A stretch of 64,000 nt of DNA. It comes from Polytrichum commune. Its lineage: Eukaryota > Streptophyta > Polytrichopsida > Polytrichales > Polytrichaceae. Positions 1 through 64,000 of this stretch are shown in pieces; positions within the stretch are counted from its first letter, which is position 1; the number at the start of each line of letters is the position of its first letter. Where the stretch lies: NCBI GenBank assembly GCA_950295325.1, contig OX485806.1:30690001-30754000 (forward strand), given 5' to 3'. The notes beneath the pieces were generated by a model, which saw nothing but the letters and a program-made list of their open reading frames with translations, was not told where the DNA came from and made no database searches. The position numbers and the translations under genes are program-made.

Positions 1-1480
1 ATGCGTGTAACTAAGGAGGATGCACAAAGATAGTTCGGTATTGTCATTAGAATGGTCATCCTAATCATGTAGAAATTCACAATAATCATGCTTATTTGTA
101 GGCAAAATACAACCTTATATATAATTTATGAGTTGGACGATGTAGAACTATGAGAATACTTGATCTTAAATTCTAAGCCAAGTTACATATCTCTTTATCC
201 TCATAAGGAAGATGTAATGTTGGTAAGAGCTATAGAATGGACAAGACAAAGAACAACATTTATAATTGTTGTTGTTAGAATGTGATAGTTTAAGGGTATA
301 TTTTTTATGTCCAAGGAAATACTTCAAAGATGATGGATATAGCTACAAGTGTTGGTTTAAAGAACAAGTTTTTTTTGTTGGATATTTTGAGTTGGAAATG
401 GTATAAGTGGTTGGTTGATTGGATGAAGATCGTCTTCAAAAGTTCAAGGGTTCAAATAGTAAGTGCACAAAGTCGTGACATTATTTGGTGAATTTTTTTA
501 CCCAGTTCAAGGTGATTCAAACTCTTTGTAGTGAATCTTGTGAGTGGATAAGCCAAGAGATGGAAGGTATTTGATGCACTATGAATTTATAGGTTATGCT
601 TAAATTACATTTATAATTCATATGTCATTTTTCTTTAAACTTCATTGCAATGCCAGAAATAACTTTTAAAATTAATACTTGTTGAATGAAGATCCAAGGA
701 TGAATAATGTTAATGTGTGGAGATAATAAAAGACATGTGAGTTTCATTATGATTTTCATGCATCCATTAAAGCTATGAGTTTGTAACACATTGTTGGGAT
801 TGTGCAACCAGGATGTTTGTGAAATTTGGGATTTTAATTCAAAACGCAAAGTTGGGCAGGTTCCCAGTTGTGCAATCAACTTCCATGAAATCTATAATCA
901 ATATAGAATAAAAAAGTATATTCTGGATTTTATTCTAAAAGACAAGATTACACAAGGTTTTATACATAGGTAGAAAATATTGTTTTGCCTCCTAAGACTA
1001 TTATGAGTAGCACCTTGTAAAATCCTTAAGAGAGCTTGTATATTATGCAGGTGGAAAAAAAACTATGTTTCCTATAACTCAAACTTTATCTAATGTTAGT
1101 GTAGATTATACAAATTTTAGGATTTTAAATAATAATAATAATTCATTCAATTATAAATAAGTAAATAATTTTTTAATTTTAAAAAACGATTTTTCCTACA
1201 ATTCAATGTTTACATGATGGCAGTGGAGTGGAAGTTTGTAAAAATTTCGCTCTTGACATGCATATGAACCCTTCCAGATGTGTAAATAGTATATTGTCTA
1301 CCACATACATGAATTTCTGTGACTACAATGACATGGTAAAATGTTTGAGTTTACAATGTGTCCCATGAGAGAATTTCTACAGGCCCCTTGTGTTGACTCT
1401 TTGAGTTAAAACTCCACATGGTAACCTGAGTCAACAGAAATTTCGTAGCCTATGTAATACACAAATTTCTTGACCAGAGA
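1..1480. other. AT-rich intergenic DNA, no gene seen
   Basis: No conserved protein, RNA gene or clear terminal repeat was recognised. Short open frames here have no family signature. The stretch ends where similarity to the later duplicated promoter segments (9.4 kb and 25.9 kb) begins. Confidence 0.5.
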
Positions 1481-1580
1481 AAATATTTTCCAAGAGCTGG
1501 ACTCCGGCGCCGTTGATCTCTAAATAACTAACTGGGTGACTGCAGGGTCCACCTGATGAGCCCTCTAATGATTCCTCGCC

Positions 1581-1587
1581 TATATAA
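1581..1587 (+). promoter_or_regulatory. TATA box of duplicated unit 1
   Basis: TATATAA lies inside a segment also present at about 9,415-9,600 and 25,925-26,110. Around it all three share a GGCGCCGT motif, the phrase GGTCCACCTGATGA and a CCCTGCAA motif just downstream of the TATA. Conservation of this core among copies that have otherwise diverged suggests a real promoter. The transcript it would drive is uncertain; the two-exon small gene at 2.95-3.26 kb is a candidate. Confidence 0.45.
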
Positions 1588-2536
1588 CGAACCCTGCAAT
1601 TTGTTCTGTTGCATCCAACACCGAGAACCTGATCAGAGGCGGACTACGATATCATTCTCCAATTGAAGTTCACTGAGACTGTACACATAATTTCTGTTGC
1701 AACAAGAACTTAAGGTGACGTTGAGAAAGATCTACACTCTGTGCCGGGCTGCAGGTGTATATTAAACTTGCATCACAGTTCATGAATTTGGTTCTTGACG
1801 TTGATTGACATGATTCCATTAATCGATCCCAGTGTGTATTGCTTTGACTCGATCTAGCGTCATAATTGGTCATGACGATAAAAATCTGTTGGGATTCCTG
1901 CAGGTACCTGATAAGGAACTGCCCTGCTTGAGATCAAGGCCAACCAACCGCAAAGCTCCAAAACTTGTGCTGCGGCGCCGATTTTTTACGAGTCTTACGA
2001 AGCACGACGTTGAAACTGCAGCAACCTGAGATGGAAAATTGGGTATACTTGAAAACTTCTTTTAATTTTTAGAGATAGATCAAGCTGTCCATATTGTACG
2101 GCGGAACATACCCTGGATCACATTTCGGACAATGAATAAGCGTGACGTCAATACTGTTATGATCTCCAAATTATTCTGCACGCAAATGGTTGGTTCTATA
2201 TATGATCATTAGATATTCGACTATATATAGAGTCATACTTATGTTAATTTGTTCGCAGAACGACCCACAAGAGGGAATGGAACACGACATACCTGATCAT
2301 GAATACCAAAGTACCAACGTGAGCATCTCGGATCCATTGACAAGTTATAACTTGTATTCTGCACTTTTCATCTGTATCGAAACTTCCACCTACACCTAAT
2401 GAACATTGCATGAATAATGAATACCTGAGATAGAGGTGATTGACTAGTAGTACTGCAACGAAAACGTAGTATTGATGACCTTCCATGGGCCTTTCCCGAT
2501 ACAAAATTGGGAGCTAAAATGTTCTAGCAGTCTCGT

Positions 2537-2731
2537 ATTTCTAGAGGAGAATGCAGTGGCACAAACCACTTAATCACAGACGTCTACCAAATCACTGACA
2601 TCATGCACCAGCTATGGAGAGGATTCTTGCAAGGGAAATCATTTTCTTCTCTCATACCATTGTCGCAATCGTATGACAACTCATGGTTGGGTGGTTTGTG
2701 CGGCCACTACGTCATTCTCCTCTAGAATTTC
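2537..2731. mobile_element. MITE-like inverted-repeat element inside unit 1
   Basis: The two ends are inverted copies of each other: TTCTAGAGGAGAATG followed by a GTGG...CACAAACCAC block at the left, and the reverse complement at the right. A second full copy lies at about 22,270-22,465. Left-half relics lie near 15,835-15,890 and 26,735-26,790. It carries no coding capacity. Its presence in all units means it inserted before the units were duplicated. Confidence 0.55.
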
Positions 2732-2947
2732 AGGGTTATAAAAAATGTGCATCAACAATTTTTATGTATGTGTTCACCACCCCTTTCAATTGTACTGTAG
2801 AGATGATGCCACTAATTACAGGGCCCCTGTTAATTATATGTTTGCATCCAGGAAACCATCTCTATCTATGCTCCTGCCGTCTACAGAAACACAAGCACGA
2901 TGGAGGAACTCAAGGAGAAATTGGACGAAAAATATAGTAAGCCCACA

Positions 2948-3257
2948 ATGTCTCCCAAATTTGCATTCCTCATAAACTTCACTGCTCACGACTGTTTTTT
3001 CCATTGTGAGTCCACGGATGAGCGACAAATGCTCAAAACCATGTAATAAAAATTCCTGAATGAGATGCATGGTTATGGCCCTGTGCATCATGATGCATGC
3101 AGGGACTACGCAGTATACTTTCACGGTGGTGAATGACGATGCTGAAGATGTGATCTTAGTCCAATACTACCGAGATGAGGGAGATGATGAGATTGAACCG
3201 GACGATGTGCTGAAAATAGTGAAGGAACACTTTGATGACGATGCCCGTCTTTATTAG
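2948..3257 (+). CDS. small two-exon orphan gene, copy 1 (acidic C terminus)
   Basis: I do not recognise this family. Exon a is 2,948-3,005 and exon b 3,103-3,257, joined across a 97-nt intron with GTGAGT and ATGCAG ends. The phase closes exactly: one base is left from exon a and two open exon b. The product is about 70 aa. It starts MSPKFAFLINF and ends with a strongly acidic stretch containing VILVQYY and IVKEHFDDDARLY. An upstream in-frame ATG at 2,900 would give about 86 aa. Copy 2 at 25.2 kb keeps the same start, intron position, phase and stop region, and differs by whole-codon indels in the acidic part, which suggests protein-level selection. No signal peptide or membrane segment is obvious. 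Further 5' exons toward the TATA at 1,581 are possible. Function is unknown. Confidence 0.4.
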
Positions 3258-3339
3258 ACGAGAAGCATTGCGCCTGTCTCACAATGATCCATAGCGAACA
3301 TAGCTCCAGCACTCCTTACATTCTGAAGATTGAATTATT

Positions 3340-5330
3340 CGTTACATTCTTATGGCATACCTTCATAAATCGGAGCAATCTACATTGCAATTGCAATCTC
3401 CTGCATCGATCAGTGTCTGGCCGCCAGACACAACCTTCGCATTGAGACCATTACAATAACATGAATTTCCACATGCACCCCAGGTGACATGAGGCTTTAC
3501 AATAAACTTGCGCTGATACCAGCCTCTGACGTGCAACTTTGTACTCAATGTGGAAGATTCCCTTCTAGTTCAATTAATTTTGTTCTTAATTCTTGGATTT
3601 ATCATTGACCTCTGAGTCACAAGGATACTCTGTCCATGAGCTTCAGTCAAACCTACTTTCAACTATTAAACATCAAATAGCGATTTCTGTTATGCGACTC
3701 ATGAATATTTTATGTAATGTGTGCTGGGCGATTGTGTTCTCAAAACGACAAGTGCAGTTTGTGTTCCCCTCAGGAGGTCAGTGGCAAGTTGACAGCTTTC
3801 CCCTTTAAAAGAGTAACTTGTGTCTAAATCACATCTGATGTTTCTAATGAATTGATACTCTGCTATGTCACATAGAGGAGCAACATTTCATATGGTTGGA
3901 ATAAGATATATTCTCTTTAAGCTTGTTCTCCATCAAATCATCCTTAGTTTTCAAAATTAAAAATCTTGAAATTTTTCACAAATCTTCCTAAAAGTGGAAT
4001 TCAACACCTAGTTGGTTTGTGTCTGAATGGTGACCCTTGTTTCAAAGTGCAAACCATTTCTAGTTTATACAAAAATCATATTAATGGATTGCTCCTAATG
4101 CCCCCTTTCCAAGCATGTTTCTCCTCTTTGTGACACCAATCCATTAGAAGTGTTAGAACTGATTCAAAAACAGCTGTTGTAGAGTTGCCACCCTGGGTCA
4201 GCAACACACCCAACCTAGACCCAAAATCCTGACCCTCGCTCGTGCCACACCAATTCTTGAGTACTGAGTACATCGACTGAAGAATTAACTGTGCTAGTTC
4301 TATTCTAGCAATGCATCCGCATCTAGGTGCTGTTGCTCATATTCCAGCCGAATTTTCAACCCATGTTTCCATCCAGGTCAGCTTGGCGGAGAAGATCGAA
4401 GATCTAGAATTGATATTGAGGCCTTTTTTTATTTGAGCTGGGAGCAATCCTAATTGCGCTGTATCCAATTCATCCTCCGACAATCCGGATTATATAGCGA
4501 TTTCTCCTTCCTGTTGGACTTGCAAGATTGAAGAAGAACATAGCAATTTACAGTCTCACAGTCCATTCGCCGCAATCCAACTAGTGGCGAAGCCTAGTTT
4601 CTTCCATGCCCGAGGATGGACATTGTCGCCCCCACAAGAGTGGAATTGCTCATGTCTCCTCCCAAAATTCTCCTTTTTGGGTTATCGCACATGTACGTGT
4701 ATACACTGCACTGGCGACATTATATTAAGTCATGCGTCATTTCAACCCCGCCATTGATTTGCGTTTAAAATTCGAGGAGGGGAATGTGAATGCATTGTGC
4801 TGTGATGAGTACGAGGTGTATCAGCTGCGCAGTCAACTACGGCGCTCGCTCTTGTCGGAGATTGAATGCGGGTATTAACACTCTTACCGATGGTTGCCGA
4901 CACCAATGCTGCTCAAGTTTACATATTCCACCTTAAATGGGACGTCGCCACATATATAGTCGAAATCTTACAGTTAGCGAATCTGCCCATTTCTTACGTT
5001 TGAATCTGCTGGACTGACCATATATCATCGTCCTAGGGAATCACTCCTTGTCATTGACAGTGGGAGTTCTTGTAACGGTTAAGGAGACTTTCTGAATGCA
5101 ATAATAAGGAATGCGTCAAAAGCGAGGTCTCGTCGCTACAGGAAATTGCAATGCCATATTCTCCATGTGGAATTTGATTTGGAGGGGATAGGAAATTAAA
5201 GCTGGTCGTAAATTTGGGAATTTTAGACGACTAGCTAATAACTTGCTGTCGGCTATGCCGACAAAAACATAAACAATTACAGGCATCTATATATGTACAG
5301 TCAACCAAACAGTTACCAGAATTGATTCCA
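3340..5330. other. Intergenic DNA with an inverted relic of the duplicated unit
   Basis: No gene was recognised. About 3,980-4,080 matches, in reverse complement and with a deletion, the stretches at 16,125-16,235 and 27,015-27,125. The shared signposts are the phrases 'attcaacaccta' and 'gacccttgttt'. The rest is unique-looking AT-rich sequence. Confidence 0.45.
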
Positions 5331-5354
5331 TACAAACAATTTTTTTGTGTTGCC

Positions 5355-5835
5355 ACATGTCAAGGCCACACGTTTGAAAACGCTGATTTTGAAATGGGAG
5401 TTCAGTGGGCCAAGGTGAAAGAATTTTCGATTTGAAAACATATGTTTTTAACTCCAATCGGAAGGGAGGCCACACATGCACGTTCAAAAACGTTGGTTTT
5501 GAAATAGAGTTCGATACGCCAAGGTTAAAGAATTTTGGCCTTGATTGTCACGTGCCTAACTTCGAGGAGCTTGGTTTCAAGGTTGGTCCCTTTTTGGAGG
5601 AAAAACCATATGTTTCCAACTCCGATCAAAAACAGAGGTTTTAAGTCTTGCAAAACCGCCATCTTGGATCGAAGTTGAAAATGAACGTTTATAACCAATA
5701 AAAGAGGGACCAACCTTGAAATTAAGCTCCTTAATGTTAGGAACATGTGAAGGTCAAAATTCTTTTACCATGGCTTACCAAACTCCATTTCAACACCAAC
5801 ATTTTCAAAGGTGTTGCCTCCACATGAAATAGTGT
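5355..5835. mobile_element. Foldback element with about 180-bp imperfect inverted arms
   Basis: The plus-strand arm contains two similar sub-blocks, each with 'ttttgaaat', 'gccaagg' and 'aaagaatttt' in order. The segment from about 5,645 to 5,830 is their reverse complement, passing through 'aaagagggaccaaccttgaa' toward 'ggtgttgcctcca'. The whole region could form a long hairpin. A further minus-oriented arm lies at 6,500-6,680. Open frames here come from the arms and are not gene-like. Confidence 0.55.
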
Positions 5836-6499
5836 TTTCAAAGCCTTCCAAAACCACTGTCTAGTGAATGGGGAGAACAGGCTACTACACTACATATACC
5901 AATTAGTGAGGGTGGTACAAATTCAAGTCACAAGCACAATCTAGCCAAATCCCAAAGTCATCAAGGGCTAAAGTTGCTACTAAGTGACAATAAATTCATG
6001 TCTATAGTAAATTCTATGCTCATTTACCATAGATTTCAAGAAAATTAGTGCGTGCTTATGACTAGTGCATGCCATATGCTTGTCAATGAATAATGCCAAG
6101 TGCAAATACTTTTAGTGATAAGTGCCAAGTGCTCTACTTAAGTAAATAGTGCAAGTGCCAGTACTTTCATGCCAAGTGCCGGTACTTTAAGTTAATAATG
6201 TCAAGTGCCAAGATGAACAATGTTGCTTAGATCTTTTGGTGGCAATAAGTCATAGCGTAAATGAATTTACTATCACCTTCATTAATTTTCCACCCTCACT
6301 AATTGGTATATTTAGTGTAGTTACAGATGCCTACTTGGTTTTCTCAAAATACTGGTTCAGAATCAAAACTCTAGAAAATGAACCAAACCATATGTTGGAA
6401 TTTTTTTCTTATTTAAAGTTAAAATACAATGAATAACTGAAGCATTTCACTAATTGATAATAAAGAAGTAAGGATAGTGGCCCAAATTTCCCCCATTCA

Positions 6500-6680
6500 C
6501 TGCTGCCATCTTGGATATGAGTTGAACACAAACAATTCTACGCAATAAAAGAGGGACCACCCTTGAAATCAAGCTCGTGGAGGTTAAGTCCATATTAAGG
6601 TCAAATTCTTTACCTTGGCCCACTACACTCCATTTTGAAACCGGCGTTTTCAAACGTGTGTGGCTTCCCCTACAGGAGAG
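6500..6680 (-). repeat. Single arm of the 5.4-kb foldback family
   Basis: This matches the right arm of the element at 5,355-5,835. It has the same order of blocks: 'gccatcttgga', 'aaaagagggacca', 'aaattcttta', 'actccatttt' and 'ttttcaaa'. No opposite arm is visible nearby, so it is a solo or truncated copy. Confidence 0.5.
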
Positions 6681-6834
6681 ACCGCCAAGGGAAATCCTTG
6701 TGCACACTGTTGAGACATTCTCAAGTACTATTATAAAATTACATTCCTCCTGAATACTTGGCCCACTGTAATATATTAAATTGTATTGGTTCCTGGAATA
6801 GCGAGGGAGGGGGGGCATTTCCAAAAGCTGAGTA

Positions 6835-8860
6835 CAGTCTAACCTTGATAATGTCACCCTTGTTAATGGGACACCTTGATACTGTCACCTAAAAGTTTGA
6901 AACCGATTTTCTTAGTGTAAAACTCCCTCGTTATTATCCCTATCACCCTTGTTAATGTCACTATTTTTTTCCAAAATCCGTAGTGTAAATGTGATAATAT
7001 CAAATATGGATGGATTGTATGTGATGGTTGGATGGACATATTGTAGTAGCCAAAAGGGTCATGAGCCACCCCTGTGATAAATGCAATGTTATTCAAAGGG
7101 TCATGAGCCGCCTCTGTGCACCAACCCTGAACGGTGTTGTCTATACACGGCACTCAAAGGTGTTGTCTTTGACGGCGCTGCCAAGACTTCTTGGCCTCTA
7201 TGCACCCCACCTTCCGTCACATGTGTTCACCTATGTGTCTTTGAGGGTTTCAGCTTGTGTGAAGTAATTTAGGATGTTAAGTTCTACGGTTTAGCTGAGC
7301 TGGTACAGAGTAGTGTCGACTCAAGCTAAATTAGTTCAATTGGTTTGCAATGTAGAAATCTCAAGATATGTGGCACGGTCTTCACTGTTTCTATAGTCAA
7401 TAGTCGCATAGGAGAATCTAGTAAGATCCTGAAGACATCTTCAATTTTGATGAGACAGGTTTGTATTATAAAGCCTCTCCTTGCAAGACTTTGAATATTG
7501 GGAAGGCAAAAGGAAATAAAAAGAAGAAGGACCGTGTGACATTGGGGCTTTGCACTAATATCTCAGGGAAGGAGCGATTGAAGCTTGTTTTCATTCACAA
7601 ATCAACACGTCCCAGATGCTTTCCTCGGAAGTTTGATCTAAATAGTATAGTACATTATTATTCTAACAATTCAGCCTGGATGAATGGTGATGCTTTTACA
7701 CATTGGGTGAAGAGTGAGAACCGAAGAATGGCATTGCAAGATAGAAAAATTTGCATTATTATGGATAATGCAGGAAGCCATGATATTCATGGTGAGGTCA
7801 AAAAAGTTATAGATGGATTTAATGCTTTTGTACTCTCCCATATCACTATATTGTTTCTTCCACCAAATGTGACTTCAGTTGTTCAGCCTTTGGATCAAGG
7901 AGTGATTGCAGCATTCAAAATGTGCTATAAACGCAAGCTTGTTGCCTGGACTTTGCAACAAATTGATAACTCAAATGAAGATTTGGGGAAACTGAATGTT
8001 GATCTATTTCAAGCAATGCTATGGTGTGTGGCGGCATGGCATGAATTAGATGATCAAACCATTAGAAATTGTTGGAGAAAGTCTGCCATATTGCCTGCAG
8101 CGTGGAATGCAGATATCAACAATTCTGATGAACGTATGAAGTCCAAAATGGAGGAAGCAGCTTTGGAATTGGGCAATCTCATCGCCGCATTGAATTTGGG
8201 TTTGGATGTTGAAGGCAAGCCTATAGAAAAGCTTAGTCCTTTAGAGTACATAAACATGGAAGGTGAAGATGATTTTGAGGTGGAATATTCTACTGAGGAG
8301 CTTGTGCAATTAGTGCAAGATGGCGAACATGTACTTGATTCCATGGAAGAAGACCCATTGATTGTTAATAGCAATGATGATGAGTCTAAAGTAGTGAAGC
8401 TAAGCGATGCACAAAAATATGCTAAAGATGTTTTGAATTTTATGGCTAGCCAAGGTTCTCAGATTTTCAACACTCATGAGTTGTTAGGAATGGAAAACAT
8501 CCATGACAAACTCATTAGAATTGGTGTTGGACATTTAACATCACTAAAACAATGTGACATTAGAAGCTTCTTTGTCTCTAGTGAGAGGTCTTTACCTGAT
8601 CTCAATGACACATTGTGATGTGCTCATGTTGTTATTCACAATTTTGAATTATATTTTACATTCAAAAACATTGAAGTCTTGTGTTTGTTTTTTTTTTTTT
8701 TTTGACATTGTAATTTCATTTTGATTTTCTACCTTTTTTTTTTTGATAATATCACATTATGCACAAATCTTCAAAATGTGACATTATCAAATATGTCACA
8801 CCTTGTTTATATCACACTTTATGGTGAAACGGATGGTGTGATATTATCAAGGTTAGACTG
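6835..8860 (+). mobile_element. pogo/Tigger-type (Tc1/mariner superfamily) DNA transposon
   Basis: The ends are inverted repeats of about 23 bp beginning CAGTCTAACCTTGATAAT and differing by one base before they diverge. TA dinucleotides lie immediately outside at 6,833-6,834 and 8,861-8,862, the target duplication typical of this superfamily. Length is 2,026 bp. Subterminal repeats resembling the end (tgtgacattatcaa and variants) recur just inside both termini and may be transposase binding sites. The interior holds a DDE transposase frame on the plus strand. Near-identical ends and clean TA flanks suggest a fairly recent insertion. Confidence 0.88.
7426..8618 (+). pseudogene. Tigger/pogo-like DDE transposase, N terminus not found
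   Basis: This would cut and paste the surrounding element in the nucleus. The open frame covers the DDE endonuclease domain. The first acid is in FDETGL at 7,449, the second in IIMDNAGSHD at 7,764, and the third in VVQPLDQGVI at 7,893. A C-terminal acidic tail runs to the stop at 8,618. The first ATG lies after the first catalytic Asp, and a TAA lies in frame at 7,422. The usual N-terminal HTH/CENP-B DNA-binding domains are not recognisable between the left end and 7,422. An intron acceptor ending at 7,425 would fit the phase, so a spliced 5' exon is possible, but I cannot identify it. The entry is best read as 5'-defective. The catalytic half is surprisingly intact. Confidence 0.8.
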
Positions 8861-9023
8861 TACTGGACCGTCAGGTTGACATTGTGCAGGGGCACTTGTA
8901 GCATGCAATTTGGAACTTAAATGGCTGTCGAGGAAGTAATAAACTACATGCGCCAGTACTGATTGTCTACAAGTTCCCAATTACCTACTGCAGATTGAAC
9001 TTTGAAGGAAAGAACACAAATGG

Positions 9024-9178
9024 CATAACATTATTCAGATCTGTAACAGTGTTCTGCGGGACTGACAGTATTCCAGGGAATATTTTCCACATTCAGACTG
9101 AATGTAAAAATACAGGGAATATTCCGTGATATACTGCCAGTCCTACAGAATACTGTTATGGATCTGAATAATGTTATG
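9024..9178. mobile_element. Foldback MITE family F, copy 1
   Basis: This 155-bp near-palindrome has ends CATAACATTATTCAGATC and the reverse complement. TGG lies on both sides (9,021-9,023 and 9,179-9,181). The paralogous unit at about 25,690 reads straight through with a single TGG, so the insertion borders are read directly. Related copies lie at 38,434-38,599 and 60,301-60,427, with a half copy near 61,870. Confidence 0.75.
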
Positions 9179-9511
9179 TGGTGAGCATATATATCATATA
9201 TGATTATTGCATGTGTATTGTTCAAAAGAAACATTCGCTGTAGAAGTAGGCATTTCTTCAGTAGGTATTTTTCAAGCGTAGCGCTAGTCGACCATGCTTA
9301 CAAGTAATTTCCTGCAACAGCTAGCTATAGACTATGTTGCTGTTAACATCTGACCAGTGCTCATGTAAGGATGAACAGAAATTTAGTAATCCAAGTGAAA
9401 CTCAAACTTATTGACTAGAGAAAATGTTTTCCAACAGCTGAAAACCGGCGCCGTAAATTACCCCCGCCAACTAGCTGGTCCACCTGATGAATTCTGCAAT
9501 GAATTCTGGGC

Positions 9512-9518
9512 TATATAT
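9512..9518 (+). promoter_or_regulatory. TATA box of duplicated unit 2
   Basis: TATATAT sits where units 1 and 3 have TATATAA, within the shared promoter core (GGCGCCGT upstream, CCCTGCAA downstream). The Copia element inserted about 120 bp downstream, so any transcript from here would run into the retrotransposon. Confidence 0.4.
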
Positions 9519-9637
9519 CACGCCCTGCAACTCTTTCTGTTCCATTTGACATTAAGAACTACGACACCAATTCTCCATTACTGAGTTTTCTCAGAGTCTG
9601 CAAATTTAACTCCACAGTTTGTGTTGCCACCAGTGAC

Positions 9638-9937
9638 TATTGTTGTTAGTTCGTTTCACATTGATACAGGTTTAGTTACTTGATTAGTTACACAAGGTTT
9701 AAGATTAGTGATAGAAGCTTCTCAGTTGTAGAATAAAAGGACAACCTCACTCTCGAGCCGTGTGTGTGTAAGTGTTGTTCGTAGAGAAGATGCATGTCTG
9801 TATTGTAGAAAACTAGTGATCCACCTGTCTGTAAACTGTCTTACTTCATGAATAAAGAATTCTTTTAGGCATGCGTGTCTGCTGTGTGACGAGTGAATAT
9901 AGTGTTAATGTGTGAAGAATTCCTGTTGCCAACAACA
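9638..9937 (+). repeat. 5' LTR of the Copia element
   Basis: This is 300 bp, with inverted ends TGTTGTT (three bases in) and AACAACA. It differs from the 3' LTR at only five sites, all transitions, three of them at CpG positions in one copy. AATAAA-like motifs occur internally. Confidence 0.93.
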
Positions 9938-9951
9938 GGTTATGGGCCCAC
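9938..9951 (+). promoter_or_regulatory. Copia primer-binding site, half-tRNA type
   Basis: GGTTATGGGCCCAC begins at the first base after the 5' LTR. It is complementary to the anticodon arm of the eukaryotic initiator methionine tRNA (GTGGGCCCATAACC), not to its 3' CCA end. Drosophila copia is known to prime from a 5' half of initiator tRNA in this way. The tRNA match is from memory of the conserved tRNA sequence. Confidence 0.75.
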
Positions 9952-10339
9952 TATCTTGTGTTTCCGAGCTGTTAATGTGTGTCGAATATTGCTAAGCTGT
10001 TCTTGTTTCTTGCTGATGAGTGATTTTTCTTCCTCAACCTCAATTGCTTGCTCTTTCCTCTTCTTCTCACAACTGCCTGTCTCTTGTGTCTGTCTTTCGT
10101 CATCAACTCTGATAAAACATATAGTCCAAGCATCTTGATTTGTCTTCACTGGAATCCACGAATCTTGATCTTCCTCACTCTTTTCTCCTAAACAATACAT
10201 TGGGTTTTTCCAATGATTGACCTCTTCTGCAGACGTTGCTCAAGTGGTACATCTTAAGTACATCTTCTCCCACTTTCTTCTTATCTTCCTAAGAACATCT
10301 GCTGCCCTCTTTCTTTTATCGAAAGGAAGTCTTATCACT

Positions 10340-13300
10340 ATGAGTGATCTCAAGGAATTAAGCAATCTACAGAAGTACAATGGCAAAGAATACAATCTGT
10401 GGAAGTTCCAAGCTCAGGCCTATCTTGATGGCCGAAATTTTATGGGTATTGTCGACGGCACTGAGATTATGCCTGTTCTCCCATTTGCACAATCCTCCTC
10501 CACCCCAATTCCTGAGATACAATTTGGCAGAATTCTCTTCTCAGAGGTTACTTCAACTCCTGATGAGGGAATGTCACCTGCACAAAGAGAGGAAGTTCAG
10601 AATGCCATTCTTGAATTCAAGAAAAGGGATAAACAAGCCTTTTCTATTCTCATTCAGTTGGTTGATAAACCAATTCTTCACCAGATTATTAATTGCAAAA
10701 CTTCGAAGGAAATCTGGGATAAGCTAGCTCTTATTCACCAACGCACTGCTGTCTAGTCTCTGTACCAACTCCAGGAAAACTATTATAACCTGCGGCTAGG
10801 GGATAATGGCGATATGGCCACTTTCATCGGAGACCTTGAGATGATCAATAGTCAAATTGAGGAACTAGGCACCAGCCCCTTCTCTGAAGCGATGGTAATT
10901 TCTAAAATGCTGAGCAACTTGCCTGCAGCATATGACACCTTCCAAACTATGTGGAAGACAGTAGCTCCGGAGTAGCAGACTCTAACTCACCTGCAAACGT
11001 GGCTTCTCGATGAGGAACGCGTGATTCGGAAAAGACAGTCCGAGAACTCCATACACAATCACGCCTCAGCATTTTATTCTCGGAGTCAGCAATCTTATGG
11101 TGATTCGGGGCGCTACCGCTCTACTTTTCCGGCCAGAGGAAATCTCGGCGGCCACACACCAGATGGGAACAGAACCTCCCGTTCTTTTCCGCCACATGAG
11201 CACTATGATCCACGCTCCCAGCGTGCTCAAGAAATTGCTGCCCGCAAGCAGATTTCGCGTTGTGGAAACTGTGGCGAGCTCGGTCACTGGCACAAAGAGT
11301 GCCCCCGACCCCCGAGAAAACCGGTCACCAATCGCCCTGCTCTTGGTTCTTTTTCAACAGAACCACATCCTGCATCAGCACCCGGAGCCGCTTCTCCTTC
11401 ACAGGACTCTCGATACCCAGCAGGATTGTCTCATCCAACAATGACACCACCACGAGCATTCATGGCGCAACTTCTTGATCAAGAAGTACACTCCACAGAT
11501 TGGCTTGCAGATAGTGGCTCATCGCACCACATGTCTGACCAAAGATCTTGGTTCTCAAATTTCACTACCGTTCATCCTGGTACATGGCCAGTTCAGGCAG
11601 TGGGAGGACACACAACCTATGTGGAAGGAATCGGTGATATACATATTGAGATGAAAATCCGGAATCAGTGGGAGCGCGGTCTCCTCACCGACGTCATGTA
11701 TGTCCCTACACTTCAGAGAAACCTTTTCTCTGTCTCTTCGGCAGCATGCAAGAATGTCAATACTCTTTACACCAAGACTGGCTGCCAAATGCTTGTTGAT
11801 GGCATTGTGCTTATGGAGGGCTCCTTGGAAGGCATGTTATATAAACTCCATATCCGAGCACTCCTTCCACCCTCTCATGCAAATGTAATCAAGTCTATAG
11901 GGACTAGTACTAAGCTTGATGGGACCCGAAGCTTGGCAGTCTGGCACCAACGCCTCTGCCACCTTAACTATCCAACCATCCTCACAATGGTGCGAACCGA
12001 AGCAGTCACCGGAATGACTCTCCAAAATAAGTCTATTCCTGCATTCTGCCAGGGATGTGTTCTTGGCGAAAGCCACCGACACAGTTTCATTAGCTCCCCA
12101 ATTCGTACACCCTCTTCGGCACCTGGGCACCTAATTCATGCAGATCTCTGTGGACCTATGGCCCATGCTTCACTAGGAGGGGCCCTCTACTACATCCTCT
12201 TTAAGGATGATTATTCAGGGTACAGACATCTTTTCTGTATTTCTGAAAAGTCGGATGCCCTTCGGTGTCTACAGGATGTTTACAACAGTATTCTTCGAGA
12301 TACTGGCATGCACTTGCAGATCTTTCGAACGGATGGGGGAGGAGAGTTTATCAGCAAGAAGTTCCAGGAATACCTTTCTCAAAAAGGAATTCAACATGAA
12401 GTTACTGCTCCTTATGCACCAGAGCAGAATGGCTTCTGTGAGCGTGATAACCGCACTATTATGGAAAGCGTGCGTTCTCTTCTACACACAAGTGGGTTTC
12501 CTTTGAATTTTTGGGGAGAAGCCTGTCACACGGCTGTGTATACCTTAAATCGCACTGGTTCCCGCTTAATTCCAGGAAACACACCTTTCACCCTCTGGTA
12601 TGGATTCAAACCCTCCCTGGAACATCTCAAAATCTTTGGTTGCCATGCCTATGCCTACATTGAGAAGAAGCAGCGCACCAAACTAGGCCCTAAGAGTCAT
12701 CTTTGTTACTTCTTGGGCTACTGCGATCATACTAAAGGATACCGCCTCTGGGATCCGGTTACTTCTAAAGTGTTGATACGTCGTGATGTGGTCTTTAATG
12801 AGGAGCTCCTCTACGGCAGTCAGGTCGAACAGCCTTCTTCTGCTGATAATTTGTCACCTCTTGCTGTTTCTCTTACATATCCTGCAGATGACTTTTCTTC
12901 TTCTTCATCTTCTTCTTCCTCTGAGTTCCTCTCTCCTCATCATCCCTCTGAGCCCACCCCAACTCAATATCCTTCTGAGTTCGACTCTACTCATATGTCT
13001 GATATCTCTTCTCAATCGATTCTTGCTACAAGTTCTATTGTGCCTGCTCCTGTTGAGATTATTCACTGCTCTCCCCTCACACCACGAACACTTGTTTCCC
13101 ATCCAAATTATCAGCCAACAACTCCTGTTCGATTGCGCTCACTCGCCGAAATTGCCCCTTCTACTACTACTTCATCTTCCTCTGACACTCTTCCTACTAC
13201 TACTTCGTCTTCATCTGTTACCCCTCCTCCTTCACTCACTCAAGCTCACTTGAGTCATGCTATCTCTGATGCGTCAAATTTCGTTTCTCCTTCTCTCGCG

Positions 13301-14914
13301 TCCTCTGCCTACCATGTGCAATCCACAAACCCTATCTCTGCTGACACTTCTCCTGATGACCCTTTTTCTTACCTAGATGCTCTACACAGCCCTGATGCTG
13401 CTCAATGGGTGAAAGCCATGACAGAAGAGATTGATTCTCTTCGAGAAAATAAAACTTGGGAGTTGGTTCGCCTTCCCGACGGATGAAAAGCCATCCAGTG
13501 CAAGTGGGTATTCAAAACGAAATACCTTCCCAATGGAGATATTGATAAGTTTAAAGCACGCTTGGTCGCTAAAGGCTGCACTCAGAAAGCCGGCGTTGAT
13601 TACAACGAGACTTTTTCCCCTGTAGTCAAATTCGAAACAGTTCGAATCGTGATGGCTATCACTGCAGCTGGTGACCTCGAAATTGTACAATTCGACATCA
13701 AGACCGCTTTTCTAAATGGAGATATTGCAGAGCTTCTTTATATGGCGCAGCCTGAAGGTTTTGTTGACCTTAACCATCCAGACTATGTTTGTCTTCTCCA
13801 AAAAGCCCTCTACAGACTCAAACAATCCTCTCGCAATTGGAATACCAAATTTCATGCTTTTCTACTTCAATTTGGATTCAAAGTCAGTGACGCAGACCCC
13901 TGTGCCTACTACTCTTCCCAAGGCGGTCAAACCATTATCCTCCTTATCTATGTGGACGATGGGCTTATTTGTTTCTCAAAAGGCACCAACATTGATTTCA
14001 TCCTGAATTCCATGGACAAAGCCTTCTCCAACACCCGCGGCCCTGCTGGTTGTTATGTAGGATTGTGGATTACTCGTCACAAGGAGTCTCAAGAACTTTT
14101 CTTGGATCAAACACATTACCTTACAAAGTTGATTCGAAAGCTTGGATTTCTTGATGCAGTGCCCCTTTCAGTCCCCGCTGATCCACACACCCACCTTAGC
14201 TTTCTATCCTCTGATGATCCTTCTTCCACCTCACCTTTTCCCTATCAAACTATTGTGGGATGCCTTCAGTTTGCCTGCATCGGCACTCGACCTGATCTCT
14301 CCTATGCGGTGAGTATTGCCGCAAAGTACTGCTCTAACCCTACACCTGCCCATTGTGTTGCTCTTCGTCGTATCTTGAAGTACTTGGCAGGTACCCTCCA
14401 TCTCGGTCTCTCTTTTTTTGGTAACCATCAGCCCATCTCTCTCACTGCCTATTGTGACGCTGACTACGCCATGGACCTTGACAATCGGAAATCACGATCA
14501 GGTTTTGTTCTCTTTATCAATCATGGACCTGTTCTTTGGGCCTCAAGAAAGCAAGCTTGCTGCGCTTCGAGTACAACAGAAGCAGAATATCTTGTTGCTT
14601 CTGCAACCACTAAGGAGATCATCTGGCATCGGAGATTACTTAGTAGTCTTGGAAAACCCCCTGCTTCACCCACTCCTCTGTTCACTGACAACCAAAGTGC
14701 TCTGCGACTTATCAAGAACCCCGAATTCCACCGCCGGACCAAGCATATAGACGTTCAGTATCATGTGATTCGCGAAGCCTATCTTGCAGATCTTATTCTT
14801 CCCTCCTTCGTCTCTTCTCATGATCAGTTGGCGGACATCTTCACCAAAGCATTACCCAAAGATACCTTTCAACGATTACGCCATCACCTTGGCATATGCT
14901 CCGTTGAGCATTGA
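10340..14914 (+). pseudogene. Copia gag-pol polyprotein with three in-frame stops
   Basis: One reading frame runs from the ATG at 10,340 to the stop at 14,912-14,914, 1,524 codons, interrupted by TAG at 10,754, TAG at 10,973 and TGA at 13,484. There is no frameshift. Domains in order (codon numbers): Gag with a WKFQAQAYLDG-type N terminus; zinc knuckle CGNCGELGHWHKEC from about 308; aspartic protease DSGSS at about 391; integrase with the H-H-C-C region and FRTDGGGEF and EQNGFCER blocks; a serine-rich linker; reverse transcriptase with YVDD at 1204-1207; and RNase H with TEAEYLVAS. Each stop is one C-to-T change from a sense codon, and two are in CHG and one in CG context. The element is therefore probably non-autonomous now. 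Other frames are shadows. Confidence 0.95.
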
Positions 14915-14956
14915 AGTGGGAGCCTTGGTCATCTCTCAATGCTCAACGAGTGGGAG

Positions 14957-15256
14957 TATTGTTGTTAGTTCGTTTCGCATTGATACAGGTTTAGTTACTT
15001 GATTAGTTACACAAGGTTTAAGATTAGTGATAGAAGCTTCTCAGTTGTAGAATAAAAGGACAACCTCACTCTCAAGCTGTGTGTGTGTAAGTGTTGTTCG
15101 TAGAGAAGATGCATGTCTGTACTATAGAAAACTAGTGATCCACCTGTCTGTAAACTGTCTTACTTCATGAATAAAGAATTCTTTTAGGCATGCGTGTCTG
15201 CTGTGTGACGAGTGAATATAGTGTTAATGTGTGAAGAATTCCTGTTGCCAACAACA
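14957..15256 (+). repeat. 3' LTR of the Copia element
   Basis: This is 300 bp and collinear with the 5' LTR. It is preceded by the polypurine tract and followed by GTGAC, the target duplication. An extra GAAGTGGGAG at 14,913-14,922 overlapping the pol stop resembles a second polypurine tract. Confidence 0.93.
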
Positions 15257-15261
15257 GTGAC

Positions 15262-16365
15262 CACAGCTTGCAAATGAATTAGGTCTCAGGGAGGGATGAC
15301 ATTTAGAACTGCATCAAGAGATGGCTGCTTGAGTACTTGATATTATCTGTTGTTTAATTCAGAGATAGGTCAAGCTGTCTATTACATATGGAGGAACAAC
15401 ACACACACACAGCTAGATCACATTTTGGATAATTTATCTTCACAGTTCTGATGTTATGGTCATCTAATCATTCTGCATTGGTTCTATGATTAATGTAGAT
15501 TCGACTATTTACAGCAATGATCTGTTCACAGGGATCTACTCATGGAGCAGACAAGGATATCCATGGAGGTAGTGAAGAATTTGAAAGTACCAACATGAGA
15601 ATTTCTAATCCACTTTGAAGTGGCAACTAAGTTAATTCTTTACATTCTGCTCTTTTCTGTGTGGAAACTAATTCCACCTTCGCCTACTGAACATTGCAAG
15701 AATGATGATTCAATAGCTGTAGATCTGGTTCATGACTAGTAGTACTACAACAAATACGTAGAATTAATTGAATCACTCGTCATGAGCCGATGTGGACAGG
15801 AAAACAGGAGCTCCAATAATGTTATAGAAATCCTGCAAGAGAGGAGAATGTAGGGGCACAAACTACCTAATTAACCATGAACTTTGGAGAGAAGGCTTGC
15901 AAGAGTGATCATCTTCTTCTCTGATACCACTGTAGCAGTTAACCTTTTCAAAAGATATAGTGGCACATACACTGGGTGGCAACTCTCCCTTTTTAGAAGT
16001 TGTTTCTACATCACTTCTAATACTTATAATGAATTGATGACTTTTACTTCCACAAATAGGAGAAAGATACTTGGAAAGAGGGCATTCAGAGGAATCCATC
16101 AATATGTTCCGTGTCTAGATTAGGAACGGTTTGCACTTTCAAATGTCATTTTTAAGAAGCAACTAGAAGAATTGTTTTTAAACAAGGGTCGCCATCTAGA
16201 CCCCCTAGGTGTTGAATTTCAGTTCTAAGAAAATTCTATAATCTCTCTTACAAAAATTTGGCCTTAATATTGGCTCCCAAATTATGGATAGTTGCCACCC
16301 CAGGGTCATGTCATCTTCTCCATGGAGCTAATTGCATTGAGGCTTCTTCTTCTCCATAACTCATG
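15262..16365. repeat. Duplicated block Q, copy in unit 2
   Basis: This is nearly identical to 26,150-27,255 and more distantly related to 2,030-2,520. It continues the segment interrupted by the Copia element. An (AC)n run at about 15,400 differs by one repeat from the copy at 26,287. A possible exon after 'ttcacag' at 15,530 has a 2-nt indel between copies, which argues against a maintained reading frame. Confidence 0.6.
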
Positions 16366-17999
16366 ATCGGTTAGAAGTATATTTAGGCAGTTTTCTCTTT
16401 CCATAGTCATTTTGCACAGCTCCCTCAGCCGCATGATCATGCCATCTTCAAGATGTTCATATGTTTTGCCATTTTTCTATGTTCCTTTTGTGACGGACAT
16501 CAACAAAGAAGGAACTCCACTCCAAGTGTCATTAATTAGCGTAAAAATATTTAGTGTGGGCCACACTAATTTCCTAGTTAAGGAATTACCGTGGATCCAA
16601 GACCCGAGGTCTTCCCCTAAGTCTTTATGAAGACTTCCAACGAACATCTTACATAAAAAAATAACACAAAACAAACAATTACCCACATTAACTTTCTAGA
16701 AAACAATGGTTGTGGCCCACATTAATCTCCTACTAGAAATTTAATTTGGATGAAAAATTAATGTGACTTACATTAATTCTCAGTATGAGAATTAGTGTGG
16801 GCTCTAGAAAGTTATTGTGGCCCAAAATAATAGGACTATTTAGTGTACAGTCCTACCTCTTTAATTTGACAAGTTTGGAAAACGAGAAAACCGTCAAATC
16901 ATCAAGGTGTCACATATTCAATAATATGACAAATTGGTCCTCTTTGTCATAATGAGGAGTTACTTCATGAAAACATACATTAGAAATTTTGCCACATATA
17001 CATGATAAATATTCTTTTAGATGTGTTACAAATGCAAATTTCTCTCCTGAAATATATATGGACCTGAAGAAGGATTCAATAGTCTATTGATTTTGCCGCT
17101 TCAAATTAACAACATACATCCTATTGAGCTTCTCCGATATGGCATGCAGTTTCCTTATGTTTGTAGGAGTAAACTCTAATGATTTATCCATAAAAAAAAT
17201 ATAGCTAATAATTGAGAATGATGTTGAGCATTTGTCAATTTCACAGTAAGTGGAGGTCTCTCATCAACATCTAAATAGTCCAAAGGCTCTACATTAAGGT
17301 CAAAATTGCTTTTTTCTTTGTCCCAAGGCCATATCACCTAGCTGGGACATGCAATATTCAACTTTAATGATGTCTTCGCCTTCCATTATCAGATTATCTT
17401 CAAATGACATCTCATCTTGTCCAGGCTGTAGTTTTGATATGAGAAGTGTCAAATCTTTGAACTTTGTGTCAATCCTTATTTTCTGTGTTGATCCTCATTA
17501 GCAAATTTTGCACTCCAATCAGGTAGCAATATTCTTGATTTCCTCCAACAATTTGGAAAATATGAGGATCCAAATCTGTCCAAACCTTATAGCTCCAAAG
17601 AATTGCTTGTTTAATCTTGGGTACAACCTTTTTGATATCATGTTGTTGATCTTAATTAAATTTTGATAAAACCTTGGTCAAGTGGTTGCACCACACTTGT
17701 GCATTTTAGAGGCAGAATTACACTCGAGAAGAGACTGTGCACATTTGTTGAGGGTTTGGGTGAAAGAGACGGAAACTAATGAATCCCTTGATTAGGTTTT
17801 GAAATAAAGGACCTAGTTCCCTTAGTTCCCATAGTTTAACATTATTTTACATAAAATTTTCTTTTTCTACATTTCACATGTGGAAGTTACATAAATTTGA
17901 TATTAATTATATACTTATACATGTGTGGGACCCACCATCTATGCATTTATTACCTCTATAACATGGCATTTGGAGGATCCGGAAGTGGCATATTAGCAA
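16366..17999. other. AT-rich sequence absent from the third unit
   Basis: The third unit passes from block Q to block R at about 27,260 without this DNA. At 16,540-16,860 there are several inverted 'attagtgtgggc' / 'gcccacactaat' motifs that look like a decayed MITE. No protein gene was recognised. Confidence 0.4.
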
Positions 18000-18008
18000 T
18001 GTCACAGT

Positions 18009-19476
18009 GGCCGGGGATTTGTGGCACTCAAGTAAAGTCATCCGATAACAAAAATCGGATGAGTTCATCAAGAAGCTCGGATGGAGCTTACTTTAGTGAA
18101 ACACCTCTGAGTTGGCATGTAAGACCTATTTTCTCCCTCATAGCTATTGTGAATTATTAGCCATTTTGTAAATATCAATTAGTTGGCAAGGGGCAATGAT
18201 GTGGCCTTGGATGCTCTAAGCCTATTTTCTAACTTCCAATGAGTTGTTTCCAAGGCCATGACATGGCTCTGAATTCCACATGGTTATTTTGATAAATAAT
18301 GCAAGATATCAATGTGTGCAACATATAATTATGACGTGTTGTCATAGACATTTTTTGGTTCATAATTCCTTTATTTTGCATGGGTGTGATTGCTCAAACA
18401 TTTGCAATATGCCAAAATAATATATATCACCTTATGATATATTGGTGAACTCAAAAAATCAATTATTATTATTATTACTACTATTATTATTATTATTACT
18501 ATTGTAATATAATGAAATTTATTTGAAAATAATTAATATACACCATGTGATTTTAAAGATAATACAATATGTGATGAGGATAAAATATTACAATAATTCA
18601 TGTAGGCTATAGTCAGAATCTTATGATTTTCTGAGTATACCCCATCTATAACATTGTCCCACAAGTCTAATTCCAAATAACATACCATTCATTTATACTT
18701 TATATTATATTACCTTACAAATTAATTTTTTTGTTATATTATTTATATTATATCTTCATTGTTTCATTTTGGTCATCTTATGAACACTTGCATTAATCTA
18801 TCATTAGAATGACAAAGATAATTTTAAATGGTAAGTCACAAAATTATAACCTCAATGTTAATGAGGATTTTGTAATGTTTTTGACCTCCAAGTTAATTAC
18901 GTGCTTCATTGATGCTTTCACTTCCAGAATGAAATCCCAATCAATTGCTTATTACTAATTGGAAGTGCACGTATATATTGGATTTTAGACCTTGAAGGTG
19001 AAGTGCACTCAATATGGGATTTGTAGTCAAGCGGCCTTCAAGAATGCAAGAGCAATGTTTTTTTCGAAGTTGGGCAAGGCGGACAACAATTTTCAGTCGG
19101 GTTTAGAAGATTCCTCTAGAGGGTTGCCCCAACTCGGATATGATACCTCCGAAAGTTCGTGAGGGGGTATTTAACATCCGCCCATGTTAACTTCTTAAAA
19201 ATAACCGGATTAGTAGTGATAGGTTGGCAACACATGATGCACCCACTTGCTTCTATATGAGGCATTATTTATTTTTTGATGTCTCTACCCCTTTGTATTG
19301 TTGTCTTAAGTGTTAGATTAGACTAGGATTTTTAAAACTACTTAAACTTCGTATTTTTGAAACCCTTGAGACAAGGAGCCGACGATGTATGAAAGTGTCT
19401 AAAGTGGTTCATCTCATCCGCAAAGATGAATGAACTATCACTAATGAGAATACATGAGTGCCACGAATCCCCGGCC
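18009..19476. mobile_element. Non-autonomous Mutator-like element
   Basis: The ends are inverted repeats of about 26 bp reading GGCCGGGGATTTGTGGCACT and onward at the left, and at the right its reverse complement with two mismatches. They are flanked by perfect 9-bp duplications TGTCACAGT (18,000-18,008 and 19,477-19,485). A 9-bp duplication with GC-rich ends fits the Mutator superfamily. The 1,468-bp interior has no long open frame and no recognisable MURA transposase, so it would depend on a transposase made elsewhere. Confidence 0.82.
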
Positions 19477-20342
19477 TGTCACAGTCATATCATAGAAGTA
19501 GATTTGAACTGGAAAGTTTGGTATACAAAATTTGTGTCATTATATCGAGGTGTCGTATTACAACATTAAAGAGGTAGGACTTGTATTGGAAGTCATTCAT
19601 CAATGGACCAAAGTCAACTTAAAAATAAAATATTTTCAAGACAATATTAGCTTTCAATAAAGACAGAAAACATAGTAGACTTCAAACCTGCAGGTTGGTA
19701 AAAGACAATGTCAAAGAATATCTATTATAAATTAGCCTAAATGCCTGTAGAGTCAAATACCCAATTTTAGTATAATAAGCGGCCCAGATATTGGAAGCTC
19801 TGAACTGATCATGGGTTAGGTAGAAGTATCTATGAGACACTTTGAGCACTACATTAAATATTGCATTTAGGGTCACTTACTATTTGGAATTACGTATTGA
19901 TATATCTATTATTTTATATTGCATATTCTACCAACAAATGTCAAATTTATTGTTTGGGCATTATAGAACATTCACAATTTTACATGGTAAAAAATTACAT
20001 CAATAATAGAAAAAATAGTATTGGGTAACCTCAAATAGTATGTGACATTAATATTGTATTTTAGTGTATTGTTCCCACTAAGATAGGTGAACCTGATTCC
20101 AAAAAACGTAGCAATAATTTGGACATCTATATTTGAATGGCAAGAAAATTTACTAGCTGATTTTATAGTTATCTACCCCTATGACCCTCTTTCAAAAAAA
20201 ATTCTCTCCAAATTTTTTGCCTCTTGATTACTTGAGGGGGGAAGCACTCCTCTTTGAGAGTACTTGTGGGATCTCTAATTGAAAACCCTTGTATACAAAA
20301 CATTTATGACAGAAAATAAGACTATATAGCCAAATCATAGAC

Positions 20343-20475
20343 CACATCCTAACCTCTGTAATGTCACTGTCTGTAATGTCATTCCCTCTCTTATATCCTC
20401 AAACCCTAGGGAGAGGATGTGCTTATTTCAAATCTCCCTCCTTGTTGTCACATTTCCTTCTCATATGTCATCAAA
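20343..20475 (-). mobile_element. Tigger-related MITE family T, partial copy
   Basis: The end CATCCTAACCTCTGTAATGT and the following 'cttatatcctcaaaccctag' block match, in reverse complement, the right half of the MITE at 37,214-37,543. The match stops at about 20,475. Another partial piece of the same family lies at 22,055-22,110. Confidence 0.5.
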
Positions 20476-20559
20476 GAAGTATCCTAATCGTTGAGGATTT
20501 GGATGGGTTAGGGTTTAGTATTTAGGGTTTAAAGGGCATGTAGGAACCACAAATCAAAG

Positions 20560-22260
20560 ACTTTGAGAAGGCACACGTGTTTCCAACATCAATCTCTAGG
20601 GAGGATTTTGAGCATAATTAATCACGATCCTAGTGATTTCAAAGTCCAATTGCGGTGTGTACCTTACCCTAATTCAAAGCTAGCTTTCTTGGAATTGTCA
20701 CGGTATGCGGCGTCGGCGGCCATACCTTATCCGTTGAGTTTCATCCATTTAGATTTGGATGAATGAATCTTAGTTGTGGAGATGAAGGTTCCTAAATGAG
20801 GAGCCTCTTCCTTGACTTGGCATTCTTGCCAAGTCAAATCTTGTGAGTGAGTGTATGGAGAGAGCTTATGTGAGATGAAGATTGCATGTGTTTGCAATAA
20901 ATCTTGAGTTCTTCTCCCATTTTTTACACTCTTGGATTCTCCCGTGGTGGAGTGAGAGATAACTTGACTCATTGTGTGTATTTGAAGAGAGATTAGAGCT
21001 CTTATAAGTGTTTGACTATCTTCCTTCTCTATCGAGGTGTGTTGTTTATGTGTGATTTTGCTATGTTTTAGTGTTGTTTGTTAGTGGTGGTTGGTACTCG
21101 AGCTGCAGTGACACACGATCGTTATTTACATGACAAAACAGAGACTTTGAGAGATTTGGTAGGTTAGGGTTTAAGCCATTTGTTTAGCTCATACGAGTGC
21201 CAAGGAGATTTTGGTGCATAATCAGTCAAGATCCTAGTGCATGGCCCTTTGAAGCATGCTTGGATGTTGATTGAAAGATCCATTTAGGTCATCTTGATAT
21301 TTTTCCTTTACCACCATTATTGTAGTTCTGCTAAGGTCCGAGGTGACTAGTATGCAATATTTTAGAGGTTGTACAAGATTGCTTGGTTTTGGAAGTGCAG
21401 AAAGTGTTGTCCTTGACAAAAAGTGAACAAGAAGGTGACAACGTCGACAGCCGCATGAATTTGTGTTTTTGTACTCACCTTTCTTGGAACAAAGACTTGG
21501 AGAGATTTGGTGGGTTAGGGTTTAAGCCATTTGTTTAGCTCATACCAGTGTCTGGGGAGATTTTTGTGCATAATCAGTCAAGATCCTACTGTATCCAAGT
21601 CCAACCAGTTACATGTTATAATCTTTAGGTTTTTCTTCATTAATTTGAGGGTTATTCTATAGATTCCTCTATAATGATCGGTAATTTTCTTGAAGTCTTG
21701 AACTTCATCTTGTTATTTCTCAAATGAACTTCATCTTGTTGTTTCTCAAATTTAACTAGTTCATCTGTAACTAAGTGGGCGGTTCTTCCCGTTTATTGGC
21801 TCATACTCAGGTTCATGGTGATGTAGTTTTGTTTTTCTTGTTTCAAGTACATCAATTGATGTTATAGTGAAGTTTGGATCTGGTTTGGTGTTTTGTGCTC
21901 AGGTTGAGAGCTCACTCTTATTGAGTCTGTGTGCAGAGGAGTTCATGTGTAACTAGCGGTGCCTTTGAGCCTGTGTGCGGGAGATTTTTGGGCATATCAT
22001 GGCACTATCCGCATCCCATGTATGGAATCATCAAATTCATCATTGCTCCATAATGTCACACACCACACTAGTTTCCCTATTATCATGCATCCATGTTTTG
22101 ACACCTGTGGCAACCAAAGTGTTTAGATTTTGAAATACTTATAAGTAAATTTGTAGTTTCATATGCCAGTCTTGTGTCTAAATTTCAAGTTTTGATAAAC
22201 GCCAACTAATCAGAGTGAAGGACTAGAAGAATGGCTTATAGATCAAGCTGGCACACATAG
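20560..22260. repeat. Duplicated block R, copy in unit 2 (dispersed repeat family)
   Basis: The block from 21,200 to 22,260 is repeated at 27,265-28,760. It holds a local duplication: the phrase 'gggtttaagccatttgttta' occurs near 21,168 and 21,515. Weaker relatives lie at 37,960-38,270 and, inverted, at 47,690-48,060. The open frames show no conserved domain. Confidence 0.55.
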
Positions 22261-22538
22261 TGTTCTAGCATTCTTTTATTTCTAGAGGAGAATGCAGTGG
22301 CACAAACCACTTCATCACAGACGTCTATCAAATCGCTGGCATCATGCACCAGCTATGAAGAGGGGGCTTGCAAGGGAAATCATTTTCTTCTCTCATACCA
22401 TTGTCGCAATCGTATGACAACTCATGGTTGGATGGTTTGTGCGGCCACTACGTCATTCTCCTCTAGAATTTCAGGGTTATAAAAAATGTGCATCAACAAT
22501 TTTTATGTATGTGTTCACCACCCCTTTCAATTTTACTG

Positions 22539-25110
22539 CACGGGGGGGTGACTATCGGAATTTTAGAAACCACGTGAGATAAAAAATAGGGTCAATTTAA
22601 TTCGTTGAGGGTAAAATTTATAACTTCGTTAGATCTACCATAGCTTTGGAAATATGTCCCATACATGATTATATATAAAATAGGGCAGTGAATAATTCCT
22701 CCATTTTAGTAATCAATAGAAAAAAAATAGGATTATAGATATTGGATCCCCCCAAATGTGTGTAGTAGAATCAATAGAATAATTATGGATTTGACTACTT
22801 GGATGAAGAATTGTGTAAATTCTGTCCAAATTTGAATGAAAAGTGTTAGTATGGAGGGAAAATGTTGTGGGTTTTTTGGGGGGAAGGAACATTGTGACTT
22901 CTCAACGGCCCTTGGGTTGGCTTAGGGTTTGGACAAGCATAGTGGCGTGAAGGCGGTGAAGCGTTTGGGTAGGAGGTCTTGCGTTGGTGAAGCGTGAAGG
23001 GGAGATGTCGAAGATGTTGAACTTGGAGGAGCCTCAAGTTAGCACTGCACTTTTCATAAATAAGGTAATACCTTTTGTTGAATATGATGGTCATAATATT
23101 TATAAGTCCACTTTAGTATCACAATTGAATGTTAATCATTTTTTGTCTAAGGATAGACTAACTAAAGTGAAAAATTCAATTTATTTTAATAATGCTGATG
23201 ATTACATCAATGCCTCATCTTCTACAGAAAAAATGTTGTTGGGTCTTGGGATGGATTGTGGAGTATATTTTATGCAGGGAAGTACGACAACTATCTCATC
23301 TACAGTTAAATCAGCTGTTAGGAGGACTAGGGGAAATCCTTCCAAAAATCTGCAACCTACATGTGTCCTCAATGGAGTTGACCGGGGCACATGGTGTATA
23401 AGACGAGTTCAAAAAATGAGACGAAAGGTAGGTACAAGGTGGGGAAGTTGCAGGCATCTTATTGATCTTCTTAATCGGGAGGTAAACAAAGGTAAAAAAA
23501 CAAATATTGTCGGATCTAGTTTTATAGTCTATCTTAATTATTTTAGAAAAGTCCCCGGACACTTTAAATTCAAATATGACCACTCAGATTCTATTTGGAT
23601 TGATGTAGATAGCATAATTTGCATAGTGACTATGTCATTTGATGTAGAGAGGGATGTCTTTGAGCTTGATCCGGTTGATGGGAACTCCTTGAATGAATTT
23701 GTTGAAAAGTCAACATGAAATTAATAGTGATGTAAGATATTGTTTGTTACTCCATATCCATATCACAAAATGACTAATGTTCTTTCTAGTGTACAAATCA
23801 TGCATGATTGTTATGGAATTTTTTTTCTAAGTTAGTAGGTGTTATTTAATCTATGAAATTCTCTTGCTTCATTCAAAGATGTCGTTTATCAATGAGCATT
23901 GGATGGTTGAAGTGATAAACATGAACTAAACTTTTCAAATGCATGAAGATGATGAGTTGATTTTCAATCCAATTTTGGAGGAAGCTAGGTATTATGCTTT
24001 CCTAAACCTTGAATTTGCACATTTTCTTGTTGTTTGGTCTTGTATAGATTTCCAAATAAACATATTCAATTCTCTAACTCAAAAACCTGGTTTTCAAGCC
24101 ATGAAATTATAAGAATTAAGATTGGAATGTAGTTCGTTCTTCATAAATTTTTGTTATTAGTTTTACTTGTCTTGCTAGTAGTGTCTAATATGCCAACATT
24201 CTATTCATTGCCTTTTTGCTACAACAACCTTTTGTAGATGATCGATGATGCGCTACAACATTTGGCACCTCACCATGGTAGACTCGGAGGATTGCGCTTT
24301 GCCTTGGAGGATACGTGATGGAGTGGTTGGAGACTTCGAAGGTTGCCCACCTTATGCCAATAATTAGTTTTAGTTATTTGTCATCATTGGTGTTAAACCT
24401 CTCCAAAACATTTTGTCTTATCATGACATTGTAGAGGATATCGATATGTACCTTGACATGTATCGGAGGGTGCATAGTTATATCCTAACCCTTCACATTG
24501 TAAATATTTGGTACAAGGTTGAATGTGTTTGTGAACACAATTAAAGTAAATGTTTTTAATTTTTGTATTTGGTTTTTTCAATTGAATGCAATCTTTTGTT
24601 TTGGAGTAGATAATTATGCAAAATTTCATGTCTTATGACAATTGCTTATAATTCTTGTTTTGTTCTATCCGTGTTTACAACTTGTCTATGTTAGCTTGTA
24701 CATTTTGTTATCTTCATGTTCATTGGTAATCTTTTAACTAAATTCCAAGTGTTATTGGTTGTGTTTTGAATGGCATTTTGAATGCTTTAGCATTGGTATA
24801 ACTAATTGAAACCGATTAAATGATAAGATGGATGGTGTGGAACGTTTGTTGCTCACATAGTTGATTTTGCAATGCTATAATATTCCGTTCATTATTTGGT
24901 ACTTGTACGATTTATAAAAAAATATGATGCCAAAAATTGGTCTCTCTAAAAATTTACAAATAAACATAGGGTGCTTAAAAATATGTCAAAGTAACTTTAT
25001 ATCTACAAATAGGGAGGGAAAAAATACCGAGAGGTGCATAAATACCCCCCCATTAAATACCCCATTATCGCACGTGGTTACAAAATGTAAGGGGGTGTGA
25101 CCCCCCCGTG
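22539..25110 (+). mobile_element. Unclassified TIR DNA transposon with 8-bp target duplication
   Basis: The ends are inverted: CACGGGGGGGTGAC at the left, and the reverse complement of CACGGGGGGGTCAC at the right. A second shared inverted block AACCACGTG(A/C)GATAA lies within the first 50 bp of each side. TTTTACTG is directly repeated at 22,531-22,538 and 25,111-25,118. Unit 1 (about 2,787-2,802) carries the uninterrupted target, with one base difference. Length is 2,572 bp. It encodes one recognisable long frame (23,005-23,718) that I cannot place in a transposase family. An 8-bp duplication fits hAT, KDZ or other groups, but the C-A-C-G7 ends are not the usual hAT form. Confidence 0.85.
23005..23718 (+). 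CDS. Orphan protein of the unclassified DNA transposon
   Basis: I do not recognise the function. From the ATG at 23,005 the frame gives 237 aa; near-cognate codons extend it to 22,984. The body begins with a VEYDGHNIYKSTLVSQLN-type segment followed by LSKDRLTKVKNSIYFNN, then a serine/threonine stretch, a basic segment (SAVRRTRGNP, RRVQKMRRKVGTRWG) and a C-terminal half with YFRKVPGHFKFKYDHSDS. There is no evident DDE triad, HTH or zinc finger. The YDG-x-x-YKSTLVSQLN opening has the feel of a small beta-barrel binding module, but this is only an impression. The first roughly 15 codons may be an upstream exon, because GTAATA follows an AAG near 23,062. Its position between the TIRs ties it to the element. 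Confidence 0.55.
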   Translation: MSKMLNLEEPQVSTALFINKVIPFVEYDGHNIYKSTLVSQLNVNHFLSKDRLTKVKNSIYFNNADDYINASSSTEKMLLGLGMDCGVYFMQGSTTTISSTVKSAVRRTRGNPSKNLQPTCVLNGVDRGTWCIRRVQKMRRKVGTRWGSCRHLIDLLNREVNKGKKTNIVGSSFIVYLNYFRKVPGHFKFKYDHSDSIWIDVDSIICIVTMSFDVERDVFELDPVDGNSLNEFVEKST

Positions 25111-25248
25111 TTTTACTGTAGAGATGATGCCACTAATTACAGGGCCCCTGTTAATTATATGTTTGCATCCAGGAAACCATCTCTATCTATGCTCCTGCCG
25201 TCGACGGAAACACAAGCACGATGGAGCAACTCAAGGAGAAATTGAACA

Positions 25249-25538
25249 ATGTCTCCCAAATTTGTATTTCTCATAAACTTCACTGCTCACGACTGTTTTA
25301 CCCATTGTTAGTGAGCAATAACGGATCGAAAGCTTGGAAGGGAATTTTCTGAATGAGATGCATGATTGTGACCCTGTGCATTATAATGCATGCAGATTTT
25401 CTTGTCGTGGAGGATGATGAAGATAACGTGATCCTTGTCCAATACTACCCAGATGAGGGCGGGGAGATTGATGTTGACGATGTGGTGGAAATAGTGAAGG
25501 AGCACTTTGATGGCGATGCCCGTCTTTATGAAAATTAG
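25249..25538 (+). CDS. small two-exon orphan gene, copy 2
   Basis: This is a paralogue of the gene at 2,948-3,257. Exon a is 25,249-25,306 (MSPKFVFLINFTAHDCFTH), the donor is GTTAGT, the acceptor is TGCAG at 25,395, and exon b is 25,396-25,538. Phase is identical to copy 1 and the product is about 66 aa. The C terminus keeps VILVQYYPDEGGEIDVDDVV and EHFDGDARLY, with a codon-length indel and a two-residue extension (EN) relative to copy 1. The longer upstream ATG of copy 1 is frameshifted here, which supports MSPKF as the start. The unclassified transposon lies immediately upstream, between this gene and the MITE at 22.3 kb, and may have cut it off from its promoter. Confidence 0.38.
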
Positions 25539-25689
25539 ACCAGAAGCATTGTGCCTGTCTCACAATGATGAATGATCCACAGCCAATTTAGCTCCAGTGC
25601 TCCTTAAATTCTGCAGATTGATTCTGCAGTACTAATGTTTACGAGTTCCCGATTACCTACTGCAGATTGAACTTTGAAGGAAAGAACAC

Positions 25690-27260
25690 AAATGGTGAGC
25701 ATATATATCATATGTGATTATTGCATGTGTATTGTTCAAAAGAAACATTCGCTGTAGAAGTAGGCATTTCTTCAGTAGGTATTTCTTAAGCGTGCGCTAG
25801 TCGACCATGCTTACAAGGAATTTCCTGCAACAGCTAGCTATAGACTATGTTGTTGTTAACGTCTGACCAGTGCTCATGTAAGGATGAACAGAAATTTAGT
25901 ACTTAATGCAAGTGAAACTCAAACTTATTGATTAGAGAAAATGTTTTCCAACAGCTGAAAACCGGCGCCGTAAATTACCCCCGCCAACTAGCTGGTCCAC
26001 CTGATGAATTCTGCAATGAATTCTGGGCTATATAACACGCCCTGCAACTCTTTCTGTTCCATTTAACATTAAGAACTACGACACCAATTCTCCATTACTG
26101 AGTTTTCTCAGAGTCTGCAAATTTAACTCCACAGTTTGTGTTGCCACCAGTGACCACAGCTTGCAAATGAATTAGGTCTCAGGGAGGGATGACATTTAGA
26201 ACTGCATCAAGAGATGGCTGCTTGAGTACTTGAAATTATCTGTTGTTTAATTCAGAGATAGGTCAAGCTGTCTATTACATATGGAGGAACAACACACACA
26301 CACACAGCTAGATCACATTTTGGATAATTTATCTTCACAGTTCTGATGTTATGGTCGTCTAATCATTCTGCATTGGTTCTATGATTAATGTAGATTCGAC
26401 TATTTACAGCAATGATCTGTTCACAGGGATCTACTCATGAGAGACAAGGATATCCATGGAGCTAGTGAAGAATTCGAAAGTACCAACATGAGCATTTTTA
26501 ATCCTTCTTCAAGTGGCAACTAAGTTAATTATTTACATTCTGCTCTTTTCTGTATGGAAACTAATTCCACCTTCACCTACCGAACATTGCAAGAATCATG
26601 ATTCAATAGCTGTAGATCTGGTTCATGACTAGTAGTACTACAACAAATACGTAGAATTAATTATATTACTCGTCATGAGTCGATGTGGACAGGAAAACGG
26701 GAGCTCCAATAATGTTATAGAAATCCTGCAAGAGAGGAGAATGTAGGGGCACAAACTACCTAATTAACCATGAACTTTGGAGAGAAGGCTTGCAAGAGTG
26801 ATCATCTTCTTCTCTGATACCACTGTAGCAGTTAACCTTTTCAAAAGATATAGTGGCACATACACTGGGTGGCAACTCTCCCTTTTTAGAGTTGTTTCTA
26901 CATCACTTCTAATACTTATAATGAATTGATGACTTTTACTTCCACAAATAGGAGAAAGATACTTGGAAAGAGGGCATTCAGAGGAATCCATCAATATGTT
27001 CCGTGTCTAGATTAGGAAAGGTTTGCACTTTCAAATGTCATTTTTAGAAGCAACTAGAAGAATTGTTTTTTAAACAAGGGTCACCGTCAAGACCCCCTAG
27101 GTGTTGAAATTCATTTCTAAGAAAATTTAATAATCTCTCTTACAAAAATTTGGCCTTAATGTTGGCTCCCAAATTATGGGTAGTTGCCACCCGAGGGTCA
27201 TGTCATCTTCTCCATGGAGCTAATTGCATTGAGGCTTCTTCTTCTCCATAACCCATGATG
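25690..27260. repeat. Duplicated promoter and block Q, unit 3 (empty site for two elements)
   Basis: This is nearly identical to 9,179-9,637 plus 15,257-16,365, without the foldback MITE and without the Copia element. It therefore preserves both pre-insertion sites. The TATA box is at 26,029-26,035. Confidence 0.8.
26029..26035 (+). promoter_or_regulatory. TATA box of duplicated unit 3
   Basis: TATATAA lies in the shared promoter core (GGCGCCGT upstream, CCCTGCAA downstream). No downstream coding exon equivalent to the orphan gene follows in this unit within the window. Confidence 0.4.
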
Positions 27261-27264
27261 TGCA

Positions 27265-28760
27265 TAACCCAAGGAGATTTTTGTGCATAATCGGTCAAGT
27301 TCCTAGTGCATGGCCCTTTGAAGCATGCTTGGATGTTGATTGAGAGACCTATTTAAGTCATCTTGATATTTTCCGTTTACCACCCTTGTAGTTCCGCTAA
27401 GGTCCGAGGTGACTAGTATGCAATATTTTAGAGGTTGTACAAGATTGCTTGGTTTTGGAAGTGCAGAAAGTGCTATCCTTGACAGAAAGTGAACAAGAAG
27501 GTGACAACGTCAACAACCACATGAATTTGTTTTTTTGTAAAGCTCACCTTTCTTGGAACAAAGACTTGGAGAGATTTGGTAGGTTAGGGTTTAAGCCATT
27601 TGTTCAGCTCATACCAGTGTCCGGGGAGATTTTTGTGTATAATCAGTCAAGATCCTACTGTATCCAAGTCCAACCAGTTACATGTTGTGATCTTTCGGTT
27701 TTTCTTCATCAAATTGAGGGTTATTCTATAGAGTCCTCTACAATGATCAGTAATTTTCTTGAAGTCTTGAACTTCATCTTGTTATTACTCAAATTTAACT
27801 GGTTCATCTGTAACTAAGTGGTTGGTTCTTCCCATTTATTGGCTCATACTCAGGTTCATGGTGATGTAGTTTTGTTTTTCTTGTTCCGAGTACATCAATT
27901 GATGTTATAGTGAAGTTAAGATCTGGTTTGGTGTTTTGTGCTTAGGTTGAGAGCTTACTCCATTTGAGTATGTGTGCAAGGTAGTTCATGTGTAACTAGC
28001 GGTGCCTTTCAGCATGTGTGCAGGATATTTTTGGGCATATCTTGGTGTTTCCAAGTCCAATCAGTTGAATGTTGTAATCTTTCGGTTTTTCTTTATTCAT
28101 TTGGGATATACTCCATAGATTCCTCTACATTGATTGTTGAAGTGTTGAACATCAACCAGTTACTTTTGAAACTCAACTACATTAGTTCATGTGTAACTAG
28201 TGGTGCCTTTGAGCCTGTGTGCGGGAGATTTTTGGGCATATCATGGCACTATCTGCATCCCATGTATGGAATGATCAAGTTCAGCAGTGCTCCATAATGT
28301 CACACTACACTAATTTCCATGTTATCATGCATCCATGTCAACACTACAAACCTCCTCATATCACATGCACTTTGGTTGCCACATGTGTGATATTAGAGAA
28401 GTGAGAGTGTACATAGTGGTCTCATGCATGTATGCAGCAATTTTTGAAACTTCAAAGGAAATCACCACTCAAGACACCCAAACTTCGTAGGACACTGTAC
28501 CAAGCATGAGAAACTTAATTGAATGAGGGACCGAGTTCCATTGTATAAGCAACAGTCAAGAATGTAAAATATTATTTGGATATGAAAGGGAGACCTCACT
28601 TATGATAGAAATGAATCCAGAAACACTGAAAGTAGATTTGTAGTTTCATATGCCAGTCTTGTGTCTAAATTTCAAGTTTTGACAAACGCCAACTAATCAC
28701 AGTGAAGGACCAGAAGAATGTCTTATTGATCAAGATGGCAGACATAGTGTACTAGACAAA
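27265..28760. repeat. Duplicated block R, copy in unit 3, with MITE T fragment
   Basis: This is collinear with 21,200-22,260, with extra sequence. Two similar sub-blocks ('ggttgagag', 'gtgcggga', 'ttttgggcatat') occur at 27,945-28,050 and 28,175-28,270. The MITE T end lies at about 28,285-28,409, followed by TA. The 122-aa and 107-aa open frames here have no recognisable domain and are not conserved in the sister copy. Confidence 0.5.
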
Positions 28761-29261
28761 GTACAGATTTTGTCAGTGTTCTAATGATGTAACATTGAAA
28801 AATAGGATATTAGTAAGTCATGAGGTGTCTAACTCTATGTCTACAAAGAAACATTAGCAACTCGAGCAAAGATAGTGCTCTTTATTGAAATGTGGAATGA
28901 ATCCACATTCAAGTGAAAAAATTGATTCTCTTTCAATAAAATATACAACTTCACCCGATCCAGTCCAAGCTGTGGTAAGTTACACTGCGTGGTCATAACT
29001 TTGTGTATGGTACAAACTATAACACTGATTTCGATGTACTGCAATGCTGAGCTCCCAGAATCAATGTTGAGAACACCATAAATATATGTAGGTGCCCATC
29101 CTGAATTGAACTTAATATTGATCTATGAAGGGATTGACGCATTTGTGAAGTAAACATCCAGAACAGTTTACTGGGCCGTGGCCACCTGAATTAAGACGAT
29201 TTTCCTTCAAAATGCTACTTCGCTGAAAAACCTCACAGCAGTCGATACAAAACGGGGTCAC
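28761..29261. other. Intergenic / ABC1K 3' flank
   Basis: No gene was recognised. The stretch beyond the ABC1K stop codon (minus strand) is AT-rich and probably contains its 3' UTR. Confidence 0.4.
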
Positions 29262-32200
29262 CTATACAGAGGCCTTTTCAACAGTAGGTGAAGTAGGTGG
29301 TGGCTGTAACAACTGCTGCAATGTTCGAGCAGCCAATCTCCGAGTCACACTCCCTGCGACACGACCTCCGAATGCCCGAGCTTGTGGCTTCAGCAACACC
29401 TGCAAGTCCACCAACAAATTAAATACTTGAGATAGATGAGTAACATGAATTTTGGTCAGGAGCTGGTTGTTTTGTATAGAACACCTTCCATGTTTGATAA
29501 GTTTTCAGTGCATACTTGAAGGTGGTGTAGAGGTTTGAACAAAGAACATCCTATATCAGTCCAATCAGGGTCACACTCATTTTGGCATGCCAAGAGGTGA
29601 TAAAATGAGTTTGGCCCCCATTGAACTGAAATAGGTTGCTCTTCATTCAAATTCAAACACTACCTCCAAGCAAGCACCACAAGTAGAAACAAATCATTGA
29701 TGTTATTTGCAAAACAATAGGGCTAATTCATAAGGGACCAACTCCTGACCAAAAGTCTCATTGAGTTAAGGATAACTCTATCATGGGTGGTCCAAAAGTA
29801 TTCTTTGGTTATTGTGAGAAGCAAACAACTCAGGGGTTAAGCTCCACAATGTCAACGTTCAGAAACTAACCTCAACAAGTGGCTGAAGCATTGCAGGATC
29901 AAATCCTCTTGAGCTCTGAAGGAGCCCCCAAATCCTAAGAACTTGCTCCCGAAGGGCAAGAATGGCAGCTTGCTCTCGTAGGCTGGCGCGTACTGGTGGA
30001 AGAAAAGCACGAAAAGGAGCAGGGACTTGCTTCAATGTTTGCACTGCAGTGCCCAAAATCAGAGCTTCAGTGACACGCACCACCTCCTGCTCAATAAGTA
30101 GCTGTAAGTCATCCCCCTCTTGTGCTAGTAGTAGCTCCACAATTGGCTGCAGAACATCCTTTGCCTGAAAGTCCGAGTCTTTCCGGCCTTGTGTGAGCAG
30201 ATTCTCCAAACGATTCCACCTGCCACAAGTAAAGTTCCAACTTATTCAAACAGAGATAATCACAACACCCAATGCATTTACCAATCTCCCATACTAATGT
30301 AGACCTGGTTCTTTTTTACAAAACACCACCTAGCTATCCTTATACTAATCACAAAATAAGCTTACAAAGCCTGCTCACAAAGACACAGATGAGATGAGAC
30401 TTGTAAACAGGTGATCATCGGACTCTACACATCTGAATTAACAGATAATAAAAGTTGCAGACTGGCAGACAGTGGCAGACAAATTGATCTTGCAAACTGA
30501 ATCAACATTTAATCAAATTGTTCTTCAGATTGTCTTATGAGGATGACATGACCTACAGATCCAGAGTGAAATCAATGTGTTAATTGTTGTCCACCCTGGT
30601 AAATATATGTTTTTGCAGTAAACTACAGAAGGCAATAATACAGTCATATAGATTCTGCAGAGTGGAGAACCTGAAGGAACCATCCTTGAAAAGCAGCTCA
30701 ATCAAAGAGTTGCGCAGGTAAGGGTTTTGGTCTGTAAGCAGCCGCTTCGCGAAGTATGGATATGATGCAGCTAAGACTTTGAAGTTTGGATCCGTATAAA
30801 GTGCTAGCCCCTCCAACACAGTCAATGACCTCAATATGAGGGCGTAGTAGGCAGGCACTGATCCAAAGAGAAGTTTGTTAGCATGCAATACAAATTAAAT
30901 GTTGGCACATGTTTACATTGGTTACAAGACAATAATAGGAGATCTTTTACAATCTATATCTAGGATGTGCTCTAAGAGGTTATCTCCTGTATTCGCCTGC
31001 TTTTTCAGTCATAAGAGCAACTTCTATGGTCAATGCCGAAATAATTCTCTCAATAATCGGCTTCCAAAGTTTTTTTAAGACCAATGCTGCATGCTCCTCC
31101 CACCCATAAAGTCCATATATATCATAAATATTCGTTGGCCACCAATTATTGACAAAGACACAACCCTAAAGTCCTTGGTCACTTGATTTTGGGGGGGCGG
31201 ATAGTGAATTAAAGGGGTGCCTCTCTCTCTCAATAATCTGTGGGCAATAAATAAAGACTAAGACAACATTTGAGGTTTGTGGGTAGGAAGAGTATGCAAC
31301 TTTTCTCCAAGAAAAGTCAGAAAGCTAATTATCGAGAGAATTATTTTACAGTGATTTTTGGAGACACTCTAGGCCAGCAACATCCTCTGACACCCTACCA
31401 ACCAACCCACACAAACCTAAGCCAGAACAAAGTTGAAGACAATCACTTACCATTGAAAGGATATTGGTAAAGAACAGCACCCAATCCGTCAACAATTGTC
31501 TTGAAATTTAGTTCACTAACAGTGGCTGTCAGGACATCATCAAAAAATGACTGGAGTGCAGGCACGATGGGTGAAACGTCGACATCACGCGAGAGGAAGT
31601 TCAACTCATAATAGTCTCTCGCCATGGCATCGTAGTCACGGTTCACCAAGTGCACAACATGGCCTATAATGGCAAACCTAGCACTCTCGGGTGTTTCACT
31701 CATCATTCCAAAGTCAAGAAATGCAAGGCGACCATCAGGGGTAGCAAGAAGGTTGCCAGGATGGGGGTCAGCATGAAAGTAGCCATGTTCCAGTAACTGC
31801 CGAAGACTACACTGAATGCCTGTGTCCACCAGCTTCAGAATATTCAAGCCCTGTTGTTCTATCCTCGCTTGCTCACTAAGTTTCACTCCTTCCACCCACT
31901 CCATTGTCAAAACCTTCACACTCGTATAGTCCCAGTACATCCCCGGGACCAAAACATCACTTCGATCACCATAGAGTGCCTTGAACCTCTTTGCATTCCG
32001 TGCTTCCTGTTCCAATTCCAAAAGCAGTCATCACATACAAAATATAGCATGAGGCATGTTGACCTTGAGTCTACACACAAAGACACCACTCCAACAGGGA
32101 AAACTGGAGGCAGAACTAAAAGCAAGCCCACCAGTTGCCGTATACTAATCTATAAACATTTATTATTAAGAATAAGTGGATATTATGTAGGTAAATATGT

Positions 32201-35200
32201 TGAGATGGCTCCCACCCATTGCTATATCCATATTTGAATGCGGAAAGTGGATGCAGCCATCCACTTTCTCCAACAAATTGAGCCATCTCTTACCTCCACA
32301 AACTCTCAACAAAAAATAATGAGATGAGCAATCAATGACCTTATTTTCCCTCGTATTTCCACCTAATGTGATTGATTTACACTAAATAGTCTAGGGTACT
32401 TTGATTAATGAGTTCTTTACCATGCATTTTTGCAAGACAAAGTGAAATAAATAAATACAATCTCCGAATGCAGATATGGATACCACAACCTGTGGGAGAG
32501 TGCACCCGCATCTGCATCAGCATCAACAAAGTAAAAATTGGATGGATGCAGAAGGATTTGGAATATAAATACAGCAAAAGTGGGCTTGCTCTAGTGTCAA
32601 TAACAGAAGATTGGGTAACAACAATAATATACCTGGACGTAATTAAGCTCTTGGTAGACTCTCCGAGCAAATTCATCCAGTAGATCAGTCACATTGCTTG
32701 TGATAATGTCCACGTAGCGGTCAACAAGGAGTGTAAGACCTCGCACTAGATAGAAATCTAAACCTACAGCTTCCTCGATCCCAGGTCTCTGAACCTTCAC
32801 GGCAACATCTTCTCCGGTTGTGCGAAGAACAGCTTTGTACACCTGTCCCAAGCTTGCTGCCGCAATCGGTGATGCGGATATGCTGGAATAAATAGATTCT
32901 AACGGAACTCCTAGTTCATTTTCAATACATTCAAAGGCCACCTTGTCTGGAAAAGTTGGCAAAGCATCCTGCACAAACAGAACGAAAATATTCAAACAAG
33001 GATGTCGTACTACAATCTTTGAATGATCTCCTGTACAAATTGGTGTTTCAAAGCATCATATCTGGATTCTAATACACCGGTCTGCAAAAGAATCCAGGTC
33101 ATAGAAAAAGACGGATTAACTCATGAACAGAAATCCACGCAAGGTAGAGCATGCTAAAACCATTAACCCACTTCAAACCAAACACCTTAAAATCTTGCAT
33201 GGTAAGTACATACTGATTTTCAGAATATCCATCATCTTCTCACCAGAATCCCCTGATGATTTTGAGTTATCTATGAGTAAAACTTTGTTCCCTTTTTAAC
33301 TTCTGCATACGGAATTCAAGTAAGGCATACTTTGGTGCGTTGGAATCCCCTTTCAATTGCTAGCAAAAGACATCTGAAACCCTGTCAATCTAATAATGGT
33401 AGATTCACTCAGAGCTTCAAGTGACGGTTTTAGCATCATCTACCTTAGCCAAGGCTACAATAATGTATTTTGGTTGTTACTAAATTTATTCATACAGTAC
33501 TCAAGATACCATTCAGACCAAAATGAGGTTCCTTATCATCCAGATCATGAGATTGCATACCTGCAATTCTGCAAGCTCTTCCAGGTACTCTGGAGGACAA
33601 ATATCTGGCCTCGTGGAAAGGCCTTGACCAACCTTGACGAAAGTAGGGCCAAGCTTTGTCAACCTCTCCCGCAGCTCAGCTGCACGCTTTCGCATGTTGA
33701 CTTGCAACAGACCTCTTTGATTATCCAGCAGTAGAGTGAAGAAAAATATGCCTAGCCCTGTTCCTATTTGCAACGCCCTCCCCACCACCTACAGTCAGGT
33801 CAGTAAACCTTGAAACCAAAATTTGAAAGTCCTACCTCATTGAAGTATAAATGATATAAATAATGTATAAATGTATAAATAATACTATTGAGCTCTAAAC
33901 CTTAGTTGATCACGAACTAAATTTTACTATCATGTATTGGAGCACAGCAAACAAAGGTTTGCAGATGTGATGAGTGCACAGAATGACCTCAAACCAGCCA
34001 CTAAGTACTTTACTCGAATCTCTTTCTGGAGGAGATGTACCACCAATTGGGTGTACCCTGAACTCTGGCAATCAGAGCAATTGCACCTTATGGGGTACCA
34101 GCTGTCCCTTTGAGAAGGACAGCAGCCATGAATTCGATGTGACAACAAGCTTGCCTGTCTCTCTCAAGGGAGGGGGGGGAACAAACCCTACAGATTGAGG
34201 AGACATCAGGAAATGCAATTGAGATATAAGATTCCAACTTCATGAAGTTACTGTTCAGAACTTGCAGGATTTCTGATTCTCACGAGCATTGTTATAAGAC
34301 AAATTTGTGCGAATCATTCAAGGCAAAGGTCTGATGTGCAGACATAACCACAGCATTTTCATGGCAACCACAGCATATACCATATGCATATTTACACTTC
34401 CTGAGCCAACTGTTGCACCAGGTAGACGACAACAATCATATTAAAGAGGACTAGGATTCAATGAAACAGTGTATGAGCGTCAGGGAGACAAAGAATCGGA
34501 TGTACTCTCTCACTCTAGCAATCAGAGGAATTTCACCTTATGGGGTTAAGTGTACCAGCTCTCCCTTTGAGAAGGACAGAAGCCATACAATTAGACGTCA
34601 TAACAAACCCTAAGTGCCTCACATTTTTTTCTCATACAGTGCTCGTGAGAACCATAATATGTTACTGACGACTGCAGGTTCTGGTCTGCAAGTAGATACG
34701 CAGCAAAATAAATGGGAAGTGTGGACATAAGCACCACATTTTGTGGCATATTCAGAGTTCTTCGAGCCAAATGTTTGCGCCAGGTAGACAATGATCATCA
34801 CATTAAAGAGGGTCAGCATTCAATGAGACAGTGGCTGAGCGCCAGGGAGACAAAGAATCGGGTGTACTGCGAACCTAGCAATCAGAGAATTGCACATCAT
34901 TGGGTGAGTGTACTAGCTCATCCTGTGAGAAGGACAGCAACAATGAATTCAATGTGACGACCAGCCCTAAATTCGAAATGCCTCGCGCATTTTAGATTTT
35001 TTTTCCCGCACAGTGCTCGTAAGAACTAGAACACCGTACTGACGACTGCAAGTTCTGGACAGTAGCTCCGTAGCCCAAAAAATGGGAAGTGCAGACAAAA
35101 CCACCACATGTCTGTGGAAAATGACAGAATACACAACATGCACTTTCAGAGTTCTTGGAGCCAAATGTTGCGCAGGGTAGATAACAATGATCACAATGAT

Positions 35201-36279
35201 GAGGGTTAGCATTCGATGAAACAGTGGATGACCACCAGGGAGACGAAGAATCGAGTACACTCTCTCACTCTAGCAATCCGACGAATTGCACCCCGTGGGG
35301 TTAGATGTATCAGCTCTCTCTTTGAGAAGGACAGCAGCCATGAATTCGACGTGGGAACAAACCCTACAGGCCTCGCACATTGTAGATATTGTTCCCATAC
35401 AATGCTGGTGAGAAGTGCAACACAAATGGGAATTGTAGACATAAAAGGCCAATTTTTTGTGGCTATGACAGAATACAAACATATGCATATTCAGACTTCC
35501 CGAGACAAATGTTGCGCCGGCTAGATAACAATAATCACAATAAAGAAAGTTAGCATTCAATGAAACATTGGACGAGACGAAGAATCGGATGTATTCTCTT
35601 ACTCTAGCAATCAGAGGAAATTGCACCTATGGGGTTACGTGTACCCTTAGCGCTCCCTTTAAGAAGGACAGCAGCCATAAAAATTCAATGTGACGACAAC
35701 AAACTTGTTGTCTCTGTAATGAGAGGAGGGAAAAAACAACAGAATCCCTACATATTGAGGACACATAAGGAAACACCACAATTTGCATACCTTCAATGGC
35801 TGGCCAGCATATCTTCTCGACAAAACGATGGGGTCGTAATCAGCTACCTGCGCATCTCGAAGCCCAGCCCTCATCTCCGCAGCATCAATCTCCACATCCA
35901 CTCTGGCAACAACTTCAGGTCCAGCTCCTGGAGAAGAAGTTCCTTGGAAGACAGAAGACCTCCCTCTTGAACTTGCGGTTTCCACGCTTGCTCCATTGCC
36001 AGAAGAAGAAGATGAAGACGAAGAGGAAACCCTGGGACTCGGCCTCACCGGAACCATCACAGCCCTCACAACCCCAACAGCCCCTGCATTTCTCAAGGTT
36101 TCTGCCTTCCAACATGGGCAACTTAACAAATTGGAGCCCCCAAGTTTCTGCATCCTCAACCATCCCACCGTGGGCAAAATTCTCTCTCCTCTGGACAAAC
36201 TGCCATAACCAAACCCCCTCTGCTGCCCATGTAATGAAAATGACGACGGTGATGGCGAGAGAAGAAGAAGAGTGGCCAT
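29262..36279 (-). CDS. ABC1K: Plastid ABC1K (UbiB/ADCK-type) atypical kinase, 7 exons
   Basis: This is a plastid protein of the ABC1/UbiB family, which regulates prenylquinone metabolism, usually at plastoglobules. Exons (minus strand): 36,279-35,791; 33,788-33,561; 32,968-32,633; 32,006-31,451; 30,857-30,671; 30,219-29,871; 29,399-29,262. All are GT-AG with matching phases, giving 760 aa. The N terminus is Ser/Arg-rich and lacks acidic residues at first, like a transit peptide. Family motifs in order: [13 protein letters not shown] (KxGQ), [13 protein letters not shown] (Ala-rich nucleotide loop), VAVKVQRPG (invariant Lys), FHADPHPGN and LDFGM (catalytic and metal-binding loops). All key residues are present. 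The long conserved C-terminal region ([20 protein letters not shown]) resembles my recollection of Arabidopsis ABC1K3; orthology is inferred. GTG and other codons upstream of 36,279 are out of consideration because the first in-frame ATG is MATLLL. Confidence 0.95.
34021..35735. repeat. Imperfect tandem array in ABC1K intron 1
   Basis: A unit of about 330-390 bp is repeated. The marker 'gagacaaagaatcgg' (with one-base variants) occurs at about 34,485, 34,847, 35,240 and 35,574. Each is followed by 'ctctagcaatcagagg'-like and 'tttgagaaggacagcagcca'-like blocks. A fifth, partial unit starts near 34,021. The copies are diverged and carry no conserved reading frame. Confidence 0.8.
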
Positions 36280-36299
36280 TGATGCAACCAATTTCACTC

Positions 36300-37213
36300 C
36301 CTCATGCTATACCTCCCAAATCTCTTGTAGATTCTTTGTAAGTAAGTAGTCTCTTCCGGTCCTCTCACCTCCGGTTTGACTTCAATTTGCCTTCGAATTG
36401 GCACTCTCATAACGAGTTCATCAGCATTGTTGCGTGTTACCGTGAGATGCACGGTTGCTTGAGAGTGGAGAGAAGGCGTGACGACAATCGACGTGGAAGA
36501 AGATGTGCTTGTAACAAAAAGTGCAAATGGAAGTAAGGTTAAAGCTCAACTCATCAACCCCCCGGATCGGATGGGATGGGATGATATGGGTATGGGCCCC
36601 AGTTGAAGCTCTTTTTCTTCTTCTTCAAAAGGTGGTGCTATGACAAACTTGTGTTGCAAATATCAAACGTAGTGTAGAATACCTAAGTGGACAGATTTCG
36701 TGGTTGAGAATCGGTTACTCGCCGGGAGATCTCTGATTGCTTTCTGAGATTTCTGTGTGCATGAGGCTTTGTCGAGGTTGCAGATTCACTTATTCTGGAA
36801 TAATTTGACTCCGGTCAACAGAAAAGAACTTATTAGAAATGGAGAACTTGGTTGAGTTCCTTTGGCATGTAACAATGGATCTTGACACAAATTGGATGGA
36901 TTGAGTGAGCTCTGATCTACCTCCGATGTAGAGTAAATAGGGGTGGAAGTTGGATAAGCCTACTCTTGAACTTGATTCAAGAGGATTTCCTTCGGAGTAG
37001 GTTGGGTTTAGGGTTTGCCAAAAGGATGTGAGTCAGTATATGTGAGATAATATATATACATGTTTGCATGGATTTTCACGGGCAGCAATAAATAAAGGTA
37101 AAAAGAGAGGCAAAGTGGAAGGATAGACCACAACCATCACACAAAAAAGTAAAGTAAGCTGCCCTATCGTAAGGAACTACATCTTGAGCAATTTTTTAGC
37201 ATTTGGAGCATCA
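36300..37213. other. Upstream flank of ABC1K, no gene seen
   Basis: This contains the presumed promoter and 5' UTR of the minus-strand kinase gene. I saw no convincing TATA box in a fixed position and no further coding region. Confidence 0.4.
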
Positions 37214-37543
37214 CACTCTAACCTCCCTAATATCACATCTGTGGTCACCAAAGTGCATGTGATATTAAGGAGGTCTGTATTGTTGACATGGATGCATGAT
37301 AATAGAGGATTGATGTAGATGTGACATCATGGAATGATACAAAGTCACCATTATAATAATGACAATGATGACAACATGATGCATGCAAGCATGTGGTTTG
37401 GATTCCTTGGTAGACCAATTTCATGTCAAAACCCATGATATATGAGAGAGAAATGTGACACAAGGAAGGAGATTTGAACTGAGCACATCCGTTCCCTAGG
37501 GTTTCGGGATATAAGAGAGAGTGATATTACCGAGGTTAGGGTG
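37214..37543. mobile_element. Tigger-related MITE family T, full copy
   Basis: This 330-bp element has inverted ends CACTCTAACCTCCCTAATAT... and the reverse complement of CACCCTAACCTCGGTAATAT. It is flanked by CA (left) and TA (right), the left probably a mutated TA. The ends resemble those of the autonomous-type element at 6,835-8,860 (CAGTCTAACCTTGATAAT). It is non-coding. Partial copies lie at 20,343, 22,055 and 28,285. Confidence 0.68.
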
Positions 37544-37959
37544 TATACGTTTCTTAAAAAAACCACCATTAATTTCAATTTCTTCGATAATAATATGAAT
37601 TAGATATAAAAATTCAAAGTGTTTTGCGAGGTTGATGTACGATGGACCTAGTGACACCTCATAATAGATGTCAAGTATACGCATTCATAGAGAATAATAT
37701 TTCATAGTTCTAATTGTGTCCCTAACTATAAGATATTCCACCTCTAACTTGATTTTTCCACACTCATTACGTGTCTTGGAACCCACGCCTACCGAACTAA
37801 TTACACACTAACTTGGTTCTAAATACCCTCACCATGTGTCTTAAATCCAACACCTTAGCAGTCAATCATGACAAAGGCATAAGAAAGATAAGTGTTATCC
37901 TAAATACCATGCTTAATTTGTCATGATTGGAGAAATTGTGTTCTTATTTTCGATACTTG

Positions 37960-38275
37960 CCTCCAATATCCGGGATGATTTTGAACATACTAAGTAATCG
38001 AGATCCTAGTGTTTCCAAGTTCAACCGGTTACATGCTCACATCTTTCGGTGGTTTTTCTTCATTAATTTGAGGTTTATTCTCCAAATTCCTTTGAAATGC
38101 TCAGTAATTTTCCTAAATTCTTCAACTTCAATTGGTCATTGCTCGAACTCAACCGGGTCATCGTTAACTTTACTGATTTTCCCTACACGTGTCCATTCAG
38201 GGGCGCTTAAATTTGAAGAGAGATTGAAGCCATTTATCTATCTCTTTAGCACCTCGGCACTTTCCATCAAAATTT
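37960..38275 (+). repeat. Dispersed repeat family R, diverged copy
   Basis: This is similar in block order to 21,550-21,780 and 27,615-27,820: 'gatcctagtg', 'ccggttacatg', 'ctttcggt', 'ttttcttcat', 'aatttgagg', then 'attcct'. No domain is visible in the open frames. Confidence 0.5.
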
Positions 38276-38433
38276 GACAAGCAGGATATGTAATAAGATT
38301 GTGCCCATTTATTTCCGGAAAATGTATGCTTACAAAATCAAGCAGATGTTGAATTGAACTATTCTAAAAAACTGCATCCCGTGTTTTCATAAACTCATGG
38401 TTATTGAGTTGTATTCCTCTAAAAGAATGTCTC

Positions 38434-38599
38434 CATAACATTATTTAGATCTATAACAGTGTTATGTGGGACTGGCAGTATTTCATAGAATATTTCCAAA
38501 TATTCCCATATTCCGACTAAATATGGGGAATATCCGGAAATATTCCATAGAATATTGTCAGTCCCACATAACAATGTTATGGATCTGAATAATGTTATG
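38434..38599. mobile_element. Foldback MITE family F, copy 2
   Basis: This 166-bp near-perfect palindrome has ends CATAACATTATTTAGATC and the reverse complement CATAACATTATTCAGATC. TC precedes and follows. The internal arms share 'gtgggactg' and 'aatattcc' blocks with copies 1 and 3. Confidence 0.72.
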
Positions 38600-39580
38600 T
38601 CACTACTAGCACCCATGACTTTTGTCACAGACCAAACAACATAATTTTGTGTGACGAAAACCACGTTCCACTGGTTGACATGAGACAAGTGTCACTTCCG
38701 TCAATGACAAAGGAGGTGTTACCCATGATAGTGGTGAAATGCAAATACCCTTTGAATATGCGACTAATTAATGCGTATGCAAAATGCACTTTGCCATGGA
38801 ATTAGCTTGACCTTCGCGATCCCCAACATGTGGTGTGGCATGGCAATTGGTCGGCATAGCGAGCACCGTTAAAATGACAAGGAACTCCAAACAACGTGTG
38901 GCTCTAGGAATTCATCCCACTAATGTGGCTGATGTGTGGTTCCGAAATATGGTGATTTACAAAGCTAAATACTATGACAAGGAAATAAATAAAAGTAACG
39001 TCAGGGTTTGGTTTATACACCAACGTGAATGGGAGCCCGGTCCTCCAGAGTCCAGGGAGTTTTGTAGAGAAAACGGATAATTTCCTAGCTTCTAGGAGGT
39101 GGTTTGGATTTTTCAAATTTTACCCGGAAGTGGGCCTAGAGAGTGCAAATTTTATTAGTTAATATCCCCCATTTCCTAATGTATTTAGGCAATTTTCTGA
39201 CATTTCTTTTTTCATTTCTCCAATTTCCTAAATGTCTGAAATGGGGTTGGTTTTGTATTTTGGTGGTGGATGTTTATTCCCTCCCCATTTTTTCCCTTTA
39301 AGTTTCATTGTCATTCATTCCTCTCTTTTTTCAAGTGTTCAAACTTAAAGATTTTTGGCATTCACTCTCTACTTTTTTCTCTAAATAGTATCCTTAATAG
39401 GAGTTGAACCTGACAAAGCCCCTACCATCGTAGGGCCAAGGATGTAGCCTTGAGAAAATACAAGATCCACAAAGTGTCCAAGTATTTTCTGGAGGCTAGT
39501 TAGTATTGACAATCACAAAATTTGCGTACCATTGCCGTTAGTATCAACTGCCCCAAACGAACAAAACACATCACTCACAC
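38600..39580. other. Intergenic DNA, one unassigned open frame
   Basis: An 81-codon plus-strand frame at 38,835-39,080 has no recognisable domain. A tRNA-like repeat lies at about 39,395-39,462 and is listed separately. Otherwise I see nothing. Confidence 0.35.
39395..39462 (-). repeat. tRNA-like (SINE-like) hairpin repeat, copy 1
   Basis: On the minus strand a Pol III B-box-like GGTTCAACTCC follows a hairpin formed by CCCTAC/GTAGGG, enclosed by ATCCTT and AAGGAT. A second repeat with the same layout but a different hairpin sequence lies at 47,227-47,284. It is too short for a normal tRNA because no anticodon arm fits. Confidence 0.35.
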
Positions 39581-39715
39581 TCGGTGTATTGGGAGAATTC
39601 AAATAAGAAGAGGGATGAGCATACAAAAAATCTTAAAAACTGTCATTCTTCCAAAGTGGGACAGTGTTTGGCACGCAACAAGTTCACATGGAGCATTAAA
39701 AAAATAGTTGCACAG

Positions 39716-39960
39716 ATGAAATCTCTGGAGTCAATGGGTTTGTCTCACAAGTCTCTCAATGGTAGCATACCCCAAGAGCTTGGTATCCTAAATCGACTAG
39801 GTTATCTGGAGTTGTCTTGCAACAACTTGTTAGCGGACATACCAACATGTGGCCACTTCAACACACGATATCCAGTTCAAGATTTTCAAGGAAATCCTTT
39901 TCTTTGTGGGTATCCTTTAACATCATGCACTCAACGCAATGATCAACTCATGGATGTGCA
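39716..39960 (+). pseudogene. Leucine-rich-repeat receptor fragment
   Basis: The frame encodes the final LRRs and cap region of a plant LRR receptor-like protein or kinase. It has LNGSIPQELGILNRLGYLEL (a plant-type LxGxIP repeat), then NNLLADIPTCGHFNT and GNPFLCGYPLTSC, the typical C-terminal capping motif. The upstream repeats and the downstream transmembrane or kinase parts are missing. The open frame continues to 40,111 without similarity. This is a relic rather than a working receptor. The parent could be an RLP or an LRR-RLK; the fragment cannot decide. Confidence 0.75.
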
Positions 39961-40365
39961 ATCGGGATGCAAGTGGCAAGGAGGTAACCCTAAACCACAA
40001 GCCAGCCAGGCAACGGTAACTCCAAGTCTCCATCTAAACATTCCTAAAAAGTATATGTATGGTCGGCTACCCGCTGTGAAAAATGCCTTTCAATCGTTAA
40101 TTTGTTGTTGATACTCTTAGGGCAGCTTGCCTAAATGCTGGCAATTTTTTTCTTCTAATCGGCCCATTTTCGAAAACCTTGATTTTTCTTCTAGAACCCC
40201 TTCCTAAACATCTCTATTTCATTAAGAATTTCTCAAAATCAACCAGCTAGCTTGTAACTAATTGCCGGCACTCCCCGTTCATTGCGTTCCTCTATACCGT
40301 GTTCATTTTTGACCAAGCGTCACCGTAAGGGTACTTCCTCCCTCTCGGAAGGTGGGCGGGCTCCT

Positions 40366-40731
40366 TTAGTTTTCAAGAAAAGCGTGGTACCTAATATCTA
40401 AGGGGGGGTCTAGGGGAGGTTGTTTGTTGTCTAGCTTCCTTTTGTTTAGTATTAGGTGTGTGAGGTATTTAATGGCAATTTGGTGTAAATGTTTCATAAG
40501 TGTTATAATCTTGTTTTTGGGTATTTTGAGTTTTTCTAAGTCTTTAATTGGTTCTTCGTGAATAGCCCCTCTAACACCTGATATGATGGTGATGAGAGGG
40601 TTGACTTGCCAGCCTACTGTTCTAAGTGTTTGTATGAGTGGGTTGTATTTAGCGGCTTTTTCACTATGTGTGGTATTTGGGAATTTGTCGTGGCAATAAG
40701 CGAATTGTATGACATTTGGTGAGGTTAGCAT
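40366..40731 (-). pseudogene. Non-LTR-type retroelement fragment
   Basis: A 121-codon frame carries FAYCHDKFPNTTHSEKAAKY, GWQVNPLIT, GVRGAIHE and LILNKRKLDNKQ. From memory, such a block occurs downstream of the reverse transcriptase in some plant non-LTR elements. There are no catalytic RT motifs. It is probably a 5'-truncated copy ending at about 40,366. Family assignment is tentative. Confidence 0.42.
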
Positions 40732-41712
40732 TAGGGACGTTAGGTTGGCGTTAGGCTAGCTTGCCAGTTTTAGTGGAACTAGGAAATTTTAGTACGTACC
40801 CAACAGATTGTGCATATTAAAAGTGTTTTCAGACCCATTCATTCAATGCTCACATGTGAGACCAAATTCTCAATAACGTCACATCTACAAAATGTTGGCA
40901 TTGCATTCACGACATACGAGTCATCAAATCCATCAATCATGAATGTCCGATCAAAATTGCCAAACTCGTTATCATGTAGACCAACATGGTTATTGCTTTT
41001 AAGATCATTGACTTGAATTGCCATGAGAGAGAGGGTGCTTAGGGTTAGTTTCCATGAAGGTTGCTCGCCCACAAGATTCGAATGGAAATGTAGATTCACC
41101 GTGTAGAATCTACACATCCACTAGAATATGGTGGGCAAGCGGCCTACATGGAAACTAGCCCTTAAACCAACACTTTAAGCTATTGCACATACATATAACT
41201 ATGTGGTTGATATAAAGAATATGCATTCATATTGGCCTTTGGGCTAAACATAGGTGGGAGAAAAATATTTTTAGCCTCAATTGAATGCTTGATGATTATT
41301 CAAAATCAAAACCACTAGCTTCCTTACACCAATCCATAGGCCCTAGGTATGATGACCGTGCATATGATGAGGACCCCCCCCCCCCACCTTCATTGCCTAG
41401 AACCAACACAAGATTGTCTCTTTCATCCAACATAAAAGCTTTAAAATAGTATGCAACCCGGAGGTTATTTTTTGAAGTCAATTTGACATCATAACTAACT
41501 TAAAGACTCCAAATTAATAATTAACAAATGAAATGACATGAAATTGAATTGAAATGAAATTGTGGGAAACCAAAAAGGCTAATGGGACTAAAAGTACATT
41601 AGAATGGTTTCAAACCAGCTAATTCTCTAGAGTGGTTGGGTGCAGTAGCCTCCGTGAGATAGAGGCTAATGTCAACTTGATGATCTAATTGAAAGAAAGA
41701 CTTGAGCCTCCA

Positions 41713-42192
41713 TCAAACTACTTTTTCAAAAAGTGATGGGAACTTATCTCTAATGGGGTTATATAAGGGACATCTTAGCACAAAATATGTCTCATTTTCA
41801 AGTGCCATATAGGAGCAAAAGTGGCATAGTCTAATATCTCTAGAGCTAGGGGTAGTCGTCCATCTTCCAGTTTCAATGCCAAGTCTATGGTTCAAGGTGT
41901 AGTAGGCAACAATGATCTTGCATTGTGGTGGTGTCAATGGTTGCTTCAAGTACAATTCACATTTACATTTGAGAAAATCCTTGAGGTGGAGGTAATCTTG
42001 TTTCTTCCTTGAGAGATGGAAAGAGTTCCACTCCTTAGCCTCCATGATATCATCATAAGATGTTTTTGATGTGGTTGGGTTGTCATTGGTTTTGACAACA
42101 AACTTATACAAGTCAAGTTTTTGTGTTGGATAGATGAGGGTACGCTTGTACACGATAATTCCCTTACCCAATCTCATTGTAACAGGCGTCAT
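41713..42192 (-). pseudogene. Retroelement fragment with a zinc-knuckle-like CHFC block
   Basis: A 159-codon frame ends with LNHRLGIETGRW, then a CHFCSY...ENETYFVLRCPLY segment followed by RDKFPSLFE. The CHxC-(about 10)-E-x3-F-x3-CP pattern is typical of the putative zinc-binding region after the RT domain of non-LTR elements. No RT motifs precede it in the window. It is on the same strand as the fragment at 40.4-40.7 kb, so both may come from one decayed insertion or from two. Confidence 0.5.
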
Positions 42193-42199
42193 TTTGGTG

Positions 42200-43180
42200 T
42201 TTGTTTCTGACTACAAGCCTTGCCATAGATCACTTAATTATAGGTGCTCATACGAAGTTTGACACACATAAGGCCAACATAGCATAGATGTTGGATGACA
42301 TTTATGATGGGATTAGGTGGTAGTCTCCACAAAGTTTGTTCGCAGAGGTAGGGGACCACAAGTCTCATTGAATTAAAGGTTAGCTGTCATATTTAATCAT
42401 TTTGGTGAAGATGTAAACTCATATGCAACCTGTTAGTATTGTTTCTGCCGTCAGGTTTGACAATTCCAAAGTTGTTTGGTACAGCAGGCTATTCAACCCT
42501 ATTGTAGCAATCCATAATTTACATCTTGTTCTCCCTTTCATCATCACAAGTTCATAACAATCTTGACAAACTCCTCCATGCTCTCTTTCTAAACAAGTCG
42601 TAACTTGTTGTCAACAATCACCAAACCCTGCATTGCTAGCAAAATTGAACTAAAACACATGGCTCAAAAATAATCTTCTAGGGCAGATACCCAGAAATCT
42701 TTGCAGAGAGATGCTCTTTGGGGGCAAGCACTCTCTAGAATGCTATGTTCTACCAAATGTCAACCTAAAAGCAACTTCGTGAGACAGTAGCAATTCTTTA
42801 CAGAATCACAAGATTACTGTGCAGATCACCCCTGATATATAGCAACAGCTAATCCTGGTCAATCCTTGTGATTACTGATGCATCTTGCAAATCAATGTGG
42901 CATCTCTGGAATAACCAGTCTATCCTTCCATCTCTGTTATCTGAAAGTGAACAATTATCTTACAATCTCTTGAACCATGACTGGAACAAGTAAAGCCTAA
43001 AAGAAGTATCCCTGGATTCAAATCGTACTGTAATCGACAGGAATGGACGAATGAGCTCACAAATGCAAGCAAGAGTTCATGCATTAGACTACCAAAAACT
43101 CAAGTAAGATGCTACAGCCTTGCTACATGCAAAGCATATAAACTCTAGGGCAGCAAAGAATGGAACAAGGAAACATGGGG
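42200..43180. other. Intergenic / eIF2B beta 3' flank
   Basis: No gene was recognised. The part near 43 kb probably includes the 3' UTR of the minus-strand eIF2B gene. Confidence 0.4.
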
Positions 43181-46100
43181 TCATTGGAGAACATAGTCCT
43201 CTGGACTGTAGTACTCAGCCACAAGCCTGTAAACGTATGATGGGTTATGGCCTCCACTGCATAGAACAACATAAATGGTGTCAGAGTTGGAAATGAAATT
43301 CGATAACAAGTAGTTTTAAGTAATTTCAAAGGACATACGATTTGATGAAACACATGACTTTGTAGTTTTTGAACTCCAGGAATTTGGTGTTAGACCTGCA
43401 AACTCTACACCTATTTGGAAAATCCATCCTTGTTATGCAATTTTGATGTAACTTCAAATGTGACATGGCTGATGATATAGATACATGAGCAACTCAGAAT
43501 CAGGTCAATTGAAGTCTCTTGCTGAACAAATGAAGGAGCAAGCTCAGAAATTAGGAGTGATACTTACGTGTCTGTGATGAAAAGGCTCACTAGCTCTGGT
43601 GGAATATAGTCAAAGGTTGGGTTCACTACTCGAGTGCTAAAACCACCAGTGCCACCATCTAGGCAATCAGATAACTCCCCAAATTCCACAATTTCTGCAG
43701 GTGACTTTAAGTCGTTGAGTAATGTGTAAGGATTGTGTGGATATTGTGGACACAACTGCACAACACAACACACCACAAATCAGCACCCCCTCATCACTGC
43801 TATATACTACTTGATTTCCAATTCTAAAAGAAAAAAAATTGGCTGAATCCTTTCTACTTATGGATCCATGATTACTGACTTCATAGTGACCTAGCCCATT
43901 TTCAAGATGAGCTCTGAACCATTTACAGGAAACAGCTCCACAAACTTATGTAAGTGAAGGTTCTGCTATACCAGTACATACATAACTTGGAGGAAGATGC
44001 TTGACATACCTTATGAACACCAGCAAGTACAACAAAAGGAACTGCATGTCTGCGGGCCGCCAAGGCAACCATATGTATACCAACAGGGGCCAGCACCCCT
44101 CCATTTGCCATAACAGCATGAGCCCCCACAATGACCTGATTGTATCAACAGCAATTGCAAGGATGCATTTGGTATCAGCATTACTGAATATGGTGTAAAA
44201 TGTCTCAGGTCAAGAAATTGGAGGGATGTGAACTAACCCCAGTTCCATATTGATCAATATGTTCGAGCTCTCAACTCTAAGTAAGAAGGGTCTCTGTTCC
44301 ACAATGCCAGTCTTGTGCTAAAGAAAGAAAAATGCACTGACATACCATGTTAACACGAGATATCATTGCAAAAACTGCAGAGTCAGTGATAACTGTTGTT
44401 TGGAGTTCTTTCTCTGCAAGCTCCTTGGCCAAAACGTGACCCTGGTACCTGGCCACATAGACAAGAGTGTATAGCTTACAATTGCCAATTCACTACAACT
44501 CAATTTTCTTAAGCTGAGAATTGCATGAAAGCTCACAAGAAATCCTTACTCTTCCTGAGGCCGGGAAGACTGCAGACCACAGTTACAGCAGAAAGAAATA
44601 CACATCCTTTACACTTGTTTGTGACCAACACAATAGAAACTGAAGCAGTTCCTAGGATACTAAACAACCAATCTGCTCACACATCATCTTCAGCCTAGAT
44701 TGGCATACATAGTAAAGTGTTACTCCATTGACATTGCTTACCTCGGGGCTCCTTCTGCAATCACCACTTGGAATGACCTCTTCTTCTTTGCCTCCAGGAG
44801 AAATTTGTGGAGTGTCCGTGAGCGACCGAGTGTCAAAATCACTTCACTGTGGATATAAACTTGAGTTAGTTTACTATTACATTTTCTCCTCAGTATACAC
44901 TGAAACAAATATTTTAAAATGCTATGGATGGTAGGTCATGTCCGTGGCAAACAAAAGGTGCACATTCTTCATGAATCCCCCTAGTTTAGAGCTAGTTTGC
45001 AATCTTCCAAAATATTGTGCTTCACAAACTAATTAGACTTTTGTGCAGTAGACATAGTAACTGTTATGAGTCCCATATTGACAGTCCAAAGTGCGTGAAC
45101 AATCTAAACGGAAATTTCCCAAAACAACGTTGCACTCTATAACTATAGGGAACCCATTCCCGAGATGCAGAGTGTCTGGATGACTGGGAGTCTGAAGAAA
45201 GCACTGAAATTGTCAGATGAGAATAGTCTATAATTCCAACATAACCTCGCATCAGAAGTCTGTGCCAACATACTTTTGATGAATGTGTTCAAGGGCCTGC
45301 TCAGCGACTTGCAGATGGCACATGTCGATGTCCTGGAGAAGCTCACTGATGCCCTCAATCACATTGTGCTTCAGCTTCCAGCTTACGGAGTTCCTGTCTC
45401 CAGCTGCCAAACCAACCCAGTTAAAAAACACTATAACAATTACGCTTCAATTGAACACTCTGGTAACAAAAAATAAGGGCAAACACTATTGCAATCTCCA
45501 ACCTCGAAATTCAGATTCTACGTGAGAGCTCACATCGGCTTCTGGATTCTGAGTCTGCAGCTGATGCTGCTGGAGCTACAGGTGCCCTCACTTGGTCAGG
45601 TATGGACTCCAACAGATTGTGCAGAGAAGGCGCTCTTAAGGTACTTCGATTGGCAGCAGCAACTAAGGAAGCAGAAAAGCTGGACCGGGCATCAAACTCT
45701 TGTCCGTCTTCGTCATCACTCTCCACGCTGGCTCCTGGAACGGCAGGCGACGTGAGGGAAACATCCTCCTCCCGAATTATGTGAAGCACTCTTCGAACCA
45801 TGTTGCCCACAGCCAACTCTGCAAAATGTTTAAGTCCGTGTGAAAACAGGAAACCCTAGTGGAAGCACATCCTGATATGTGAAGCCTGTGCACAGCAATT
45901 TCAATTCGAACCATGTTGCCAACAGCCAACTCTCCAAAATGTTCAAGTCCATGTGAAAACAGGAAACCCTACGTGGAAGCCTATACACTGATATGTGAAG
46001 ACTGTGCACAGTGTGGTTTCACCCCTGAAACTTTAACCAACGGAACTGATGATTGTTCACTAGAACATCAGAAGTGGAGACTTACCGATGGGATTAGCTT

Positions 46101-46305
46101 CGATCATTTGAAGTCCCACAGTCTTGACAACATCTATAAGCACAGCTGCCTGTCCGACATTTGGCAGGCGTTGGTGTGAGATAACTTGGCGAAGAAGCTC
46201 AGCGGTCATCTTGGCAGTGTTGAGGGATCCCTCCACCTGCCTCCGCCTGAGTTTAGTAACGAAGTCATCTACTCCCGCTTGGTAATCCGGCATTGCTACT
46301 ACCAT
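43181..46305 (-). CDS. EIF2B2: Translation initiation factor eIF2B subunit beta, 8 exons
   Basis: This is the regulatory beta subunit of eIF2B, the guanine-nucleotide exchange factor for eIF2 in the cytosol. Exons (minus strand): 46,293-46,086; 45,818-45,534; 45,403-45,274; 44,846-44,742; 44,448-44,346; 44,135-44,010; 43,755-43,568; 43,256-43,181. All splice sites are GT-AG and phases close, giving 406 aa from MPDYQ; an in-frame ATG at 46,305 would add four residues. Family blocks in order: [33 protein letters not shown], a Ser/Pro-rich acidic linker, [91 protein letters not shown] and [20 protein letters not shown]. It ends [16 protein letters not shown]. Length matches plant beta subunits. 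The acceptor of exon 2 has a tandem partial duplicate upstream. Confidence 0.96.
45794..46019 (-). repeat. 113-bp tandem duplication across the exon 2 acceptor of eIF2B beta
   Basis: The block beginning 'cgaaccatgttgcc' occurs at 45,794 and 45,907 and runs through the exon start, the acceptor and intron sequence (gtgaaaacaggaaaccct). The upstream copy in gene orientation also has an AG followed by the same exon start, but its preceding bases read TTGGAG rather than TTGCAG. Confidence 0.8.
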
Positions 46306-49300
46306 AGCAAGCTCTCAATCAAGAATTCTCCACAGCACCTCCGTCGCTTTCCTACGTCGAATCCCACAGACACACGAACTATCAACAATTTCTGCAATTC
46401 GGGACACTCAGATGAATCCGAAACACGCAATCCTGGATTTCCACCCCAATTCGTAACGCAGGGGGAGGGGAAGCTCAAGCGTGGTTAGGAAAGCCATCGT
46501 AAACCCTAATTCTCTCATCTCCAACCCTTTTCACACTTGCAACGTCGGTACTTTGATTCCATGAGCTTTCATGGACAAAGGGTGACTCTAGTTGGTAAAT
46601 TGTAATCCTTCCACAAGGAGGGGTTGCTTGAGCTGGTTTTGTGAATTTTGGATCCAAAATTTGAGGGCGGTATTGAATCCCAAGTGATTTTTATCACCAA
46701 ACAATGACCATAAATAAACATTCATTTATTCATTTTTCTAAGATGATATATGCTTAGGCTAATTTGGGTTTGAAGAATTTGAGTCCAAGGTCTGCTTAGT
46801 ACTTGGTCCAATTAAGTGACATCAATGGTCAAATCTCTTACTGAGCACTTGTACTTAATGTGTAGAGTTGCATGATGTTGAGGCAATTAAAGAGGGAGTA
46901 GTTACATACATAGTTCGGGAGATTTTTGAGCTCAACCAGTTAAAATCCGTCCCTTCATAATTTCTACCAGTTTTTTTAGGATTTGATCGGTTGCAAACTT
47001 GTTGTCATTAATTTGGATCGGCCAATATCCTATATTTTTTCAAGTGCCAGTTAATTTCCTCTTCATTGTATTGACAACCGGCCAAAAACTCGGGCATTGA
47101 TAAGTAAGTTGGTTTTCCAATTATATCTACAAACAACATACACCATTCAACAACAATGTCCAAAGAACATATCAACATACAACAATAATATGTAATGATA
47201 TCAACATCCAACAAGAATGATCAACAATTTATCCGTAGCAGGAGTTGAACCTAAAATAAGCCATCAACCGGTTGATGGCCATGGATAAACTCTTCTATCA
47301 TACCTAGGTCTTAAAACCTCATATTAGATTTGAGGCCACAACATGATAAAAGAGTAACCTAACATACCATACTATATACAAAAATAAAATTCACCAACTA
47401 TTAGAGTCAAAATCAACAATATCATCTTCACCTTCAAGAGGAAAATGCCCTGAAAGGTATCTTTGTGGATGTGAAAACAACCATCTAAACTTTGTAGAGT
47501 TCCTTCATAAAGCTATGGCTTCCATTAGTACATTATCAAGATCACCACAAAGATCTTCCATAGACACACTCATAATACATTTTAAACGCTAGCCGTCAAC
47601 AATGAAATGCAATAATGAAGCAAAAGCATCGTTAAGTTTCATGTGACCTACACGGCTAAGAACCTCCCTCATTCAATATCCGCCCATACCCTCGGGAGAC
47701 CAGCCAATTTCCGCCATTTTCTGAGCCTGAGGGGTTAAATTTCCTACATTATCTCATATTGGTCGGTTGATTTCCTATACTCTTCATATTTAACTCAGTT
47801 ATACGGCCGAAATCTCCCAAAAAAAATTGGTAATTTTGCAATTTCGCTCGGCTAATTTACAACTAGCTGCCGGATCTCCCCGATCATTGGTTACATATGA
47901 ACCCATTGAGTCTTGAAAATAACCGGTTCAAGTTCAAAACTTTACGAAATTAACCAATCATTCTAGGGAACATTGTAGAATATTCCTTGAATTGATAAAC
48001 AAAAATCAAAAGATGTCAACATGTAAGCAGTTGGACTTGGAAACGTGAGGATCTCGACCAATTATGTCCAAGAATCTTTTGGGACACGATGATGAGGGCA
48101 TCCTCCTAAGAACGTGTGAGGTCTACATGTGATTTTAGCAAATTGAGCATATTATTTTGTGAAGCATCTGTAGAATAGCATCCAAAAGGCGCATTATGGG
48201 ACTCAAAACACTTTATTGAGGTACCTAAGTTGACACACTAACTTGTCTATTGGGTTTATTAGTTACAAGGTTGAGATCTTTTTTTTTGAATGTAGGTGGC
48301 AAGTGTGGACTCTAGACTTTAAATAAACTCAACCAGTATTAGTATTGATACTAAACAACACACTGAATATCAAAATTTGGGTTGTGTGCACGTTTGTTTA
48401 TTTTAGGAAATTTCTATGAACTAGATCATATTTTTTAGGAGGTTGATTACTAATTGTAATATACCAGTATGCAACGCAACATATGTTCATTATCATAAAA
48501 GCACTTTCATAACATTATCCAACAACATGGATGAGTTCCACTTCCAACCATACATGTTGAAGAATTACCAAAGGGAGGGAGGTTGGAAAGGGTATAGTGG
48601 TGACAACATGACTTTGGGAGGGGCGAATGGCAATCGGTGTGCCTCAACATGCTTCTCCTTAGGTGTCGTTGGCGTTGGCAAAGCAGGCCTGAACCTTGGG
48701 TGGGGCCAAGCAAGATGGTAGGTAGGAAGTTGTAAGCATGGACCTTCACATTGCTTGCTAGATACACACCAAGGGTCACTATGGGGTGTTACAAAAGACC
48801 CATGGAGGGTTGCAAAAACATGTGTATTTTGCATGCGATCTATGCATATTTTCTAACAAATACTCACATGGACACATAAATCCCACAATGCCTATACTAG
48901 CACTCCAACCTTGCACAAATAAATAAATAAATAAATATTGGTTTGATTGGGGATTTATGGCAACCAACTTACGAGACAACAGTTTTTTGGAGAGCAATAG
49001 CCTACCCAACTCATGTGCCCAATACCCACAGCCCATATGTGACAAAAGCTAAATGTCCTAAGGCCACACCAACATGTGGAGTGCACAATGGGCAAGTGGA
49101 GATCACCCGCAGTCAGTTGCCATGTTGCAACATGATGACTAAAATGGATGGTGATAGGGAGGTGTAACTTGAACATTTAGGAAACATGTTGGGGATGGTG
49201 AACATGTAGGGCCACAACAATGGAACAACCAACAATCAGTTGGATAAGCTTGCACGGTTATTAGTTTTCAGCTTGATGTTGTAGCACCCAGAATCCTACA

Positions 49301-50049
49301 CCATGTAATGTCTCGGTATAAACTTTGATTGATTCATGGGCCCACTTAGTTGAGCACTAAAGGTGAGATAATGTTATGCCCTTTCTAGATACTGCCAAGT
49401 GTATCCAATGCCAAGTCTTAAACCTTAGATTTCCCAACATGTAGATGGGCAAGAAATGCAATCAAACATATTTCCGCAACAAGTGTCCCACATTCCGACC
49501 GGTGGCATACCCCCTCATAACTAATCAACAATCAACTACATGCAAAGCTGGTTGAGACATACTAGAAACACTAACTAAGTATCAAGTCAAGTAATCGTTG
49601 TGAAGAGGTGAATGAAAAATTCCAAACGCAATGAGTCATCCCCTCAATTCACACCAATTGCCAAACTTAATCGGATGTGTCCAAAGATGAAAATCAATTG
49701 GGACTTTAAATGAGAACACATTGCTATTGGATGAGCACCAATTGTAATGATAGTCCAACTTGCTTGAACACTTGGCACATAACATTACTCAACAAACTGC
49801 TAAAATTCCAAACCCAAAAAAGAAATTATGTTAATCAACAGTCTAACTAAATTATGTAATGGTTGAATAGTATAGTATATGTGGAATGTGAGGATTCTGA
49901 CGCCAATCAATTCCCAATGCATGAGTAACTAGATTTAATAGATGCTCCTAATTACCTACCTACCTTGGGATACACAAGAACTAAGCCCACCGGCCATTTG
50001 GGTTCCACGGTGGGACCCCAATGCATGGTACTTACAGTTGTTGGTACCG
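46306..50049. other. Intergenic repeat-rich DNA, no gene recognised
   Basis: This holds the eIF2B beta promoter side, a tRNA-like repeat at about 47,227-47,284 and an inverted copy of repeat family R at about 47,690-48,060. An AAAT microsatellite lies at about 48,919-48,936. Open frames of up to 92 codons at 48.4-49.2 kb overlap on both strands and show no domain. Confidence 0.4.
47227..47284 (-). repeat. tRNA-like (SINE-like) hairpin repeat, copy 2
   Basis: On the minus strand, TTTATCC and GGATAAA can pair as an outer stem. Inside lies a perfect 20-bp palindrome GCCATCAACCGGTTGATGGC, followed by a spacer and GGTTCAACTCC, a B-box-like sequence. The layout equals copy 1 at 39.4 kb, although the hairpin stem has a different sequence. 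Confidence 0.38.
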
Positions 50050-50372
50050 CTACACCAAATAGGATATTTATTGATTGATTATATTTAATGTTGTTACTAC
50101 CCTACCCTGCTCAACACTAATTTTCAAATTTTGACAATTAGTGTTAGAAGATATGCTGGAAGATATACTAAAATTCTCCTTTTATAATTGTTAATTTTCT
50201 TTTCATATCCTTACTAACACTAAATTCAAACACGTAACTTCCACATATTACCATAGTTGATATTTAGTGTTTGAGTTTACATTTAATGTTACTTACTTGC
50301 ATAGGGTTGTTGATATTTAGTGTATGCATTCGTATTTAGTGTATCAAACACTAAATATCCTATTTAGTGTAG
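50050..50372. mobile_element. MITE with 21-bp terminal inverted repeats
   Basis: Left end CTACACCAAATAGGATATTT and right end the reverse complement of CTACACTAAATAGGATATTT, with one mismatch. It is 323 bp, non-coding, and contains further inverted 'ttagtgt' motifs. I could not identify a convincing target duplication. Confidence 0.55.
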
Positions 50373-50978
50373 TTGTGTCATACATAAGTTATTTCAAACT
50401 AAATCTGAAGGCCCATTCATACATGTATCCTCTGGCTTGTCCAAATTTTTTCTTGAAATATGCTAGTCCCATGGAAGACTTTAGCACAGCTGAATAATGT
50501 TATGCAAGGCATATTCTCTGCATTGAACCCTAAGCCCAAGCTCGATATCTTGACAAGGGCGATTGGTCAAGCAGTCATCATGCTTCTTTCAGACAGGATT
50601 ACACGTTCCTCTATACCAAATGTTTGTCTATGAATATCCAGATTCCAGAGTTCAAACTTCAACATCGCCGATATGTTAAGAAAACATCTCCAGAATATTA
50701 CAGGCCTTCGAAGGAATATTGAAAGTAGTCCCCATGTAGTCAATGCTTTGATTATGTGGGCTCCTTTAGTATCCACAATGTCACAAAGAGTAATAAATCA
50801 GCAATTAAGATTGAAACACACGGAAGGGACTTGGATATGCTGTGCTGCAAGACATTGTCCAAGTCAGATTGGGTCAATCGGGGTATGGCTAAAGATTCCA
50901 GAGAATAATTTATTATCTGCACAAGAGACATGCATATTCTGTGGATCATCTGAGTACCTGCAGTAGCTCACGTTAGTG

Positions 50979-50985
50979 TATATAA
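50979..50985 (+). promoter_or_regulatory. Possible TATA box for the SPH gene
   Basis: TATATAA is followed by a CA-rich leader-like stretch and a donor-like GAG|GTACGC at 51,063. An acceptor-like TGATTGCAG lies just upstream of the SPH start at 52.26 kb. A 5' UTR intron of about 1.2 kb would connect them. This is an inference from signal spacing only. Confidence 0.25.
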
Positions 50986-52315
50986 GGATTTCTTCTTCCA
51001 CACAATCAAATAGTCTCAACAGCTTCACGCATATACACACCAACCCTGCTGCACTTCCATTGAGGTACGCCCACCCTCCATGACTCTCTGAAGTTCTCAA
51101 ATTTTCCATGTCTGTATGTGTTATATTTGACTGAATTTAATTACACACCCAGCAGCTCTAGCAAACGTCACATGCCCGAGAAATCCATAGGCATTTTAAA
51201 CATCTGATTTTGCACCCATCCCCTGTCCAATTTATTCAGGCTGAACGATGTCTGTTCCAGTCGATTGAGTCATGACACCACACCTAGATAGATAGACATG
51301 AGTGTTGGCTCTTGTAAGAGCAAACATGAATGAAGGCAAGCATGAATGAAGAGCTGCTTCACCCGCATGCTACTATTTCTTTCAAGGTGAGCTCTATCAC
51401 AAGCACCAGTTTCACTCAGAAAGTACATGGGTCACATTGCACTTACCAAATGGTTGGTCTCATATATTTTTTTGTTAACTTAAAAATCAATCTATTCTGA
51501 AGAATCATGCATAATTCACAGATGATGCAGAGAACAACGCTTGATCCTTGGGCATAGACGTTGAACTCTAATGAGAACCCAACACATGTTTATTAAGCTA
51601 AGCTCTGCACCAAGTACTAATTGCCTCATGTTGGATGTGGTCTCTTTTGGTATGAAGGGAGGGGGGAAGGTTAGGGGGTTGGGACCCCTCAGGCGATTGA
51701 CATCTTCCTTGGTGTGGATGATGGGCTTTTACTGGATTGGTGTGTGATTCTAGGTAGTGGGTGGTGTTGAATTGTCTCTATGTGGGTGTGACTCAAAACT
51801 TTGGGCAATGCCATTGATAATAGTGAAGGTAGAAAAAGATACCGTATCCCTGCCACTGTAACTAATTAATTTTGACAATGCTTTACCGGTTCAAACTATA
51901 CACCTTTGGGATTTTTGTGCATAACAAATAGACTATTGGTTGTTTGTTATCATATCAACTTGGAGACAAACACCTTAATTGCCAGTTGGGTAGCAATCCC
52001 AAGCTGGGTCAGAATTCCTGGACGAGTGTGCAATATGTCGAAGTGTTGAGGAGTGTCAGAGCTTCTTTGCAATTGAACCTATGATGAGAAGCTAAGATGA
52101 AGAGTGACTTTTTAAGAAAATCAACAACCGTTAATCTAAGACTGATTTGCAGAGGCCGAGATGCACACATCTAGTTTCTGGTATTGATAGGAGGAAGAAA
52201 GTGATGCACACACATGAATATTTTACAAGTCAACAGTGATTGCAGCTTGTAGCTGAGTATGATGACCACAATGCATCCAAAGGCGCCGCTGCAATCCACG
52301 CAGCTTGTAATCAAA

Positions 52316-52768
52316 ATGAACGGATTTCAGCTGTTGGCCGCCATCTCCATACTTCATCTCCTCATGAACACAGGTTTGACCTCCGCTGACAAGCAGTCGG
52401 TGAACATCATCAATCAAGTGGGCGGGACCATCACCCTTCAATGCGCTTCAAGGGACAATGACCTCGGCGTCCACACTCTTGGGAACCAACAAAACTACTT
52501 CTTCGATTTCCACCAGAACTTCTTTGGGAGCACGTTGTTCTGGTGCAACTTCCAGTGGCAGCAGCGCACAGCACACATTGTGGTTTGGAAGGGCCATGGG
52601 TCGTCGGGCTTGGACTGGACGCCATGTGACCAGTGTGTGTGGGTACTGAAGCCCAACGGATTTTACCGCGAGCAAGCAGGGCAGGATCTCCAATTCGTCC
52701 AGGGTTGGCAATACCCTGCATTTTTGGTCTACTCCAATTCTACGGCAACACAAGAAACAGTGCACTAA
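52316..52768 (+). CDS. Secreted plant self-incompatibility S1 (SPH) family protein
   Basis: This is a small secreted protein of the S-protein homologue family (named after poppy PrsS), probably extracellular. Most members have no known function. The chosen ATG at 52,316 opens a classic signal peptide (MNGFQLLAAISILHLLMNTG, likely cut near LTSA). An upstream in-frame ATG at 52,259 would put 19 polar residues ahead of it. Mature-domain hallmarks: VNIINQVGGTITLQCASRDN, DLGVH, then FDFHQNFFGSTLFWCNFQW, VVWKG and a CDQC pair in front of VWVLKPNGFYR. The spacing between the DLG and LFWC blocks and the length (150 aa, about 126 mature) fit the family. The gene appears intronless in its coding part and ends at TAA. 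I saw no second copy nearby. Confidence 0.88.
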   Translation: MNGFQLLAAISILHLLMNTGLTSADKQSVNIINQVGGTITLQCASRDNDLGVHTLGNQQNYFFDFHQNFFGSTLFWCNFQWQQRTAHIVVWKGHGSSGLDWTPCDQCVWVLKPNGFYREQAGQDLQFVQGWQYPAFLVYSNSTATQETVH

Positions 52769-54325
52769 AACACGAGTCTTTCGTGTACTGGTTCAGCAAT
52801 TCTCTGCATCACTATGAGGGAATTATTCATGACAAATATTCTCGATTCAGAAATGACGAGGATTAATAGTACTTGGCAGAGACCAAGGTTTATAGATACG
52901 TATGATAAGCGTACCATCCCATCGAGGTGAACGAAGGCAGTCAATTTTAACATGACGATTCTGAATAAGATGAGGTTATGGTTGGTTATGCGCAGATGTC
53001 TGCAAGACCATGTGGAACCTTGTAACCTTGAGGTTGATTATATGATCAACATTTTATATCTCAATGCATATGAATAGCATGCTCAATGTAAAGTAGAAAA
53101 CATACCGTTACTCCTCGAAATGAAAGACTTTTGTGGTGTTGTGCTAACCAATTCATAGAAGAACAGGCATCTTTGGAATCTTGCACTTGTTATCATTACA
53201 CTGGAATACCTCCTCAAAATCAACCAATAGGGATCTCAAATTGAAGGGTTCAAACCGAAGACAAATGAATGCAGCACATTGGGTCTTGCAGAGATTATAC
53301 ATACCCGCTTGCTGCAAAGGTGGAAAGTGTGAGAAATCCCTGTCCTCTTGTGGCGCCCATCAAAAGCAAAGCAAATACCACGCTTGTAGGTTTCAGGAGA
53401 CATCCTAACAATATGCATCGCTTCTCGCCACAAGATCCCATATCTCATTGTTGAGAGGTTGTATGATCATCATCACACTGTCACACTGGATACAGATTGC
53501 AAACATCTTTGTGCATTGTCTACCTATGGTTCATATTTGTCCGAGAAATACACAGGGAGGAATTGAATCCTATCTACATCAACTAAGTTACTGGTACAAC
53601 AAAATGAAGTTAGTCCACTCAACATGACTGGCCAGAGTCTGGAGTTAGTTGTTCAAGCGTTCAAGGGGTTAGAAGGTGTGTTAAAGTTCGCCAATCAGTA
53701 TGCCTGTATTTGCAGAATGGGAATATGTAACAAAGGAATATCCCTCAGACATAAACCTTTCATACTACAGGTGTTGAACCTGGTTGAGGCTTTCCAAAGA
53801 TTAAGGCACCAACATGAAACACTACTGTACATATGTGATAAGTTGAATTTTTTGCTCTTTGTCAGTTTTCATTAACATCAGTACACCAGAATTTGATGAG
53901 AATCATAGCTCTCCCTCTCACATGAATAGAAAATCAAAATCAAAGACATGAAACTACACATGGACGTCTACAACCTTGAGATTAATACATTGATTTGATG
54001 GAAACGGCTCTATGAAGATCTTAACCTGAATGGTGAAGTACATTGAAAAAAAATGTGTGCATGCTAACTAGCCCAGAAGAGGCTCAACCACAACTCAGAG
54101 GTCACAGGGGCACATATACTGTATGCAAGTCAACATGCTCAATTGGGCACTGACTTCAGTCACCAGTGAACTGGCCGTTCACATGTTACCCCTACCTCCT
54201 CAAGGTTTATGTTAGTCCACATTGGCTGCTGGAAAGTATGCCTCTTCCCAGCTCCTCATTGCCAATTAGGAAAAAAACTGGTATGTATCCAAAGGTGTTT
54301 GCCTCCAACCCTATAATATGTTGAG
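52769..54325. other. Intergenic DNA, no gene recognised
   Basis: Short open frames occur on both strands (up to 83 codons) without conserved motifs. The stretch just below 54,326 should contain the 3' UTR of the transporter gene. Confidence 0.4.
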
Positions 54326-57300
54326 TCAAATAGCAGCTTTTTCAATGGCATTTCCTGAATGTTCAGTGCCCACGTTCAGAAGGTGGACTTTCTCAGCAAT
54401 ATCACTCTTATCCACCACCTGTGCACCTGCCTCTCGTCGAGGCTTCTTTGAGTTCAAATAAGTCTTGTAATAGAGAGCTCCAAACACCAACCCCTGCAGA
54501 AAAACAGAATCACTAAACATGTACTTACCCAGACAACTTCTAACAAGCCAAACTAAAACAGAAGCCTCGTCTCATGGAACAGTAGGTGGAATACAACTGG
54601 TTCCAAACAGAAGGCATAAACAAAAGTGCACAAATGGAATTAAAACAGATTCCTCCAGCAATTGTAAGCAAATTTATTTGAATGAGAACTTACAGCTCCA
54701 GCCAATTGTTGTCCAGTAGGAGAATGTCCAAAAAGAATGCACGACAGCATTATACTTATCAACTGCAACCACAAAAAGCAAACACAACAAGTGGTCTGAT
54801 GTATCAGCACTGCTCAAGAAAATATTTTGAGCCTAGGCCACATGAGAGGAAGCCTATGCAACTTACACCGTTCATAACTTCCTTGACTTGCTACAGTAGA
54901 TGCTTCTCATCTTAAGGAGGGTAGGATATGCATACAGCAATAATCAATACTGCCTTCAGGTTCTTGTCACTGGGTCGTTTGATTTCAAGATCAGTACCAG
55001 AGTTTAGCTAGCCCACACAGAAGAAAAATATTCTCCAAATAAATGCATGGTTGTTTCTGGTGAGATTATCAATACTCTAAACTGTCCACTCTGTCTCCGA
55101 TTTCGCCTAAACAAACTCTTTCATAGCCAAAAAATGCAGTACAAACACTCCAATAAGATGGTTCACCACCTGTCTTGTAGTCATGATTGTAGCAAACACA
55201 AGCGCTCCAAACGTACGAATGGTATAAGAGATAAAAAATTGACTCGTTGTAGCAGCCTGTTTATAACCACATAGTAGCACCAACATCATCACAAAGACGA
55301 TCCCCAACACTTAAACTGGTCCAAACCAACAGTTATATTGAAGAAAGTCAATCTCGAACTTATGAAAAAAAAGCAAGCCATGCTGTTAATGTAACAAGAT
55401 AGTTCAATAACACATGAAAGGGAAATCCTCAGGTAAAGACATAGAGACTTATGACAAGCACACCCCACTGAACAAGGATAACGTACCAGAGAATGTAAAG
55501 AGATAACAAGGATAAAATACCAGAGAATGTAAAGAGATAAAAAGGATAACATACCAGAGAAAGTAAAGAGATGTCAAAGAGACAATCGGGATGACGAGTA
55601 ATGAAGCTCAATGCAGGCAACCAATGTCCTTGAATGATTAGCCCTGCAATTCTGCAATCTTATTACATCCTTGACAAGAATTGCATACATACAAGGTCAA
55701 ATTACAAAACACAGCATCACATCACCGTGCTGCTTGAAATTGGAATTCAATCTCACAGCAAACAACACATTAGTAACAGCCTCACAACCACCATCATGTG
55801 ACCTACTTGGCACCGTCTCTTCTCATGCCAAAAGATATATCAATGAGGAATGAGAAAATACCCGCAATACTCAGGCCGCATGAGCAGAGGGTGACATAAA
55901 GTATCTGATTGAAGATCTCCATATTATAGCCTTTGAACAACTTGTCCTGGAATGTACTTGTGAACCCGTCAAACCTGTATTGATACACCCATCAAGAACA
56001 GTCGGTTACCTTCCCAAGTTCCAACTAACCAACTATAGCTTTTTTAGAGTTAACAAGCATGCCCAAAGAACCCTAGATCACTCACCAAGCCAAAGTGGAC
56101 CATGAAATGACGTGCAAAGGTGGAATCTACACCAAGCAATTCAAAATTTGGAATTTCCACCAAGCCCCACAGAAGGTATGCAATTCTTGACAATCGTGAG
56201 AATAGATTGCTTAGATAGTACCAATGTCCCAATGCAAAGTTTAATGTTGTGGGTGTTCCTGTTCAATGGAGAGCCAGATTCTGTTCTTTTCAATCCTAGA
56301 TTCCAGTGTTACACCTCTCCTACTCTCCTCAAAAACCGGACTGATTCCAAAAATGGTGTAAGAACTTATGCTTTCTGCACCAGTACCTATTTTCACCTCA
56401 ACAGTCAACTCTTTCGAAAGATAACAATAACACTACACTTTGAGGTTTTAAATGCCCTAACCAGTGCTTAAGATGAACTATCCTTTTCACCCAATTTAAG
56501 GATCTGGAGATTATTCTACTTGATCTTTGGTTTGCCAGCCTTCTTCACCAGAACAGCAACCACTTTGCACTTCAACAAACCTCAACTAACAACTTGGACG
56601 CTAATGCAGTGGTCACTTTGCTCGCCTTGTTTCATCTTTTTGATGTTATGATCCCAATGTCACAGATTGCAGCAACATGGTACAACTTTCTTAAACATTC
56701 TAAACTACTTCCTTTTAGACAAAAAGGACACCACTTATGACTCTATCATGATTATTACATCCATACCTGAGAAGAGACCTTCTCAGCGTAGATTCACTGC
56801 AAGGAACTCAATTTTGGTATCCTAATCCGTGACGACAGATAAGAGCATTGCATATGATTCACTTTTGTTAAAACTGTCATGTTGCAAATCTGTGTGATGC
56901 ACCACATAAACTGCCCATGCAGTTTTGTTAGTTCTTGAGTCTTTGCAAACAAATTGGTCAAGGATTATTATTAAGCAACAATATTAAGGGTACATCACAT
57001 CAAAAGGACTGGCAATGGACATGGAAAGGAGCATACCCTAGGTAACCAAATATAAGAAGAAAGCCCCACACACTATCCTCTGTCGAATTTTTGTGTGCAA
57101 CTGCTCCTGGCAATGTCTGCACATTCAGAGAACAATAATAACTCCTCAATATAAATCAAATAAGACATGATGCAATCAGGAAGATCACTCCTGCAAAGCA
57201 CAATCCAGAGCCCTTTCTTGCCGCCTCGACAACTCCTGTTGAAACATGACAGAGAAAGGAAACTGAGAGAGAGAAGAAATACTTGGCCATACTCCAAATA

Positions 57301-59600
57301 GAAAGAAGATTGTGCAGCCCGCTGTCACAAAGAGTGCGACTAGGTAGTCACGACAATTATATCTTTTTTGCATTATCACCGTTCCCCACATCTGCAGAAG
57401 ACATACACACTGCAGTAAGAGAATGTTTGCTTGTCAAACCCTCATATGGCAGGAGTAACATGCCAGCCACAATAACAACCTCCAGGTGCAGCTAATGACT
57501 CCATGAGTAGGGGACTTGAGTAAGGGTAGACTGGGCTGACTATAATGCATTTAGTGTCTGGAAAGAAATTGGGGCAAGATTATGTAGGTGTAACCACTAC
57601 AAGGATCAGGGATACTATATCAACAGCAATTGCAAAGAAGCCAATTGCAATGAACAGAAAACTTAGGATGCGATGAGTTAAACCTGGGCTGAGGAGAACA
57701 ACCGTGAAAAGAGAAAGGCAAAGGTAAACAAAGGGAAAAAGGAGACAGGTAGTCAGGATGCAAAAAATATTCCAACTTGTTTTAAAGAGTATTAAGTAGG
57801 AATGACTACTTTGAACAAATGTTTTATAGATCAATTTGCCAGGTTATGAAGTTCAGATAACTCACTGACCTCTAAAGGGCAACATCGAGACATGCAGGGA
57901 TGTTTGCATAACAATCACCAATGTACACAAGACAAAATGCAACTCACCATGACAGGTATCATTTTTGCAGACTTGGCTAAAGTTTGCACTGGAAAGCTAA
58001 CATACTTCAATACCTGCAACAAACAGGATCCAGGCAATACAGCACGAGGCCCGCCATGAGTCCAAATTCAAATGTTATCAAGTTACATGAAGCCTCCTAT
58101 TCAATGTTCCTTCCAGATACAAAAACGCCAAATACACACCTGCACAAATTGCGACACTGAAACCTGATGGTACAGGAAAGTATACAAATAAATGTTCCCC
58201 TTGTACAACCTGATACATGCATGTGCTAATACAAATGCCATGGCTCACATTGCCCTCTACAAAGTTTGACCTCAGCAGGACACATTATCTGCTAGGATAT
58301 CACCCACTCGAAGCCACACTTCAAATTCTGCAAGGATTCAGAGCATCTTATAATTCATGTTCAAATGCATATGAAGAGAGCCATGGTGTTCGCCAATTCA
58401 TTTTGACAAAAGTCTAAAGCATGAAAGAAAATAGAGCATGTTGCAAGATGGGTCTTACCTCATACTGACAGGTAGTAGCTGAGACATTAGACACAGAGAC
58501 AGCTGCATACTTGTACAATGGTGCTACTGGACGCATCTCACCACCCCGCACCTGTCCTGCACCTCCAGGTGTCAAGTGAAATATATTCTGCAGGATTAAC
58601 TCCAGCCAAGAAGATCTTGATAGAAAAATTTATAGGAAGTTGCCACCTTTGAAGTCAAAGACTCTGTTTTTCTCTCAAAAAGGTAAAATTCGCATAAAAG
58701 TGTTGAATAAAGCTCCTCTGGTGAATCAATTCACTGAATTCAACCTGTAAAGTAGATTATGTTGTGGCCTACAGACATGGAACTTTTGCAGTACACTGCA
58801 AATTGGAATGTATTGTTCACAAAATCATAATTGTGGCTAATTGCAACGTTAATTTAGGTTCTACCAATTACTATGTATAACCCTGATGGCTTGCAAGTGA
58901 CGTACCATAGTTATCACTGCACACACAGTGCATGTGAGAAGGCGGTTGCAGAATACAATAAAAAGAGAATACCTAAAGTATTCCTTGTCTTCTCCATATG
59001 GATAGCGCATGATTTTTTCCTGCACAAACAGGGGACCAAGAGCTCCAATAATTGAATAACATTATTATTTTCCAGCTCCATGTGCTCGTGCACATTTGTC
59101 CATTTGCATAACCTCAAAGATAAAGGAAGACTACTTCTAAAATTTGTAGCATTAATTTCAGAAAACATCTATCAGTTCATAAAAGATATTCATTCTCTCT
59201 AGCCACTCCCCAGAGTTTGTAGACCTTGATTCCGAAGGAATAAGGATGCACCTCTCTCCCAGCAGAAAACCTTCACACCATCCACCTTCGAGGCATCGAA
59301 TTCACGATCCCACATAATATCGATATCAAACACCGAATCTCATAAAAACCTAACAGAAGAGATAGTGTACCATTCCTGCCAAAAATACACGACAAGATGA
59401 TCCACCTCGCAGGATCGGTGGAGATTCCAATCCACGATTCAATCTAAAGAACTTATGTGGAATTAAACCAAACCGTGAAGAACGAATAGCAGAATTCTCA
59501 CCTGCAGGATACCGTAGAGTACGAGTGTGGACATGACGCCACAGATGCAGAAGGCCAACTTGGCGACGCGAGGGCCGTCGATCCGCATCGCCACGTCCAT
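54326..59600 (-). CDS. UTR5: Nucleotide-sugar (UDP-galactose-type) transporter, UTR5-like, 11 exons
   Basis: This is a multi-pass transporter of the SLC35B / plant UTR5 clade, moving nucleotide sugars into the ER or Golgi lumen; the substrate is inferred from family. Exons (minus strand): 59,600-59,502; 59,019-58,906; 58,587-58,459; 58,013-57,948; 57,391-57,293; 57,116-57,037; 55,974-55,862; 55,643-55,555; 55,256-55,170; 54,762-54,694; 54,493-54,326. All are GT-AG and phase-consistent, giving 370 aa. Conserved blocks: LYGILQEKIMRYPYG, YSLFIVFCNRL, PVAPLYKYAAVSVSNV, TTCQYEVLKYVSFPVQTLAK, AKMIPVMMWGTVIMQKRY, GYLGFDGFTSTFQDKLFKGY, SQFFISYTIRTFGALVFATI, MTTRQLISIMLSC. Exon 3 begins with a Gly-rich insert (LTPGGAGQVRGGE) relative to family members I remember. 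The C-terminal tail is polar and cytosolic-like. The donor of exon 8 lies in a 34-bp tandem repeat. Confidence 0.94.
55487..55572 (-). repeat. 34-bp tandem repeat carrying three 5' splice sites (transporter exon 8)
   Basis: The unit 'accagagaatgtaaagag...' recurs with junctions at 55,555, 55,521 and 55,487. In gene orientation each copy gives TTACWTTCTCTG followed by GTAT or GTAC, so each holds a potential donor. Only the first keeps the family reading frame. Confidence 0.85.
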
Positions 59601-60300
59601 GGATGTAGGGTTTATCATCATCACATGAATTACGAAGCCGGGGCAATATTACTTCTCCATACAAAACGAAGTGCTTGCCTCCACATATGAATCGAAAACA
59701 AAGACACGGAGAGACAGTGAGACCGAGAGAGACCTCCAAAAAGACGGATGTATGTATCTAACTTAAGCTTAGTTTACAAAGAATGTCAGGTTTCGAGACT
59801 TAAAATGCCGGCAACAGTGGAAAGGACAACTGACATACTCCCAAGTAGTTCATTTGGCTATGGCGATGGCCATGGCGAATCAGCTCCCCCAATTAATAAG
59901 TCAGGCCATGGCCGTGTACCTTGGGCACCTGTTGCACATCGTCCAAGGTGTATTCCCTGACAAATTTAGGGTTGATGATGTCAATGTTACAAATAGATTG
60001 AAATTCTTACTAAATGGGCAACAAGTCGGGCACGATTTCTCAAGTGCTTTAGCCGAACAATATATGATATTCATGCCATGGTGTTTTTGGATTGAATGAC
60101 TAAACACTCCTTGTCAAGCACATGGAATGGAATCAATGGATTGTGCACCCTACTTTTGAGAGCATTGACTTTTTCAAGGGGTTGGGTTCCCGTTGGTGTT
60201 GGAACTCAACACTATTGATCAAAACATCGAGAAGTTAAAACAAAGAAGATGGGTCTCACATGGTTAGGTTTTCAACTAATAGCCCACCTCTCCTAGGATA
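59601..60300. other. Transporter promoter side and unassigned open frame
   Basis: An 81-codon plus frame at 59,854-60,099 starts with alternating Met-Ala codons from an 'atggcg/atggcc' run and shows no known domain. It may be spurious. No TATA box could be assigned to the minus-strand transporter. Confidence 0.3.
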
Positions 60301-60427
60301 CATAATATTATTCAAATCCATAACAATGTTCTGCGGGACTGACAATATTTCACATAATATTTCCAACATTTGGACTGCATGTGGGAATATTCCATGGAAT
60401 ATTGTTATGGATTTGAATATTGTTATG
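60301..60427. mobile_element. Foldback MITE family F, copy 3
   Basis: This 127-bp palindrome-like element has ends CATAATATTATTCAAATCCA and the reverse complement of CATAACAATATTCAAATCCA. TA lies on both sides. It is shorter than copies 1 and 2 through loss of the centre. Confidence 0.68.
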
Positions 60428-63400
60428 TATAAAACATGTAATTAGTGATCTACAAGACGGTTAAGTGGATCCAGATCCATGTCGTAGCCCATTTCCATCA
60501 TAACATTACTAAGCAGCTAGATGGTGGTCTCTTTCCAAAGAAAGAGGTTGTGATTAAAAAGAACCTCTAATAAATTATAGTTGTTTGTCAAAAACTCTAT
60601 AGTTTACAACATGAGTGCTCCATGTAACCATGTTATCCCGGAAATAAAGGATATTTATGCCCGCACGATGCATGGTCCCACGGAACTCGACCAAGGACAT
60701 GAATAATGTTATGCTTGTAATTTTATATGAATATCTTATTCATTATCAAAGTGAAGATTCCATTGTTCATCAAATAGTCATATAGTACCTCCCCCACCTT
60801 CCAATTATGTTCACTATTGAGCTTAGAATGGATATCATATTTTAAGCACGCACTCCAATCTTTTGTCAAACACATGTCTTTTTTATATCCGTTCTTGAGC
60901 TACACCAAACCAAATACCACTCAAATATAAGTGTCCTAGTAAGAAACGCAACCGAATAGAGTTGTCTACATTACTATGTGCAATGAGGTTGACCTCACAA
61001 TTAGGTTGTCTCTTTACTCATGCAAATTACCATGGGTCAAAATCAGATCACAAAAACCTACAACTTTGTATTCATCCATAGAGCACTTAAGATTTAAATA
61101 AGAAAACTCCGAGTAAGCAAAGCTCCAAGAGTTACAATTTATCAAAGAGCATTTACCGTAGGGTGTTGTTTGGTTCACACTTTAAGTGCCAAATACTCAT
61201 TTCCACATTGGATTGCACATGTCTAGATCAATGTAGATATGACATGTTGGAAAACAATTCAGAAAAGTTTATATGTTGTGTCAAACTAAACAACACCCTA
61301 CAATACGTGATCTTCTTAAGTGATCACTTATATAGATGTGACTAAAATGGTTGATGTTAAACTTGTGCTAAACATTGACCATCTAATTATCCCAACCAAT
61401 GCCAAGTTGCCATATTAGTCTTTAGAATATTATTAACATAATTATTTGTTTTAAAACCATTCTAGAGCATTTTGCACACAAAAGTAGGTGATTGAATAAG
61501 GATGGCATTTGAATGAGCCATGTCATACCTTATCTTGCATGCAATCTAGATCACCTAGTATAAAACGTCTATTGAATATTGCTAGTCCATCTCTTTCAAC
61601 AACCTAGTGAGTATAGTGGAACGATAATTGAATACCTATTGTGAGCCTAGCTCTCTCAACAATCTAGTATCAAATATCGTAGATAGCGGACATCTATCGG
61701 GAGAAGAATCAACACAGTCAAAAGCCACTTTTGGAGGATTGTTACATAGGAAAGCTTTGGACCACAATTATACAAAGATTGCCGACCAAAGGAGCAAGGA
61801 ATGCAACATGAACATAAAGCTATGGTAGAAACAACTATTATATTCATTCTAAGCAATCGAGTAAAGTTCGTAACTTTATTCAAATCCATAACAATGTTAT
61901 GTGGGATTGAGAATATTCCATGGAGTATTCCTACTTTCAATTGTTGGAATGGGAGCAATTCTCTTTGTATTTGGTATTTTTAATGATTGGAGGAGACTTC
62001 ACCTCATCTTTACATGTTTTATACAAATAGATAGTATATTGGTTGTAAAAATAAGGTAAAAATAAGGTAAAAATAAAAATAAAAATAGGCATTGCATATA
62101 AGTGTAGCCCAAAATTGACCATCAAATCTTGTAGATGTAATGTTTAAATTTAAAATATCATTTTTGGGTCAAAATGTAGGGGTTGTTATTTGAGTAAAAA
62201 AAATTTGGTTATTTGAAGACTTTAATGTTTGATCATTTATATTAGTTTTGAAGTATGCAACTACTCATCTGGAGTAATAATGAATTCCAAAACTTAGGCG
62301 TACCTACCTTAGATCCACCAAGAGTACAAAATACAACATATTAGTATATGTCAATAATAAAAATGTTTATACTAAAAGTAGGAACTTTTAATTTCTTATT
62401 TATGTGTAAACTTTTAACCTTTTGATCTTTAAATATATTATTTGGTATGTAGAAACTTCAAATACAAGCATTCATTGGATCTTTTGTTTTGTGCCTCTTT
62501 ATAAATTGGCAAAATTTTCCACATAGAGCTCGAAATAATGATCAAGACACCCAAAAGATTGTTGCAGATTCACAAGAAAGACCAAAGGACAAATCTTCAT
62601 TAAGATTTATGCATTTTTGGTTGAATCTCATAAAATTAATTTCATTTCATGTGTGGGTGTTTCAAATCAAATCTATATCAGCTACTCTAAGATTCAAGGC
62701 CATACATATTCTCCTTGTACATTATCTATGTCCACCACATCCAATAATATCTCAAGATATAGCCAACAATGCATGAATCCAAATGATGCATTGTCTTTTC
62801 ATCTTTCTTGTGTATCTACAACAATCTTTTGGCATCTTCAAGCAATTTTTTAGTTTTTTTTGTTGAATATCCTCTCCAGATTTGTCTAGTTCTTTAAGCC
62901 CTTCAATGTTCACATAAAAACCGAGGTGTGCACTACAATCTCTATGTACAAGCGTACATCTTATCGAAAGAAAATTAGGAGTCTTCTTGTAGTTGTTGAC
63001 GTTCATTGTGTTAAGATGATCATTCATTGTATGCAAAACTATGCTTGTTGCCTAATTGATACAATGTGATCTTGCAATATATGCACATAAAAAATTGACA
63101 ACTACAAATTCTCACATGGGGCAACATTTTTTATTTGTTTATTGTTTATAGAAGACTTCTATGTACTTCCACTAGTATTCAATGCAAATGTCATTGTAAA
63201 GATGTTTTAAGTGTTAGAAATTTACTCGAAGCCATTAGCTTGAAAAAATAAGGAACCAACCCATATTGTACCCAAACTTACGAGGGTTATGTTCGATTTA
63301 AATACAAAAATAAATTAGAGAACTTGACAATATATATATGTCTTTAGGACCTACATGTCTCAGTTGATTTATGAAAAGGTGGTGAGATTTGGTGGGGGAA

Positions 63401-64000
63401 TGCATGATGACTAGCCCATGGTTTTAGACATGCATATGCATCCTAAATGCATAGTTTTTTTCCTAAATGGATGTAAAAGCCTAAAGCAAGCCCGACAACT
63501 CTGCCTAGTTGTTGGGCAAGAAATCATTAACAATTACAAGTGGCGTGTGAGCCGGCCTTGGGGCCTAAAGCCCTCACCCAACAATAGTTGGCATAAGTGG
63601 ACATGACAGCCACTCTTGGAAGACTAACCCTAGGCCGGAAGCTAGTTCAAGCTTGAATATGAGCGTTGCCCAAGCAACATGATGCCTTGCCCAAGATAGA
63701 TATCCTCTCCACTTGTTATTTATGGTGCACTAACGTATTTTGACTCTCTTGTGCGCAAATTTCTTCCCTGCCCTTATTGGGCACGCTCACCTACACTGAA
63801 GTGAGACCAATGGACATTGGCAACATAAATGCAAGAAAGAAGAAAAAGACATGCCACTTAAGAGCTTTTTGGTAAGGCAAAGCTTGAAATTTCCCCATCT
63901 GCCCTAACCTTTTTGATAGTGCTAGACCTTGGTGGACTTATAAGGATATCAATACCACCTCTTACAAAAGTGGGATCATGACATCGCCCAACAAATTGGC
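60428..64000. other. AT-rich intergenic DNA with a half copy of MITE F
   Basis: A half copy of family F lies at about 61,870-61,930 (caaatccataacaatgttat, then gaatattccatgga). A 'aaaataaggt/aaaata' run occurs at about 62,045-62,090. At 63.5-63.7 kb short inverted 'ttgggcaag / cttgcccaa' motifs occur. No conserved protein or RNA gene was recognised. Confidence 0.4.

Follow-up and report, generated by a model that had tools for sequence, protein, structure and literature searches.

The 2,572-bp element at positions 22539-25110 of the window (the whole 64,000-nucleotide stretch of Polytrichum commune DNA that was analysed) is probably an internally deleted, non-autonomous member of a divergent P-like family of cut-and-paste transposons in a land plant. 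The only coding part left in it corresponds to the ~230-aa C-terminal domain of an ~1,500-aa protein, which is encoded in the same genome by full-length relatives of 5.8-8.3 kb with ends of the same kind. Membership of this family in P proper is unproven, as judged from its sequences, because the profile and THAP tests fail.

Borders, ends and target site of the element

The features of the element and of its target site are as follows; L numbers denote loci in the genome assembly.

22539-25110, + strand: non-autonomous element, 2,572 bp
22531-22538, strand not assigned: 5' target-site duplication (TSD) TTTTACTG, perfect 8 bp
25111-25118, strand not assigned: 3' TSD TTTTACTG, perfect 8 bp
22539-22552, + strand: 5' terminal inverted repeat (TIR) CACGGGGGGGTGAC, 14 bp
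25097-25110, - strand: 3' TIR GTGACCCCCCCGTG, 14 bp
22562-22582, + strand: 5' subterminal inverted block, with CACGTG at 22571-22576, the start of which is base 33 of the element
25065-25085, - strand: 3' subterminal inverted block, with CACGTG at 25071-25076
22583-23004, + strand: non-coding 5' part; in L011, a section of the transposase core is preceded by the same ~315 bp with which the element starts
23005-23718, + strand: 237-aa ORF, the C-terminal domain of an ~1,500-aa protein; similarity to L006 starts at 23005
23719-25064, + strand: 3' non-coding part, common to L006 and L016, both of which have core coding sequence
2520-3244, + strand: empty paralogous site, with the target TTGTACTG at 2790-2797

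An earlier note, made from the letters of the sequence, had described a DNA transposon with exactly these outer borders, and they are confirmed by the inverted ends, the perfect 8-bp TSD and the empty site. The TIRs, CACGGGGGGGTGAC and GTGACCCCCCCGTG, are complementary over 93% of 14 bp, and the second inverted block described there is also present at 22562-22582 and 25065-25085, its two arms being 86% complementary over 21 bp. The 8-bp duplication is perfect, as had been read, with TTTTACTG on both sides. The uninterrupted paralogous target that had been placed at about 2,790 was recovered as well: when the flanks of the element are joined with one TSD removed, they give an 85% match to 2520-3244 through the insertion site, and the target there, TTGTACTG, is one base off the TSD of the element. 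These flanks recur within the window, at 2520-3244 (85%) and at 28630-28755 (93%), and the insertion of the element therefore sits in repeated DNA.

The terminal G runs, which were compared in the ends of L001, L009, L012, L013 and the window element, are 6 to 15 long and vary both among copies and between the two ends of one copy. This variation may be due either to slippage or to assembly error.

Copies and deletion derivatives

The genome searched was an assembly of 408 Mb in 64 contigs, seven large ones of which contain nearly all of the sequence. The LEAFY DNA-binding domain has matches there in six pieces, spread over three places, which marks the genome as that of a land plant; the domain has a histidine at a position where aspartate is expected in mosses. 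L012 and L013 are copies that match the window element over its full length at 97-98% identity, with TSDs of TTTGTTTA and GGACAAAG, respectively. A search with the first 322 bp of the element gave 719 rough first-look candidates; 40 of these were scored, and in every one the match starts at element base 1 or 4. Ten copies with the ends of the window element were sampled (nine derivatives of ~1.6 kb and one of 2.2 kb); all of them are without the ORF region, and all have an 8-bp TSD, which is perfect in eight and has one mismatch in two. Eight of these TSD pairs were parsed by script (seven perfect, one with one mismatch), and the other two were read by eye (one perfect, one with one mismatch).

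Over element bases 467-2569, the window element shares 97.8% identity with L010+L006, its nearest relative with coding sequence 5' of the domain. Upstream of base 467 this relative runs on as transposase core, split over several frames; at that place the window element has its own 5' non-coding end. Another derivative, L011, has the same first 315 bp fused to a later part of the core. The upstream core of L010+L006 and the alternative junction of L011 together indicate that the window element arose by internal deletion, with position 23005 as the deletion junction in these alignments. The earlier proposal of a non-autonomous element is therefore upheld, in the form of an internally deleted copy that has kept only the C-terminal coding part. 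No intact full-length element with exactly the two ends of the window element was found in the genome search; in the nearest candidates, L010+L006 and L016, neither the 5' end nor the frame is preserved.

A derivative type of 1.5 kb carries a 267-aa frame of the same C-terminal domain. The TSDs of 22 copies of this type, which were picked from the table of genome matches to the 237-aa protein, are perfect in 15 and have one mismatch in one, and in the other six the ends were not parsed by the script.

At three loci, L013 (around 150-215), L001 (reverse strand, 1-80) and L021, one family member adjoins, or lies within, the end or body of a second member.

The 237-aa ORF

The protein of about 237 aa listed in the earlier note is encoded by a real ORF, at 23005-23718, but its description as an orphan does not hold, as it has at least 151 matches in the genome (150 were scored of 1,622 first-look candidates) and is the C-terminal piece of an ~1,500-aa protein. 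Frames of about 1,500 aa are among these matches, at 48-53% identity, and frames ending in this domain are found at L001 (1,543 aa), L002 (1,549 aa), L003 (1,502 aa) and L017 (1,497 aa). A family search of the protein had been proposed, and with the 237 aa alone it gave no match to a catalogued family above noise, the one weak match having an E of 0.14. A single-sequence AlphaFold prediction of the window protein was uninformative (mean pLDDT 28.4).

The lack of a family match for the 237 aa alone would suit an unrelated passenger gene, as in the earlier suggestion that the element carries an accessory protein. This reading was rejected and keeps practically no probability, being refuted by the genome matches and by the identity that the 237 aa share with the C-terminal parts of four large proteins and the 1.5-kb type (47-52%), of L018 (27%) and of L006 (93%). 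The ORF is instead the C-terminal remnant of the large protein.

Nonsynonymous changes outnumber synonymous ones when the window ORF is compared with L012 (3 synonymous, 14 nonsynonymous), L013 (4 and 8) and L006 (3 and 16); against L011 there are 28 changes, 11 of them synonymous and 17 nonsynonymous, and 13 fall at third positions. L012, L013 and L011 have deletions within the frame of the ORF, and those of L012 and L013 are frame-breaking. The window ORF thus appears to drift about neutrally, with little constraint. Among the 22 copies of the 1.5-kb type, changes in the 267-aa frame by codon position number 81/88/85, with 58 synonymous and 183 nonsynonymous (N/S 3.16 versus 2.63 expected), 13 nonsense changes versus 13.3 expected and seven frameshifts. 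Thirteen of the 22 copies are disabled, and the coding rate is 0.0144 versus a non-coding rate of 0.0104. On these counts, the 267-aa frame is drifting neutrally.

Two derivatives, the 2.57-kb window type and the 1.5-kb type with its 267-aa frame, nevertheless keep just this domain, which would be consistent with the window ORF being a working trans-acting repressor, kept because a truncated transposase poisons the full-length enzyme. The counts against L011 also make a little constraint possible on that longer branch. However, such a repressor is very improbable given the neutral-like figures and the disabled copies of the 1.5-kb type, the synonymous and nonsynonymous counts of the window ORF against L012, L013 and L006, and the broken frames of L012 and L013. 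Furthermore, TSDs flank each of the ten sampled copies of ~1.6-2.2 kb that have these ends, none of the ten has the ORF region, and the part retained in the window element is the C-terminus. The ORF of the window element would rather be a relic.

Full-length family in the genome

A query of the genome with the core gave at least 101 matches (95 of 238 candidates were scored), and at least nine loci have frames of 1,493-1,549 aa that are stop-free within the match. In the main subfamilies the full-length elements have one uninterrupted ~1,500-aa frame, and the protein consists of an N-terminal part with Cys/His clusters (identified by eye), a ~700-aa core and the ~230-aa C-terminal domain. The alternative that the earlier note had raised, a transposase group not obvious by eye, is supported for these longer relatives, which encode the ~1,500-aa transposase.

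Perfect 8-bp TSDs were found for L001 (6,880 bp, 1,543-aa frame; TGCCACCC), L009 (7,004 bp; GGGATGGC), L018 (6,034 bp; CTCAGCTC) and L019 (5,800 bp; GTAACGAG), and L017 (8,315 bp, 1,497-aa frame) has a TSD with one mismatch. Two sister copies of L009, which are 98-99% identical over the compared 5' parts, have perfect TSDs of ATTTCAAC and ACCCCATC. L018 and L019 form a divergent subfamily with 32% core identity to L003, in which the coding part is in two frames. An extra frame lies upstream of the core frame in both (414 aa in L018, 367 aa in L019) and is possibly another exon or a second protein. L021 is nested in a window-type copy, with a perfect 8-bp TSD (CTCCATAC), and the window sequence represents its uninterrupted site; one end of L021, the 3' end, is CCCTGGGAG instead of CCCGGGGAG.

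The ends read C[A/C/T]CGGGG save for the 3' end of L021. A scan of 18 loci gave ends for 11 of them (ten with perfect TSDs and one with one mismatch), and seven loci with ends expected or sought yielded none in that scan (L002, L003, L011, L014, L015, L016 and L020); the ends of L021 were found separately. When nine elements were compared, two of which (L022 and L023) are copies of one type, all 18 ends were seen to start with C, and ACGTG is located 33-41 bp inward at 9 of the 18. It is absent at both ends of L001, L018 and L019, and at the 5' end of L009 and the 3' ends of L021 and L022. As ACGTG recurs at this position, ACGTG/CACGTG is more likely to be a transposase site than a host E-box. 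The palindrome CACGTG had been proposed as a site for either a host factor or the transposase, and it is the second of these that this recurrent position favours as a possibility.

Transposase core and its likeness to P

An alignment of ten members of the core contains the invariant or near-invariant motifs EDET (D167), SDGD (D286), QDxxHxGKKLxNP (D333) and GSDxCExFFS (E528), with D-x-x-H invariant across the alignment. The P signature is given in PMC8230255 as a D, D, E triad with [C/D](2)H after the second D. The triad and the D-x-x-H of the core agree with this published string, but under the full profile the D(2)H block is placed at 355 of P rather than at D339.

The core was compared with P (DmTNP) and Hermes by ordered block scans, which carried no information on the catalytic positions of P; the blocks were selected post hoc, after the likeness to P had been noticed. 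With four blocks, three fall on D230, D303 and E531, and the score of 65.7 was reached by 0/600 shuffles and 0/300 natural decoys (maximum 58.0). The four-block score for Hermes was 40.6, which 112 of 600 shuffles reached, and only position 572 was matched. Six blocks gave 94.5 for P (z 6.55, 0/400 shuffles; maximum 74.6 in 200 natural decoys), with D444 of the GTP pocket also recovered, versus 56.0 for Hermes (28/400 shuffles). With five blocks P scored 76.0 (0/400 shuffles) and Hermes 54.6 (6/400), the latter being above chance as well.

Taken singly, the D444 block scores 13.3 at 444 versus 5.9 at the next-best place. The best place in P for the D2 block on its own is 60, with 303 ranking third, and for the D3 block it is 216, with 355 second and 339 not best. 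A profile made from L018 and L019 only places the D(2)H block at 339 and misses D230; its score is reached by 14 of 200 shuffles, and Hermes (68.5) is almost level with P (72.0). The spacing from D(2)H to E is 195 residues in the core versus 192 in P, and D525 of the core lies three residues before E528, as D528 does before E531 in P. Both D444 and D528 contact GTP in P (PMC7776569).

Alignment of the core by hhalign was not significant either with P (0.51, 0.37) or with Hermes (0.47, 0.28), the latter being marginally better. The large protein had no significant Pfam or PDB match by HMMER; what sequence searches of Pfam, PHROGs and PDB turned up for it and for the window protein was weak and no better than chance. 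The GTP-binding domain of P (PF21788) had no match in the genome, in a search that matched no control either. Pfam detected no THAP domain in the whole frames of L001 and L002 or in two L005 pieces, and no P domain in the large protein or the core. The hAT Pfam domain is absent in 10/10 core members, and the Pfam models of the KDZ catalytic domain and its CxC modules gave no match in 10/10 at E<=10, a search in which the HMMER filters drop most weak matches. They had none either in the frames of L001 and L002 and the two L005 pieces. Scans of phage, viral-contig and prokaryote-genome sequences found no relative.

The absence of a significant sequence-profile match to any family searched would fit a new DDE superfamily, related to P only by a common RNase H core. 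This is considered rather unlikely, as three catalytic residues and one GTP-pocket residue of P are recovered in order, and the P-like reading is preferred.

The earlier note had suggested hAT and KDZ as alternatives from the 8-bp duplication. The full-length elements could be a very divergent hAT lineage, with the window element as a Ds-like deletion derivative. Transposons of the hAT type (Hermes, Ac) likewise make 8-bp TSDs, and the family shares with them the context of the E motif and a large D2-to-E distance; hhalign and the block scans both put the E block at Hermes position 572 (SAASERTFS), and only 6/400 shuffles score as high as Hermes does with five blocks. However, the first two acidic blocks are not recovered in Hermes, the remaining blocks missing the positions that we take to be its catalytic D180 and D248, and with four and with six blocks Hermes is reached by 112/600 and 28/400 shuffles, whereas P is reached by none. 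With the hAT Pfam domain also lacking in the ten core members searched, a hAT lineage is decidedly unlikely. hAT can stand as a possible cousin, but in the block scans the P-element transposase gives the better fit. One clade of RNase H-like proteins takes in both the P and the hAT transposases (PMC3985635), a point in favour of the hAT reading. The family resembles KDZ elements (Kyakuja, Dileera, Zisupton) in its large protein and, going by the earlier note, in the 8-bp TSD, but the Pfam matches include no KDZ model and this alternative was not supported.

Comparison with P elements and proposed mechanism

The TIRs, subterminal repeats and TSDs measure 31, 11 and 8 bp in the P element and 13, 12 and 8 bp in the zebrafish P-like element, and both kinds also have internally deleted copies (PMC7776569). 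The family reported here is like the P superfamily (including the zebrafish element, human THAP9 and Galileo) in its 8-bp TSD, its TIR with a subterminal inverted repeat, its internally deleted copies and, apparently, the order and context of D230, D303 and E531, and the D-x-x-H, D444 and D528. It is unlike P in having no THAP or P domain by Pfam and no significant profile match, a transposase of roughly double the length, in which the N-terminal part is rich in Cys and His and a C-terminal domain is added, G-rich ends and a land-plant host. A THAP domain at the N-terminus is typical of the P superfamily, yet not universal.

As far as this sequence evidence goes, the family works like the P element. 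The core would be a split RNase H nuclease of the P-element type with a GTP-binding insertion; it would bind the subterminal ACGTG block, pair the ends and excise the element, and would then join it to the two target strands with an 8-bp stagger. A full-length relative would have mobilised the window copy in trans.

A broader reading is put forward tentatively, as somewhat short of probable: the ~1,500-aa protein may be the founding member of an undescribed lineage at the level of a superfamily, in which P-type, GTP-dependent transposases of land plants form a bridge between P and hAT; its marks would be CNCGGGG ends, subterminal ACGTG as a recurrent site and a C-terminal domain unmatched by the families searched. 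The table of a 2022 review gives six TIR superfamilies for land plants, namely Tc1-Mariner, hAT, Sola, MuDR-Foldback, PIF-Harbinger and CACTA, and thus does not list P (PMC9033089). One plant genome is stated to be without the P superfamily (PMC11939994). In the open-licence PMC literature on P-like or new DNA-transposon lineages in land plants, the family is undescribed in the excerpts of the matches listed. If the family is P-like, it would extend the P type to plants, here with at least nine loci with ~1,500-aa frames, sister copies that are almost identical and short derivatives of several types. It would also make the generality of GTP use across the P type testable, and would account for repeats left unnamed by the profile libraries searched.

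Other features in the window

A 397-aa frame at 7425-8615 has a strong DDE_1 match (E 4e-36) and is presumably of the pogo/Tigger type. Pieces of a Copia-type retroelement (an integrase part and RVT_2) are located at 10976-14911, in two frames divided by a stop.
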